This document shows, piece after piece, positions 1 through 56,692 of a stretch of DNA of 56,692 bases. Below the pieces are notes generated by a model, which had not been told where the DNA came from, ran no database searches, and worked only from the letters and a program-made list of their open reading frames with translations. The first letter of the stretch is position 1, and each line of letters starts with the position of its first letter. Position numbers and translations under genes: made by a program. Source of the DNA: Methanolobus profundi (GTDB lineage Archaea > Halobacteriota > Methanosarcinia > Methanosarcinales > Methanosarcinaceae); the NCBI RefSeq assembly GCF_900114835.1, contig NZ_FOUJ01000006.1:145064-201755 (forward strand), written 5' to 3'.

Positions 1-998
1 GTGGAACTGGTAGCATTGTAAGCGTAAACTGTGATATTGGACCAGTCATGGGCATTCATACCAACTGTATCATTGAATTCAAGACCAGTTGTATTGTACC
101 AGCTATTATCATAGCTGACATTGTAACCATCTGTTATGTTACCACTATTACCAGCTTCCCATTCATGAAGGACCCAGAAGTTACCGGTAGTGTTGATGAA
201 GTTTACCGGAGATGCCGGAGTATATGTCACTGAGCTTGCTTCATTTACAGTGATCGTTACAACAGTGTAATCCTGAAGCTCACTGTCAGTGACACTGAAA
301 TTGATATAATGAACACCAATATCGGAGGATGTAGGGGTCCAGCTGAAGACATCACCTGCAATATTACCAAAGATGACATCCTTGTCAAAAGTAAGGTCAT
401 CATTGTCGATGTCTGTTGCATTGAGTTTGAAGGAGAGAAGTTCAGACTCATTGACATACTGGTCTGCGATAATACCAAATTCAGGTGCTGTATTAACTGT
501 GATACTACCAACAGTTGTGACATCAGGTGATGATGGTACACCATTCTCGATCAGCTCGACGTTCAGAAGACCAAGGTCAGAAGTACCACTGGATAGTGCA
601 TTAAAGACCAGATCAAGAACAGGAACAGAACCTGCATCAGTTAGGTTGTCTATCTGCCTGACCTCAATATCAACAGTTCCACTATTATCAATGTAACTTA
701 CAACATGACCGGTTGTAGAACTATAATTTTCAAAAATATTTGCCAATTCTATTGTACCAGGGTCATACTCCAGGGTCAGGTTCATTCCAGAAACATTATT
801 ACTGTTGTTTATGAGGATCGCGACGTTTGCGACATCTCCTGGGTCCACCCTATCTGAACCAATTGAAACTGCGTCTGCTGATGCTGCACTTGCTATAATT
901 ACAGGATTGAATATCGATAGTACTATAGAGATCGATAAAAGTATCCGTATATAGTTCAATAACCCGTTTTGTTCGCTGTTTTTCACTAAGGGATGCAT
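1..998 (-). CDS. Secreted surface protein with cohesin and Ig-like modules (3' end outside window)
   Basis: Translating the minus strand from ATG 998 gives 332 codons without a stop, running off the left edge. Residues about 15-40 form a hydrophobic signal peptide ending in ASAASA. Residues about 42-175 look like a cohesin-type domain (VDPGDVANVAILINNS, then MNLTLEYDPGTIEL). Residues about 180-255 resemble a cadherin/Ig-like module (NATDIDNDDLTFD, FSWTPTSSDIGVHYINFSV). A third module begins with NTTGNFWVLHEWEAGNSG and YNVSYDNSW, a pattern I associate with methanogen surface-protein repeats. Asn-Xaa-Thr/Ser sequons are abundant, as in S-layer-associated glycoproteins. The start follows AAGGGTGGAGAG, and an in-frame TAG lies seven codons upstream. 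The protein is probably an exported envelope protein; its ligand is unknown. Confidence 0.8.
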   Translation of the reverse strand, partial: MHPLVKNSEQNGLLNYIRILLSISIVLSIFNPVIIASAASADAVSIGSDRVDPGDVANVAILINNSNNVSGMNLTLEYDPGTIELANIFENYSSTTGHVVSYIDNSGTVDIEVRQIDNLTDAGSVPVLDLVFNALSSGTSDLGLLNVELIENGVPSSPDVTTVGSITVNTAPEFGIIADQYVNESELLSFKLNATDIDNDDLTFDKDVIFGNIAGDVFSWTPTSSDIGVHYINFSVTDSELQDYTVVTITVNEASSVTYTPASPVNFINTTGNFWVLHEWEAGNSGNITDGYNVSYDNSWYNTTGLEFNDTVGMNAHDWSNITVYAYNATSS

Positions 999-1368
999 AG
1001 CTCTCCACCCTTGACACTACAATGTGCTCTGAGTCCATTATCTTATAGTTGGACACACACAATGCCGAATACTTACTGTATACAGCTACTCCTATTAATT
1101 TTGCGGACAAACAGTGCTATCACTGATGCCCCCATATTACTCCACAATTACTCAATATACTGTGATATATTATAAAAGTATTCAATTTTGCATATTTTAT
1201 AAATTTGCAGATATTAATATATTGAACAAACATATAATAATAGAGGTCACATCCCCACACAATATAAAGACTACCAGCCCAAAATATATAGAACTATAGC
1301 ATCAGTTCAAAAATTATATCTATCATGTACATGTAAAACCTGCCATCCAGTAACCGAGATGAAACTCC
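999..1368. promoter_or_regulatory. AT-rich divergent promoter region
   Basis: No gene is visible in these 370 bases. The region separates the divergent surface-protein and ClC genes and is very AT-rich. A CAACTATAAGA-like TATA element on the minus strand lies about 45 bases upstream of the surface-protein start. An AAAATTATAT element near 1311-1320 could serve the ClC gene. A short palindrome CATGTACATG lies at 1324-1333. Promoter assignments are inferred from composition only. Confidence 0.4.
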
Positions 1369-3123
1369 TTGGATAAAAAACAAGCTAACGGAAAGATCAG
1401 ACAGAACCTGTTGCAATGGTTACAGACCGAGTCACTGATATCTAACTCTCTGGCACTTATAGTAGGTGTACTTACAGGATTTGCCATCGTATTCTACGAC
1501 AGGTTGCTTGAAGCAAGCGACAAACTGTTCTTTGGAAGCCTTCCTGACTCACCAGGCATCCTGATCATATTCATACCTGCCATTGGCGGACTTATCGTTG
1601 GCATAATAGCTCATACAATGATACATACAAGGCGCTATGATATCGAAGAGATAATCGAAGCGACCGCCCTTCGTGGTGGCCGGATGTCACCCCGAAATGC
1701 GTTTCTTGAAGTACTGGCATCCATTGTATCCATCGGCTCCGGCGGATCGGTGGGAAAAGAGGCACCTGTTGTCACGGCCGGTTCCGGAATAGGCGCTCTT
1801 ATCGCCCAGACATTTAAAATAAACGGGAACCGTGTGAAGGTACTCATCGGATGTGGAGCCTCAGGAGGAATTGCAGCCGCATACAATGCACCTCTTGCAG
1901 GTGTCGTGTTTGCAGTGGAGGTCATCCTTGGTGAACTAGAGGCCAGTTCCTTCATACCGATCGTCATATCTGCTGTTTTCGCCACAATGGTATCAAGCAT
2001 AATATTCGGAGTCCATACAATTGAAGTCTCCTCATACCAATTTGTTAATCCCTTTTATGAGTCGTTCCTCTATCTTTTCCTTGGTATTTTTGCAGGAATT
2101 ACATCAGCATTGCTAATGCGTGCACTTTTTGGAACACATCAGATATTTGAATCCATGACCATCCATCCGGCGGTCAAACCTGCCATTGGTGGTCTCTTTG
2201 TCGGACTGATCGGATATTTCTACCCACAGGTATTTGGAGTAGGATACGATGTGATCACCGATGCCCTCAATAACGGACTTGCACTCAAGCTCATGCTGGT
2301 ACTCGTCGTCCTTAAGATAATCGCTTTCTCATTCACAATGGGCTCCGGTGGGTCAGGCGGATCCATTGTACCATCGCTTTTTGTAGGTGCGATGTTAGGA
2401 GGAGCCTATGGTTCAATAGTTCACGGACTATTCCCCGCATTCACAGCAGAATCCGGTGCCTATGCCCTCGTAGGCATGGGTGCAGTCTTCGCAGGAACCA
2501 GCAGGGCGCCACTGGCATCCATACTCATCCTTTTCGAACTTACCAGGGACTATAACATGATACTCCCGATAATGCTTGCATGTGTAGTGAGCAACGTGAT
2601 ATCAAGTTCCATAAACAGCGAATCCATATTCACAGAGGGACTGCACCGCAGGGGATTCACTATCAGAAAAGGAAGAGAGGTCGACATAATGGAAGACCTT
2701 CTTGTAAGAGATGCCATGAAACATAATGTTCAGACCGTTTCCGAGAACAAGAATGTCGGTGCGCTTGTAGCCCTCATGCAGTCCAGCAGACATGCAGGAT
2801 TCCCGGTGCTTGATCAGAATGGTAAACTCTGCGGAATAGTGACCCTGAAAGATGTCAGGGATAAGGTCGGACACGATGAACTTGAGAAGACCATTAACGA
2901 GATCGCCAGCAAAGATGTAGAGATCGCATTCCCTGATGAAAGTCTTAACACGGTCCTGAAACGTCTTGCTGCAAAAGATATCGGAAGACTTCCCGTGGTC
3001 TCTAGAAGTGACAGTTCAAAGCTTTTGGGAATAATAACCCGCAGTGATATCGTTAAGCTATATGACAAGAAGATACTGGACAAGGTACAAAGATTACAAA
3101 AAGAACAGACCGATATGATCTGA
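1369..3123 (+). CDS. ClC-family chloride channel with C-terminal CBS pair
   Basis: The protein has 584 residues: a ClC membrane core (about 25-430) and two CBS domains (about 445-575). GKEAP at 129-133 carries the gating glutamate (E131), and GSGGSGGSIVPSLFVGA is the later selectivity-filter motif. The usual first motif GSGIPE is replaced by RRYDIEEI. In the PLAGVVFAVEV segment, E184 matches E202 of E. coli ClC, while the next position, the internal proton glutamate E203, is valine. In known ClCs that pattern goes with channels rather than H+/Cl- exchangers, so passive chloride conductance is inferred. The start is TTG 1369; the ATG at 1359 is followed by a stop after five codons. The CBS pair suggests adenine-nucleotide gating. 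Confidence 0.9.
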   Translation: MDKKQANGKIRQNLLQWLQTESLISNSLALIVGVLTGFAIVFYDRLLEASDKLFFGSLPDSPGILIIFIPAIGGLIVGIIAHTMIHTRRYDIEEIIEATALRGGRMSPRNAFLEVLASIVSIGSGGSVGKEAPVVTAGSGIGALIAQTFKINGNRVKVLIGCGASGGIAAAYNAPLAGVVFAVEVILGELEASSFIPIVISAVFATMVSSIIFGVHTIEVSSYQFVNPFYESFLYLFLGIFAGITSALLMRALFGTHQIFESMTIHPAVKPAIGGLFVGLIGYFYPQVFGVGYDVITDALNNGLALKLMLVLVVLKIIAFSFTMGSGGSGGSIVPSLFVGAMLGGAYGSIVHGLFPAFTAESGAYALVGMGAVFAGTSRAPLASILILFELTRDYNMILPIMLACVVSNVISSSINSESIFTEGLHRRGFTIRKGREVDIMEDLLVRDAMKHNVQTVSENKNVGALVALMQSSRHAGFPVLDQNGKLCGIVTLKDVRDKVGHDELEKTINEIASKDVEIAFPDESLNTVLKRLAAKDIGRLPVVSRSDSSKLLGIITRSDIVKLYDKKILDKVQRLQKEQTDMI

Positions 3124-3135
3124 AAAGAATAGTTG

Positions 3136-3152
3136 TGATCACACCGTGATCA
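3136..3152. terminator. Hairpin between convergent genes
   Basis: TGATCAC, loop ACC, GTGATCA form a 7-bp perfect stem between the ClC stop codon and the stop codon of the convergent MtaB gene, which it overlaps. It has no long T tract, so a bidirectional termination or stabilising role is only inferred. Confidence 0.4.
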
Positions 3153-4433
3153 TTCACTATTTACTATCTTTCCAAGGAAATAACCAGGAGTTGCATCATA
3201 GATATGCACCCTGCACGTAATGCCAGGTTCAAGATCACATTCAGGGATCACCACAGGCTTATAAGAATCAGTACGTGCCATCATACCCTTCTGTTTTGCA
3301 GGTTTGGAGATAAATACATCCACCTCTTTGCCGATCATCCCTTCCCTTGACTCCAACTTGACCGCTTCACATACCGCATGTAGTTCATTGGACCTGTTCA
3401 CTATTATACGTGAATCGATCTTACGAAGGTCCCATGCCTTTGTGTGAGGTCTTGGAGTGAAACGTGAGATATTCACCTTCTCAGGCTTATATTCATTCAC
3501 CCATTCAACGGTCTTTCTGACATCTTCATCCGTTTCACCAGGATAGCCGACTATAAGATCAGTAAAAAGTGTCATATCAGGGAATCTTGCCCTGAACCTG
3601 TCGACAATTTCGTTGGCCTCGGATATCGAATGATACCTGTTCATATTCTCAAGTACACTGTCAGAAGCAGTTTGTATCGGAAGGTGAAGGAACCTGTATA
3701 TCTTCTCATCCTCAAAAGCATCGAGAAGATCATCGAGTATCGGTGTCACTGAGAAGGGATTCATCATTCCTACCCGTATCTTGAACTGACCCGGGATCCT
3801 GCATACCATCTTCAGCAGTTCGGGAAGAAGAACATCCTTATCGGTCCCGTACTGACCATTGTCCTGTGAAGTGAGCCATATCTCACTGCATCCTTCCTCC
3901 ACAGCCTTCCTGACATCCTCGACGATCTCATCAGGATCAAAAGAGCGCAGACTTCCACGTGCAACAGTAACGATACAATAGGCACAGGCATAATCACATC
4001 CCTGTGACAACTGACAGATATGGATGTTGGAATTATAACGGATCCTTGGGACCATCTGGAATCCTTCCGGCTCCGGCAGGAACACTTTCACACTCCCATC
4101 TGCTGATGCAAGTGAATCAAGCATCTGTCCCAATCTGGAGATAGAGTTGACACCAAGGATATGGGCGTTGGGATTCTGATGCATGATATCATCGAGCTGA
4201 ACCTCGGGCATACACCCTGAGACTATGACCTTGATACCTTTCTCACCAAATTCCCTTATTTTATGAAGGATCTTCTGCTCGGTAGTATACTTCACAGTAC
4301 AGGTATTGATAACAACTACCTCGGCATCTTTTTCAGGGACGAGCTCATGCCCGCTGTCCCTGACACTTGCCTTCATGATCTCGGCTGATGCCTGACTTGC
4401 AGAGCAGCCGTAGGTTGAGATATGTACTTTCAT
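3150..4433 (-). CDS. mtaB: tRNA-t6A37 methylthiotransferase (archaeal MtaB / CDKAL1 type)
   Basis: This is a radical-SAM enzyme of 427 residues that converts t6A37 to ms2t6A37 in ANN-decoding tRNAs. The N-terminal UPF0004 domain supplies three cluster cysteines (C10 in STYGCSAS, C45 in NTCTVK, C74 in SGCMPE). The radical-SAM CxxxCxxC motif is CDYACAYC (C146, C150, C153). A TRAM-like domain fills the last ~60 residues. The length and the compact N-terminus fit the archaeal/eukaryotic subgroup rather than bacterial MiaB. It lies 14 bases downstream of glpX on the same strand, so cotranscription is likely. Cgi121, a subunit of the complex that makes its t6A substrate, is encoded just upstream of glpX. 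Confidence 0.92.
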   Translation of the reverse strand: MKVHISTYGCSASQASAEIMKASVRDSGHELVPEKDAEVVVINTCTVKYTTEQKILHKIREFGEKGIKVIVSGCMPEVQLDDIMHQNPNAHILGVNSISRLGQMLDSLASADGSVKVFLPEPEGFQMVPRIRYNSNIHICQLSQGCDYACAYCIVTVARGSLRSFDPDEIVEDVRKAVEEGCSEIWLTSQDNGQYGTDKDVLLPELLKMVCRIPGQFKIRVGMMNPFSVTPILDDLLDAFEDEKIYRFLHLPIQTASDSVLENMNRYHSISEANEIVDRFRARFPDMTLFTDLIVGYPGETDEDVRKTVEWVNEYKPEKVNISRFTPRPHTKAWDLRKIDSRIIVNRSNELHAVCEAVKLESREGMIGKEVDVFISKPAKQKGMMARTDSYKPVVIPECDLEPGITCRVHIYDATPGYFLGKIVNSE

Positions 4434-4447
4434 TTGAGACTTCAGAA

Positions 4448-5548
4448 TTATACGAACCTGAGTGGTGTTCTTTCCTTGTCATGGATGTATATAGTATCTG
4501 TGAACTTGACGACACCAGAACTTCCCATGGTAAGACTGTTAGCCCTTGCATCACCGTCACCAAAAAGACTTACGCCTTTCAAGAGGAAACCTGTGGTCAC
4601 ACCAGTTGCAGAGAAGATGATATCCTTTCCGGGAGCCAGTCTTTCAGTATCAAGAACATCATTGATGTTGTCTTCTGTGATACCCATCTTTGCAAGTCTT
4701 GGCATCTTTTCTTCCTTCTCCTTAGCGATCTCCTCAGGAGTACCGCCATTTGCCACAGTAGGAAGGACAAGTCTTGCAAGGATCTTGCCGCCAAGGATCT
4801 TGATAGCTGCTGCAGTAAGCACAGCTTCACCGGAGCCACCCGAACCCAGTACCATGTGTATACCGGAACCACGTATTGCAGTTGCAACTCCAGGCATAAG
4901 GTCACCATCACTGATCACATTTACTCTGGCGCCAGTGGATCTTATTTCCTTTATCTTTTTCTCGTGTCTCTTTCTGTCGAGAATGACAACAACAAGCTCA
5001 TCCACGGTCCTGTTAAGAGCCTTTGCAACTATTTCCAGATTCTTTATCACAGGAGCGTCAAGGTCGATCATCTCATCGGGATGTTCTTTCTCATACTTCA
5101 CGACCTCAGAGCCCACAACGATCTTATCCATGTATATGTCAGGACCATGGAACAGACCGTCCCTTTCTGCCATAGCCATTACTGAAATAGCACCAGGTGT
5201 CCCATCAGCTGCCAGATTGGTACCTTCCAGAGGATCTACTGCAATATCAACTTCGAGGTCACCTTTTCCTGTACCTACTTCCTCACCTATGAAAAGCATT
5301 GGAGCTTCATCACGCTCTCCCTCACCGATCTTGATCACGCCTTTCATGTCAAGGTCATTGAGTGTCCTGCGCATGGCTTCAACAGAAACCTGATCAGAAT
5401 AGTTCTTGTCACCACGGCCCATCTGATATGAAGCGGCAATTGCTGCTGCTTCTGTAACATGTAACAACCTTGGCAGAAGGTTACATTCGATAGGTCCGGC
5501 ACATTTTATCATATCTTCAGCTGTTTTAGGATGAGGCATAATTATCAT
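4448..5548 (-). CDS. glpX: Fructose-1,6-bisphosphatase class II (GlpX family)
   Basis: The protein has 366 residues and is recognisable over its whole length as GlpX: KIGEGERDEAPMLFIGEEVG, then the metal/phosphate motif VDPLEGTN, GAISVMA and GSGGSGEAVLTAAA. It hydrolyses fructose-1,6-bisphosphate to fructose-6-phosphate in gluconeogenesis and needs divalent metal. A class I FBP aldolase, the preceding pathway step, is encoded at 22171. Two ATGs are possible (5548 and 5539). A TATA-like element at 5569-5578 lies about 25 bases upstream of the first, which fits a leaderless or very short leader transcript. MtaB follows after 14 bases. Confidence 0.93.
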   Translation of the reverse strand: MIIMPHPKTAEDMIKCAGPIECNLLPRLLHVTEAAAIAASYQMGRGDKNYSDQVSVEAMRRTLNDLDMKGVIKIGEGERDEAPMLFIGEEVGTGKGDLEVDIAVDPLEGTNLAADGTPGAISVMAMAERDGLFHGPDIYMDKIVVGSEVVKYEKEHPDEMIDLDAPVIKNLEIVAKALNRTVDELVVVILDRKRHEKKIKEIRSTGARVNVISDGDLMPGVATAIRGSGIHMVLGSGGSGEAVLTAAAIKILGGKILARLVLPTVANGGTPEEIAKEKEEKMPRLAKMGITEDNINDVLDTERLAPGKDIIFSATGVTTGFLLKGVSLFGDGDARANSLTMGSSGVVKFTDTIYIHDKERTPLRFV

Positions 5549-5568
5549 TTCCGATATCTGTTATTTGG

Positions 5569-5578
5569 CTATAAAAGA
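5569..5578 (-). promoter_or_regulatory. TATA-like box of glpX
   Basis: CTATAAAAGA on the plus strand reads TCTTTTATAG on the minus strand. It is centred about 25 bases before ATG 5548. That spacing would place the transcription start at or next to the start codon. Confidence 0.4.
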
Positions 5579-5640
5579 TTTAATGCCACATGTATTAATG
5601 GTTTCTATATTAGAGTTACGAGGGACTTTGCCACATAGTC

Positions 5641-6150
5641 CTATTTCAGGACATCCACAAGAGCCACACGTTCCAGCACAATGGAAGGTATCATATCCTC
5701 ACCCACTGCCTGTATCTCCTTGTCACTGATCAGGAACTGCTCCAAGATGATATCCCTTTTAGTATCGGAGTAGTCGAGCACAGACGTTTCCGCAATAATA
5801 TCCTTCAAAGCCATTACAGAATCCTTCACTTCCTTTTCCTCACCCAGCACGACGAACACAATATCCATGTCACCTTCGTGAACACCCATTGAGAATGCCT
5901 CTTCTATCTGTTTCTTACCTGCAGCATAACGCATTATCTCAATACCCATGTCCCTTGCCATGTTGGACCCGTTCTCTATTGCACGCAATGCTTTTCGTAT
6001 AGCAAAGAGGACATGTTCCTCACCGGCTATCCTGTCAGCATCCATTGCCTGTATGGTAGTATTATAGAGAGAGGAGATCGACCGTAGCCTGCTCAAAAGC
6101 TCCGGTACGCTCTCAACATAGAGAGAGCCACCTATGATCATGAATTCCAT
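5641..6150 (-). CDS. cgi121: KEOPS complex subunit Cgi121
   Basis: The protein has 169 residues. The core DADRIAGEEHVLFAIRKAL, then NMARDMGIEIMRYAAGKKQI and EEAFSMGVHEG matches the Cgi121/TPRKB family. That subunit binds Bud32 and recruits the tRNA 3' end to the KEOPS complex, which makes t6A37. Usual archaeal length is about 150-170 residues, so it looks complete. MEF at 6150 or MII at 6141 could start the protein; I see no strong ribosome-binding site for either. The gene is 92 bases upstream of glpX on the same strand. The MtaB gene two positions downstream uses the KEOPS product, so the context is coherent. Confidence 0.85.
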   Translation of the reverse strand: MEFMIIGGSLYVESVPELLSRLRSISSLYNTTIQAMDADRIAGEEHVLFAIRKALRAIENGSNMARDMGIEIMRYAAGKKQIEEAFSMGVHEGDMDIVFVVLGEEKEVKDSVMALKDIIAETSVLDYSDTKRDIILEQFLISDKEIQAVGEDMIPSIVLERVALVDVLK

Positions 6151-6278
6151 GTAGCAGGATACTGAGATGATCGAGAATAAGTATATCGGTCAGAACTTGC
6201 ACATAGTTTTGCGCATTTGTGTAACTGGTTAACTATATTAGGCTCTGGTAATAATCTAAAAATGGAGAATGGGGTATA

Positions 6279-6443
6279 ATGAACCAAATGTACGAAACTC
6301 GTAAAGGAAAGAACTACAAATGCCACAACTGCGGCTATGTAAGGGAGGTTATGATCCCTTGTAACAGTTGTGGAGATGTAGATGTCTGTTGTCCTTTCTG
6401 TGGAGAACAGATGATAAGGATGTGGGAAGCATATAACGAGTAA
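6279..6443 (+). CDS. 54-residue zinc-finger protein
   Basis: This short gene encodes 54 residues beginning MNQMYETRKGKNYKCHNCGY. It has three CxxCG knuckles: CHNCG (15-19), CNSCG (28-32) and CPFCG (38-42), plus an extra Cys at 37. The arrangement recalls the small C(P)xCG zinc-finger proteins known from haloarchaea and methanogens. The last twelve residues are free of cysteine. A GGAG (in AATGGAGAATGGGG) precedes ATG 6279 by about a dozen bases. The gene sits alone, divergent from Cgi121, with a hairpin 65 bases downstream. A nucleic-acid or protein-binding role is likely, but no function can be assigned. Confidence 0.75.
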   Translation: MNQMYETRKGKNYKCHNCGYVREVMIPCNSCGDVDVCCPFCGEQMIRMWEAYNE

Positions 6444-6507
6444 AAAAGAACAAGATAGATCTCCCTGAGAAACTTGTTCAATAGACATAGTACTTATTTT
6501 CCGTGCG

Positions 6508-6541
6508 TTTTATGTAGGTTGGTACTTATTACCACATAAAA
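6508..6541. other. Inverted repeat between zinc-finger gene and leuS
   Basis: TTTTATGTAGG at 6508-6518 and CCACATAAAA at 6532-6541 can form a 10-bp stem with one bulged base and a 13-base loop. It lies downstream of the zinc-finger gene and 130 bases upstream of the leuS TATA box. It could be a terminator for the small gene or an operator. The rest of 6444-6672 shows no gene. Confidence 0.4.
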
Positions 6542-6671
6542 CACTGCTGAATGAGCGATCTATGTATCACTTGAAGCATTCATACCAGTGGCCCTGTATA
6601 TTCTGGTGCCACAGGATACGAGTAGTTCTACTTCAGGATGGATACAGAAACTTAATATCATAAATGGATGA

Positions 6672-6680
6672 GTTTATATA
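6672..6680 (+). promoter_or_regulatory. TATA box of leuS
   Basis: GTTTATATA lies about 46-54 bases upstream of ATG 6726. Transcription would start near 6703, giving a leader of about 20 bases that still contains the ribosome-binding site GAGGTG at 6714-6719. Confidence 0.5.
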
Positions 6681-6725
6681 ATGAACTCTTGCGGTTATTT
6701 AGGTCCGGTGTGAGAGGTGCTAACA

Positions 6726-9614
6726 ATGGAACAGGATTATGATGCACAGAGAATAGAGAACAAATGGCAAAGCCGTTGGAATGAGAGCAGGATATTCGAG
6801 CCTGAGCCTGATGAGAGGGAAAAATATTTCATAACCATCCCTTACCCATACTTGAACGGCAATTTACACGCCGGGCACACCAGAACCTTCACAATAGGAG
6901 ATGTCATTGCCAGGCACAAGAGAATGCTTGGATACAATGTACTGTACCCAATGGGATTCCACGTAACAGGAACACCCATAGTTGGTCTTGCAGAGCTCAT
7001 TGAGAACCAGGATCCTCAGACAATGGATGTTTACTCCCGTCTGCACAGGATACCTGACGACATCCTCGTAACACTCACTACTCCTGAAAAGATAGTCGAG
7101 TATTTCAGTGTCGAAGCTGAAAAAGCAATGCGCTCTATTGGCTACTCGATCGACTGGAGACGTAAGTTCACAACGACCGATGAGACATATAAGAAGTTCA
7201 TCGAATGGCAGTTCAATCTGCTCCACGACAAAGGACTTATCGTGAAAGGTGCACACCCTGTCAAATGGTGCCCTAACGACAACAACCCGGTGGAAGATCA
7301 CGACATCCTCCACGGTGAGGAAGCTACCATCGTCGATTTTACCCTTGTCAAATTCCAGTATGACGGAATGATACTTCCATGTGCTACCCTCAGACCTGAG
7401 ACCATTTTCGGTGTTACTAATCTCTGGGTGAACCCTGAGATAGAACATGCAAAGATAAAGGTCACTAAAGATGGTCGTGAGGAAATATGGGTGGTAAGTC
7501 AGGAAGCATACTATAAACTCACTTTCACCGACAGGACAGTCGAATTCATTGAGAATGTACCTGGAAAAGACCTTGTAGGTCTGAAGGTCAGGAACCCACT
7601 TTCCGGCAAAGAGGTAATCACACTCCCTGCATCTTTTGTAAAACCTGGAAACGGCAGTGGTATCGTAATGAGTGTACCCGCACATGCACCTTATGACTAC
7701 CTGGCACTCAAGGATCTCTACGACAAGGACCTTTCAGAATATGGCATTACAGAAGACCTCAAGGATATCAAACTTATCTCACTTATCAAAGCAAAGGAAT
7801 TCGGAGAATATCCTGCTGTCGAGGCTGTGGAGCAGTTCGGTGTAAAGGACCAGAACGACCCTAAGGCTGAAGAGGCAACTAAGATCGTATATCGCCGTGA
7901 GTTCCATGGTGGTGTCCTCAAAGAGAACACAGGCAAATATGCAGGTGTTGCTGTTTCAAAGATAAAGGACATACTTACCCGTGACCTCCTTGAAGAAGGC
8001 ATAGGCGAAGTGTTCTATGAGTTCAGTGAACCGGTAGTATGCCGCTGCGGAACAAAGTGCGTTGTGAATATGGTTAAAGGACAGTGGTTCCTTAACTATT
8101 CAAACCCTGACTGGAAGGACAAGGTCTACAAATGCATCGAAGGCATGGATATCATTCCTGAGGAGATCAGGGTCGAATTCAACAACAAAGTGGACTGGTT
8201 GAAGGATAAGGCATGTGCAAGGAAGAAAGGTCTTGGTACAAAACTGCCTTTCGATACCAACTGGCTTATCGAGTCACTTGGTGATTCCACCATCTACATG
8301 TCATATTATATAACTAACAAGTTCTTTGCACAGGGCATCGATGTTGAGCAGCTGAAGCCTTCACTATTCGATTATGTACTCCTTGGAAAAGGCTCCGTCC
8401 AGCAGGCAGCTATAGACACCGGCCTTCCGGAAACACTTATTGCGAACATCAAGTCTGATTTCGATTACTGGTACCCTGTTGACCTGAGATCATCAGGAAA
8501 GGACCTTGTTCCAAATCACCTGTTGTTCTTCCTGTTCCACCACGTTGCCATATTCGAAGAGGATAAATGGCCACGTGCACTTGCAGTCAATGGATTCGTA
8601 TCCCTTGAAGGACAGAAGATGAGCAAGTCCAAGGGACCTATACTCACCCTCAGGGAAGCAGTTGACACCTATGGTGCCGATGTCTCACGTATGTATATCC
8701 TTTCCAGTGCAGAACAGACACAGGATGCAGACTGGAGGAACATAGGCGTTGAAAGTTCAAGGAAGCAGGTAGAAAGATTCCACAAACTTGCAAAGGAGAT
8801 CATTGATTCCGGTGCAACATCAGGGATCGAAGGTGAACTTAAACTTATAGACCGCTGGATGCTCAGCAGACTCCAGCAGTGCGTCAGGGAAACTAACAAC
8901 GACATGACATCCATCAGGACAAGAAGTGCACTTCAGAATGCTTTCTTCCTGCTCTACAACGATGTGAAATGGTACCAGAGAAGAGGTGGAAGCGCACTGC
9001 TCTACGATGTACTTGACACATGGGTACGTCTTATGGCACCGTTCACCCCACATATCTGTGAAGAACTATGGTCCGAAATGGGTCATGGTGAAGGAGACTT
9101 TGTCTCACAGGCAGCATATCCGATATTCTGTCCCAGATTCATTGACAACGATGCTGAACTGGCAGAGGAACTTATGTGCAGCACACTATCGGATATCGAA
9201 GAGATCATCAAGGTCACTAAGATCACTCCGAAGATGGTAGCACTATATACTGCACCGGACTGGAAGATAAAAGCCTTCAAGATGGCACTTGAGATGAAGA
9301 ACAACGATGAGCTTAACCCTGGGAAGCTTATCAAGACACTTATGGCCGATCCTGAGAACCGTAAATACGGAAAGGAGATACCTAAGTACGTCCAGAAGCT
9401 TGTTCCTGACATATCCAGTATGAAGACCGAAAGGTTCGAGATGATGCTAGGTATGACACTTGATGAGATGAACATCCTCAAAGAGAACATCGGTTGTCTG
9501 GCAAATGAGATCGGATGTCCGATACAGGTATATAATGCAGATGAACCGGAGTATGACCCTGAGAACAAGTCAAGGTTCGCTGCTCCACTCAGACCTGCCA
9601 TATATCTTGAATAA
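6726..9614 (+). CDS. leuS: Leucyl-tRNA synthetase
   Basis: This is the cytosolic class I synthetase that charges tRNA-Leu. The archaeal/eukaryotic architecture is clear: HAGH at residues 48-51 (HIGH motif), a long inserted editing domain (about 190-400, with TLRPETIFGVTNLWVNP), KMSKS near residue 631, then the anticodon-binding helical domain and a C-terminal extension. I start it at ATG 6726, giving 962 residues. GAGGTG at 6714-6719 is an excellent ribosome-binding site for this ATG, whereas a GTG at 6717 lies inside that site and is unlikely to be used. It is monocistronic, with its own TATA box and a hairpin/T-tract terminator. Confidence 0.97.
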   Translation: MEQDYDAQRIENKWQSRWNESRIFEPEPDEREKYFITIPYPYLNGNLHAGHTRTFTIGDVIARHKRMLGYNVLYPMGFHVTGTPIVGLAELIENQDPQTMDVYSRLHRIPDDILVTLTTPEKIVEYFSVEAEKAMRSIGYSIDWRRKFTTTDETYKKFIEWQFNLLHDKGLIVKGAHPVKWCPNDNNPVEDHDILHGEEATIVDFTLVKFQYDGMILPCATLRPETIFGVTNLWVNPEIEHAKIKVTKDGREEIWVVSQEAYYKLTFTDRTVEFIENVPGKDLVGLKVRNPLSGKEVITLPASFVKPGNGSGIVMSVPAHAPYDYLALKDLYDKDLSEYGITEDLKDIKLISLIKAKEFGEYPAVEAVEQFGVKDQNDPKAEEATKIVYRREFHGGVLKENTGKYAGVAVSKIKDILTRDLLEEGIGEVFYEFSEPVVCRCGTKCVVNMVKGQWFLNYSNPDWKDKVYKCIEGMDIIPEEIRVEFNNKVDWLKDKACARKKGLGTKLPFDTNWLIESLGDSTIYMSYYITNKFFAQGIDVEQLKPSLFDYVLLGKGSVQQAAIDTGLPETLIANIKSDFDYWYPVDLRSSGKDLVPNHLLFFLFHHVAIFEEDKWPRALAVNGFVSLEGQKMSKSKGPILTLREAVDTYGADVSRMYILSSAEQTQDADWRNIGVESSRKQVERFHKLAKEIIDSGATSGIEGELKLIDRWMLSRLQQCVRETNNDMTSIRTRSALQNAFFLLYNDVKWYQRRGGSALLYDVLDTWVRLMAPFTPHICEELWSEMGHGEGDFVSQAAYPIFCPRFIDNDAELAEELMCSTLSDIEEIIKVTKITPKMVALYTAPDWKIKAFKMALEMKNNDELNPGKLIKTLMADPENRKYGKEIPKYVQKLVPDISSMKTERFEMMLGMTLDEMNILKENIGCLANEIGCPIQVYNADEPEYDPENKSRFAAPLRPAIYLE

Positions 9615-9621
9615 CTCTATT

Positions 9622-9650
9622 GGCTGGTATGAAGCCAGCCTTCTTTTTTC
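9622..9650 (+). terminator. Hairpin plus T tract after leuS
   Basis: GGCTGG (9622-9627) pairs with CCAGCC (9635-9640) over a 7-base loop and is followed by TTCTTTTTTC. This is a good terminator eight bases past the leuS stop. Confidence 0.7.
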
Positions 9651-9758
9651 ATTTTGAATTCATCCCCTGTATGCTCAGGCTATAATTTGTTGCGATAAAT
9701 ATAAATTAGTAGCAAATAAAATAGGTACAGGTCAATACATACCGAATGGAATGGATGA

Positions 9759-11435
9759 ATTACAATTAAAGAGCAGAACAGGACAGAAAGGCGCAACAGA
9801 AGCCTCCATATCCTCATATGCATCACGCTGGCCCTTACATTACTGACCACGTGTGCATCCGCAGAGGAAACTGCCCATCAGAAGATAAGGGTTGGGGTCT
9901 ACCAGAACGACCCACTGATATCTTTTGATGATAACGGAACAGCCGAAGGCCTTTACATTGACATCCTGAAGAATATCGCTTCAAAGGAAGGATTGGAACT
10001 TGAATTTGTGCCCGGTACTCTAGACCGGTCACTTGCCAGACTGGATAATGGCAGCATAGACATAGTACCGGCCATACCCTTTACACCTGAGATGAATGAA
10101 CGCTTCTTACTAACGACAGAAGCAGCATTCACAGACTGGGGTGTTGTCTATACATACAGTGACTCGAACATCAGTTCCATGAATGACCTTGGAGGAAAAA
10201 GGATCGCCTACTATGAAGATATCTTTTTCGAGAGCTTCAATGCCAGTCCAGGAAATTCCAATATCAGTTATACTTTCGTGAAGGGAGAGAATTATCAGGC
10301 GATCTTCGAGATGATCCAGAACAGAGATGCTGATGCAGGTATCATAGCCCGGTCCTATGGTAACGAACATGAATCACAGTATGATGTTAAGAAAATATCT
10401 TTTGTGATATCCCCGACAGACATGGTATTCGCATTGCCCAAAAATGCAGACATGAATATCTCGATACTTATCGACGAGAACATACGCCAGATGGTGATCG
10501 AGGACGGGAAGATACATTACATCACACCGGAAACGGAAACAACTGACCTGAACACATGGGAGAGTCCTTCATGGCTCAAATTCTCAGTGAGCATCGGCGG
10601 GGGACTGCTGTTACTACTTGTTATACTGAGCCTTATTCTGCGCAATAAGGTCGATGAGAAGACCTATGAGCTCAATTCCAAGAACAGGGAACTTGAGGTC
10701 GAAATCAGGGAGAGGAAGATCGCAGAAGAGAAACTAAAGCAATATTCTCTCGAGCTTAAGCATTCGAACGAACTTAAGGACCTGTTCACAGACATACTGC
10801 GCCATGACCTCATAAATCCTGCAACTGTCATCAAAGGATATGTTGAATATCTAATGGAAGTTGAGACAGAAACACAGAAGAGAGAAGCTGCCAGTGCAAT
10901 TGAAAGGAACAACAAGAAGCTTATCTACTTAATAGAGAATGCAGCAAATCTGGCAAAGCTTGAGAATATGGATGAGCTTGATTATGAGTCACTTGACCTG
11001 AAAGAGGTAATAGAGGAAGTACTCGATAACCTGAAGCCGAAACTTGATGAAAAAAAGATAACAGTTAGCTTTGATCAGGATGGCGGATACCCTGCAGAGC
11101 TTAATGCAACGATAGAAGATGTATTCTCAAATCTAATAGGCAATTCTATAAAGTACAGTCCTTCGGGAACAACTATCGCAATAAAGATAAATGACCATGA
11201 AGATGCATGGGAAGTAGCAATAACCGATCAGGGAGAAGGAATACCGGATACTGAGAAACCGTATATCTTTGACAGGTTCAAGAGAGCACATAAAGTGAAT
11301 GTTAAAGGCTCCGGACTTGGTCTTGCTATCGTAAAACGTATAATCGAACTACATGAAGGAAGCATTGAAGTAGAGGATGGACCTGACGGGAAAGGAACTA
11401 CTTTCAAAGTAACCCTGAAAAAAGAGAAGATCTAA
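9759..11435 (+). CDS. Sensor histidine kinase with solute-binding-protein sensor domain
   Basis: The open frame begins after TGA 9756-9758. It runs through a signal peptide (ILICITLALTLLTTCASA), an SBP_bac_3-like extracellular domain (KIRVGVYQNDPLISF to about residue 265), one TM helix (about 275-295), a coiled coil, HisKA with phospho-acceptor H349 in RHDLINP, and an HATPase domain (NLIGNSIKYSP, DQGEGIP, GSGLGLAIVKR). The first ATG/GTG/TTG in frame is TTG 9993, which would delete the signal peptide and much of the sensor domain. The true start is therefore either a rare codon (ATT 9759 or 9765) or an upstream ATG (9751, another frame) joined by a frameshift. The ligand is unknown; amino acids are typical of the fold. 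No response regulator is adjacent. Confidence 0.8.
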   Translation: MTIKEQNRTERRNRSLHILICITLALTLLTTCASAEETAHQKIRVGVYQNDPLISFDDNGTAEGLYIDILKNIASKEGLELEFVPGTLDRSLARLDNGSIDIVPAIPFTPEMNERFLLTTEAAFTDWGVVYTYSDSNISSMNDLGGKRIAYYEDIFFESFNASPGNSNISYTFVKGENYQAIFEMIQNRDADAGIIARSYGNEHESQYDVKKISFVISPTDMVFALPKNADMNISILIDENIRQMVIEDGKIHYITPETETTDLNTWESPSWLKFSVSIGGGLLLLLVILSLILRNKVDEKTYELNSKNRELEVEIRERKIAEEKLKQYSLELKHSNELKDLFTDILRHDLINPATVIKGYVEYLMEVETETQKREAASAIERNNKKLIYLIENAANLAKLENMDELDYESLDLKEVIEEVLDNLKPKLDEKKITVSFDQDGGYPAELNATIEDVFSNLIGNSIKYSPSGTTIAIKINDHEDAWEVAITDQGEGIPDTEKPYIFDRFKRAHKVNVKGSGLGLAIVKRIIELHEGSIEVEDGPDGKGTTFKVTLKKEKI

Positions 11436-11450
11436 GAAATAACTGTCCTT

Positions 11451-12257
11451 TTAATACAGATCCGATCTTCTGTCCTCGAACACTGGGATCATACTCCTTA
11501 TTTCCATTGTCCTTTCAAGGTCGATATTTTGAACTATCACAGATCCGGAGTCATCTGCTTCTTCTTTGACCTCACCAAGGGCATCAACTATTATAGAACC
11601 ACCGAAAAATGATTGATCCGGACCTTTTCCTACCCTGTTACATGCAACATGCGGGATCTGGTTCTCGATAGCACGGGCAATTGCAAGAGACTTCCAGATA
11701 TGACCCCGGGGTGTTGGGAACTCGGCTATTGTAACAAGCAGATCAGAGCCTTCCAGAGCAAGTTTTCTTGCCACTTCAGGAAAACGCAGTTCATAGCATA
11801 TCTGCATACCAATGGTAAGTTGCCTGTTCTTAAGCCGGATGGGTTCTATCTCATCACCGGATGAAAAATATTGTTTTTCCTTTTTGAACGGGTGGGTCTT
11901 TCGATATGTTCCCACTACTTCCCCATCCTCTATACAGACACCGAGATTATAGTAATTGATATCATTTTCAACTACTTGTTTCTCTATTATGGAAAAGATA
12001 AGTACACACTCGTGATCTCTTGAGAAAGCACACATCTCCTGTATAGCCTTCCCATTCTCACTCTCTGCGCAGCTTTCAATATGATCATAGCAGAATCCTG
12101 TTGAGAACACTTCCGGGAAGACCAGGATATCAGCACCTTCTGATACAGCAGTCTCTGCCATCCTGAAAGCTTGTAATAGGTTTGCTTCCTTATCACAATG
12201 AGAAATATCCATCTGGATGCAGGCTACTTTAATGGGATTCATGAAAGAAACAACCAT
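11451..12257 (-). CDS. Carbon-nitrogen hydrolase (nitrilase superfamily, omega-amidase-like)
   Basis: The protein has 268 residues and the Glu-Lys-Cys triad of the superfamily: E49 in FPEVFSTGF, K120 in TYRKTHPF and C154 in MQICYELRFPE. The motif spacing and length resemble omega-amidase or deaminated-glutathione amidase rather than true nitrilase. It probably hydrolyses a small amide in the cytosol; the substrate is not determined. ATG 12257 or 12242 (MNPIKVACIQ) could start it. The second fits the usual domain boundary better. It is the last gene of a three-gene set with TrmO (15 bases upstream) and a small protein gene. It converges with the histidine kinase gene. Confidence 0.85.
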   Translation of the reverse strand: MVVSFMNPIKVACIQMDISHCDKEANLLQAFRMAETAVSEGADILVFPEVFSTGFCYDHIESCAESENGKAIQEMCAFSRDHECVLIFSIIEKQVVENDINYYNLGVCIEDGEVVGTYRKTHPFKKEKQYFSSGDEIEPIRLKNRQLTIGMQICYELRFPEVARKLALEGSDLLVTIAEFPTPRGHIWKSLAIARAIENQIPHVACNRVGKGPDQSFFGGSIIVDALGEVKEEADDSGSVIVQNIDLERTMEIRSMIPVFEDRRSDLY

Positions 12258-12272
12258 TTTTTCATATATTAT

Positions 12273-12665
12273 CTATTCGAGATATGGTTTTATGTCCAGC
12301 ACAGGAGTATTGTTGATAGCATCAAGACCCTTCACACGAAGTGTATTGCCCTCGACACCCAGAAGCTCTACAACAGTGACACCAATACCATTTGGCCTGT
12401 TTGGACTCCTTGATGCAAACACGCCTACAGTTTCACCATCATAACGGCGTCTCTGTACCATGTCAAAACCTCTGGAAAGACTGAAAAAGAACATGACCTG
12501 TAGCCTTTCAAGTTCCCCTATACGATAAAGACCCTCTGCATACTCATCGTTTACAACTATAAGAGACTCAAGATCTTCTTTATCCCTGATAGGACCAGGC
12601 TCTGATATTTCATTTTGTATATAGCCTATCGGATGCATCATGATATTCTCATCAAATTCAGGCAT
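12273..12665 (-). CDS. trmO: tRNA-m6t6A37 methyltransferase family (TrmO / TsaA)
   Basis: The signature SRSPNRPNGIGVTVVELL and the N-terminal HPIGYIQNEISEPG identify the UPF0066/TrmO family. In bacteria TrmO uses SAM to N6-methylate t6A37 of tRNA-Thr. The archaeal members are less studied, so the substrate here is inferred. I choose ATG 12665 (130 residues), because GAGGTATACT precedes it with good spacing; a longer reading would begin seven codons upstream. It forms a probable operon with the upstream small-protein gene (30-base gap) and the downstream amidase (15-base gap). It is the third t6A-related gene within 10 kb. Confidence 0.8.
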   Translation of the reverse strand: MPEFDENIMMHPIGYIQNEISEPGPIRDKEDLESLIVVNDEYAEGLYRIGELERLQVMFFFSLSRGFDMVQRRRYDGETVGVFASRSPNRPNGIGVTVVELLGVEGNTLRVKGLDAINNTPVLDIKPYLE

Positions 12666-12695
12666 AGTATACCTCAGTAAATACAAAATAAAAAT

Positions 12696-13307
12696 TTATC
12701 GAAAATCTTCAAGGGATGTGGGTTTTGTTTTCGGGATAAGACCACCCAGGTCAACAGAGCTTCTCAATATCCTGATGAGAATGCAATTGGAATGCTTAAT
12801 AACAGCAGGATCTGCTTTTTTAATTTCATATGCAGGCTCACCGACAGGAACCTTGATCTTTGTGATACCAGTAGTATATTCCTTGGGATTCTTATCTGTG
12901 AGATGAAGTTCACACTCTGGAGATGAAAGATAATCCGTAAGGCTTTTTGCACTCAATCCCATCTTTGTGAACTCTTCCTTGAAGACAGGCCTGTCAAGGG
13001 TCCTGGATAACACATAGGCAGCTACAGGGACCATCAGGGAAGGGTCTATGGACCTTATATGATCGGATATCAGGGAATATATGTCCATGCTATCGGTCTG
13101 CTCAGTCTCTACAATACTGTACACCTTGGAAGGAGGGATCTCTACCTCATTGAGTTTCCTGAGATCCTTCAGTGCCCGAAGATAACCAGTCATAACAAGT
13201 CGATGCTCATCGATACCCTTATCCTTCAGTTCACGTGTGACCCCACTTATCGAGAGCTGTTTTCCCTTGAGTATCTCGTTGATAAGAAGATAGATATTGT
13301 CAGACAT
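12696..13307 (-). CDS. Uncharacterised protein, possible winged-helix
   Basis: I do not recognise this protein of about 203 residues. The N-terminal part (MSDNIYLLINEILKGKQLSI, GVTRELKDKGIDEHRLVMT) has the helix-turn-helix look of a winged-helix domain. The C-terminal half ends in a charged tail and has no cofactor motif. No transmembrane segment is visible. ATG 13307 is chosen because a TATA-like stretch at 13371-13390 would place the transcript start near 13350; a TTG at 13361 would add 18 residues. It heads the operon with TrmO and the amidase. A DNA- or RNA-binding role is conceivable but unproven. Confidence 0.6.
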   Translation of the reverse strand: MSDNIYLLINEILKGKQLSISGVTRELKDKGIDEHRLVMTGYLRALKDLRKLNEVEIPPSKVYSIVETEQTDSMDIYSLISDHIRSIDPSLMVPVAAYVLSRTLDRPVFKEEFTKMGLSAKSLTDYLSSPECELHLTDKNPKEYTTGITKIKVPVGEPAYEIKKADPAVIKHSNCILIRILRSSVDLGGLIPKTKPTSLEDFR

Positions 13308-13938
13308 ATTAACTGCATCATAGTTGGTAACAGACCTGATATAGTTAGCGGTACTTTTCAAAGAAGATTATAGAATATAGTATATACAGGTAGATTTAAA
13401 AGCAATAATGACGTTATTAGAGTCCCTCATAGGCTGATGGTAACTATATACATTAATGACTTAGCATAATATTGATCAGGCTTATAATAAATATCCCCTG
13501 TTATCATGGAAGGGCATCCACTACTGAGAATGTCCATCCGATCATATGTGATACCTTCCAGACCACATACCCTGTAAAAGGATGATCTGAAAGTCATTAA
13601 TATTACGAACATCATACACTATATGGGCGAAGTTGGAGTTGGCCCCGGCTTTTGTGATAGCTTTCGAAGAATTGGATGTAGATACCTGTATTCACACGGG
13701 TATTGCATGAGGATATAAAGAAACAGCTACGCAAGATACCTTCATTCAAATGGAATGATAAAGAGGCCGATATCTATTTCAAAACATTATGAGATCACAA
13801 CACATTTATTAAGATTAACCTCCATATTATGGGTACTAAAATAGACAACGTGTGGGCAAAACGAGCTCACCTGAACAAGATAAGAAGTTCAACTGTGGCT
13901 ATTTATACCAGGTCCTTTGACACAGACGAGGTAATTAG
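13308..13938. other. Gene-poor gap with possible gene remnants
   Basis: This stretch of about 630 bases separates divergent transcription units. No convincing gene is visible. One short open stretch on the plus strand ends around 13790 with the peptide RKIPSFKWNDKEADIYF but lacks a start codon. A 62-codon minus-strand frame (13427-13615) has no ribosome-binding site and looks accidental. The composition is compatible with decayed coding sequence. TATTTATA near 13899-13907 may be the promoter of the next gene. Confidence 0.4.
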
Positions 13939-14454
13939 ATGAGTAAACGAACAAGAATTATAAACGACCCTTCAGAACTCGTACCTCTGCTACAGGTTTT
14001 TGGATCCCAGAGACACAAAAAGGTATTTGATTCACTTCTCAACCTATGGATGACAAAGGAAGACCTTGATGATCTTTTAGGTACGGACGTTACTAAAAGT
14101 ATAAACATACTTAAGAAAAGCGGTTTGATAGAGAGCCAGTGGCACATGCCGGAACCTGGCAAGACCCCTGAGAAGGAATACCGAACATCCTATTCTAAGG
14201 TGCAGACTAATTTCCAGTGCTCTTTTGAGGATATGAGTGACATAATAATGCTCACTTTCATGCCTTACGAGGAAGTTAAGGATGCCATAGAAGAACTTGA
14301 AAAACTGGTTGAACAGGGTAACGATTCAATGAGCAGTCTTACAAGAGCAATGAACAAGAGCCCTCTTTATATCCGTGCAGTCGCCCGCAGGTCCGAGAAG
14401 CTATCGGTCATGGGACAGAGACTCAAGTATCTTCAGGAAGGCGAAACAGAATGA
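13939..14454 (+). CDS. ArsR-like transcriptional regulator
   Basis: The protein has 171 residues. Residues about 15-70 (LLQVFGSQRHKKVFDSLL, TKEDLDDLLGTDVTKSINIL, KKSGLIESQW) form a winged-helix DNA-binding domain, and the rest is helical with no ligand motif visible. GAGGT about 9 bases upstream supports ATG 13939. The stop overlaps the start of the next gene (ATGA), so the two regulators are translationally coupled and probably work together. Similar proteins occur in other methanogens, as far as I recall, without assigned targets. Confidence 0.7.
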   Translation: MSKRTRIINDPSELVPLLQVFGSQRHKKVFDSLLNLWMTKEDLDDLLGTDVTKSINILKKSGLIESQWHMPEPGKTPEKEYRTSYSKVQTNFQCSFEDMSDIIMLTFMPYEEVKDAIEELEKLVEQGNDSMSSLTRAMNKSPLYIRAVARRSEKLSVMGQRLKYLQEGETE

Positions 14455-15239
14455 TCGAACTCCTTCACAGCAAAAGTGGTATAACTAAATTCCAGATCCT
14501 CATCGAAGTAGCTGCACATCAGCCGAATGTGCGTCAGAAAGAGATAGCTGAGAAGATAGGTGTTACACCACAAGCTGTTTCAGAATATATAAAGGAACTT
14601 GTTTCTGAAGGCCATATATATTCAGAAGGAAGGGTTCGCTACAGGATCACAAAGCAGGGTGTTGAATGGGTACTTGAGAACGCAGCAGATATGAAGAGAT
14701 ATGCACGCTATGTAATGAGCGATATCATTAGTCATGTCTCCACATGGACTGCGATCGCCAAGGAAGACCTTGATCAGGGCAAAGAGGTCTACCTGAAAAT
14801 GGACAATGGTCTTTTGTATGTAAGCACAACAGACATTACAAATGCTACAGGAACCACGATATCAAGCGCAAAGGAAGGCGATGATGTTGGTGTTACTGAC
14901 CTTATGGGCCTTATAGACCTTGAGAACGCAAGCATAACTGTCTGCCGCATACCAAGGGTCGAACGTGGCGGTTCACATAACGTGGATGTCGAACGTTTAA
15001 GGTCCCTTGCAAAGTCAAGATCATATATAGCAACAGTTGGTGTCGAATCACTCATATCCCTCAGAAGGATAGGACGTGAACCGGATGTGATGTTCGGCGC
15101 AAAGGAATCTGTAATTGAAGCAGCATACCATGGAGTTTCTTCACTGGTGCTTGCCATTGATGAGGAGGTCCCGACCATCCTTAGCAGACTTGAAGCAGAA
15201 GACCTTGAATACGAACTTGTTGACCTTAGTATACAATAG
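14451..15239 (+). CDS. MarR-type winged-helix regulator with C-terminal sensor-like domain
   Basis: The protein has 262 residues. The N-terminal winged helix is clear (QKEIAEKIGVTPQAVSEYI, then KELVSEGHIYSEGRVRYRIT). The C-terminal ~180 residues have an alpha/beta pattern (LYVSTTDITNATGTT, ITVCRIPRVERGG, SYIATVGVESLISL). That pattern could bind a small ligand but matches no family I can name with certainty. It is translationally coupled to the preceding regulator gene, and a phosphodiesterase gene follows 26 bases later on the same strand. Confidence 0.75.
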   Translation: MIELLHSKSGITKFQILIEVAAHQPNVRQKEIAEKIGVTPQAVSEYIKELVSEGHIYSEGRVRYRITKQGVEWVLENAADMKRYARYVMSDIISHVSTWTAIAKEDLDQGKEVYLKMDNGLLYVSTTDITNATGTTISSAKEGDDVGVTDLMGLIDLENASITVCRIPRVERGGSHNVDVERLRSLAKSRSYIATVGVESLISLRRIGREPDVMFGAKESVIEAAYHGVSSLVLAIDEEVPTILSRLEAEDLEYELVDLSIQ

Positions 15240-15265
15240 AATTAGAAATAACCGAAGATGATGCT

Positions 15266-15808
15266 ATGAAACTCATACTTGTATCTGACACACATTTACA
15301 GACCGACACTGTTCCAGCTTTTCTTTCTGATGTCTTTGACAAGTATGATATGATAGTGCATGCAGGAGATTTTGATTCTCTCGCATTCTACAAGGCTCTT
15401 GAAGCCACAGGGAAGCTAAAAGCAGTCCACGGAAATTCCGATGAACCTGCAGTCAGGGAACTACTACCTGAGAAACTTGTCTTTGAGGTCGAAGGGATAA
15501 AGATAGGAGTGGTCCACGAAGCTTCACTTTCCATTGTTGATAACACAGCAACCAGATACATGGCTCTGGAGATGGGCGTGGATGTCCTTGTATTCGGACA
15601 CCTCCACAGACCGATCATAGAAAAGAGCGATGTACTTATCATCTGTCCGGGCTCACCTACAAAAGCAAGGATGTCCGATCCCTGTGCAGTCGAACTGGTG
15701 ATAAAGGACGGTTCTGTAACAACAAATATTATTCCTATAACAGGGCAATCCTGTGGATATATCGATTTTTCACGTAAGCTCAGTGAGAATGAAAATAATA
15801 CAGACTAA
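15266..15808 (+). CDS. Metallophosphoesterase, YfcE/MJ0936 type
   Basis: The protein has 180 residues with the calcineurin-like metal motifs in order: SDTHL (D8, H10), HAGDFD, HGNSDE, VVHEA and GHLHRP, then the C-terminal NPGS-like ICPGSPTKAR. Family members are dimetal phosphodiesterases acting on small phosphodiesters; the biological substrate is not known. The last bases overlap the convergent small gene at 15805 by four bases. It probably shares a transcript with the two regulators upstream. Confidence 0.9.
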   Translation: MKLILVSDTHLQTDTVPAFLSDVFDKYDMIVHAGDFDSLAFYKALEATGKLKAVHGNSDEPAVRELLPEKLVFEVEGIKIGVVHEASLSIVDNTATRYMALEMGVDVLVFGHLHRPIIEKSDVLIICPGSPTKARMSDPCAVELVIKDGSVTTNIIPITGQSCGYIDFSRKLSENENNTD

Positions 15809-16038
15809 TTTAGACCATTGATGGTCTCTGTTTTGAACATCACACCAGTGCCCTTCAAGGTCATCTGGATCTTATCGGAAAAACGAAGGATCTCATCCAG
15901 ATCGACATTGTTACCCCACGTGAATACGTAGTCATAATTCCCCTGTACGGGTTGAAATCCAAGGGACATCAACCTCCTGCTAACTTCAGAAGGCGTTGTG
16001 CCTTCACTGTTGAACCAGAGGACAAGATAAGTTCTCAT
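15805..16038 (-). CDS. Conserved small protein of unknown function
   Basis: About 77 residues starting MRTYLVLWFNSEGTTPSEVS. Predicted beta-alpha-beta organisation (RTYLVLWF, SRRLMSLGFQPVQGNYDYVF, LDEILRFSDKIQMTLKGTGV) suggests a ferredoxin-like fold of the kind seen in small ligand-binding domains. I do not recognise a named family. GTG 16047 is an alternative start. It is convergent with, and slightly overlaps, the phosphodiesterase gene. Confidence 0.65.
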   Translation of the reverse strand: MRTYLVLWFNSEGTTPSEVSRRLMSLGFQPVQGNYDYVFTWGNNVDLDEILRFSDKIQMTLKGTGVMFKTETINGLN

Positions 16039-16144
16039 AACACCCACAATATCTACAAGGCTGGCGTTACATATTCAACTTTTGGTTGACAATACCCCAT
16101 ACACAGAACCAATAAAAAAGAAAGGGCAGAAGCCCTGAATTGCA

Positions 16145-16711
16145 TCAATAGCTTTCCTTTAATGACCTCAATGCCTGAGAGACCATTGAAGAATAATGAT
16201 GGACATCCGTATTGTAATACTCCTTTGCCTTCTGTGAATTGGCAGAAGTACCATCTATTGAACGGAGCCTGTCAAGAGTACATCGTGCAGTTTCAACAAC
16301 CCACATATCCCTTGTCTCGCCATCAACCACATAGAGAGATTCCGGACGTACTGAGGTAAGGACATCACCCTCTCCTGTAGTGTAAGTACTTGGTTTACCA
16401 ACTACAGCAACGAATGCAGGAGTCTCACATTCTGCAAGTACCTGGGCTGCTTCTGGCTGATACTGACCTGCATATATCAGGAAAGAACCCGTGGGATCGG
16501 TCACACGACCACGCCAGTACTCTGAATCAGTACCAATATCCTCTTTCTCGATAAGTGTCCCTACAATAAAGACACGGTTTATCTTTGCACCTGTTGGTGT
16601 CAGAAGATATTGAGGAGCATACTGATCATCGCCATCCTTGAATGTCAGATTGGATTCTCTGAATTCCTGAGCGAACACCCTTCTTGAAACTTCTCTCGTA
16701 TATCCGGCCAT
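16145..16711 (-). CDS. RPA-associated protein (short paralogue)
   Basis: The protein has 188 residues and belongs to the archaeal RPA-associated family (COG3390). It contains an OB-fold (KINRVFIVGTLIEKEDIG, YWRGRVTDPTGSFLIYAGQY). It is encoded directly behind the RPA gene with no intervening base (start 16711, RPA stop at 16712), the arrangement seen for rpa/rpap pairs in haloarchaea and methanogens. It probably forms a complex with its RPA partner on single-stranded DNA. Compared with its paralogue at 25018 it lacks the C-terminal winged helix. Confidence 0.88.
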   Translation of the reverse strand: MAGYTREVSRRVFAQEFRESNLTFKDGDDQYAPQYLLTPTGAKINRVFIVGTLIEKEDIGTDSEYWRGRVTDPTGSFLIYAGQYQPEAAQVLAECETPAFVAVVGKPSTYTTGEGDVLTSVRPESLYVVDGETRDMWVVETARCTLDRLRSIDGTSANSQKAKEYYNTDVHHYSSMVSQALRSLKESY

Positions 16712-17644
16712 TCAGATCACCTCTGCTGCAGCTATAAGTTCATCCAGTTCAGCCGGATCATATGTAAAAACAGGACTAATGGATTCAGCTATCAGGTATC
16801 GGTCCACCCGAGATCCGCTCAACTTATAGTATTTACCAACAAGCATACTTTTCATCTGCTCAAGGACAACTCCCTGATCAAGAGCATCAGCAGCCATTGC
16901 AATAGCACTCTCAAGTGTCATGCCGGTTATGTCTTCCACCTGGTCCTTCTTCAATATAGCATCCTGTACGGATACACCATCATCCATAACAGCCTTGATA
17001 CGGAGATCATAAACACCATCTACCTTGCCATGCTCCATGCATGCACCCTTTGTCAGTGCCCTGTTACATTCAGGACAGCGCTTTATCAGACCAGAACCGG
17101 ACTGTATGTCCACCATAGCACCTGTGATATCCACCGTTGCCGTTCCAACCTCTATCTCATCATCAATGGACTCTATCGAGCTGCTCTTGTTGACATTTAG
17201 CTGGAACTTGCCATTCCATTCATTGACAACGACATTCTTGAAAAGGTAGCTCATATTCTCTTCCACGATAGGTGCACCTGCACTTTCCCACATTGTGAAC
17301 TTGATGGTCCCGGTCTCATCACCAATGAGACCTACCTGAGAAATAGACTCATGGGTATTGTCCCATAGTTGTACCACTTTACCCCTTACATTGACCCATC
17401 TGCCATCTTCTGTGATATCAGCGATGTTAGCCATTGGAGACTCAGATCTCTCTCCAACATAGAACTCGTTCCTCTTGATATCATGTAATTTTAAAAAGTA
17501 GTTGACAACACTTCTTCGTGCTTCTTCTTTAGGTACCTTGAACTTGTGTATCATCTTGTCAAGGCGTTCCTCGATATCCCCTATAGGGATCTCCACTCCA
17601 AGTTCGCTGAACCTGGCACTGATCTCCTGTGCTAATTGTTTCAT
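16712..17644 (-). CDS. rpa: Replication protein A, one OB-fold plus zinc finger
   Basis: This single-stranded DNA-binding protein has 310 residues. A helical N-terminal region (1-55, KFKVPKEEARRSVVNYFLK) precedes a clear OB-fold (about 75-160: RWVNVRGKVVQLWD, TGTIKFTMWE) and a zinc finger C190-x2-C193-x8-C202-x2-H205 (CPECNRALTKGACMEHG). Methanosarcina has several RPA paralogues with this zinc-finger arrangement. Only one typical OB-fold is obvious here, against two in the larger paralogue at 25896. GAGGATCTAA before ATG 17644 is a fair ribosome-binding site, and TATATATAA-like sequences at about 17705-17721 may be the promoter. Confidence 0.9.
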   Translation of the reverse strand: MKQLAQEISARFSELGVEIPIGDIEERLDKMIHKFKVPKEEARRSVVNYFLKLHDIKRNEFYVGERSESPMANIADITEDGRWVNVRGKVVQLWDNTHESISQVGLIGDETGTIKFTMWESAGAPIVEENMSYLFKNVVVNEWNGKFQLNVNKSSSIESIDDEIEVGTATVDITGAMVDIQSGSGLIKRCPECNRALTKGACMEHGKVDGVYDLRIKAVMDDGVSVQDAILKKDQVEDITGMTLESAIAMAADALDQGVVLEQMKSMLVGKYYKLSGSRVDRYLIAESISPVFTYDPAELDELIAAAEVI

Positions 17645-17783
17645 ATTTAGATCCTCAAGCCTCTTGTTTGTTTCTCTGGAGAGGCAATTATGCTGTATGT
17701 TTCGATCATATATAATTGACTTGTGAGCATGGTGAAAGTAATATATAAAGAAATGTCCAATTATCCATTATATAGACATCGGA

Positions 17784-20018
17784 CTAGTTATTTCTGGAAT
17801 CAAGAATATAGGACCTTATGGATCTTATTTTCTTCATGGCAAAATACCTGAACCCACCTGAAGAAAGAGGCCTGTGTTTCTTTATTATCATGACCGGACC
17901 GTCATGACCTTTGGCCAGGACATATGGTAGATCCCCTATCAGGGAGAAACTGAACCGCTTGCCGGAATCACCTATTACCAACACATCATCCTTTTCAAGA
18001 AAATCCATTATCGCAGTCTCAGCAGAGCTATGCTCGATCAGATGAGTTGATATATTAAAGACAGACCTGTCCTCTGCAATTTTCTCAAGTTCATCCTGGA
18101 TAGACCTGCGTGAAGTGTCATCATTATCAGGACGGATAACCCTTAAAATATGCAATTCTGAACCGGTGCACTTTGCCAGTCTTTTAGCAAGATACAGACC
18201 ATATTCTGAATTCTCTTTTCCATTGTAGGCTACGACTATACGCCTGATAGTTTCCGGTAGATTACCATTCAATGCAACAAGGTTCTTGCTTGCAGATGAT
18301 AATACCTGATGTGCAATGTTTCTTATCGATGGATGGAACAGATCGATCTCATGCCAGCCTATAACGATAAAATCAACATCTTCCAGCTCAGCCTGTTCAA
18401 CTATAGAATTTGTAACATCGTGATCGAAAGCTACAATATACTTTCTATCATGGGCCAGAATTACAGGGAACTCGTCGAACTTCTCCCTTAATGCGCCGTC
18501 CACTGCGATCCTGTTCGCATGGAATGCCTCCCTTGCTTCCTCCAGACCTGTCTGCTGTGGGACCTTGATCACATTAAGACCGATGATCTCATCGCCCAGG
18601 CAGTCCGCAAGGTACAACAGGTCATCTTCGTGATTTGGATTTGCTATTGGTACCAGTATCCTTATAGCAGAACTGTCCTCCAGCGGAACAGGATAGATGT
18701 TGTCTTCAAGAACATCAAAAATATCGTAGCGTGGAAAAGCCTTTCCTTTTCCATAATGCTCATACCAGAGCAAGCCCAGAACAACAACAACAATTGCAAA
18801 TACCATTGGCATTAATCCCATTGTAGGCAAGAGCAAAAGACTGAAAGTAATACCTATGATCTGAGTATAAGGGTAAAATGGATCCCTGAACTTTGGTTTA
18901 TATTCTTCAAGAGACCTTTTTCTAAGTATCAGAACTGACAGATTGATCAGTACGAAAATAAATATGTTGAATGTACTGCCAAGCTTTGCTAATTGCTCAA
19001 CATTGAAAAGCAAAAGCAATATGATCATCACAGCGCCCGTGATCATAATAGCATTATGAGGAGTATCATGCTTTTTATGTATACGGACAAACCAGGATGG
19101 TATAAGGTCGTCCCTGCCCATTGCAAAAGGAAATCGGGAAGAAGACATTATTGCAGCATTAGCTGTAGATAATGTTGCCAGCAGACCACCAATGACTATA
19201 AGGATCTTACCAATATCTCCTGCCATCATCTCAGAAACATCAACAAGAGGTGTCAAAGTGTTCAATGACTGATCATGCGTCAGGTTCCCGCTAACGACCA
19301 CCATAACTCCTACATAGATCAGAGTGACAACACCTACGGATGCAATAAGAGCACGAGGCAGATTCTTTGATGGTTCCTTCACTTCTTCAGATATAGCTGC
19401 AAGCTGTGTAATTCCCAGATAGGATATGAAGATAAGGCCAGTGGTGGCAAACACAGAACCAGAACCATAAGGCATGAAGGGAGTGAATTTGTCGGTGTCG
19501 AACATCATTGTGCCTTTTATGATGAACAATGTGAGGATCAGGAGAAGAAAAATAACAATGATGTTCTGCAATGAACCACTGCTCTTTGCTCCACGATAAT
19601 TTATAAAAAGAAGGAACAAACCTACTGCACTAGCAGTGATGATAACAGGAATGGGTATCAGAACGAAAAGATAATCTGCCAGGCCTATCAGTGCAAAGGA
19701 CCCTTTGAAAACAAGTGCCAGCCATGCTCCAAGACCTATAACAGCACCAAATGCTGCACCCATGGCCCTGCTTATGAAATAGTAGCTTCCTCCTGCTTTA
19801 GGCATACCCGTGGCCAGTTCGGCCATACTGAGAGCTGTTGCCATGGATATGACACCACCCAGCAAAAAAGAAAGAATAGCGGCTGAGCCTGCTGAAGATA
19901 TCGCGATACCAGGAAGAATGAAAATACCGGCTCCGATCATTGTGCCGGTCCCTATCGCAAATGTCTGGAAGAAACCCAGACTGCGTCCAAGGCTTTCCTT
20001 GGTCCTTATCACACCCAT
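17784..20018 (-). CDS. APC-superfamily transporter with two universal-stress domains
   Basis: The protein has 744 residues. Residues 1-430 carry about 12 TM segments of an amino-acid/polyamine permease (GTGTMIGAGIFILPG, then GGSYYFISRAMG). The C-terminal 300 residues hold two UspA-like domains (IRILVPIANPNHEDD to about 580; IRRIVVAYNGKENSEYGL to about 715). In such fusions the USP domains are thought to sense nucleotide or regulate transport. The substrate (amino acid or cation) cannot be read from sequence. AGGGATAATAT precedes the ATG. The antiporter gene lies 43 bases upstream on the same strand, so the two may be cotranscribed. Confidence 0.9.
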   Translation of the reverse strand: MGVIRTKESLGRSLGFFQTFAIGTGTMIGAGIFILPGIAISSAGSAAILSFLLGGVISMATALSMAELATGMPKAGGSYYFISRAMGAAFGAVIGLGAWLALVFKGSFALIGLADYLFVLIPIPVIITASAVGLFLLFINYRGAKSSGSLQNIIVIFLLLILTLFIIKGTMMFDTDKFTPFMPYGSGSVFATTGLIFISYLGITQLAAISEEVKEPSKNLPRALIASVGVVTLIYVGVMVVVSGNLTHDQSLNTLTPLVDVSEMMAGDIGKILIVIGGLLATLSTANAAIMSSSRFPFAMGRDDLIPSWFVRIHKKHDTPHNAIMITGAVMIILLLLFNVEQLAKLGSTFNIFIFVLINLSVLILRKRSLEEYKPKFRDPFYPYTQIIGITFSLLLLPTMGLMPMVFAIVVVVLGLLWYEHYGKGKAFPRYDIFDVLEDNIYPVPLEDSSAIRILVPIANPNHEDDLLYLADCLGDEIIGLNVIKVPQQTGLEEAREAFHANRIAVDGALREKFDEFPVILAHDRKYIVAFDHDVTNSIVEQAELEDVDFIVIGWHEIDLFHPSIRNIAHQVLSSASKNLVALNGNLPETIRRIVVAYNGKENSEYGLYLAKRLAKCTGSELHILRVIRPDNDDTSRRSIQDELEKIAEDRSVFNISTHLIEHSSAETAIMDFLEKDDVLVIGDSGKRFSFSLIGDLPYVLAKGHDGPVMIIKKHRPLSSGGFRYFAMKKIRSIRSYILDSRNN

Positions 20019-20061
20019 ATATTATCCCTCACAGTAATAAAGTTACTATAAGTTCTAATAT

Positions 20062-21906
20062 TTATCTGTAAAGTATGTCCGCAACTTCCTTCGCAGCATC
20101 CCCTTCTCCAATGACAGTAACAAGGTCATCGTACTCAAGTACAAGGTTACCATTGGCAATGAAGGATTTATCTCCTCTTCTTATCATGAGCAACAGGCTG
20201 TTCTCAGGGAGGTTAAGCTCTTTGATAGCCTTTCCGGCGACCTTGGGATTTGTAACCCTTATCTCAAGGATCTCACCTTCTTCTCCAACCTCACACATAG
20301 AGAACATGGAGGGCTTCCCTACCATATTATCAAGTACAAGAGCAGTGGTCATCTGCGGGCTCATAGAACGTATGGACAGATCCCAGAAAGCATGCAGGTT
20401 CTCTACATTATTGACCCTTGCAACGATCTGCTCCTCTCTTCGATTGAATTTACTTTTAGCGATCTGGGAGACAAGGAGATTTGTATTATCCTGATCAGTA
20501 GTTGCAACTACATACTTGGCTTTCTCAATACCAGCTTCCTTCAGGACATTGATATCCTCTGCATCCCCATGAATAGCGCGTATTCCCTGTTTTAACAGAC
20601 GCTGGCATTTCTCCTCGGAATTGTCCACAACAACGACATTCTCCCCTCGTTTCTCAAATCTCTCGGCAAGGATCTTTCCGACCTCGCCTCCTCCAATGAT
20701 AAGGATCTCCATAGGTATAACTCCTAAAAAGTTAGCTACTCTTCTTGCTAAAGTGCCGGTCATTACAACGGTAATGATCACAGTAAGAAATACAAGGCCT
20801 ACCAGTGTTTGTCCACCAAGGACTCCCATAGAGTCCAGTTTAACAGCAAAATATGTTGCTATCGATGCAGGAACAACACCTCTGGGACCTATAAATGATA
20901 TGAATATTTTTTCGTTCGTCTTAAGACGTGAATTGATAGTTGAACCAAAGACCGCCATTGGCCTGACAATGAATATTAGCAACAGAACCACTATAATACC
21001 CTTGAAACCAAGACTTATGATATCCTGGAAATCCAGCATTGCAGCAAGAAGGATGAATATGATGGACAGCATCATCATTACAAGATCGGACTTGAACTCT
21101 TTTAGAGCCTGTTTATGAGGAATATTGGAAGTTCCGGTCACTATTCCAAAGATAGCTGCTGCAAGGATCCCGGATTCATTACCCAACAGTTCAGATATGA
21201 CATAAGAAGACATAACAAGCGTCAAAGTAAAGAATCTGGCTGTCTGGTCGGTCACCAGGGATCCCCTTGAAAGGAAATTCTTCAATAGATAACCGCTGAG
21301 CAGACCAATTATAGTACCTATTACCAGCCTCTGAAGGATAAATGCAACAGCTTCAAATCCATAAAGCTGAGAAACTATCCACTCAAATGTGAACGCTGCA
21401 ATAATAACACTGGCAGCATCGTTGAAAACACCCTCTATTTCAAGTATCTTACCTACTTTGTGATTCACATGGATATTTCGTACAAGAGGAGTTATTACCG
21501 TGGGTCCTGTTGCAGCAACAAGAGCACCGAAAAGTGCTGCAAGTTTTATATTGACATCGTCAAGTAACAAATATGTAATTAAAGTAGCACCCAAAAATGT
21601 GATAAGAACACCAATTGTGGTCAACTTTAACGCTGTCTTCTGTATCGGCCTGATGCTTTTAACATCAATATGTAAACCGCCATCAAAGACGATCACAGCA
21701 ACTGACAGAGAGACAATGGCAGTTAACCCGTCCCCGAAAGTAGCAGGGTCGATGAAATTAAGAAACTCAGGACCTACAAGGATACCTTCTATCAAAAGAA
21801 AGATGATGACAGGAACCTTGAAGCGTTTACTTAGCGTCTGGGCCACCATACTCATAAAGAGCACAGAAACTACCATTTCCAGAAAATATATTGAGTCCAA
21901 AACCAA
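20062..21906 (-). CDS. CPA1-type Na+(K+)/H+ antiporter with TrkA-N/TrkA-C domain
   Basis: The protein has about 614 residues. About 12 TM segments occupy residues 1-395, including the ion-site region GVFNDAASVIIAAF. A Rossmann TrkA-N (RCK) domain follows (MEILIIGGGEVGKILAERFE, 400-520) and then a TrkA-C domain (to the end). It exchanges monovalent cations for protons, probably under nucleotide control. The start is TTG: either 21906, or 21900, which stands at better spacing from the GGAG site. It lies just upstream of the APC-USP gene; both have cytosolic sensor domains. Confidence 0.9.
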   Translation of the reverse strand: MVLDSIYFLEMVVSVLFMSMVAQTLSKRFKVPVIIFLLIEGILVGPEFLNFIDPATFGDGLTAIVSLSVAVIVFDGGLHIDVKSIRPIQKTALKLTTIGVLITFLGATLITYLLLDDVNIKLAALFGALVAATGPTVITPLVRNIHVNHKVGKILEIEGVFNDAASVIIAAFTFEWIVSQLYGFEAVAFILQRLVIGTIIGLLSGYLLKNFLSRGSLVTDQTARFFTLTLVMSSYVISELLGNESGILAAAIFGIVTGTSNIPHKQALKEFKSDLVMMMLSIIFILLAAMLDFQDIISLGFKGIIVVLLLIFIVRPMAVFGSTINSRLKTNEKIFISFIGPRGVVPASIATYFAVKLDSMGVLGGQTLVGLVFLTVIITVVMTGTLARRVANFLGVIPMEILIIGGGEVGKILAERFEKRGENVVVVDNSEEKCQRLLKQGIRAIHGDAEDINVLKEAGIEKAKYVVATTDQDNTNLLVSQIAKSKFNRREEQIVARVNNVENLHAFWDLSIRSMSPQMTTALVLDNMVGKPSMFSMCEVGEEGEILEIRVTNPKVAGKAIKELNLPENSLLLMIRRGDKSFIANGNLVLEYDDLVTVIGEGDAAKEVADILYR

Positions 21907-22170
21907 GCTCCGTTGTTAAATGATAATAATATAGCTGATATATGCTCTTGTGTGTTATCAATGTGGTATTTACTATAAAATCCTAATGCAGTGAAGAAAA
22001 TATAACAAAAGGTGACAGCAAGGCAGGGGTCTATGACCATCTTCTTATTGAGATGATACCAGCTTTTTTATATCAGCTCCCTGACGTACACAATAATTAA
22101 AATAGAAAAACATGATTATGGGTAGTTAGGAAACAAAACGCTTATAGAACAATATATTAGAGTGATAAAG
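21907..22170. promoter_or_regulatory. Divergent promoter region antiporter / aldolase
   Basis: No gene is visible. AATATATTA at about 22151 and TTTATATC at about 22068 are possible TATA elements for the aldolase gene. A TATATTATTATC stretch near 21930 may serve the antiporter on the other strand. Promoter use is inferred. Confidence 0.35.
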
Positions 22171-23094
22171 ATGGTCTCAATAAAAGAAGAAGACATTAAA
22201 GTCCCATTAGATGTCCCGCAGGAAGCGCGTGAAACATACATAAAGAATTATATGGAGATCACCCAGAACACAGGCAGGTTGATGCTCTTTGCAGGTGACC
22301 AGAAGGTAGAACACCTTAATGACGATTTCTTTGGAGAAGGCGTACCTGCTGATGACAATGACCCTGAACACCTTTTTAAGATCGCTGCAAGCTCCAATAT
22401 AGGTGTATTTGCAACACAACTGGGTCTTATTGCAAGATATGGAATGGACTATCCGGACATACCATACCTTGTCAAGATCAACTCCAAATCACACCTTGTT
22501 AAAACAAAGGATGATGACCCTTTCAGCAACCAGTGGTATGATATGCAGCAGGTCGCCCAGTTCCGCGAGAACAGTGGACTCAATATAACTGGCATCGGCT
22601 ACACCATATATCTTGGTAGCAAATACGAAGCTGAGATGCTCTATCAGGCTGCACAGCTCATCTACGAAGCACACCAGTATGGTATGCTCACCGTGCTCTG
22701 GATATACCCAAGAGGAACAGCTGTTGAGAACGAGAAGGACCCACATCTCATTGCAGGTGCTACAGGAGTTGGAGCTTGCCTTAATGCAGACTTTGTGAAG
22801 GTCAACTATCCAAAAGCTGAAGGAATACCTGCTGAAGAAGCATTCAAGGAATCTGTACTTGCTGCAGGAAGGACAAAGGTTGTCTGTGCCGGCGGATCAA
22901 GCGATGACCCTGAAGCATTCCTCAAGAAGCTCTATGCACAGATACACGTAAGCGGTGCAGAGGGCAATGCAACTGGAAGGAACATCCACCAGAAGCCACT
23001 CGACGAGGCTGTCAGGATGTGCAATGCCATTAACGCAATAACTGTTGAAGATGCATCTGTTGAAGATGCTCTGAAGATCTACAACAACGAATGA
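22171..23094 (+). CDS. fba: Fructose-bisphosphate aldolase, archaeal class I
   Basis: The protein has 307 residues and belongs to the DeoC/class I aldolase family. The Schiff-base lysine lies in NADFVKVNYP and the phosphate-binding loop is ATGRNIHQKP. It condenses triose phosphates to fructose-1,6-bisphosphate, the step before the GlpX phosphatase encoded at 4448. ATG 22171 is preferred: GAGTGAT at 22160-22166 is a suitable ribosome-binding site, and the GTG at 22162 lies inside it. A strong hairpin/T-tract terminator follows eight bases after the stop, so the gene looks monocistronic. Confidence 0.9.
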   Translation: MVSIKEEDIKVPLDVPQEARETYIKNYMEITQNTGRLMLFAGDQKVEHLNDDFFGEGVPADDNDPEHLFKIAASSNIGVFATQLGLIARYGMDYPDIPYLVKINSKSHLVKTKDDDPFSNQWYDMQQVAQFRENSGLNITGIGYTIYLGSKYEAEMLYQAAQLIYEAHQYGMLTVLWIYPRGTAVENEKDPHLIAGATGVGACLNADFVKVNYPKAEGIPAEEAFKESVLAAGRTKVVCAGGSSDDPEAFLKKLYAQIHVSGAEGNATGRNIHQKPLDEAVRMCNAINAITVEDASVEDALKIYNNE

Positions 23095-23101
23095 TCATAT
23101 C

Positions 23102-23138
23102 GATACATGGCCAGTTCCATGTATCAATAATACTTTTT
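23102..23138 (+). terminator. Hairpin plus T tract after fba
   Basis: GATACATGG and CCATGTATC form a 9-bp perfect stem with loop CCAGTT. AATAATACTTTTTTTC follows. It is the strongest terminator-like structure in the window. Confidence 0.75.
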
Positions 23139-23295
23139 TTCTTTTAAATGATGAAAGACCTACCTGAAAGGTTGTCACTTACCTTCAAAGTGGAGATCAC
23201 TTCAAATATAAAATACAATAATATAGATTTTAGGAAATAATTATATATAGATTGTAAGGAATTAGACTTCCTAATCCCAATAAAAAGTGCACCAT

Positions 23296-24276
23296 ATGGA
23301 CCTAAGATCAATAAATTCCAGAAAAGAAGCTCTGCATAGGAGAATAATCCTTGATGCAGTACTGATAATTGCAGGAATGACCTTTGTATTGTTCATACTA
23401 TTCCTTGTGGGAACTTCAGGAACCCTACACAAAGCCAGGCTCCCGTGCGAAGAATGGATAATCATAGAACTGTTGGTCACCATGGTGCTTCTGGTGATAT
23501 CATCATGGCTATTCTCATTCCGAAGGTGCACGGATATAAAGAATGCTGTCAAAGAGTTCAATTCTATCGATGCCATCAAGGAAGAGTTCATCTCGAATCT
23601 AAGACATGAGCTCAAAACCCCGCTGGTACCTATAAAGGGCTATTCTGAACTTCTGTTCGATGGAACACTTGGTGAAATGAGCCAAAAGCAGAAAGAAGCA
23701 GTGAACAAGATAAAGGTCTCTTCTGAAAGGCTCGAAAGACTCATTGACTCACTTATTTTTATCAGTGTCGCAAAATACGGGGATCTGGAATACACATTCA
23801 CAACCCTGAGACTGGAAGACATTATAACCTCTACAATATCCGAGCTATTGATACCCCTGAAACAAAAAGAACAGAAGCTTGAGACAAATATACAACCCGG
23901 ACTCCAATTTATAGAAGGGGATAGAAAGTTTCTGAAAGAGGCGGTCAGCCAGATACTTGAAAATGCCATCAAATTCAGCCCAAAAGGAGGAACTATACTA
24001 TTAACAGTGAACGAAGGGTACAAAAGTCTTCATATAAAGATCATTGATAAAGGAATAGGGATCCCCGAAGAAGAGATAGAGAATATATTCCAGAGATTCT
24101 ATCAGATCGATGGTTCCAAAACAAGACGATACGGCGGCAACGGGCTGGGGCTTCATATTGCCAGAACGATCACTGAAGCACACAACGGTAGCATCTGGAT
24201 AGAAAGCGTCCTTGGAGAAGGAACAACAGTGCATATCAGGCTACCAACTCCAAAAGATGGAAAAATAAAAGAATAA
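23296..24276 (+). CDS. Membrane histidine kinase
   Basis: The protein has about 326 residues. Two TM helices (IILDAVLIIAGMTFVLFILF and IIIELLVTMVLLVISSWLF) flank a short loop of about 25 residues. HisKA follows with H104 in RHELKTPLVPIKGYSELLF, then HATPase (ILENAIKFSPKGGT, DKGIGIP, GGNGLGLHIA). It probably has no large extracellular sensor and may sense membrane state. ATG 23296 is taken as start; GTG 23287 would add three residues, and neither has a strong ribosome-binding site. TTATATATAG near 23241-23250 is a likely TATA box. No partner response regulator is adjacent. Confidence 0.88.
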   Translation: MDLRSINSRKEALHRRIILDAVLIIAGMTFVLFILFLVGTSGTLHKARLPCEEWIIIELLVTMVLLVISSWLFSFRRCTDIKNAVKEFNSIDAIKEEFISNLRHELKTPLVPIKGYSELLFDGTLGEMSQKQKEAVNKIKVSSERLERLIDSLIFISVAKYGDLEYTFTTLRLEDIITSTISELLIPLKQKEQKLETNIQPGLQFIEGDRKFLKEAVSQILENAIKFSPKGGTILLTVNEGYKSLHIKIIDKGIGIPEEEIENIFQRFYQIDGSKTRRYGGNGLGLHIARTITEAHNGSIWIESVLGEGTTVHIRLPTPKDGKIKE

Positions 24277-24283
24277 GATAAAT

Positions 24284-24304
24284 GGCATCTGCAAAGCAGA
24301 TACC
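24284..24304. terminator. Hairpin between convergent genes
   Basis: ATCTGC-AAA-GCAGAT, extended by G and C on both sides with one mismatch, sits between the histidine kinase stop and the convergent orphan gene. A bidirectional terminator role is inferred. Confidence 0.4.
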
Positions 24305-24312
24305 TTCAAGCT

Positions 24313-24900
24313 TTACTCACAGGAACACTCAAAATCGAATCCAAGAAGGAATGTACCGGTTCCGTGAACATTTTCAAGTCCCATCTTCTCCTTAAGGTAT
24401 TCATCACTTGGAGGGGATGGAGAAGCAAGTATCACATTGCAGACCTTGTCAACGCTCTCTACTTCCTCGCATGGTTTAGGAGGGAGCACAACGATCAAAG
24501 GATTGTTCTTGACATCCATCTTTTTGAGAACACTGGTATCATATATCACAATATTACCGATCACAAGTTTATCCTTACAGGACTTCACTTCTTCCAGCTT
24601 TGCCTCATCATCGACATCCTGACCTACAACACAACCATCGTGCATAAGTATCACATTGGGACCCTCAGGCCAGCAGAAATCCATGGTTGTCGTGAATGCG
24701 AAGATAACATTATTGTTCAGGACTGCTTTTACACCTTTGTTGTCACCACGGCCAAGACCCATCAGGGTCATCTCATCAGCCTTTTTCTCAAGTTCCCTGA
24801 TGATCTCACGGTCCTCTTCGTTGAGAAGGAGTGTATCCCCTACACCCTTCATGCCTATGATACTGTTTTTTACATTTTCTATGATCTCGTCATTTGCCAT
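24313..24900 (-). CDS. Uncharacterised cysteine-rich cytosolic protein
   Basis: I do not recognise this protein of 195 residues. It begins MANDEIIENVKNSIIGMKGV. Cysteines occur in DFCWPEG, HDGCVVG, SCKDK, KPCEEV, KVCNV and the terminal FECSCE, which suggests metal or cluster binding, but no standard motif is present. The alternating hydrophobic strands (VIFAFTTTMDFCW, LVIGNIVIYDTSV, NPLIVVLPPKP) look like an alpha/beta fold. AAGGGATACTC precedes ATG 24900. A longer reading from 24978 would add 26 non-conserved-looking residues. It stands alone between the kinase and the second RPA operon. Confidence 0.65.
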   Translation of the reverse strand: MANDEIIENVKNSIIGMKGVGDTLLLNEEDREIIRELEKKADEMTLMGLGRGDNKGVKAVLNNNVIFAFTTTMDFCWPEGPNVILMHDGCVVGQDVDDEAKLEEVKSCKDKLVIGNIVIYDTSVLKKMDVKNNPLIVVLPPKPCEEVESVDKVCNVILASPSPPSDEYLKEKMGLENVHGTGTFLLGFDFECSCE

Positions 24901-25017
24901 GAGTATCCCTTCATTAGTAGTATGAATTGGTATGGTTGAATTACTCTTCAGGAGTAATATCCATCCGTATTTAAGCATAGCGGACGTAAAAACATGTTAG
25001 CCATCTAAGACACATGG

Positions 25018-25899
25018 TCAATGGATCACCTTGAAGAAGCCAGCTCGGGGCTCATAGATATCACCTTTTGAAAGCATGGACCTTAATGCTGTTTCTGCAA
25101 CCTTCTCAGGTATGTTCCTGGAACCTGTGGCCTGTATGTAGTCATAATATTCAAATCCACTACCATCATCAATGGTCTCAATAACTGACATGATAGCAGA
25201 ATCATTATCCAGTTCTTCTTCCTGATCGCCGGATGACTCCCTTATAGAACAAAGGGCCTTCTTCACATCAGACCTCAAGGAATCATAGTAGCCCTTATCT
25301 TTATGATAATAGTCCAGTGAAAGACATATACCCCTTGCAATCGTTTCAGGCACATCGCATGACAGGAACCAGTCCATTGGTTTCCCTTCCTCTTTACCGG
25401 AAGAGAAGAAACCTTCGAACAGGTCCAGACGGTCAAGGGTCATTTCTGCAGTATCAACTATCCACCTGTCACGTATTGACTCATCAACATAGCTGATCTC
25501 CTCCGGACGGAGTGAAACATAGACTGAACCATCGCCGGGCTCATATGAACGAACCTTTCCAAGGACCATTACATAAGAAGGTACCTTGACACTGGAAAGA
25601 AAGATAGATGCATCCGGCTGGTAGCTTCCTGCATAGACAGTAAAAGCACCTGTGGGATCAGATATACGTGCCCTCCATAGCTCTTTTTCGTGTCCTTCCT
25701 GATCAGAGAGCCTGTCAACCTCGGTAATAACACCAACAACAAGCACCCTGTTGACCTTCATACCCGTAGGGGTTATGAGAAAATTAGGAGAATATACTTC
25801 ATGATCACCCGTTGATGATGAATTTGAATAGAGATTAAAACGGGAATCATTGAACTCATTTGCAAACATCCTGTATGCTACTTCCCTTTCCACCATCAT
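25018..25899 (-). CDS. RPA-associated protein with C-terminal winged helix
   Basis: The protein has 293 residues. The N-terminal half is an RPA-associated OB-fold (MKVNRVLVVGVITEVDRL, LWRARISDPTGAFTVYAGSY). The last ~55 residues (IPEKVAETALRSMLSKGDIY, EPRAGFFKVIH) closely resemble the winged-helix at the C-terminus of archaeal MCM. The start overlaps the stop of the RPA gene (ATGA), so translation is coupled. It probably binds its RPA partner, and the winged helix may contact MCM, other replication proteins or DNA. The shorter paralogue at 16145 lacks this domain. Confidence 0.88.
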   Translation of the reverse strand: MMVEREVAYRMFANEFNDSRFNLYSNSSSTGDHEVYSPNFLITPTGMKVNRVLVVGVITEVDRLSDQEGHEKELWRARISDPTGAFTVYAGSYQPDASIFLSSVKVPSYVMVLGKVRSYEPGDGSVYVSLRPEEISYVDESIRDRWIVDTAEMTLDRLDLFEGFFSSGKEEGKPMDWFLSCDVPETIARGICLSLDYYHKDKGYYDSLRSDVKKALCSIRESSGDQEEELDNDSAIMSVIETIDDGSGFEYYDYIQATGSRNIPEKVAETALRSMLSKGDIYEPRAGFFKVIH

Positions 25900-27200
25900 T
25901 CATCACATCCTTCGCCCATTCTTTCCAGAAGTTCATCGATACGTTCCTGAATATCATCATCCGGCACCCATACAGACCTTGCCACCAGAGAGACACCAAA
26001 CTCGTTCTTAGAGGAATTACCACGGGCTGCAAGATACCTCCCGGTCAATATCTTTTTCATGTCCTCGAAGACCGCATCTTCTGACATGGATGTGTGAGCC
26101 ATCTTCTCCACCTCTTCCATGGCCTTTCCGTAGATGGCCTCCGAAAGCTCACGATTGAGCATCAGATGGATTGCACCGGTCCCGTCATCGAGTATCGCCT
26201 TTATGCGCATGTCCACAAGGCATTCTACATCTCCGTGAGAACGACACGCAGACTTCTGGGTCACACGGTTACATACAGGACACCTTTCTATCAGACCTGA
26301 ACCAGACCTGACAGAGATCACATTTCCCTTTACGGTCACATCGAACATGCCATCCTTTTCAAGTATCTGCTCGATCGCTATTGGTGACCCTGACCTGCTC
26401 ACTGAATCCATAGTGAAAGGCAGCCCATCAGGGTCAACTTCCTTAAAAGTGGTTTTGTCATTGAAATTAATAGATGGCAGACCACGGAAGATCCGTACAG
26501 CAGCACCCTCAAAACGGACATAGTCACCAATATCCAGTTTCCCAAGAGGGACCCATGATGTGAATGGGAGCTTGGCAGTCTCATCAGCGACCACACCTTC
26601 CACAACGGTGACCTCCTCGCCTTTTAACATGATCTCACGATGATACATCTCAACTATAAGCACCACTGAACTTGCAATGACGTCTGCAGGGACGATCTCA
26701 CCAAGTTTCTTAAGATTAGAATGTGACAGTTGCTCAATATCAGGAAGGTCACTATCCTGCAGATGGATAAGAGTGGAACGTTTTCCAAAATAAAGTTCCG
26801 GGCGATTGTTCCAGAGACGTGTATATGCATTCTTGACCCTGATGACATCACCTGAGCTAAGGGAAAGATCATCCCAACATGTAAAAGAGCAGATACCGGT
26901 CTCGTCACCCAGTGTTCCTGAGAAAATCGTCCTTTGTTCACCCTGTATGGACACGGTCTTTTCAACAATATCTATGATACGTCCCGAGATATCGATACCA
27001 TTCGATCCCACAGACAGGTCCTTTACTTTAACAGTGTTTGAAGATCCTGGAGAATACTTGTTCTTCAGTATCTTTTTCGCTTCATCAAGAGGAACACGAT
27101 ATTTCAGGAGCTTTTTTAGTTCCGTGCTTATTTCTTCCTTGCTGATATCACCAAGCGCCATGGTTAATTCATCAATGTGTGGCGCGATCTTCTCGTCCAT
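25896..27200 (-). CDS. rpa: Replication protein A, two OB-folds plus zinc finger
   Basis: The protein has 434 residues. A helical N-terminal region (1-50) is followed by OB-fold 1 (about 65-150: IDISGRIIDIVEKTVSIQG, GICSFTCWDD), OB-fold 2 (about 170-255: VTVVEGVVADETAKLPFTSW) and a zinc finger C307-x2-C310-x8-C319-x2-H322 (CPVCNRVTQKSACRSHG). Architecture and length match the zinc-finger RPAs of Methanosarcina. It coats single-stranded DNA in replication and repair. It is cotranscribed with its RPA-associated partner. The similarity to the pair at 16145-17644 indicates an old operon duplication. Confidence 0.9.
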   Translation of the reverse strand: MDEKIAPHIDELTMALGDISKEEISTELKKLLKYRVPLDEAKKILKNKYSPGSSNTVKVKDLSVGSNGIDISGRIIDIVEKTVSIQGEQRTIFSGTLGDETGICSFTCWDDLSLSSGDVIRVKNAYTRLWNNRPELYFGKRSTLIHLQDSDLPDIEQLSHSNLKKLGEIVPADVIASSVVLIVEMYHREIMLKGEEVTVVEGVVADETAKLPFTSWVPLGKLDIGDYVRFEGAAVRIFRGLPSINFNDKTTFKEVDPDGLPFTMDSVSRSGSPIAIEQILEKDGMFDVTVKGNVISVRSGSGLIERCPVCNRVTQKSACRSHGDVECLVDMRIKAILDDGTGAIHLMLNRELSEAIYGKAMEEVEKMAHTSMSEDAVFEDMKKILTGRYLAARGNSSKNEFGVSLVARSVWVPDDDIQERIDELLERMGEGCDE

Positions 27201-27402
27201 ATGGAGTCTCCATTATTTGAAGTGATATTATTGTATTTCCTGATATGCAATAAAGATAACCTTGTCAGAATAGTATCCGGTCTTGCTATCCAATACCTGG
27301 AAATGTTTATGAACAGGCAGGCCACATATTCTCAAGAGAGTGGTGCTGAAGCTTTTGACCAGCCGAAGGTCCATTAATGAAAATAATATGGGGAACAGAA
27401 AA

Positions 27403-27843
27403 ATGCCAAGACTTGCAATAGTATATCTTAGTACACAGGGAAGCACAAAGATGATGGCAGAGGCCATTGCACAGGGAGCACGTGAAAAGCATATAGATGT
27501 GGATGTCAACAGTTTCTACGAGTGGGATCCGGCCGATGTAGCTGAGTATGATGCTATCTGTATTGGATCTTCGACATTCTACTACACAATGCTTGAACCA
27601 ATTTCCAAGTTCCTGGATAAGCTAATAGATATTGGGATCGAAGGAAAGGTCGGTGCATCATTCGGGTCATATGGATGGAGCGGAGAAGCCCCTGTACAGA
27701 TCGCTGAAAGATTGAGAAAAGCAGGCGTTGATGTGATCGATCCGGTATTAAGGATACAATACATACCCAACGAAAAGGATCTTGCAGAATGCATCCGGCT
27801 GGGAAAGGATCTTGGTATCAAGATGAAAAAGAAGCATATATGA
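27403..27843 (+). CDS. Flavodoxin-domain protein
   Basis: About 146 residues starting MPRLAIVYLSTQGSTKMMAE, the FMN-phosphate loop of flavodoxins, followed by GSSTFYYTMLEP and FGSYGWSGEAP, the FMN ring-binding loops. The sequence resembles the flavodoxin half of F420H2 oxidase/FprA proteins, but no diiron domain is attached. It is probably a small cytosolic electron carrier or oxygen/NO-stress partner. ATG 27403 is preferred because GGGGA lies 8 bases upstream; ATG 27388 would add five residues. The 200 bases upstream hold no gene. Confidence 0.85.
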   Translation: MPRLAIVYLSTQGSTKMMAEAIAQGAREKHIDVDVNSFYEWDPADVAEYDAICIGSSTFYYTMLEPISKFLDKLIDIGIEGKVGASFGSYGWSGEAPVQIAERLRKAGVDVIDPVLRIQYIPNEKDLAECIRLGKDLGIKMKKKHI

Positions 27844-27913
27844 TATTTATCAGGATATCAAATAAGCTATTTAAGAAAATATAGTTGATCGAATCCTTAA
27901 AAGATGTGAAAAA

Positions 27914-27923
27914 ACTATATATA
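27914..27923 (+). promoter_or_regulatory. TATA box of the histone gene
   Basis: ACTATATATA lies about 70 bases upstream of the histone ATG. A transcript start near 27948 would leave a leader containing GAGGAT. Confidence 0.5.
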
Positions 27924-27991
27924 CTGTCTTTTGGTAATTGATACGTGTAATTCAACCTTATCAATAATACAAGACATATAAGAGGATATTT

Positions 27992-28204
27992 ATGACAATA
28001 ATACCATTTGCACCCATAGAGAGAGTAATAAGGAATGCTGGAGCACAGAGAGTAAGTGAATCAGCAGGCATAGCACTTACAGAGATCCTGGAAGAATTTG
28101 GACTGGAGATATCCAGAGAAGCCATAAAACTTGCAGAGCATGCAGGAAGAAAGACAGTAAAGGCTGAAGATATCGCTCTTGCAAAAGAGATGCTGGGTAA
28201 ATAA
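27992..28204 (+). CDS. Archaeal histone (HMf family)
   Basis: The protein has 70 residues with the minimal histone fold: FAPIERVIRNAGAQRVSESA, GIALTEILEEFGLEISREAI, KLAEHAGRKTVKAEDIALA, ending in EMLGK. RV and TVK at the DNA-contact loops are the usual archaeal histone residues. It packages DNA as dimers and longer hypernucleosome polymers. There is no N- or C-terminal tail. GAGGAT 5-10 bases before the ATG, an upstream TATA box and a downstream T tract indicate an independent, probably strongly expressed gene. Confidence 0.95.
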   Translation: MTIIPFAPIERVIRNAGAQRVSESAGIALTEILEEFGLEISREAIKLAEHAGRKTVKAEDIALAKEMLGK

Positions 28205-28218
28205 TACCAGCACACATA

Positions 28219-28232
28219 CTTTTTTTTATTTT
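28219..28232 (+). terminator. T-rich terminator after histone
   Basis: TACTTTTTTTTATT follows the histone stop by about 15 bases. Archaeal termination at such oligo-T tracts is common; no strong hairpin is seen. Confidence 0.5.
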
Positions 28233-28245
28233 GATTTTGCTGTTA

Positions 28246-28749
28246 TCAGATAATAGCTAACAGACCCATTCCTGCCAGAGTGACAACGCTGACTATAAGT
28301 CCAGCTATAAGGACACCTGAGAATATAGCAGGCAATGAATGCCGGAACTTTATCCCGAATACAAAAGCTGCTGCACATCCTGTCCATGCACCAGTTACAG
28401 GTAACGGCACAGCAACGAACAGGGTTAGAGCAAGAGTACCATATTTTTCAAATCTTTCCGAATGGTTACGCTGGGTCCTGCCAAAAAGCCATGAAAAGAA
28501 CTTCTCAAATATAGCATATCTTCTAAGATATGTCGAGACAGGGTCCAGGAACAGAAGTAATGGGATGACAGGCAACATATTGCCCATTACAGCAAAGATG
28601 AACGCGGATACCGGATGCATCCCATATACACCCAAAGCAATGGGAATGGCACCCCTTAGTTCGAATACTGGCAGTGCCCCTATGATCATGGTAGCAAGCC
28701 AGTGAGGGAAAGAAGAAAGTAATTCGACTACCTGTGCTTCAAGGCTCAA
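28246..28749 (-). CDS. Small membrane protein, COG2426 (putative small multidrug export) family
   Basis: The protein has 167 residues with four to five hydrophobic segments and the conserved PVFELRGAIPIALGVYG motif, then PVIPLLLFLDP and FVAVPLPVTGAWTGCAAAF. The duplicated Arg/Gly and Pro/Gly motifs recall the DedA-like re-entrant loops. Transport function is only suggested by the family name. The start is TTG 28749, whose first two bases overlap the TGA stop of rfcS. GGAG 5 bases upstream supports it, so it is translationally coupled to rfcS. Confidence 0.8.
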   Translation of the reverse strand: MSLEAQVVELLSSFPHWLATMIIGALPVFELRGAIPIALGVYGMHPVSAFIFAVMGNMLPVIPLLLFLDPVSTYLRRYAIFEKFFSWLFGRTQRNHSERFEKYGTLALTLFVAVPLPVTGAWTGCAAAFVFGIKFRHSLPAIFSGVLIAGLIVSVVTLAGMGLLAII

Positions 28750-29708
28750 TTGGACTCCTTACCTGACAAGGCAAAGTGTGCCAGAAGACATTCAAGCTGT
28801 ATCCTTTCATTGGCACCTTCCGTAAGTCTGAAATCGATCTCTCCGATGACGTCGATAAGTTCAACCATTTTCTTTTCAGGAATATCCACATCGGACATCG
28901 CCCTGTAGATCTGACCTACAACATCCTCTCCTGAAAGACCCTGCTCCAGCAGAAGAACATCAAGATGTTTCCTTGATGCTATGAAATTACCTGAAAGTGC
29001 TGTCTCGATGAGCTCTTTGACCTGCTCGGGACGAGCTGTTGCAGTGATCTTGTATATGGCATCCTTGTGGATGGTATCTGCAATAAGTGCTGCAGCCTGA
29101 AGAGCATTTATAGCTTTTCTCATATCACCCTGTGCAACATACTTGATGGCGTCCACACCATCATCTGCAATGTCCAGACCCTCGTTCTCTGCCACAAAAC
29201 GAATACGTTCAGCTACAGATTCATCAGAGAGAGGACGGAACCTGTAAACAGCACATCTGGACTGAATTGGCTCGATTATCTTGGATGAATAATTACATGA
29301 AAGGATGAAACGACAATTATTGGTGTAACGTTCCATTGTACGCCTGAGGGCTGACTGAGCATCGGATGTCAGTGCATCGGCCTCATCAAGGAAGATTATC
29401 TTGAAATCAGCGCCACCTATAGGAGTGGTCTTGGCAAAGTTCTTTATCTTCGTTCTGACAACATCGATACCACGTTCATCGGACGCATTGAGCTCTGTGA
29501 AGTTCTCACGCCATGAATCCTGAAAAAGCTCGCGTGCTATTGAAACAGATGTAGCTGTTTTCCCTACTCCGGGAGGACCTGAGAACAGGAGATGTGGAAG
29601 GTTCCTTGTACTTATGTACGACTTTAACCTTTCTACAGCCTCTTTCTGGCCTACCACGTCATCAAGTTTAAAAGGCCTATACTTTTCGATCCATATCTCT
29701 TCTTTAAT
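28746..29708 (-). CDS. rfcS: Replication factor C small subunit
   Basis: This is the clamp-loader AAA+ ATPase that loads PCNA with RfcL. Walker A is GPPGVGKT, Walker B LDEADALT, and the SRC motif QSRCAVYRF is present. The first ATG/GTG/TTG in frame is GTG 29657 (MVGQKEAVERL), but the codons before it encode KEEIWIEKYRPFKLDDV, the conserved RfcS N-terminus with its KYRP motif. The likely start is ATT 29706-29708. GGAGGG at 29715-29720 stands exactly six bases before it. An in-frame TAA lies 13 codons further up, with only CTG and ATA as other near-cognate options. From ATT the protein has 320 residues, the family's usual length. Confidence 0.9.
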   Translation of the reverse strand: MKEEIWIEKYRPFKLDDVVGQKEAVERLKSYISTRNLPHLLFSGPPGVGKTATSVSIARELFQDSWRENFTELNASDERGIDVVRTKIKNFAKTTPIGGADFKIIFLDEADALTSDAQSALRRTMERYTNNCRFILSCNYSSKIIEPIQSRCAVYRFRPLSDESVAERIRFVAENEGLDIADDGVDAIKYVAQGDMRKAINALQAAALIADTIHKDAIYKITATARPEQVKELIETALSGNFIASRKHLDVLLLEQGLSGEDVVGQIYRAMSDVDIPEKKMVELIDVIGEIDFRLTEGANERIQLECLLAHFALSGKESN

Positions 29709-29714
29709 TTCAAA

Positions 29715-29720
29715 CCCTCC
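29715..29720 (-). promoter_or_regulatory. Ribosome-binding site deciding the rfcS start
   Basis: GGAGGG on the minus strand is a near-perfect Shine-Dalgarno sequence. It lies six bases before ATT 29708 and 57 bases before GTG 29657, too far to serve the latter. Confidence 0.65.
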
Positions 29721-29781
29721 GCATGGAAGTATGCATACCTGCAGTTAATAGGAAGATGTAGTTTTTTAAGTTTTCGTAAAT

Positions 29782-29816
29782 AAAAAAAGGAAAAACAGGA
29801 TTATGTCCGAAGACAT
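29782..29816 (-). terminator. Terminator of the Rnf operon
   Basis: On the minus strand ATGTC-TTCG-GACAT forms a tetraloop hairpin, followed by TCCTGTTTTTCCTTTTTTT. It lies 13 bases past the last gene of the operon. Confidence 0.6.
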
Positions 29817-29828
29817 CTCCTGAAAAGC

Positions 29829-30161
29829 TTACTGGTAGATCAGCTTATAAGCGTAGCTACCTACCAGAGGGATCTTGAGAAGTACACCTCTGTATGCTAT
29901 AATGACAAGCACCAGTATGAAGAACAGTGCACCGAATCCAAGGAAATCAGCTATTATCCAGCCAACATATGGCACCCATCCCACTATGAAGATAAGTAAT
30001 GATAGCGGGAGGAAGATTAATAGTGACTGCATTGCATGAAACCTGACAAACTTGTTGTCCGGCTCAATTAGCAGGAAGATTATCCCTGTGATCCAGAAAC
30101 CTACGTAGCTAAGTGCTGCCACGATGTTCTCATCCAGACCTATCTTTGTCTTATATGTCAT
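29829..30161 (-). CDS. DUF4870-type membrane protein of the Rnf operon
   Basis: The protein has 110 residues with three TM segments (NIVAALSYVGFWITGIIFLL, LLIFLPLSLLIFIVGW, GALFFILVLVIIAYRG) and the family-type RFHAMQSLL motif. ATG 30161 follows AGGTGATCAT, a near-perfect ribosome-binding site, and is four bases past the rnfB stop. As I recall, Methanosarcina acetivorans has a membrane-protein gene (MA0665) in the same place after rnfB, so the link to Rnf is conserved. Its role in the complex is unknown. Confidence 0.8.
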   Translation of the reverse strand: MTYKTKIGLDENIVAALSYVGFWITGIIFLLIEPDNKFVRFHAMQSLLIFLPLSLLIFIVGWVPYVGWIIADFLGFGALFFILVLVIIAYRGVLLKIPLVGSYAYKLIYQ

Positions 30162-30165
30162 ATGA

Positions 30166-30966
30166 TCACCTGATAGCAATTGTATTCTGCGGGCATTTCT
30201 CTACACATATTCCACATGCAGTACATTTGTCCTGGTCGATCTCTGCGAGGAACTTAGTGACCGTTATAGCTTCTTCCGGACAGTTCTTCTCACATATCTT
30301 ACAACCGATACAACCCACAGTACAGGACTCTTTTACAGCCTTACCTTTATCATGTGACATACAAAGTACATGTACCTTTTCAGACTCCTTTGCGAATGCC
30401 AGTATGTCATTTGGACATGATGCGATACAGAGACCACAGCTGGTACAAAGGTTCTTGTTCACATGAGGAAGACGGTCATCTCCAATGTAGAGTGCTTCGA
30501 AAGGACATGCACGGACACAGGTTCCTCTGCCCATACATCCATAGTTACAGCCCTTCTCCCCATCTGAGAGAAGCATGACCGCTTTACAGTCCTCAAAGCC
30601 AACGTACTCGAAGCGGTCAACACAATTGAGACCACCGTTACATCTTACGAAAGGATACTGCTCTTCGCCTTCTGAAACTTCCTGGCCGAGTATACCACCT
30701 ATTTCTTTTGCGACCTCAAAGCCACCAACGGGACAGCCTGTAATAGGCGCTCCTTCGTTTACCACACGCTCTGCAAAGTCAGCACAGCCTGCATAACCAC
30801 AAGCACCACAGTTGGCACCTGGAAGGACTTCAACGATCTCGTCCACAAGCGGATTTGTCTCTACTCTGAACTTCTTGGATGCCACAATGAGCATAACACC
30901 AACAGCCAGTCCAAGAGCTCCAAGGATCGCTGTTGCCTGTATAAGTAAAGTTACCAGTTCGCTCAT
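30166..30966 (-). CDS. rnfB: Rnf complex iron-sulfur subunit RnfB
   Basis: The protein has 266 residues with an N-terminal TM anchor (ATAILGALGLAVGVMLIVA), the Fes-type cluster CGACGYAGCADFA, and several 4Fe-4S motifs (CNYGCMGRGTCVRACP, CTSCGLCIASCP, CIGCKICEKNCP, CTACGICVEKCP). It passes electrons from the soluble donor side into the Na+-pumping Rnf complex at the cytoplasmic membrane. Its start overlaps the rnfA stop (ATGA). Gene order mmcA-C-D-G-E-A-B is the Methanosarcina one. Confidence 0.96.
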   Translation of the reverse strand: MSELVTLLIQATAILGALGLAVGVMLIVASKKFRVETNPLVDEIVEVLPGANCGACGYAGCADFAERVVNEGAPITGCPVGGFEVAKEIGGILGQEVSEGEEQYPFVRCNGGLNCVDRFEYVGFEDCKAVMLLSDGEKGCNYGCMGRGTCVRACPFEALYIGDDRLPHVNKNLCTSCGLCIASCPNDILAFAKESEKVHVLCMSHDKGKAVKESCTVGCIGCKICEKNCPEEAITVTKFLAEIDQDKCTACGICVEKCPQNTIAIR

Positions 30967-31550
30967 ATTGGAATCACCCAGAAGTAATTAACGAAGGCCA
31001 TAGAAAGCATCGTTGCAATGAAGAATGCCTGTGGCAATCCTCTGATAGAGGATGGGACATTCACGAATGTTGAACGCTCCCTTATACCGGACATCATCAG
31101 CATTACGACAGTATATCCAAGACCTGCAGAGATACCGAAGACAACACTCTGGATGAAGTTGTACTCGGAACTGACGTTCAGTAATACCACACCTAATACA
31201 GCACAGTTGGTAGTGATAAGTGGCAGGTAGATACCCAGTGAACGATAGAGTGACGGGATGTTCTTCCTGACAACGAACTCTACAAGCTGTACAAGTGCTG
31301 CAATAACTACGATGAAACTAATAAGATCCAGGAATTCCATCTTTGTAGGTACAAGGATGTAATTATAGATCATATACGATACAGTGGAGGCCAGTGCCAT
31401 AACAAATACCACGGCTCCAGACATTCCTGCCGCACTTTTGACGTCCTTGGTCACACCTACAAAGGAACAGAGCCCAAGGAACTGGATAAGCAGGAAGTTC
31501 TTAATGAAGATACCATCCATGAAGATGGCGAATAATGCTTTTTCTACCAT
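30963..31550 (-). CDS. rnfA: Rnf complex membrane subunit RnfA
   Basis: Six TM segments in about 195 residues, with the conserved LIQFLGLCSFVGV near the N-terminus and TTNCAVLGVVLLN in the middle. The cysteines in these two segments are the ones that hold the membrane [2Fe-2S] cluster shared with RnfE (NqrE/NqrD equivalents). ATG 31550 follows GGGTGG at the end of rnfE; a GTG nine bases upstream lies in that site. One base separates it from the rnfE stop. Confidence 0.95.
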   Translation of the reverse strand: MVEKALFAIFMDGIFIKNFLLIQFLGLCSFVGVTKDVKSAAGMSGAVVFVMALASTVSYMIYNYILVPTKMEFLDLISFIVVIAALVQLVEFVVRKNIPSLYRSLGIYLPLITTNCAVLGVVLLNVSSEYNFIQSVVFGISAGLGYTVVMLMMSGIRERSTFVNVPSSIRGLPQAFFIATMLSMAFVNYFWVIPI

Positions 31551-31551
31551 T

Positions 31552-32166
31552 TTAACCACCCTTTGCTCTCTTCTTTGCTCTCTGATAGTTCACGATAGCC
31601 ATAAGTGATCCAATTGTAAGGAAAGCACCTGGTGGCAGTATCATTGTTGTCACAGATGGATTGATCGGCAAGGTAATGAGTGTGTGATCGAATGTTACGA
31701 TCTGTCCTGTACCGAGGAGCTCCCTTATACCACCGATGAGCATAAGGACAAGCAGGAAACCGGTAGAGGTACCAAGACCATCTATGAAAGAATAGAACAC
31801 ATTGTTCTTGTTAGCATATGCTTCTGCACGCCCGATGATGATACAGTTCACCACGATCAGTGGAATGAACACACCTAACGCCGCGTACATGGGCGGGAAA
31901 TAAGCCTGCATTATCATCTTTACAATGGACACGAATGTCGCGATGATGATAATAAATATAGGCAATCTTACAGCTGAAGGGATCTGTTTCCTTAAAGCTG
32001 AAACGAAAATGTTCGAACATACAAGTACAAATGCTGTACCTGCGGACATACCGATAGCATTCTCGACTGATGTGGTCACTGCCAATGTAGGACAGAGGCC
32101 CAGAACAAGTCCGAATATCGGGTTGTCTCTTGTAATACCACGAATATATTCACTTAACGGGTCCAT
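31552..32166 (-). CDS. rnfE: Rnf complex membrane subunit RnfE
   Basis: The protein has 204 residues, paralogous to RnfA and carrying the partner cluster cysteines in GLVLGLCPTLAVT and PLIVVNCIIIGRAEA. Six TM segments. It forms an inverted-symmetric pair with RnfA that moves electrons across the membrane. It starts five bases after the rnfG stop. Confidence 0.95.
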   Translation of the reverse strand: MDPLSEYIRGITRDNPIFGLVLGLCPTLAVTTSVENAIGMSAGTAFVLVCSNIFVSALRKQIPSAVRLPIFIIIIATFVSIVKMIMQAYFPPMYAALGVFIPLIVVNCIIIGRAEAYANKNNVFYSFIDGLGTSTGFLLVLMLIGGIRELLGTGQIVTFDHTLITLPINPSVTTMILPPGAFLTIGSLMAIVNYQRAKKRAKGG

Positions 32167-32170
32167 AATA

Positions 32171-32743
32171 TCACTCCTCTGCCCCTTCGATCGAAGTTAT
32201 CTTAGTATTCAGGGCATCTATTACAGCCTGAGAGGATATCGTTGCGCCTGTGATAGCGTCTATGGAACCTCCAGAACTGGAAAGACTCAGTGAGTCTACT
32301 GGAATATCTATAAACTGATTTCGGAAGGCATCTTCAACGATCTTTGCGCCAAGTCCAGGGGTCTCTTCATGACTCAGGACATCCATTCCACGAACTGTTG
32401 AGAATGTTGAATCTACACCGCCTGCAACAACAAGGGGAGCCTGTGCACCTGCCTGTTGCTGGAAGAAAGCATAACCAATTATGTTGCCAGAGGAATCCAG
32501 TGCACGATAATAAAGCACTACCGGGTTTCCATCGTCGTCAACAGTGTCCCCATAGACCTCTTCAAAGTTACCGCTTGCCTCTGGGATAAGCTCGCCTAAT
32601 ATCACTTTTTTGGAATTTGCCTCATTTATCTTAAGCTGCTCGCTTGTAGGAACATAAGTGATACCCAACAGAAGAGCTGCTACTACTGAGATCAGTACAA
32701 GTTTTCCTATAACTACGATGGTATCTTTATTGGAATCACTCAT
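32171..32743 (-). CDS. rnfG: Rnf complex FMN-binding subunit RnfG
   Basis: The protein has 190 residues with an N-terminal TM helix (LVLISVVAALLLGITYV) and an FMN-binding domain. DAITGATISSQAV holds the threonine in the (S/T)GAT(I)S flavinylation motif where ApbE attaches FMN. An apbE gene is encoded divergently from this operon (37200). GGVDSTFSTVRGMDVLSH and ETPGLGAKI are the usual FMN_bind elements. It overlaps the rnfD end by eight bases. Confidence 0.95.
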   Translation of the reverse strand: MSDSNKDTIVVIGKLVLISVVAALLLGITYVPTSEQLKINEANSKKVILGELIPEASGNFEEVYGDTVDDDGNPVVLYYRALDSSGNIIGYAFFQQQAGAQAPLVVAGGVDSTFSTVRGMDVLSHEETPGLGAKIVEDAFRNQFIDIPVDSLSLSSSGGSIDAITGATISSQAVIDALNTKITSIEGAEE

Positions 32744-33752
32744 TTTCGATCACCTCGAACTTAAGGGAGGATGGGATCTTGTCCATTATATTCCTGTAGA
32801 TCTTTTCAGGAAGGGACATGGTTCCAAATGATGCAGGCATGGTATTGATCTCAATATAAGAACCGACACAGTTCGCAAGGAAGATACCGTAGAACACTCC
32901 GTCAACATAGTTGCTGAAGTATCCGTAAATGAAAACCAGTACACCACAGACAATACCATAGACGATACGTCCTTTCTTGGTCACCGGCGAGGTTGGTGTG
33001 TCAGTTGCAATGAAGAGGATCCCAAAGAATGTCGCACCTATCATCGCATATGGGAGTTCAGGGCTCATATCAAGGAAAGTGAAGAGCTGTGACATGTACA
33101 TCAAAGGATTGAGCACGCCTTCATGGATAAGAGCTGTAACACCGGAAATGAACAACATTATCTGAGGTAATGCGACCATTGTTGCAAAGAATGCAACAGG
33201 GACCCTCCAGTCCACATATCTCTTGTATATGAGATACAGACCCCCAATAAGGAGAATAGGAGAAACACCTACCATCAGACCTGCACCGTTCTCAAGTAAA
33301 AGATCAGAGAACTGACCTACATGAGGTATAGAAGCAGGGGTCATATATGCAGACCAGGCACTTCTGATAAACACCCATGACACAAGGACAGGGTTGAATA
33401 TGTAAGAACCAACGCCTCCAAAGACGTGTTTACCAACAGCAATAGCAAAGAAGCCACCAACAACAGGTATCCATAAAGGAGCATCTGTTGGGATGAGAAG
33501 TGCAAGCATGAGTCCTACAAGGGCTGCATGTCCATCAGCAATGGTCACTTTCTTCTTGGTGATCGTCTGTATTCCAAATTCTGTTGCTACGGCAGCCACT
33601 ACTGATGCAATGATAATACCAAGTGCGGGAATACCAAAGAAGTAGATCGCTGCCAGACACAATGGAAGCAGAGCGATTATTTTACTAATATTCAAAGTTT
33701 TGAAATCTAATCTTGTTTTCTTATGAGGGGGAGCTGAAAGAGTATATGTCAT
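32736..33752 (-). CDS. rnfD: Rnf complex membrane subunit RnfD
   Basis: The protein has 338 residues with about nine to ten TM segments and belongs to the NqrB/RnfD family. ATDTPTSPVTKKGR is the conserved loop near the end of the membrane domain. In the family this subunit binds flavin and belongs to the ion-translocating core. The start is two bases downstream of rnfC. Confidence 0.94.
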   Translation of the reverse strand: MTYTLSAPPHKKTRLDFKTLNISKIIALLPLCLAAIYFFGIPALGIIIASVVAAVATEFGIQTITKKKVTIADGHAALVGLMLALLIPTDAPLWIPVVGGFFAIAVGKHVFGGVGSYIFNPVLVSWVFIRSAWSAYMTPASIPHVGQFSDLLLENGAGLMVGVSPILLIGGLYLIYKRYVDWRVPVAFFATMVALPQIMLFISGVTALIHEGVLNPLMYMSQLFTFLDMSPELPYAMIGATFFGILFIATDTPTSPVTKKGRIVYGIVCGVLVFIYGYFSNYVDGVFYGIFLANCVGSYIEINTMPASFGTMSLPEKIYRNIMDKIPSSLKFEVIENE

Positions 33753-33754
33753 TT

Positions 33755-35104
33755 TTACTCACCTCCACAGCCACAGCCAAGTTTCAGATTGGATGATTCT
33801 TTTGCAGGCATATCCGAATAGGCCATCTCTATAGCATCTTTTGCATATCTGATAAGCTGTAATATGTATATCTTCGATGGACAGACCGCTGCACAGTCAC
33901 CACATTCGATGCAGTTCTCCACGTGTATCTGTCTGCACTCATCGAACCGACCCTGATCAGCCATAACAGCAAGACGGGCAGGTATGAGCTCCACAGGACA
34001 GACATCCACACAACGTGCACAGTGGATACATTCCATAGATTCGTCCCTTATGACCTCCTCAGGTTTCTGCAGAGAGATCCTGGTAGTTCCTTTTGTTACA
34101 GGGACCTGATCTGTGTACTGGGCCACACCGGACCTCACACCATTTGCGATTATCTTACCAATATCACCAGTGTGACCGTAGTGGTCTATAACATCCTTGA
34201 AAGGAGTACCGATCTTTACAGATATGTATTCCATCTTGTCAGAAACACCTTCTACTGATACAACAGTATCAAAGAATGGCTTTCCTTCATTAACAGCATC
34301 ATAAAGAGCTTTGGCGGACTTGATACCACATACTGCAACACCTACATCCGTAGGATCACAGCCGATCTTGACCTTCCTTCCAGTTACATTATATGTAAAG
34401 AAGTTGAGGATCCTTTTACCATAGATACGCTTCTGGGACAGGACAACTATGTCAGAGTTCTGTTCCCTGTAATAGTACCCTACCTTACGGCTGCCTACCA
34501 ATGGAGCTACCCTGAGCTTCTTCTTATCTACTTCGATACCTTCGAAAGCATCTATGGATTCCTTGTCATCGTCCCTAAGCACGATGGCTCCCTTTTTGGC
34601 ACCTGCTGCCTTCATGAGCAGTTTCAGAGCATCCATTACCTGGGACGCATATTCCTTAGGTGTCTTGAAAGTACCACCGATCCATTCAGAAGAGGTAGCA
34701 TTGATAAGTACTGTATCTATCTTCTTGCCCTTTGGCTTGAGAACAGTATGAGTAGGCACCCCATAATGTTCCACAATACCTGATTCCTTTATGAACTCTG
34801 CAAGTTTCTCGGGTTTGAGGTCCTTGCAGGGGGTGAACGGAACGGACTCATTACTGTCCTCAGGCTGGATGACAACGCTCATTGCCTTGTTACCATCCGG
34901 ATGAGCAGACTCTTCAACAGCAATGACCTCACCACAGACACTTGAGTGAACTGCTGATGAGTAGTATTCCTTGCTCTCACCAATCTTCTGCCCAATGAGA
35001 ACCCTGTCCCCTTTCTTTACAAGAGGTTCACAGACAGCACCTCTGTGCTGCCTGAGTGGAATTATGATCTTTTCCGGTAATTTATCTAGTGTTTTTATCT
35101 CCAC
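33755..35104 (-). CDS. rnfC: Rnf complex subunit RnfC
   Basis: The protein has 449 residues. An N-terminal barrel-sandwich region (LVKKGDRVLIGQKIGESKEY) and an SLBB-like region precede two 4Fe-4S motifs, CIHCARCVDVCP and CIECGDCAAVCP. The last residues, KLGCGCGGE, add a Cys-rich tail. RnfC is the peripheral subunit on the electron-input side. In methanogens it lacks NADH input and likely works with ferredoxin. It starts 12 bases after the cytochrome gene. Confidence 0.95.
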   Translation of the reverse strand: MEIKTLDKLPEKIIIPLRQHRGAVCEPLVKKGDRVLIGQKIGESKEYYSSAVHSSVCGEVIAVEESAHPDGNKAMSVVIQPEDSNESVPFTPCKDLKPEKLAEFIKESGIVEHYGVPTHTVLKPKGKKIDTVLINATSSEWIGGTFKTPKEYASQVMDALKLLMKAAGAKKGAIVLRDDDKESIDAFEGIEVDKKKLRVAPLVGSRKVGYYYREQNSDIVVLSQKRIYGKRILNFFTYNVTGRKVKIGCDPTDVGVAVCGIKSAKALYDAVNEGKPFFDTVVSVEGVSDKMEYISVKIGTPFKDVIDHYGHTGDIGKIIANGVRSGVAQYTDQVPVTKGTTRISLQKPEEVIRDESMECIHCARCVDVCPVELIPARLAVMADQGRFDECRQIHVENCIECGDCAAVCPSKIYILQLIRYAKDAIEMAYSDMPAKESSNLKLGCGCGGE

Positions 35105-35116
35105 TTTACCAACTCC

Positions 35117-36676
35117 TTAGAACGCAGGCTCCTTTTCTACTTCAGTAGGCTTTGCGCCTGGGATGGTCACATCTATTGTCTTGGCGGAGAAATCTGTTGG
35201 CGGAACGGTTTCAGCCGGATCAGACTCATAGCCCAGTGATTGCCAGTTGATAACCGGCACAGTGGTATGACAGACAGAACAATCCTGAGTCTCGTTTCCA
35301 AAGTGAATGTCCTGGAGTGTCTCTGAAGCAGATGCTCCGTGACAGTCCGCACATTCAAGAGGATCTGCAAGACCCGTATCAGCGCTTACAATATTGTGGC
35401 TTACCTGATAGTACATCTCAACGTATCTGAGAACTGCATCCGGATAATCAGGTGTTCCATCACCATTGCCGTCATATGAACGCATCTCATCTGCGGTCAC
35501 TGAACCATCTCCATCTGCATCGGCACTGAGCACTTCAGCAGGAGCTATCGGATCACCGATCACGGAACTGCTGTTTGGATCAGCAACTACTTCTGCATCC
35601 AGACCTGCATCCCACCAGACACCGGTGATGATATTGAATGGCTTGAGAACTGAATCTTCCTCACGTTCCTGGACAGTTGGTAAAAGGTCGTAATAAACAC
35701 CTTCTGACCATGAAAGTGAAGGGGAGAACTCTGTTTCATAGATGACATCCTCACGAACACCGTTCGCCCAGCTGAACTCCTTTATTACCGGAGTGCCTGT
35801 GGTGTCAGTTCCTGGAAGTGTGGGTATGTGACATGACTCACAACTGAGGAAGTCAAGGTGAGCATCGACCATTCCACCATGTGATATGCCTTCGTGACAT
35901 CCTGATGAATCACAGTCCTTCACGCTTGCCTCTACATCCATATGAACGGACTCTGAAGCAAACAGGTATTCACGGCCACCGATCTGATGTTCTTCGGTCT
36001 CGTGGCATTCCTGACAATCCACATCATCGTGGACATCATATGAGGCAGAATCCTCAAGTGTCCATGCGACAGCAGTTGTTGCGAGGTCACCTGTATGACA
36101 GTTGCTTCCACAAAGAGCCTTGTTCGGTGCACCATTGACCTCGTCATGCACTTCGGTCACAAGTGGTAGTGGTGCCAGGACATCAAGCAGATAACTTGCT
36201 ACATACAATGGTTCTTTCTGTAATTCTGCTCTTGATTCCTCGATAGCAGCATCGTTGGCATTTGAGAAGTCGCCTGAAGCTATGCTTTCTGCACGTGCTT
36301 CAAAGTCATATCCTCCGACCTGCTCGTGGCATATCATACAGTCGATATCCACACCATAGTCAGCCATGTAACCGCCACCAGGGTGAACCTGCCCATAGGT
36401 CACAGCCATGGTATCTTGGTCAATGCTGTCAGCATCAACACCATAGTCCATGATGGATGACCACTTCTTGAGGTCCTGCTCTACATGGTATGAACCGGAG
36501 ACTTCCTCGTAGACACCTGCGTGACATCCACTACATGAACTGTCAGACCATTTCTGTTCGGTCATGTAATGAGTGGACATAGCTTCATTGCCGCTGTAAC
36601 CAATATAGGCATACACACCGGCAGCTGCGAACATCACAACGAGGAGGCCGATAAGAATAGCATTCATTTTAGCCAT
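35117..36676 (-). CDS. mmcA: Multiheme c-type cytochrome of the Rnf complex (MmcA-like)
   Basis: The protein has 519 residues with an N-terminal hydrophobic signal/anchor (ILIGLLVVMFAAAGVYAYIG). I count six CxxCH motifs (CSGCH, CMICH, CQECH, CESCH, CADCH, CSVCH), one CxxxCH (CGSNCH) and one CxxxxCH (CDSSGCH), eight candidate heme sites. Between the sixth and seventh lies an EF-hand-like segment, DADGDGSVTADE followed by DGNGDGTPDYPD. The cytochrome sits outside the membrane and links Rnf to methanophenazine or to extracellular acceptors in Methanosarcina. It is the second gene of the operon. Confidence 0.93.
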   Translation of the reverse strand: MAKMNAILIGLLVVMFAAAGVYAYIGYSGNEAMSTHYMTEQKWSDSSCSGCHAGVYEEVSGSYHVEQDLKKWSSIMDYGVDADSIDQDTMAVTYGQVHPGGGYMADYGVDIDCMICHEQVGGYDFEARAESIASGDFSNANDAAIEESRAELQKEPLYVASYLLDVLAPLPLVTEVHDEVNGAPNKALCGSNCHTGDLATTAVAWTLEDSASYDVHDDVDCQECHETEEHQIGGREYLFASESVHMDVEASVKDCDSSGCHEGISHGGMVDAHLDFLSCESCHIPTLPGTDTTGTPVIKEFSWANGVREDVIYETEFSPSLSWSEGVYYDLLPTVQEREEDSVLKPFNIITGVWWDAGLDAEVVADPNSSSVIGDPIAPAEVLSADADGDGSVTADEMRSYDGNGDGTPDYPDAVLRYVEMYYQVSHNIVSADTGLADPLECADCHGASASETLQDIHFGNETQDCSVCHTTVPVINWQSLGYESDPAETVPPTDFSAKTIDVTIPGAKPTEVEKEPAF

Positions 36677-36687
36677 ATTTACCTCTC

Positions 36688-37092
36688 TCAGTTCTCCGCA
36701 ACTTCTTCAAGCTGCCTGACAACAACGATGATGTTGTTCCTCAGATCCTGCTCATTTGTTATCTTCATGTCTTTTGAAACGTATTTATCGATCTCAAAAG
36801 ACTTGCGCACTACACGTACATTAAAATCAAAGACCTTATCGAGAAGACCCTTTTGCGGGGTGATCCCTAAAAAGTCCACATCCATATGATTGCCAAGTAC
36901 ATTTGCTTTCAGTTCAATCTTGTCGAGAGAAGAACCTGGTTTCACGTAAATTATGTGATGTTTTACAAAACCAAAGTGTTTCTCAATACCTCTCCAACCG
37001 TACTCTTCCATTAGTTGATGAAGGGCGACTACAAGGTACTTATCCTTGCTTGAACTTGTTCCCGTACCTGAACCTGTGCTGGGATTGCTCAT
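36688..37092 (-). CDS. Uncharacterised first gene of the Rnf operon
   Basis: I do not recognise this protein of 134 residues. The first ~15 residues are a Ser/Thr/Gly-rich linker (MSNPSTGSGTGTSSS). The rest is a compact alpha/beta domain (YLVVALHQLMEEYGWRGIEK, KANVLGNHMDVDFLGITPQ) without signal peptide, TM helix or cysteine, so it is cytosolic. AAGGA lies about 12 bases before the ATG. It ends 11 bases before mmcA and is therefore almost surely cotranscribed. A role in regulating or assembling the cytochrome or Rnf complex can only be guessed from position. Confidence 0.75.
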   Translation of the reverse strand: MSNPSTGSGTGTSSSKDKYLVVALHQLMEEYGWRGIEKHFGFVKHHIIYVKPGSSLDKIELKANVLGNHMDVDFLGITPQKGLLDKVFDFNVRVVRKSFEIDKYVSKDMKITNEQDLRNNIIVVVRQLEEVAEN

Positions 37093-37199
37093 TCTACTAC
37101 TTCCTTCAGATGAATATAATAACTAATACAGAAGGAAATTGGCTTCCTTCTTTTCCGCGGTACATAAGTTTAATATTTAGTTATATCTTTTCATACAGC
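37093..37199. promoter_or_regulatory. Divergent promoter region rnf operon / apbE
   Basis: On the plus strand TAATATTTAG at 37171-37180 lies about 25 bases before the apbE ATG. On the minus strand TTATTATATTCA (37111-37122) lies about 25 bases before the first rnf-operon gene. Both spacings suggest very short or absent leaders. The shared 107 bases could let one regulator control both units. Confidence 0.5.
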
Positions 37200-38222
37200 A
37201 TGAGGTATAAAACTGTTGCCATTGTACTGATAGCGTTTTTCACAGTATTATTCATGATAGATCATGTTTCTGACCTTGGTCCCGCTGACCCTATTGAGGA
37301 CCAGAGTTACTCACAAACCAGAAGCCTGATGGACACTACTATCACAATATCAGTGGTCGGTAACAACGAAACCCATGCATTGGAAGTGATCGACAATGCT
37401 TTTGAAAAAATGTACTATGTTGACGAGATAATGAACAACTATGATAATGACAGCGAGATCGCCGTACTCAATAAAGAAAGTGCCGTGTATGATGCTGATC
37501 AGGAACTCATCTACGTCATCAACCGTTCCAAATATTACTCAGAGGTCAGCGGAGGTGCCTTTGACATCTCTATACAGCCAATACTCAGCCTCTGGGCAAG
37601 CAAATACAGCCCAGGAGGAACATATCTGGACCCCACACCTGAAGAGATAAATGAGACACTTGAACTCGTTAACCATTCAGCGATCCTCGTGGAAGGCAAT
37701 AACATAATCCTCGAAGAAGATATGGCAATAACACTTGGCGGTGTTGCAAAAGGATATGCAGTTGACCTGGCGATCGATTCCATGATGAATGATGGCATAA
37801 CGTCCGGATTCGTGAACGCAGGCGGAGATGGAAGATATATAGGTACCAAACCTGATGGCAGCATGTGGAGAGTAGGATTACAGAACCCGGAGAAAAGTGA
37901 AGATGCGGTCACCATAATGGACATTCAGGACATGGCTGTTGCCACAAGTGGAAATTATGAACGTTATTTCAGTGATGCTGCAAAGGTCTCGCACATAGCA
38001 GACCCAAGAACCGGATATTCTTCACAGAACCTCATCAGCGCAACTGTGATAACAGACACTGCAATGGATGCAGATGCTCTGGCAACTGCTGTATTCGTAC
38101 TGGGTGAGAATGACGGAATGGAAATGATAGAAGAGCTAGAAGGAGTGGAGTGCCTGCTGATCACCCCGGATAAGAATATCGTTCGCTCCAGTGGTTTCTC
38201 TGGTTATGAGATAAAAGAGTGA
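37200..38222 (+). CDS. apbE: FAD:protein FMN transferase (ApbE)
   Basis: The protein has 340 residues, with a signal/anchor helix (TVAIVLIAFFTVLFMI) and the ApbE fold: GGAFDISIQPILSLW, GGVAKGYAVDLAIDSM, NAGGDGRYIG and ATSGNYERYF with the Mg/FAD residues. It attaches FMN to a threonine of partner proteins, here most likely RnfG (and perhaps RnfD), encoded divergently. The frame is open further upstream, but ATG 37200 begins the signal peptide and lies about 25 bases past a TATA box, which fits a leaderless message. The mature enzyme would act on the outer face of the membrane, where RnfG is flavinylated. Confidence 0.93.
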   Translation: MRYKTVAIVLIAFFTVLFMIDHVSDLGPADPIEDQSYSQTRSLMDTTITISVVGNNETHALEVIDNAFEKMYYVDEIMNNYDNDSEIAVLNKESAVYDADQELIYVINRSKYYSEVSGGAFDISIQPILSLWASKYSPGGTYLDPTPEEINETLELVNHSAILVEGNNIILEEDMAITLGGVAKGYAVDLAIDSMMNDGITSGFVNAGGDGRYIGTKPDGSMWRVGLQNPEKSEDAVTIMDIQDMAVATSGNYERYFSDAAKVSHIADPRTGYSSQNLISATVITDTAMDADALATAVFVLGENDGMEMIEELEGVECLLITPDKNIVRSSGFSGYEIKE

Positions 38223-38252
38223 AAATGATGCCTGATATCCACAGCAGGACAT

Positions 38253-38795
38253 CTATTGCAGACTTACCTCATGAAGGGTCTCATATACAGGACCCTGCGG
38301 GGTTAGTACGCTCTTTTTAAGTTTAACAGAATCGACCTGCATCTCCCCTATATCAACATCCTTCAACTCATCGAGCAGTTCAAGGAAATCTGCCTTCTTC
38401 TTCTTGGGAAGGTACTTTACCCGTGCAAGGGTCGCATGTGCGCTGAAATTGTGCAGGTTCGGTTCGAGTTCGAACGAAGAAAGAGAATCGTTGATCGACC
38501 CATAAAGGTCAGCGAAGTTCCCTTCACATCCAAGCCATATAACCTTTGCAAACTTTGGTTTCGGAAATACACCGAGCCCTTTTACATGACCTTTAAAGGG
38601 TTCGCACTTCACCGAATCAAGGGCTTTGGAAATATCAGGGATCTTTTCATCAGGGACCTCACCCAGAAATTTCATTGTAATGTGAACTATACCGGGATCT
38701 ACAAATTTGAACTTAAAATCATCGAACTTTGACTGGACATCGGCTATATTATCATGCAACTCCACAGGGAGATCTACCGCAACAAAAGTTCTCAC
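38253..38795 (-). CDS. thpR: RNA 2',3'-cyclic phosphodiesterase (ThpR / LigT)
   Basis: The protein has 180 residues with the two HxT motifs of the 2H phosphoesterase superfamily (HITM and HATL). RTFVAVDLPVELHDNI is the typical N-terminus. It opens 2',3'-cyclic phosphates on RNA ends. I start it at GTG 38795 because GGTGAT lies seven bases upstream; a longer reading from TTG 38810 would place the ribosome-binding site inside the gene. It converges with apbE and diverges from the diadenylate cyclase gene. Confidence 0.9.
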   Translation of the reverse strand: MRTFVAVDLPVELHDNIADVQSKFDDFKFKFVDPGIVHITMKFLGEVPDEKIPDISKALDSVKCEPFKGHVKGLGVFPKPKFAKVIWLGCEGNFADLYGSINDSLSSFELEPNLHNFSAHATLARVKYLPKKKKADFLELLDELKDVDIGEMQVDSVKLKKSVLTPQGPVYETLHEVSLQ

Positions 38796-38921
38796 CAAAC
38801 CTATCACCAATTACCATTTATATTGGAGACATAAATTAATATCGCTACTGAGCAAGTTTATTTATAAAATAGCAGTATATAATATACTACTATCAGGTAG
38901 TTTTATTGCTGCTATATAACT

Positions 38922-38927
38922 GAGGGG
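38922..38927 (+). promoter_or_regulatory. Ribosome-binding site deciding the dacZ start
   Basis: GAGGGG is five bases before CTG 38933 and more than 230 bases before the first ATG of the frame. It overlaps the in-frame TGA that ends any upstream extension. Confidence 0.6.
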
Positions 38928-38932
38928 ATAAT

Positions 38933-39805
38933 CTGGACAGTACAGAAGTAGTTGTCAATACTGCTATAAGGCTCGCAGAAGAACTGCGTTCAAAGGCCAT
39001 AATAATAGCAGGGGAACTCAATAGTAACATAATAGAGACATCCATCCCTGTCTACTTTGCAAGCCGCAAACAAAAGAACCTTATCGACCATCTGGTAGCA
39101 AGCAGCAGAACAAAGGAAGAAAGGTCAAAAGAAACGCTGGACAGGATCCATCAACAGGCTACAGGGATGATCGAGCACGTAGAAAATGCCTCTGCAATAG
39201 AGTTCATAATGGACGAAGTAGAAGAAGGCACGATCATTGGCATGATCGAAAGCAAAGATTCCTATGCGATCGTTGTCCATGACCTTTCTGATAATCAGAT
39301 GGTCAGGACACTGAAAGAATGCGAGGAAAGGATATCTGCAGAAATGCTTCGTGTCATAATGAAAGTGGCCTTTGACATATCCAATACCGGCCGTGAAGGA
39401 AAACAGATCGGCACGGCATTTATCGTTGGAGATGTGGAAGAGGTCATGATGCGCTCTCACCAGATGATCCTTAATCCATATACCGGCCAGGAAGATGAGG
39501 ATAAGAACATACTTGATAAAAAGAACTGGGAATCTGTGAAAGAGTTTGCTCAACTTGATGGTGTGTTCGTCATCTCAGAAGAAGGGATGATAGAGGCTGC
39601 CGGCAGATACCTGGATGTCGATGCAAGGGATATATCTGTAGAAAAAGGACTTGGCGGGCGTCATGTCTCTGCTGCTGCTATCACAAGAGATACTGTATCG
39701 ATCGCAATAACAGTTTCAGAATCCGGCGGAGTTATCCACATATACATGGATGGAAAGGAACTTCTCCACATAGAATCCGCTCAAAGGGCAATTCGTCTGA
39801 ATTGA
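38933..39805 (+). CDS. dacZ: Diadenylate cyclase (DisA_N domain, DacZ-like)
   Basis: The protein has 290 residues when started at CTG 38933. An N-terminal helical/alpha-beta region (VNTAIRLAEELRSKAIII) leads into the DisA_N domain: LDGVFVISEEGMIEAAGRYL near residue 209 and KGLGGRHVSAAAITRDT near 243. Both fit c-di-AMP synthases, although canonical DGA/RHR read DGV/RHV here. An N-terminal reading from ATG 39167 would remove 78 residues of clearly coding sequence. No ATG, GTG or TTG precedes it; TGA 38921-38923 is the upstream stop. GAGGGG (38922-38927) stands five bases before CTG 38933, so a CUG start is likely. c-di-AMP in archaea is linked to osmotic balance. Confidence 0.85.
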   Translation: MDSTEVVVNTAIRLAEELRSKAIIIAGELNSNIIETSIPVYFASRKQKNLIDHLVASSRTKEERSKETLDRIHQQATGMIEHVENASAIEFIMDEVEEGTIIGMIESKDSYAIVVHDLSDNQMVRTLKECEERISAEMLRVIMKVAFDISNTGREGKQIGTAFIVGDVEEVMMRSHQMILNPYTGQEDEDKNILDKKNWESVKEFAQLDGVFVISEEGMIEAAGRYLDVDARDISVEKGLGGRHVSAAAITRDTVSIAITVSESGGVIHIYMDGKELLHIESAQRAIRLN

Positions 39806-40083
39806 TGAGTAAGCAAAATATCCATTTGATCAACACTTTCCCCTTGTAACATGGTAAGATGATTGATGGATATGCCAATTTTTCAACATATTCTATTTTT
39901 CTTTGCATTGCCACTTATTCGGCACCGTGCAGTTATAATAAAAATTAAGCATCCGCTTCCAACAAAAATAAAGAAGTTCGATCGTAATACACCGAGAATC
40001 TTTTCTATTACCATACAGCATTAATATAGCTTCATCCCATACCATAAAAAGAGAACCTAATTTATGTATTGGGAGTGATACCT
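39806..40083. other. Intergenic region with inverted repeat
   Basis: No gene is visible in these 278 bases. ATATCCAT (39818-39825) and ATGGATAT (39866-39873) form an inverted repeat around a 40-base spacer just after dacZ, possibly a terminator. The remainder is AT-rich leader of the glutaredoxin gene. Confidence 0.35.
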
Positions 40084-40455
40084 TTGAATGTTAAAAAGAT
40101 CATAGACAGTGCTCAGAAATTTGTCCAGAGCAGTATGGAACCAATGGGAAATGATACTGATAAGAAGACAGATGAAAAGGCAACTAATATAGAGACAGAT
40201 GCTTCAGGCAAAATAGTTACAATATATGCCCTGAGTACCTGCCCCTGGTGCAAAAAGACCAGGAAGTTCTTCACAGAAAAGGGAGCAACTATCGATTATA
40301 TAGAGTACGATAAAGCTGATGAAGAAACACGTAAGCATATAGAAGAAGACTGTAGATCCTTTATGGATGAACTGGGCTTTCCTGTTGTAAAGATCGATGA
40401 AGAAGCAGTGGTCGGTTACAACACAAAGAAATATTCGGATCTCCTGAACAAGTAA
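40084..40455 (+). CDS. Glutaredoxin-like protein
   Basis: The protein has about 123 residues. A charged N-terminal extension (about 1-45) precedes a thioredoxin-fold domain with the redox motif TCPWCKKTRKF and the cis-Pro motif GFPVVKID. It probably reduces disulfides or adducts in the cytosol. TTG 40084 is preferred over TTG 40069, because GGAGTGAT lies between them at correct spacing for the second. Confidence 0.85.
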   Translation: MNVKKIIDSAQKFVQSSMEPMGNDTDKKTDEKATNIETDASGKIVTIYALSTCPWCKKTRKFFTEKGATIDYIEYDKADEETRKHIEEDCRSFMDELGFPVVKIDEEAVVGYNTKKYSDLLNK

Positions 40456-40470
40456 AGAGTTCATCAAAAC

Positions 40471-40497
40471 AAAAAAAGTTGCCGGCAAGTTGCCGGC
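40471..40497. terminator. Hairpin between convergent genes
   Basis: Two copies of TTGCCGGCA enclose a short loop; GCCGGC at 40481-40486 pairs with GCCGGC at 40492-40497. The flanking A run (40471-40478) reads as a T tract on the minus strand, so it is a good terminator for the acetate-transporter gene and possibly for both genes. Confidence 0.6.
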
Positions 40498-40533
40498 ATG
40501 ATATTCTGAAATTCTGTTCTATTATTGATCTGT

Positions 40534-41109
40534 TCACTCAGGTGCACACAATCCTGGGCAGCTGAGGTTTGCTACTTCCATCATGATAAGTGCGACAGCT
40601 GTGTAAAGTGCTGCAAGACCAAGAAGAAGGGTTATTATTCCTGCGACCATTCCTCCGACAAGAGCGATACTGAAGAATGTGAGATCAAGGAATATGAAGG
40701 TCACTATAATTGCCTTCAAGCCGATCTTAAATGTTACAATGGTCAACAAGGATGCTATTATGCCCCATACTATAAGGTACCAGAAACCTGCGCTGGTGCT
40801 CATAGGGTCCATTACTCCACCAAACATTCCAATGGATGTTATTATCTGTATAAGTGCCCAGGAGAACCAGAACAATGCAAATGCACCGAATGCAGATGCA
40901 CCAAATGTGTCTCCCTTTTTCCATAGTTCCAAACTTGCGATTAGCTGGGCAAATCCACCAAGGAATATTGCTGTTGAGATTACCATTACAGCACCCTCAA
41001 TAACTCCCATGATCATCAATCCAAGGAATGTAGCTGCGAATCCAAGCCCAAAGAATCCCAATGGAGCTGGACTTGCTGTTGTGTCTTTGATTATTACTTC
41101 TCCTTCCAT
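40534..41109 (-). CDS. GPR1/FUN34/YaaH-family transporter (acetate/succinate permease-like)
   Basis: The protein has 191 residues, six TM segments, and the family signature near the N-terminus (ASPAPLGFFGLGFAATFLGL, compared with the NPAPLGL motif). Members form hexameric anion channels for acetate or succinate. In a methanogen it may move acetate, but the substrate is inferred. GTGATTAAACT precedes the ATG. The C-terminus contains two cysteines (LSCPGLCAPE). Its promoter probably lies in the long gap upstream (AATTATAC near 41140). Confidence 0.88.
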   Translation of the reverse strand: MEGEVIIKDTTASPAPLGFFGLGFAATFLGLMIMGVIEGAVMVISTAIFLGGFAQLIASLELWKKGDTFGASAFGAFALFWFSWALIQIITSIGMFGGVMDPMSTSAGFWYLIVWGIIASLLTIVTFKIGLKAIIVTFIFLDLTFFSIALVGGMVAGIITLLLGLAALYTAVALIMMEVANLSCPGLCAPE

Positions 41110-41618
41110 AGTTTAATCACTTCCCTAAATAAATTACTGTATAATTACTAAACAATTTTAATAGTCAATTATAACTGTTTATTGCTGACCTAAAAGAAAC
41201 GTCAGAAAATATTTTCCATCAATTCTAGTAAATACGTAACTGCTTGATACCTCCTCCAAGTGTTACCTATTTCACCTCCAGATAATGACTTTAAAATAGT
41301 AGTATATATCATTTTTGTTTATTACAAATAACGATAAAGCACATAGAAGCATTATTTGCTATTTAAGAACTAAAAATGGATTATATTGTAAAATAAAGCA
41401 TTAATAAAGAGTTAATTCTTGGAAAACACTAAAAAGAACCTATTAGATGTTAAATAGTTATGACTGTAAAAATATATATACCAATTTTAGTACTGTTGTG
41501 CCCTACATGCACAAACAATACACAATCATTCCGAAATCTTTATAAATGTGAATGGATTATAATCTTGCTCTCATTAACACATATAATACATTCGGAAAAC
41601 GGTCATGGATGCAAATGA
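41110..41618. other. Long AT-rich gap with one short frame
   Basis: These 509 bases lie between the transporter and pelota stops and starts. Only one short minus-strand frame is noteworthy (41202-41312, listed separately). AATATATATACC at about 41468-41478 looks like a TATA element that could drive an unrecognised transcript. No RNA family is recognised. Confidence 0.4.
41202..41312 (-). other. Possible 36-residue protein or coding remnant
   Basis: ATG 41312 opens a frame of 36 residues (begins MIYTTILKSLSGGE, ends AVTYLLELMENIF). The second half, GNTWRRYQAVTYLLELMENI, has a protein-like composition. There is no ribosome-binding site before the ATG, though GGAGGTGA occurs inside. It could be the remnant of a longer gene such as a transposase; I cannot decide. 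Confidence 0.25.
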
Positions 41619-42659
41619 TCATATCTTGAAGCGCAGAAGTGCAGCCATGCCACCTAAAGCAAGAAGTTTCTGGCCCGGTTCAAAAGCTGTACTGAAAACA
41701 ACTATTTTTCCCTGATTGTTCTCAACAGCACGCAGGAAAGAGTCAATGCTTCCTTTTTCACGCTCTATCCTCAGCATCTCATCTGCCACAAGAAGAGTAT
41801 CGATAGAACCATAGTCCAGGGCCATACGTACCTCGTCCAGACCATAGGCAACCTTACCATCAATAGCTATTTCCTTAAGCAGGTCATCCATCAAACGGGA
41901 TTCACGAGCTATGCGTGACTCCTCCATTATACGATCCACAGCACCACGTCTGAGAACTTCCTGGAAACCGGACATACCAATGGAAGAGGTATCCTCAGTG
42001 ATTATCCTTGATGCAAGATCAGGCTCTTTTGACATGAGATACTTAAGGAAATCCTCCTTTGTGAAACCTGGCCCTGCAACAACGATCGATTCGGACTCAG
42101 ATGCTGCATGAACGAGCTGCCCCGTGATCTCTTCGAAAAAGACATCCCTGAGAGTGCCTTCTCCTTTTCCTGAGGACTGACTGATATGAGAATATGTCTC
42201 GATGCCATAATGACGGACAAGACCTATATCAGCATCCCCTTCCTCGATAGCAACAATAACTACCTTGGGACGTTTTGATGATCTTTCCGCTTCATCGATA
42301 CGCTCAAGCTGGTCTTTTTTCCAGTTCTTGATTATAGAGAGATCCAGACCTTCCTCTACGTTAAAAGTATGATAGTGACCTGAATCCATACCCTCTTCTA
42401 TAAGGCCATGGATCCTCAAGCGATTAGAGAACTTATGGAACTCAAGCTCTTCAACCCTGATCCCAAGACGGACAGTCTTTTTCTCAGCCTTTTCAGGACG
42501 GAGCTTATCTGCCGATGTATCAGCCTTTCTTTTTGTAAGAGCGAAGATCAGATCCCCTTTCTCAATGATATACTTCAGGTGCCACAGGTCATCCAGTGTC
42601 TCAGGGACGATCCTGATCTCACCATCTCTTCCTCTTAAATTCCTTTTTGTGACCCTCAT
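41619..42659 (-). CDS. pelA: mRNA surveillance / ribosome rescue factor aPelota
   Basis: The protein has 346 residues and three domains: an Sm-like N-terminal domain (MRVTKRNLRGRDGEIRIVPE), a middle eRF1-like domain (VVIVAIEEGDADIGLVRHYG) and an eL30-like C-terminal domain (YGLDEVRMALDYGSIDTLL). Its GGQ motif is absent, as in all Pelotas. With aABCE1 and aEF1-alpha it splits stalled ribosomes. AAGGTG precedes ATG 42659. The NEMF homologue, another ribosome-rescue protein, is encoded 89 bases upstream on the same strand. Confidence 0.95.
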   Translation of the reverse strand: MRVTKRNLRGRDGEIRIVPETLDDLWHLKYIIEKGDLIFALTKRKADTSADKLRPEKAEKKTVRLGIRVEELEFHKFSNRLRIHGLIEEGMDSGHYHTFNVEEGLDLSIIKNWKKDQLERIDEAERSSKRPKVVIVAIEEGDADIGLVRHYGIETYSHISQSSGKGEGTLRDVFFEEITGQLVHAASESESIVVAGPGFTKEDFLKYLMSKEPDLASRIITEDTSSIGMSGFQEVLRRGAVDRIMEESRIARESRLMDDLLKEIAIDGKVAYGLDEVRMALDYGSIDTLLVADEMLRIEREKGSIDSFLRAVENNQGKIVVFSTAFEPGQKLLALGGMAALLRFKI

Positions 42660-42748
42660 TATAACACCTTATTACCGATCAATTGATACATTTATACTAC
42701 AGGCACAATCCTACATAGGAGGAGGATATTCCAGTGAACAACTGCTGG

Positions 42749-44743
42749 TCACTGACCCTTTATATCGGATTCTCCCGGTGGGAGCATCATGGCGATCTTA
42801 TCAGGAGAAGCTATCTGTTTTACGAAATTTGGCTCCCCTAACTTATCGACGTATATTTTGTATATCTTTTTCGCTACGTCATTCTGGTTGAACTTGCCAG
42901 GGACTACTTCGACAACATGCTGCCCATGTTTGCTCACAGCAGACAATGGACCGCCTATGACCCGTGTCTTACCTTCAAGCTCAAGAGCCACTGCCGCACC
43001 TACCTGTATATCCCTGAAGTAGTTACGCTCACCACGAATAACGAAGGAACCCTTTTTGAGGTACTCACCGGACTCCGGGGTCTTTGAGACCTGTTCCGGC
43101 TTTATCCAGTAACAATCACCACTGAACTGACCGGATTTCCACACACTTGAATAAGAGATGACGAACTCTGCAGTTTCCTGCAATGTCTGTTCAGGAACTT
43201 CTTTGCCCTGCGTCTTGATAACTGTAATAGGAGCGCCAGGAACCTGTGTATGGAATACGATATCCCTCTTCTCCATATACTTCTTAACTATCTCCTCATT
43301 GGAGTCAGCATCCCTTCCTGCAACCACAAGGAAACCATCCGAGGATGTGAACCATCTGAAACGCTCATACCAGTATTTCTTTGTGTTGACCTTTCTTTTG
43401 TTGGATGCTTTCTTCTCTTTCTTCTGCATCGCAACCTTTGTGTCCTCAATAGCCCTGAGTGCCCCATCCTTCTTCTTTGTGAGCTTCTTGGCCTTATCAT
43501 AATATATCTGAGCATTCTGCGGGACAGTGAGTTTGATATCCACCGTAGCCTTTGTACCATCAAGTTCAAGCACTATGTTACCAGCGGCCGAATCAATACT
43601 GACGATCCACTTTGCTGCAGGGACCGAATCCTTTGCCTTTTTAATGATGGAACGGATCTCATCCCACGAATAACCCTTGTCACGAGCCTGCATAAGAACA
43701 CCAATTATCTGCTCGATCTCAACATAATGGGCATATATCTTCTCTGCGATCAGGGTTTGCTTTTCAGCATCCTTGCCGAACTTCTCGATCGCAGCTTCCT
43801 GTTTTTGAAGGCGACGTTCAAATACGTTAACTTTTTCCTTCTTAACAGCTGTAACCTGCTCCTGAACAGATTCTGCCGACCTCTTTCCGAAGAACTCATC
43901 AAGAGCTGCATTGAAAGTAGGGAAAGATACTGTTTCATTATCCCTGTAAATACCAAGCTCAAAAGGCTGAACATCGAATGATCCGATCTCCCCTTTGACA
44001 TCTTTGCTGATAACACAGGGTTTCAGGTCGCCGGACAAAAGAGGAGTAAAAAGATCCTTCAATGCAGCAATAATAGCTTCAATTGAATCCATGCCGACAT
44101 TTTTTGCAAGTTCGGTCTTATTGACGCCAGACCTTGCACAGACCTCTTCTGCAAGCACACCTCCAAGATTGAAACGTGTAGCTATGGTCCTCACAATATC
44201 AGCATCGGACTGAGAGAATACTTGTTGGAGATCCTCGGCCCCTGCATCCACAGGGCTTATCTGTGCCTCAGGATACTGATAGACCTCTCCACTTCTTATC
44301 CTCCTGCCCTTGAAGGTGACAGGTTTCATAGGAAGGATGATCTTCCTTTCGGAGTCAAGGAGAACTATGTTACCCGGGGAGAACAGTTCTACTACCAGAA
44401 TGGTCTCTACACCGCCACGAACAATGCCTATCTCCAGGATCCTGTCAAAATCATACTGTTTGACAAATGTGATACGTCCTGCCATTATATGCTTCCTCAG
44501 CAGCATAGGGAATGACTGCGGGAGTTTAGGACTTGGACGCAGGTGCTGGCTCATATGGGCCCTTTTACCGGCCTCGATCACAAGATTATCCCTTCCCTTA
44601 TTGTAAACAAAGAGATTTATCCTGATCTCGTCATTTGCAGGCTGGTATATCTTAGCGATCTTGGCATCTATTATAGATGTGTCGCCGGAACCCAGCTCAA
44701 ATGCAAGGGCAGCTACATCAGCACTTGTCATTTCTTTCTTCAT
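42749..44743 (-). CDS. NFACT-family ribosome quality-control protein (NEMF/Rqc2/RqcH homologue)
   Basis: The protein has about 664 residues. The NFACT-N domain begins MTSADVAALAFELGSGDTSI. A coiled coil spans about 290-360 and 420-460 (basic, Lys/Glu rich). The NFACT-R (DUF814) domain follows: YERFRWFTSSDGFLVVAGRD, FHTQVPGAPITVIKTQGKEV, with the DGR-type triplet changed to DADS. The homologues bind tRNA and the obstructed 50S subunit; RqcH adds alanine tails. ATG 44743 is preferred, since an upstream reading adds a non-conserved stretch. Its neighbour is pelota. Confidence 0.92.
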   Translation of the reverse strand: MKKEMTSADVAALAFELGSGDTSIIDAKIAKIYQPANDEIRINLFVYNKGRDNLVIEAGKRAHMSQHLRPSPKLPQSFPMLLRKHIMAGRITFVKQYDFDRILEIGIVRGGVETILVVELFSPGNIVLLDSERKIILPMKPVTFKGRRIRSGEVYQYPEAQISPVDAGAEDLQQVFSQSDADIVRTIATRFNLGGVLAEEVCARSGVNKTELAKNVGMDSIEAIIAALKDLFTPLLSGDLKPCVISKDVKGEIGSFDVQPFELGIYRDNETVSFPTFNAALDEFFGKRSAESVQEQVTAVKKEKVNVFERRLQKQEAAIEKFGKDAEKQTLIAEKIYAHYVEIEQIIGVLMQARDKGYSWDEIRSIIKKAKDSVPAAKWIVSIDSAAGNIVLELDGTKATVDIKLTVPQNAQIYYDKAKKLTKKKDGALRAIEDTKVAMQKKEKKASNKRKVNTKKYWYERFRWFTSSDGFLVVAGRDADSNEEIVKKYMEKRDIVFHTQVPGAPITVIKTQGKEVPEQTLQETAEFVISYSSVWKSGQFSGDCYWIKPEQVSKTPESGEYLKKGSFVIRGERNYFRDIQVGAAVALELEGKTRVIGGPLSAVSKHGQHVVEVVPGKFNQNDVAKKIYKIYVDKLGEPNFVKQIASPDKIAMMLPPGESDIKGQ

Positions 44744-44839
44744 GCGGGGGATATAATGCAGATGGTGACTATAAGGTTTATGACGCATTAGACCGATCTA
44801 ATACCAGATATTAAGCCACTTAGGAGATACAAGCACCAG

Positions 44840-46015
44840 ATGAACGAGAGCACACGAAGATACGTCGTATCGGCATTCCAGAACTATTACGCTACTGCAG
44901 ACATAAAGCTCCCACCTGAGTTCACATCAAGGGAATGGGGCTTTATTGAGTTTACCAGCAGCCAGGAGACATTCATGAAAAGGCACAGAGCCTTTGGTTC
45001 ACAAGGAGAACTGCATGATTATCTGAGCGGCATAGGTCCGGCACATGCATACTATTCTGTAGCATACTACGAGTATCCCGGCGCCCCTAAGATGAAAGAG
45101 AAGAACTGGGAAAAGGCTGACCTTATCTTCGATATTGACTCCGACCACCTGCCTGGTGGCATTAATTCATATGCAGATATGCTTGAGAAGGGAAAGAAGG
45201 AAACATTGAAACTCCTCGAGTTCCTGATCGATGACTTCGGATTTAAGGAAAGCCAGGTACATGCAGTGTTCTCCGGTGGCAGAGGATACCACTTCCACAT
45301 CAGTGAGGAATCCGTACTCTCCCTTGGAAGTGCAGAGAGAAGAGAGATCGTGGATTATGTTAGTTCAAAAGGACTGAATCTGGAAAAGATATTCTCCAAG
45401 AGAGAGATATCCGGAGATGCAGGTGCAGAATCTGCAAAGATGTCAGTATTCCCATCAGAGGATGAAGGAGGATGGGGAGGGCGGATCAACCGTTACCTTA
45501 TATCATACCTTACATCCCTTGCCAGTGACGAAGATGCTATAAAGATACTTTCAGGATTCAAAGGAATAGGCAAGACCACTGCCGAGAGATTGGTGGATGT
45601 GTTCAGGGACGAATCCAGAGTTAACGCCCTGAAACAAGGCAAGATGGATGCACTTGGTGGCATTAAGAAGGAGATACTTGAGACGATCGTGAAACAGGGT
45701 GTGGAGCAGATGGCTGCGTGTGTAGATGAACCCGTCACTGCTGATATAAAACGTCTGATACGTCTGCCAGGTTCGCTTCACGGAAAATCCGGTATGAAGG
45801 TCACAGCCCTTGCAATAGATGAACTTGAGACATTCGAGCCGCTAAATGATGCAGTTGTCTTTGGGGATAAGTCGGTAAAGATAAAAGCGATCAAACCATT
45901 TGCAGTGCAGATGAAAGGAAAGGACCTCATGGTCGAGGAGGGCATACAGGAGGTACCGGAGTATGCCGCTATATATCTAATGTGCAGAGGTGTAGCAGAA
46001 TATGGATCGCACTGA
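44840..46015 (+). CDS. priS: DNA primase small (catalytic) subunit PriS
   Basis: The protein has 391 residues. FDIDSDH at about 97-103 holds the catalytic Asp pair (D98, D100), and SGGRGYHFHI and the later RLPGSLHGKSGMKV contribute the nucleotide site. It makes RNA/DNA primers with PriL, which is not in this window. Residues of the 230-270 region include an HhH-like KILSGFKGIGKTTAERL, an insertion I would not call standard for all PriS. Its end overlaps the GINS gene by 14 bases. Confidence 0.95.
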   Translation: MNESTRRYVVSAFQNYYATADIKLPPEFTSREWGFIEFTSSQETFMKRHRAFGSQGELHDYLSGIGPAHAYYSVAYYEYPGAPKMKEKNWEKADLIFDIDSDHLPGGINSYADMLEKGKKETLKLLEFLIDDFGFKESQVHAVFSGGRGYHFHISEESVLSLGSAERREIVDYVSSKGLNLEKIFSKREISGDAGAESAKMSVFPSEDEGGWGGRINRYLISYLTSLASDEDAIKILSGFKGIGKTTAERLVDVFRDESRVNALKQGKMDALGGIKKEILETIVKQGVEQMAACVDEPVTADIKRLIRLPGSLHGKSGMKVTALAIDELETFEPLNDAVVFGDKSVKIKAIKPFAVQMKGKDLMVEEGIQEVPEYAAIYLMCRGVAEYGSH

Positions 46016-46688
46016 ACTGAAGAATTCGCTCAGAGAAGAGAGCAGTTCAACACTGAGGGCGCTTCACCCCGGATTCTTCCCGGACGTAGAGGAATATGTA
46101 AAGGAACTGGAGGAAGAGATCCAGAACATAAACAGCCCCCGTTCTGTAGAATCAAAGATGCTTGAGGACGAACTACAGAGCGCCATCACAGATATAGAGG
46201 TCATATTCCTGCGCCGCATCAAGAAGATAATCAGCTACGCGACCAATAATGCATTCTCAAGCATGCCACCTTCACAGGACATGAGCAAGTTGCTCCCTCA
46301 GGAAAAGGAAGTATACGATGCTGTCCTTTCAGCAATAAATTCAGCCCGCAAGGAGCTGCTGGTCCCTATACTGGACCCACAGGCTACAAGAGATAAAGTG
46401 AGGAAGCCCCCTGCCATCAACAAAGAAGAAGAAAGACCTGCAAGGGACATGGAAGCCGAACAGCAGGAAATGCCTTCTGACAGTGAGGATGACAGCGGCG
46501 ACAAAGCTGAAATAGGCAAAAGTAATATAAATAAAGAATTCGTTGTTGTGCGAATACTGGAGGACCTGCCTACTTTCAAGGCTATGGACAATCGCAATTA
46601 TACATTATATGCCGAGGACGTTGTGGTTTTACCGACCCTGAATGCAAAGGGACTGATCAAACGTAATGTGGCACAAATGATCTTATAG
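46002..46688 (+). CDS. gins51: GINS complex subunit Gins51 (Gins15)
   Basis: The protein has 228 residues. An alpha-helical A domain (about 1-125, [20 protein letters not shown]) is followed by a low-complexity acidic linker (about 140-180, [17 protein letters not shown]) and a small beta B domain at the C-terminus ([32 protein letters not shown]). This A-linker-B order defines Gins51 in archaea. GINS bridges MCM and Cdc45/RecJ (GAN) in the replicative helicase complex. Coupling to priS is common in euryarchaea. Confidence 0.9.
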
Positions 46689-46717
46689 AACTAACTGAAA
46701 TCATCAAGGTGAAGATA

Positions 46718-47178
<461 letters not shown>

Positions 47179-47194
47179 ATGAAAGTGATTCATA

Positions 47195-47992
47195 ATGGAT
47201 GAGAACATTTGGCCCGAAAGCGGTGACTTTGTCGTTTGTACCGTAAAGAACGTTACTGATTTCGGTGCATACACAACCCTTGAGGAATTCGGTGGAAAGG
47301 AAGGTTTTATCCACATATCGGAGATCAAGGCCGGATGGGTCAAGTATGTTAGAGACCATGTACGTGAAGGCCAGAAGGTAGTCTGCAAAGTACTTAATGT
47401 AGACTCCTCACGCCGCCACATCGACCTGTCCCTTAAAGATGTTAACGAGCACCAGAAGCGTGCAAAGATACAGGACTGGAAGAACGAACAGAAGGCATTT
47501 AAATGGCTTCAGTTCGTATCTGAAGAGACCGGAACCAGCGAAGAAGAGATGGATAAATTGAAGCTCAAATTGCTGGAAAGCTTCGGTAGTCTTTATTCTG
47601 TCTTTGAAGAAGCAGCCATCAATTCAGAGGATGCTTTCAACGACATGAAGATGAAGAAGAAGCTTGTATCAAGCATCGTCACAGTCGCTCAGAGTAACAT
47701 CAAATTGCCTTTTGTAGACATTGCAGGATTTATAGACCTCAATTGCTATCTCCCTGATGGCATAGAGATCATCAAGCTGGCACTCGAAGCTGGCAACGAG
47801 ATCGAAGAGGAAGGTGTCAGAGTTGACATCAGTTACACAGGTGCTCCAAGATACCGCATCAAAGTGATAGCTCCTGACTACAAGAAGGCAGAAGCAGTGT
47901 TGAAGAGATCTGCAACTGCAGCTATCGACACTATTGAAAAGCTTGGTGGAAAAGGTGAATTCCACAGGCACAACGACACTGTAAAGGCGTGA
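47195..47992 (+). CDS. eif2a: Translation initiation factor aIF2 alpha subunit
   Basis: The protein has 265 residues. An S1/OB domain comes first (GDFVVCTVKNVTDFGAYTTL to about residue 90, with GFIHISEI and RHIDLSLKDV), then a helical domain (about 95-175) and an alpha/beta C-terminal domain (VRVDISYTGAPRYRIKVIA) that contacts aIF2 gamma. It delivers initiator tRNA as part of aIF2. Confidence 0.96.
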   Translation: MDENIWPESGDFVVCTVKNVTDFGAYTTLEEFGGKEGFIHISEIKAGWVKYVRDHVREGQKVVCKVLNVDSSRRHIDLSLKDVNEHQKRAKIQDWKNEQKAFKWLQFVSEETGTSEEEMDKLKLKLLESFGSLYSVFEEAAINSEDAFNDMKMKKKLVSSIVTVAQSNIKLPFVDIAGFIDLNCYLPDGIEIIKLALEAGNEIEEEGVRVDISYTGAPRYRIKVIAPDYKKAEAVLKRSATAAIDTIEKLGGKGEFHRHNDTVKA

Positions 47993-47999
47993 GATTCCA

Positions 48000-48173
48000 T
48001 TGGGACAGAAGATCTTCAAGTGCAGGAAATGCGACAGATATACTTTAGAGACTGTCTGCAAGCAATGTGGTTCGGACACTGTTAGGCCACAGCCTGCAAG
48101 ATTTTCCCCAAAGGACCCTTATGGCAAATATCGCAGATTAGCAAGAAAAGAGGGTATTCTATGCAGGAAATAG
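48000..48173 (+). CDS. nop10: H/ACA ribonucleoprotein protein Nop10
   Basis: This short gene encodes 57 residues: GQKIFKCRKCDRYTLETVCK, a CxxC...CxxC zinc ribbon (CRKC, CKQCG), and the linear segment PARFSPKDPYGKYRRLARKE that wraps Cbf5. It is a core part of the tRNA/rRNA pseudouridylation complex. The start is TTG 48000, with GTGAGAT seven bases upstream. Its final 13 bases overlap the PAC2 gene. Confidence 0.95.
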   Translation: MGQKIFKCRKCDRYTLETVCKQCGSDTVRPQPARFSPKDPYGKYRRLARKEGILCRK

Positions 48174-48937
48174 AAGTAATTCGTGTCAAAGAAGATGTTC
48201 AACTTAATGACCCAATACTGATCGTGGGCCTTCCTGGAGTAGGACACGTTGGTAAACTTGTTGCTGAACACCTCGTCGAAGAACTTGATGCAGAGAAGAT
48301 CCTGGAGATATATTCCCATCATTTTCCACCACAGGTTCTGGTAGACGAGGACAGTGTGATACAGCTAGTGAACAATGAGATGTTCGTTTGCCACACAGAG
48401 AAGCACGATATAATAGCTCTTATTGGAGACCACCAGAGCTCTTCTACTGAAGGACACTACAAACTATGTACTGTGTACCTTGAACTTGCGCAGGAATTCG
48501 GAGTCAAGAGAATATACACTCTTGGAGGATTCCCAACAGGACAACTTACATATTCTGACGAGGTGCTTGGAGCTGTCAACAACATAGAACTTGTTGAAGA
48601 GCTTAAAGAGTACGGAGTCACATTCAAGGAGAATGAGCCAGGAGGAGGCATTGTTGGTGCATCCGGACTTCTGCTCGGACTCAGCAGATTCAGGAATATC
48701 GATTCAGCATGCTTGATGGGACTTACATCAGGTTATCTGGTCGACCCTAAAAGTGCACAGTCACTGCTGAAGGTCATCTGCAAGGTGTTCGATATCGATA
48801 TAGATGTAGGACCTCTTGAAGAGCGTGCCAAGGAAATGGAAAAGATCGTTGCAAGGCTCAAGGAAGTCGAACAGCAACAGAAAGGCATGCCTGAACTGAA
48901 TGCTGCAAAGGATGAAGACCTGAGATATATTGGCTGA
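48161..48937 (+). CDS. Proteasome assembly chaperone PAC2-family protein
   Basis: The protein has 258 residues. DPILIVGLPGVGHVGKLVAE at the start and GGFPTGQLTYSDEVLGA and GASGLLLGLSRF in the middle are PAC2-family features. A C-terminal coiled coil (ERAKEMEKIVARLKEVEQQQ) follows. Homologues help assemble the 20S proteasome alpha ring. It overlaps nop10 and leads directly into the EndoQ gene, six bases apart. Confidence 0.9.
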   Translation: MQEIEVIRVKEDVQLNDPILIVGLPGVGHVGKLVAEHLVEELDAEKILEIYSHHFPPQVLVDEDSVIQLVNNEMFVCHTEKHDIIALIGDHQSSSTEGHYKLCTVYLELAQEFGVKRIYTLGGFPTGQLTYSDEVLGAVNNIELVEELKEYGVTFKENEPGGGIVGASGLLLGLSRFRNIDSACLMGLTSGYLVDPKSAQSLLKVICKVFDIDIDVGPLEERAKEMEKIVARLKEVEQQQKGMPELNAAKDEDLRYIG

Positions 48938-48943
48938 AATAAA

Positions 48944-50164
48944 ATGTTGATCAATGCCGATCTTCACCTGCATTCCAGATATTCGATGGCTTGTTCGAAT
49001 AAAATGGAACTGCCAGTAATGGCAGAGGAAGCGGCGAAAAAGGGAATAGACCTGGTTGCTACCGGAGACTGTACCCATCCCGAATGGTTGAAAGATATCA
49101 GAAAGGCAGCGGTCGATGATGAGACCATTGCCATCGGGAAAACTAATTTTTTAATAACTACTGAGATAGAGGATAGCAGCCGTGTGCATCATCTGCTCCT
49201 TTTACCATCCATATCTAAAGCTGAAGAGCTTGCAGAGAGACTATCCAAATTTGCCAACCTTAAGGTGGATGGAAGACCTACTGTAAGACTGAACGGATGT
49301 GAGATAGCAGAGATAGCAAAGGATGTGGAAGCACTCATTGGACCATGCCACGCTTTCACCCCATGGACCGCACTCTATGCATATCATGATTCCCTTGAGA
49401 GCTGTTACGGGGACATGACAAAGTACATATCTTTCCTTGAGCTGGGACTGAGTGCAGATAGTGACTATGCGGACAGGATAGAAGAACTTCACAGACTTAC
49501 ATTCCTCTCGAACTCCGATGCACATTCACCATGGGCTAACAAGCTCGCAAGGGAATTCAACCAGATAAACGTTCCTGAAGTGACTTTCAAAGGACTCAAA
49601 AAGGCCATATTGCGTGAGAATGGATACGGAGTTACATACAATGCAGGATTCTACCCACAGGAAGGGAAATACAATGAATCTGCCTGTATCAAATGTTATA
49701 CACACTACACCTTTGAACAGTGCATTTCATCCAGCTGGAAATGTGCTAATTGCGGAGGGGTCATCAAGAAGGGAGTAAAGGACAGGATAAATGAACTTGC
49801 AAATTTTGATGAACCAAAACATCCTGACCACAGACCTCCATACGTACACCTCATGCCATTGTCTGAGATCATCATGACAGCAATAGGCCATGCAAGTATC
49901 AATACCAAAGGCGTCCAGACCGCATGGAATGAACTTATGTCAAGGTACGGGAATGAACTCAACGTCTTGCTCAACGCTGAAATAAATGACATGGGATATC
50001 TTGATGATCGTATCGTTAATGCGATCAGTGCCTTCAGAGAAAAGAAGCTAATAATTCATCCAGGCGGCGGCGGACAATACGGAAGCATTGAGATACCTGA
50101 GACTGAACAGGATAAGATCCCCGACCAACCGAAGAAGGAGCAGAGCTCACTTTTTGACTTCTAG
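48944..50164 (+). CDS. endoQ: Endonuclease Q, PHP-family DNA repair nuclease
   Basis: The protein has 406 residues. The PHP metal motifs are NADLHLHSRYS (D6, H8, H10), TGDCTHP and SNSDAHSPWA. A zinc-binding segment follows at about 245-270 (CIKC, then CANC) and a helical C-terminal domain (SEIIMTAIGHAS). EndoQ cuts 5' of deaminated bases (hypoxanthine, uracil, xanthine) and abasic sites. The final seven residues, QSSLFDF, form a PCNA-interacting PIP box, which fits PCNA stimulation seen for thermococcal EndoQ. It is the last gene of the translation/replication cluster. Confidence 0.9.
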   Translation: MLINADLHLHSRYSMACSNKMELPVMAEEAAKKGIDLVATGDCTHPEWLKDIRKAAVDDETIAIGKTNFLITTEIEDSSRVHHLLLLPSISKAEELAERLSKFANLKVDGRPTVRLNGCEIAEIAKDVEALIGPCHAFTPWTALYAYHDSLESCYGDMTKYISFLELGLSADSDYADRIEELHRLTFLSNSDAHSPWANKLAREFNQINVPEVTFKGLKKAILRENGYGVTYNAGFYPQEGKYNESACIKCYTHYTFEQCISSSWKCANCGGVIKKGVKDRINELANFDEPKHPDHRPPYVHLMPLSEIIMTAIGHASINTKGVQTAWNELMSRYGNELNVLLNAEINDMGYLDDRIVNAISAFREKKLIIHPGGGGQYGSIEIPETEQDKIPDQPKKEQSSLFDF

Positions 50165-50213
50165 ATTTTTCCACGATACCTTTTTAAGATATCAAGTCCT
50201 TCAAATCCAATGT

Positions 50214-50328
50214 GCCGAGGTGGCAGAGCGGACTAATCCGACGGCTAAATGCCCCGGAGTCCAAACGCGACCGGCTCGAGACCGGTTTCTCCGGAAGGAG
50301 TGCTTGGGTTCGAATCCCAACCTCGGCG
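50214..50328 (+). tRNA. Ser-type tRNA gene, anticodon probably CGA, with about 30 extra bases
   Basis: GCCGAGG (50214-50220) pairs with CCTCGGC (50321-50327) as acceptor stem, followed by discriminator G. TTGGG-TTCGAAT-CCCAA is a perfect T arm. ACCGG-CTCGAGA-CCGGT is a perfect anticodon arm with CGA, and TTCTCCGGAAGGAGTGC is a serine-type long variable arm. G73 also points to Ser. Forty-nine bases separate the acceptor and anticodon stems, where about 19-20 are normal. D-stem GCA (50223-50225) can pair with TGC (50250-50252), leaving a 24-base loop and 17 bases before the anticodon stem. The excess could be an intron, a duplication, or a changed, possibly nonfunctional gene. It adjoins an integrase. 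Confidence 0.75.
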
Positions 50329-50360
50329 TAAAAACTATAGTTAAAAGCCCAACACTTTCA

Positions 50361-50389
50361 CCCTGCTTGTTTTCAAGTTATATGCAGGG
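50361..50389. repeat. Inverted repeat before the integrase gene
   Basis: CCCTGC (50361-50366) and GCAGGG (50384-50389) enclose 17 bases that include TTATAT. It lies between the tRNA and the integrase start. It could be an arm-site, an operator or simply part of the promoter. Confidence 0.35.
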
Positions 50390-50400
50390 AAGAGGAAGTA

Positions 50401-51615
50401 GTGGATATGGGACTATACAACTATAAGAAAAGTATTCAAACTGCTGAACAAAGGATAATAGAAGCAGATTATTCACAAAAGAACAAGGACACTATTTTTG
50501 CTTTTGTGAACGTATTGTACGCAGAGGGTCTTTCCGATGCAAGAATTCTCAAATACCTTAGTCAATTGAACATACTCAGCAAGAATTTTGACAAGGATTT
50601 CGATGAGATTACAATGAGCGATATGTATCGCTTTTTGGCAGAGTTGGAAAGATCTGATAAGAAGCCATGGACTAAACAGGGATATAAAGTCACAATCAAA
50701 CGTTTCTTCCGCTGGCTCAATGGTGGGAAAGAACCAGAAATGACCGAGTGGATTAAGACCCCTATCAAACAATCTGATCAAATGCTCCCAGAGGAACTAC
50801 TTACAGAAGAGGAGTGTATGAGTATGATTGACTATGCCAACCACCCACGAGATAAAGCAATTGCTGCAAGCTGGTATGATGCAGGAGCTCGTGTGGGTGA
50901 AATCGGTGAAGCAAAAATAAAGCACGTTGTCTTCGATGAAGTTGGTGCTTTTGTGATGGTTAAAGGCAAAACAGGCATGAGAAGAGTAAGATTGGTTTTC
51001 AGTGCACCGTACATTGCCAAATGGCTGGACATTCATCCTCTCAGAGACGACCCAGATGCTCCATTATGGGTGAACATTGGTCACAGAAACTTCGGAAAGG
51101 AAATGAAGTATGGAGCTATCAGAATGGTGATTAAAAGGACAGCAAAGAAAGCGGGTATTAAGAAGAGGGTATACAACCATCTTTTTCGACATTCCCGAGC
51201 AACCGATTATGCAGGCTTCATGTCACAGGCACAGCTTGAGATGCATATGGGATGGAAGCACGGGACAAGGATGTCTGGAACATATCTTCATCTTCAGGGT
51301 GCACAGGTTGACAACACTATTCTTGAACATTATGGACTGAAGGAAAAACAGGATAAGGTTTCGGAGCTTACTCCTCGAAAATGCTCTCGTTGCAAGACCA
51401 CGAACGGTCCAACCTCTGATTTCTGCAGCAGTTGTGGAATGGCTCTTAATGCAGCTGCAGCAACAAATATCGATGGAATGCAACAACTGGGTATGCAATT
51501 GCTTCTTGAGATTGGTGCAAAGGATCCAAAGGATGCTCAGGAATTACAGAGTTATTTGGGGAAATTGAAGGAAGCATTGTCTGATAGCGCTTCAACCTCA
51601 ATAAGTGACGAGTGA
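50401..51615 (+). CDS. Tyrosine recombinase (integrase) with C-terminal zinc ribbon
   Basis: The protein has 404 residues. A SAM-like DNA-binding domain occupies about 15-125. The catalytic domain shows R164 (GARVGEI), HLFRHSRAT with H260 and R263, H287 (GWKHG) and the nucleophile Y295 (SGTYLHL). A zinc ribbon follows (CSRCKTTNGPTSDFCSSCG, about 328-346), typical of archaeal XerC/D-like integrases. The gene is intact, not split, so it is not of the SSV type that integrates within its own reading frame. GTG 50401 or ATG 50407 may start it; GAGGAAG lies just before. The last 18 bases overlap the convergent 913-residue gene. Confidence 0.92.
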   Translation: MDMGLYNYKKSIQTAEQRIIEADYSQKNKDTIFAFVNVLYAEGLSDARILKYLSQLNILSKNFDKDFDEITMSDMYRFLAELERSDKKPWTKQGYKVTIKRFFRWLNGGKEPEMTEWIKTPIKQSDQMLPEELLTEEECMSMIDYANHPRDKAIAASWYDAGARVGEIGEAKIKHVVFDEVGAFVMVKGKTGMRRVRLVFSAPYIAKWLDIHPLRDDPDAPLWVNIGHRNFGKEMKYGAIRMVIKRTAKKAGIKKRVYNHLFRHSRATDYAGFMSQAQLEMHMGWKHGTRMSGTYLHLQGAQVDNTILEHYGLKEKQDKVSELTPRKCSRCKTTNGPTSDFCSSCGMALNAAAATNIDGMQQLGMQLLLEIGAKDPKDAQELQSYLGKLKEALSDSASTSISDE

Positions 51616-54339
51616 ATCAACATGAGCCACGGACTTACATAGTGGTGCCTTCCAGAACTGCAGGTCCTGGTTTGTCGGGTTCCCTGTAGTGGCATCCACT
51701 GCTTCTGGTGTTCCATATCCCTGAAGGGACAGGTTCGTAGTCTTGCCTGCTACCTGTAATATCAGGTGTCTCTTGTCGTAATAGGCATCCTTTACAAATA
51801 CCTGATAGAAACCTGTGTCTGAATTCACTGCGCCCATCGTATCCCTTCCAAACACGTATGTGCTCTCAAGGATTACCTTTGTCCCATTTTGTATCGGGTC
51901 GCCATTCTGGTCTATAACATAGCCAGACATAACAACTCCTACGGTCGATTCTGACCATGATGTTGACAAAGGCAGGAGCCGGAGATAGAGATAGACGTTC
52001 TCCAGTATCTCTATTTTATGGAATATCGGTGTGTGCATACCATCTGAGCTGAACATTATCTTCAGCTTGTAGTATTTCCCCTGATAGCCTGCGTTATTCA
52101 TGACCTTGTAACCTGCACCGTAGGACGTGGAACTTGTGCCGTCCGGCCCGATCCAGCCTGAGTTCGGTGTTCCGCTCTGGTCATCACTGATATAAATCTG
52201 TGCCCTTATGTCACAGCCTGCTGCTTCTGTAATTGACAAATATAACAGGTCCAGGGACTTGTTATGCTCCTTCCACAGGTACCAGGGCATCTCAATTAAT
52301 CCAGCTAGTGGATACCGGGTTATCTTGATATTGCTTACTGTTATGCCTTCTGAGTATTCTGTCGGTGTAGTGTAATTCGCCTTACACCTGAGCCTGAAGT
52401 GCAACTTGGTCGTAGTCATAGCGACCACTTGACCTGTCCCACTTGTTACTCCGTTCTTTGACCACACCACAGTTCCATCTGCATCCAGAAGCTCCAGTAT
52501 GAAGTAGCTCGAGTTGATATTCACATCATAATCAAACTCCACCGACAGAAAACCTGATTCTTGCCATATGAAGCCATGATTCGGATAGTTACTATCTATC
52601 ACCGTGTATGTAGTGTCCGCCAACAGATCTATTTTCAGCTCTTTATTACCTGCATCAACGGCGCCATTGCACGACAGGAACCCGTCATCCTCATCTATTT
52701 CTGTTGAATAGTCCGGTTCAATTTCATCTTCCTCTAGTTCAAAGGTATTGTTATTGAACACCACTCCGCTCGTGATGCAGCCATATACAAAATCTGTAGC
52801 ATCAAAAACTTCTTTGTTAATCCTGTATGTGCTCAGGCCAATCTCACCAGTCTTGTTGTCCACATCTGCAGTGTGCTCCAATGATACCTCTATGTCTGTC
52901 GCTAGAGCCGAATGCAGCATCTCGTTTTTAGACCAATAAAAGAATTGACTGTCCGGTTGATTGGCCTGTGAACTCTCTATTACCAGTGGATGAAAATCAA
53001 CCGGGACCAGCACTGTTGCGGGGTTCGTGTCCGGGAAACTGAGCAATCTGTGCTTTATCCACATGTCGAAATAATACCAGATAAAGTCAAATGAAGGCGT
53101 GTACTTTCCGTCACCGGTTAACCATACTTTCGTTCTCCAGTATTTGCCAGCAGCCGCTCCTGTCCATATTTTCCCGTTGTTGTCTGTATAATAGGTGCTC
53201 GATGTCCCGTCCGGGCCTACAAATCCTGACGTGGATGCCAGACTGTCACCTACATCGATTTGAGCCTTCACCTGTGTATCAGCTGTGCCCAGTGTATAGC
53301 CAAGATCTATTATCCTCAAGGCTTTCATGAATTCCTTGTACTTGTAAACCGTCTGCTCAATGTAGCCTGAAGTCTTGTACCTGTCCAGCACCACGTTACC
53401 TATGTACATGTGATTGTCCCAAGGATCCACAGGCGAAGTCCAGACCGAAGGAGAATTCGGAGCAATGCACCTGACCCGGAATACACAGTAATCGTCTACA
53501 AAGGTAACCACCTGGCCAGTGCCAGAAGCTGTCCCTGTCTTGCTCCACTTCACAGTACCTTCACTGTCCACAAGCTCTGCAATGAAGTACGATGAATTCA
53601 GCACCACATCATAGTCAAAGGTAATCTGGATAAAACCTGATGCGATTATCTCAAAACCTTTGTTCATGTAGGTATCGTCCACTTTGTTGTAATCACTCTC
53701 ATCGGCCAGGTCCAGTTTCATGCTCATTGTAGAATTGTCCAGAGTAAACATACCCGGCAGGAATCCATCATCTGTATCTACGTGGGCCGAGTTCTCCGGA
53801 TAGATGTCGATCTGCTCTGTCTGGAGCGTGAACATATCACCATCATAGTCCACGTTTAACGTAGTGACTCCTTCTGTGAATATCAGGTCATTCTCTGTTT
53901 CCTCTTCCAGCAGCATGGCCGGTGAAAATTTCCTTACACCAATCAGTCCTGTATTTGAATCCGGCTGGCTTGCATCTGATGATTCCAATTCAAGAGAACC
54001 ACCTAACCCTTCATTCCAGCTCTCAAGCGTGAACTCATCACCCGTTGTCCCACCTGTCACTGATACTGCCGATACACTCCTGATCCCGGTGTCACCTGCA
54101 TTGAGAGCAATTTCTATGTGACTGCCTGATGTCTTATAGGCTTCTACTGAAGTGCTAACGTCTGCTGTTTGTGAATTGCCAAACTGGTCTACATAAGTAA
54201 TAGTCACATCCAGAGGCGCATCGCCTATTGTGGCCTGTGGCACTATGAAACACCTGAATCCGCCTGATGATATTGAATCTCCCACAGTGAATCCTGTGCC
54301 CACAACATAAGTTCCGAACACGACAGCATCAAATGCCAT
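51598..54339 (-). CDS. Large virus-like structural protein with internal duplication
   Basis: The protein has 913 residues and no signal peptide or TM segment. Two copies of a module of about 350 residues are visible. The first has DDGFLPG near 190, TFDYDVVLNSSYFIAELVDS and GFVGPDGTSSTYY. The second has DDGFLSC near 550, EFDYDVNINSSYFILELLDA and GWIGPDGTSSTSY. A carboxypeptidase-regulatory-like beta-sandwich follows (GYVIDQNGDPIQNGTKVILE, about 820-880). Cysteine is rare and beta-strand content looks high. In position and style it resembles a tail, baseplate or receptor-binding protein of a head-tail virus, but I recognise no family. It is last in the element's operon. Confidence 0.65.
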   Translation of the reverse strand: MAFDAVVFGTYVVGTGFTVGDSISSGGFRCFIVPQATIGDAPLDVTITYVDQFGNSQTADVSTSVEAYKTSGSHIEIALNAGDTGIRSVSAVSVTGGTTGDEFTLESWNEGLGGSLELESSDASQPDSNTGLIGVRKFSPAMLLEEETENDLIFTEGVTTLNVDYDGDMFTLQTEQIDIYPENSAHVDTDDGFLPGMFTLDNSTMSMKLDLADESDYNKVDDTYMNKGFEIIASGFIQITFDYDVVLNSSYFIAELVDSEGTVKWSKTGTASGTGQVVTFVDDYCVFRVRCIAPNSPSVWTSPVDPWDNHMYIGNVVLDRYKTSGYIEQTVYKYKEFMKALRIIDLGYTLGTADTQVKAQIDVGDSLASTSGFVGPDGTSSTYYTDNNGKIWTGAAAGKYWRTKVWLTGDGKYTPSFDFIWYYFDMWIKHRLLSFPDTNPATVLVPVDFHPLVIESSQANQPDSQFFYWSKNEMLHSALATDIEVSLEHTADVDNKTGEIGLSTYRINKEVFDATDFVYGCITSGVVFNNNTFELEEDEIEPDYSTEIDEDDGFLSCNGAVDAGNKELKIDLLADTTYTVIDSNYPNHGFIWQESGFLSVEFDYDVNINSSYFILELLDADGTVVWSKNGVTSGTGQVVAMTTTKLHFRLRCKANYTTPTEYSEGITVSNIKITRYPLAGLIEMPWYLWKEHNKSLDLLYLSITEAAGCDIRAQIYISDDQSGTPNSGWIGPDGTSSTSYGAGYKVMNNAGYQGKYYKLKIMFSSDGMHTPIFHKIEILENVYLYLRLLPLSTSWSESTVGVVMSGYVIDQNGDPIQNGTKVILESTYVFGRDTMGAVNSDTGFYQVFVKDAYYDKRHLILQVAGKTTNLSLQGYGTPEAVDATTGNPTNQDLQFWKAPLCKSVAHVDSLVTY

Positions 54340-54347
54340 GCTTCACC

Positions 54348-55262
54348 TCAGGCCACGTATTTCATAGCGAACGCCAGCACATTTGAATGGTCCGGAGATG
54401 TGAGCATCTTACACAGAAACTTCGTCGTTGCTCCATCTATGGCTATCACGTCCCCGTCCACCAGTCCTGCATCTATGGACAACCTGAAAAACAGCTCCGA
54501 CTGATATATCGGAGTCTTGTTATTCGCTGTATTGTGTATCACAGGCTTCATGAAATAGACTTTCCCGTTCCCGTTGCTTTTCCGAGCGTATGGCGTGTCA
54601 TAGTAGAACTGTATGCCATCGTCTTCATCCCTGTCCTGAAATGAGAATGGCCTGGTCATCCTGTAATTTTCCAATCCAGAGTGTTCCCCAGTACCCGCCC
54701 ACCATGCATTCCTGGTAGTATAACAATAGAAATTTGTCAGGCCATCAGAATATTCTTTAGTGCCCATATGCTCCATTACACAGATGAAACTTGACTGCCT
54801 GTCGTTGCTTGAAGGTTCCGGTTTGCCCATTACCACAAACCCTGTAGAATCCACCCACAGCCAATAATTTATCTGAAGGGTTGCCATGTCGGTGTACATA
54901 TCATAAGACCAGTCCCTTCCCTCAAATCCAATAAATGTCTGGAATTTTGTGTCTCCCCAGGTATGGTTTATAGAGTCCCAAGTTGATGTAAACGTAACTC
55001 TTAATCCCTGTGCACCAGTATCATTTCCCTGATACCTTATGGCTTCGCTTGTCTTGTAGTTATGAACTTCCAGCGTCATCCAGATGTCTGCTGAATCGCC
55101 TGTATATTTTAAGCATCTTCTAGCCAACGTAGCTTCTGTGCTCCGATCAGTTGTATCCCAGGTAGCATCTCCTTCTACCCAGTTCACAGAAGAGGCAATC
55201 AATGCATCCGCGATCTCATCCACTATGTCTGGTAATACTTTTGCTCCACTTGTAAATCCCAT
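54348..55262 (-). CDS. Element-encoded structural-like protein, paralogue A
   Basis: The protein has 304 residues, starting MGFTSGAKVLPDIVDEIADA. It is clearly homologous to the next upstream gene: SGAKVLPDIVDEIADALI, GDATWDTTDRSTEATLARRC, SDGLTNFYCYTTRNAW, VYFMKPVIHN and DGDVIAIDGATTKFLCKM all have counterparts there. The repeated family is not known to me; beta-rich, no signal peptide. It lies eight bases upstream of the 913-residue gene. A virion role (tail or baseplate) is inferred from context only. Confidence 0.65.
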   Translation of the reverse strand: MGFTSGAKVLPDIVDEIADALIASSVNWVEGDATWDTTDRSTEATLARRCLKYTGDSADIWMTLEVHNYKTSEAIRYQGNDTGAQGLRVTFTSTWDSINHTWGDTKFQTFIGFEGRDWSYDMYTDMATLQINYWLWVDSTGFVVMGKPEPSSNDRQSSFICVMEHMGTKEYSDGLTNFYCYTTRNAWWAGTGEHSGLENYRMTRPFSFQDRDEDDGIQFYYDTPYARKSNGNGKVYFMKPVIHNTANNKTPIYQSELFFRLSIDAGLVDGDVIAIDGATTKFLCKMLTSPDHSNVLAFAMKYVA

Positions 55263-55271
55263 CTTTTCCCC

Positions 55272-56171
55272 TCACTCTACATACTTTATTGCGTAATTTA
55301 CCCTGCCCGTGTTGTCTGGTGAGTCCATTCCTATACACAGGAACTTCGTTGTAGCTCCGTCTATTGCTACTACATCTCCATCCACAAGGCCGCCACCTTC
55401 TGAGAACATAAAGAACAGTTCGCTCTGACCTATGGGCATTGTCTCTGCCTGGTCGTTGAATATCAGGGGCTTTGCATAGTAGACCTTCCCGTTCCCATCG
55501 CTCTTGAACGCATGATAATCAGCGTGCCAGAACTGGATGCCTTCGGTGCTCCAGGAATTTGTATAAGTGAATGGCCTGCACATGTTATGACATCTTCCAA
55601 GAGAGTTCCCAGCAGTGTTCCTCCAGCCTTCGTAATTCAACTTCGTATAGTTGTAGAAATTCGTCAAGCCATCACTGTATTCTTTACTGGCAATCCTTTC
55701 TACCACAGTAATTGCTGAAACCTGCAAGTTATCAGTTGAGTTCGCTTCCGGTCTTGCCATCAATACAAATCCTGTAGAATCCACCCAACAAAAATATGTT
55801 AGCTGAGTCGAGAAACAGTTAGTCACTGGCGTTGTACTGCTTCTTCCAAAGAACGGAACATAGGTATGATAGTCCATGTTCGGGTATGTGTGGTTCACCG
55901 AATCCCACGTTGAATGAAATGCAATCCTCAATCCTTTTGCCTGGTATGATGTACTATATACCCAATATGATTGGTCATGACATTCCAGGGTCAGATATAT
56001 GTCATCTGTGGAGTGGTACAGGCACCTTCTTGCGTTATTTGCACCTACCGTCCTGTCGGTGGTGTCCCATGTTGTGTCTCCATCCGTCCAGCCTTCTGCT
56101 ATTAGCTTGTCAGCTATCTCATCTATCAAGTCTGCAAGCACCTTTGCTCCACTGTAAAATGTTCCTGCCAT
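55272..56171 (-). CDS. Element-encoded structural-like protein, paralogue B
   Basis: The protein has 299 residues, starting MAGTFYSGAKVLADLIDEIA. The shared blocks with paralogue A include GDTTWDTTDRTVGANNARRC, SKEYSDGLTNFYNYTK, KVYYAKPLIFND and DGDVVAIDGATTKFLCIG. The two genes arose by tandem duplication. The ATG overlaps the stop of the upstream gene (TAATG), so translation is coupled. Function is not recognisable. Confidence 0.65.
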   Translation of the reverse strand: MAGTFYSGAKVLADLIDEIADKLIAEGWTDGDTTWDTTDRTVGANNARRCLYHSTDDIYLTLECHDQSYWVYSTSYQAKGLRIAFHSTWDSVNHTYPNMDYHTYVPFFGRSSTTPVTNCFSTQLTYFCWVDSTGFVLMARPEANSTDNLQVSAITVVERIASKEYSDGLTNFYNYTKLNYEGWRNTAGNSLGRCHNMCRPFTYTNSWSTEGIQFWHADYHAFKSDGNGKVYYAKPLIFNDQAETMPIGQSELFFMFSEGGGLVDGDVVAIDGATTKFLCIGMDSPDNTGRVNYAIKYVE

Positions 56172-56692
56172 TAATCATCCACCTCCACGAACCATGATCC
56201 ATTCAAAATCGTTCCTCCATTGTTCAATTCATCACCCTCACGTGATATGTTCCCTACCACTGTTCCCGTGTTTATCTGCCCTAATGGAGAACCTGATTTT
56301 ACCGTGGTCGCCCCACTGTCCACCGTATCTCCTGTCATCGCTACTTGCCTTTCTACTTCTGTGTCTTCGCAGTACACGATCTTACTCATAAACGACTTGC
56401 TGGACAGCACACTTCCATCCTCGTAAGCCCCGCTAAAAGTAGAACCATCGTAGGTCTTGAGCCTGAATGTTGGATCATTGCTGCTCCATATCTCCAGTTC
56501 CCAGTAGTAGCCGCCTGGTGCCATCGGGTCAAATATCCAGTGAAGCACCTCGTCCTGGTCAACTTCCTTGAAGATAGTCTCGACATATTTCACTCCCTTT
56601 GCCGGAGAATCGTAGAGCCTTGCTACTAAATTCTTCCCACCCGCATCGTGTACCACTATTTTGATGCGACCAAAATAGTGTTCTGCCGTGAA
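56171..56692 (-). CDS. Element-encoded protein, 5' end outside window
   Basis: The minus-strand frame is open from the window edge and ends at 56171, so at least 173 residues are encoded. An apparent start at GTG 56656 is preceded by in-frame coding sequence (FTAEHYFGRIKI), so the true start lies outside. The visible part is beta-rich with a glycine-rich end (VKSGSPLGQINTGTVVGNIS). Hypothetical; probably part of the virion operon. Confidence 0.6.
   Translation of the reverse strand, partial: FTAEHYFGRIKIVVHDAGGKNLVARLYDSPAKGVKYVETIFKEVDQDEVLHWIFDPMAPGGYYWELEIWSSNDPTFRLKTYDGSTFSGAYEDGSVLSSKSFMSKIVYCEDTEVERQVAMTGDTVDSGATTVKSGSPLGQINTGTVVGNISREGDELNNGGTILNGSWFVEVDD

Follow-up and report, generated by a model that had tools for sequence, protein, structure and literature searches.

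The bacterial genes infC and pcnB carry conserved near-cognate AUU start codons. The dacZ gene of the methanogenic archaeon Methanolobus profundi described here resembles them in that a Shine-Dalgarno sequence accompanies a near-cognate start codon and in that the amount of the product presumably must be limited. It differs from them in that its start is conserved as a weak codon (UUG or CUG) and not as one particular codon, with no evidence of autoregulation, and in that it belongs to another domain of life, with other initiation factors. Start codon selection in archaea has been reviewed (PMC7531240), and the initiation factor aIF1 reportedly discriminates against start codons other than the canonical ones (PMC8211752). 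Ribo-seq of Methanosarcina mazei, a member of the same archaeal family as Methanolobus, is reported to find CTG starts for 5% of the small ORFs lacking annotation (PMC11456600). CUG initiation thus has Ribo-seq support in this family, but the M. mazei ORFs are unannotated and encode up to 70 amino acids, whereas Methanolobus dacZ is a conserved gene encoding an enzyme of 290 residues. Among annotated genes of 36 genome groups, a change from UUG to CUG was reported for 1 of 2,468 ancestral UUG starts (PMC5622118). In Haloferax volcanii, whose DacZ has the same order of DacZ_A and DAC domains as the Methanolobus protein, dacZ is described as essential and its overexpression as lethal (PMC6741144).

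The gene is located in a stretch of 56,692 nucleotides (hereafter the window). Its open frame (38924-39805, plus strand, 293 codons) begins directly after an in-frame TGA. We propose that dacZ is very probably translated from a CUG codon at position 38933 into a full-length protein of 290 residues, and that this CUG derives from a UUG at an inherited start site (Table 1). Between the upstream TGA and the first in-frame ATG, at offset +78, no ATG, GTG or TTG occurs in frame. A GAGGGG block is separated from the CTG by five bases (ATAAT), which is a working Shine-Dalgarno distance. Both features had been pointed out in a sequence-only reading of this DNA and were confirmed. At the codon frequencies of this genome (ATG 2.72, GTG 1.51 and TTG 0.76%), the chance of 77 codons without any of the three is about 2%, so the gap, taken alone, is not strong evidence; the orthologues described below are. 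Nearly all 26 Methanolobus genomes compared carry GAGGG or GAGGGG at the position of the purine block, and one carries AGAGGA. In the proposed mechanism, the GAGGGG block would position the ribosome at the CUG on a leadered mRNA, the initiator Met-tRNA would pair with the CUG with a mismatch at the first base, and full-length DacZ, probably with methionine as its first residue, would be produced. A lower output than from AUG would be expected, in view of the effect reported for aIF1.

Table 1. Coordinates of the features of the dacZ locus in the window.
Feature	Position	Strand	Remark
TATA box TTTATAAA	38861..38868	+	conserved motif upstream of dacZ
In-frame stop TGA	38921..38923	+	closes the dacZ frame at its upstream end
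Shine-Dalgarno-like GAGGGG (GAGGGGAT)	38922..38927	+	conserved among Methanolobus
Proposed CTG start codon of dacZ	38933..38935	+	orthologous start column in relatives
dacZ, diadenylate cyclase	38933..39805	+	290 aa plus stop TGA; Pfam PF21754 and PF02457
DacZ_A domain, residues 1-119	38933..39289	+	predicted by the model; pyruvate-kinase C-terminal-like fold
First in-frame ATG, codon 79 (Met79)	39167..39169	+	inside model helix 61-92

Upstream of dacZ lies a divergent gene that we take to be thpR (38253-38810, minus strand), and downstream of it a presumed glutaredoxin-like gene (40069-40455). The promoter motif TTATTTATAAA is found at about the same distance from dacZ in all 16 genomes of the Methanolobus clade that includes this one (clade A). 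Promoters of M. psychrophilus are reported to lie about 19-22 nt from the transcription start site (PMC5378194). Transcription of dacZ is expected to start near position 38888, which would give a leader of about 45 nt. A leaderless start of dacZ was rejected, as the TATA box is too far upstream. A palindrome, AGTATATAATATACT, is located at 38874-38888, just 3' of the TATA box, and is partially retained in relatives.

The identification of the product as a diadenylate cyclase, also made in the sequence-only reading, is supported by two Pfam domains scoring above their cut-offs: DacZ_A (PF21754; residues 6-118, E = 2.8e-30, 105.5 bits versus a cut-off of 28.3) and DAC (PF02457; residues 153-275, E = 9.2e-19, 67.6 bits versus 27). 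A Foldseek search matched the DAC region to DisA and CdaA (best E = 8.7e-4), and a PDB sequence search with the whole protein gave no match. The protein scored 114.5 bits against NCBIfam NF041371, the haloarchaeal DacZ equivalog, far below the cut-off of 430, which argues only against membership in the haloarchaeal subfamily; it differs from haloarchaeal DacZ in this respect and in its CUG start codon. Taken together, the gene is best supported as encoding a DacZ diadenylate cyclase. In the structure model (mean pLDDT of 69, built from 17 sequences), a first helix begins at residue 3, residues 22-26 and 40-43 are strands, and residues 61-92 form a further helix. Alignment of residues 1-119 with the C-terminal domain of pyruvate kinase using VIA-align gave a Z score of up to 10.2 over 92 residues, with an rmsd of 1.9. 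The folded DacZ_A domain is thus predicted by the model to start at residue 1.

These domain limits bear on where translation begins. Met79 is the first standard start codon in frame and is the start that remains for a standard gene caller, in which case the frame upstream would be untranslated. We consider this extremely improbable. Because Met79 falls within the helix 61-92, initiation there would break DacZ_A and cut off most of it, residues 1-78 being lost from a domain spanning 1-119. In addition, the codons upstream of Met79 appear to evolve as coding sequence: changes in codons 2-78 fall mostly at third positions, with counts at positions 3/1/2 of 36/10/8 relative to G012 (the nearest relative), 25/16/5 to G019, 39/11/9 to G004 and 31/14/13 to G006. 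The relatives start at the column of CTG 38933, and in G019 the ATG of Met79 is missing altogether.

The dacZ gene is present in all 27 Methanolobus genomes, of which 26 include its 5' end (G009, with the N-terminus missing, was left out). In a gap-free alignment of these 26, every orthologue uses the column of CTG 38933 as its start, which reads TTG in 14, ATG in 10 and CTG in two, and the following residue is D or N in most of them. A standard codon at this position in relatives had been named beforehand as speaking against a CUG start. Such a codon was indeed found in 24 of the 26 genomes, yet its position confirms the site and shows that the CUG is the derived state. The CUG start itself, as first proposed, is upheld by the common start column, by the lack of a standard start and by the same codon in G019. 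We therefore read CTG 38933 as an inherited start site with a derived codon, a conclusion drawn from comparison of the aligned genes.

In the second genome with CTG, G019, the first in-frame ATG, GTG or TTG of dacZ is codon 92. G019 also bears on the question of whether 38933 could be a sequencing or assembly error for T. The nearest relative G012 reads TTG there, as such an error would suggest, but G019 is an independent single-contig assembly with CTG at the same place and with its own surrounding differences, making an error very unlikely. The two CTG carriers (this genome, G000, and G019) form a sister pair in the tree with moderate support (SH-aLRT 89), nested in clade A, whose other 14 members have TTG. 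A single change from UUG to CUG, by T-to-C substitution in the common ancestor of the two species, would explain this most simply.

Extending the comparison to the family, dacZ was found in 108 of 111 genomes with one match per genome; G028, G107 and G110 gave no match in this search. Two further genomes (G072 and G075), whose dacZ has no N-terminus, were left out, and the tree was built without 9 of 106 rows, namely L027 and L116-L123 (eight rows from two distant genera). Among the 97 family rows with an N-terminus, the start column reads ATG in 69, TTG in 14, CTG in 2, ATA in 3 (all Methanosarcina), ACG in 1 and GTG in 1 (L075). In the remaining seven rows, from genus g7, the dacZ start lies three codons upstream of the column, and one of them reads ATA there. 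The column is ATG in all 20 genomes fetched from other families of the order. Protein conservation is 0.79 after the column versus 0.31 before it. Given the prevalence of ATG in the family and the outgroups, the start site appears to be old, with ATG most simply the ancestral codon; the change from UUG to CUG would then have occurred at a site going back to an ATG ancestor. Two other routes to the protein were considered and rejected: initiation at the further in-frame CTGs in the gap (+17, +53 and +68), where no relative starts, and readthrough of the stop from TTG 38906, the upstream frame not being conserved.

Near-cognate codons at the dacZ start are also found elsewhere in Methanosarcinaceae. 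Of the three Methanosarcina with ATA at the column (L077 of G074, L093 of G081 and L098 of G096), G074 has no in-frame ATG, GTG or TTG from the upstream stop to offset +23, and in G081 and G096 the Shine-Dalgarno sequence contains a GTG in frame at -3. In G030 (L066), codons -1 and 0 are CTG ACG, either of which may be the start, and its sister G031 (L059) has CTG ATG at the same codons.

Two explanations for a weak dacZ start, both compatible with initiation at CUG, can be weighed against these data. That a weak codon limits c-di-AMP synthesis, as was suggested from the sequence, is plausible. A start kept weak by selection (UUG, then CUG, AUA or ACG), excess c-di-AMP being toxic, is in line with the TTG or CTG found in 16 of 16 clade-A genomes, none of which has ATG, and with the near-cognate starts of the three Methanosarcina and of G030. 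The lethality of dacZ overexpression in H. volcanii likewise suggests that a low DacZ output is tolerable or useful. On the other hand, ATG prevails at this column in the family and in every outgroup, and exchange of UUG and CUG is also seen in two genes unrelated to c-di-AMP synthesis (described below), one of which keeps weak starts through the clade as well. We therefore regard such selection as possible but doubtful. It is fairly probable instead that little DacZ is needed, so that a T-to-C substitution in a UUG start that was weak to begin with was tolerated as a near-neutral event. CUG starts in functionally unrelated genes of the same genome fit this view, as does the published count of UUG-to-CUG changes, which marks them as rare but real. 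The recurrence of near-cognate dacZ starts in several lineages may go a little beyond what drift alone would give.

We scanned 503 genes (659 kb of this genome) for non-standard starts. Ten of them score higher with a non-standard start, and dacZ is the strongest case. Of five candidates beyond dacZ, three hold up (rfcS, trkH and an ABC permease); a sensor kinase candidate at C7 410612 aligned poorly with its relatives, and the fifth is the gene at 9759 of the window, described at the end. The gene that we take to be the potassium uptake gene trkH (L271 12964-14394; G000 C7 52964) starts with CTG in this genome, and the 24 loci read comprise 1 CTG, 13 TTG, 7 ATG and 3 GTG; weak starts are likewise kept through the clade. 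Potassium transport is a target of c-di-AMP in bacteria. The other gene, presumably an ABC amino-acid permease (L289 6582-7271; G000 C7 406582), could be aligned at nine of 11 loci and has CTG in two (this genome and G012), TTG in six and GTG in one. With regard to selection for low DacZ output, these comparison genes appear to behave like dacZ.

As a control within Methanolobus, we used 25 syntenic families from the neighbourhood of dacZ, covering up to 21 genomes. One family gave no start column, and 15 passed the filter, dacZ included. The 14 passing families other than dacZ gave 264 cells, of which 5 were non-standard (ATC 2, ACG 1 and AAT 1 in rqcH; GAA 1 elsewhere), all with a standard codon at most 15 codons away. 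No CTG start besides that of dacZ was found in the 25 families. In a Methanosarcina control of 29 families, 15 of which passed, non-standard codons were found in dacZ (ATA, 3/20), rnfC (CTG, 4/8) and thpR (CTG, 1/20). For rnfC, for thpR and for two of the three ATA codons of dacZ, the Shine-Dalgarno sequence itself includes a GTG in frame at -3, so the true start is unsure. The rnfC loci concerned (L146, L147, L148, L152) belong to a set with CTG (4) or TTG (4) after GGAGGTG. Over the whole genome, the combination of a Shine-Dalgarno sequence and CTG occurred 8 times near starts versus 32 times internally, with no enrichment near starts, indicating that CUG starts are few. CUG starts thus seem to be rare, yet not private to dacZ, and dacZ would be one case of a family-wide tolerance of near-cognate starts.

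A second near-cognate start is located in the window, in a gene that we take from its motif to be rfcS, encoding the replication factor C small subunit (28749-29708, minus strand). In this genome, no standard start is found ahead of the conserved IWIEKYRP motif, and rfcS appears to start with ATT after a GGAGGG Shine-Dalgarno sequence. Following the GGAGGG block, the codon is ATT in 22 of the 27 Methanolobus genomes, ATA in 3 and ATC in 2. Thirteen of these genomes contain no ATG, GTG or TTG from the upstream stop as far as the motif. In another 13, an ATG or TTG stands at -12, lacking a Shine-Dalgarno sequence (the codon there is CTG in this genome), and the last one has a distant TTG. In 30 genomes from 13 other genera of the family, the codon reads ATA in 14, ATT in 9 and ATG in 7, and no in-frame standard codon precedes the ATA or ATT in 14 of the 23 genomes concerned. 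In Methanosarcina and its near relatives (L262, L263, L266 and L270), an ATG at -5 is in frame and overlaps a GGAGG, and in G031 (L265) the ATG is out of frame.

A tentative proposal, less likely than not, is that a few genes of Methanosarcinaceae form a group kept under near-cognate starts (CUG, AUU, AUA, ACG) with strong Shine-Dalgarno sequences, acting as lasting brakes on translation. The clearest members would be dacZ and rfcS, the latter resembling infC with its AUU, AUA or AUC across most genera. In the titles and abstract openings of the literature searched, we found neither a CUG start of dacZ nor an AUU start of rfcS. CUG, AUU and AUA lie outside the set of codons (ATG, GTG and TTG) called by the usual gene finders, so the annotated versions of both genes in these methanogens are probably too short or begin at a wrong codon. 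A dacZ annotated from a standard start would miss most of its first domain, and studies of signal sensing by DacZ_A would be misled by wrong starts. The weak starts, if functional, could offer a simple handle on the dosage of a second messenger in archaea.

Elsewhere in the window, a gene at 9759-11432 (plus strand) encodes a signal-peptide-like N-terminus, and its frame opens at an ATT (9759) right after a stop. Its start is unsure: some relatives read ATT or ATC, and in others an ATG is found five codons further upstream.
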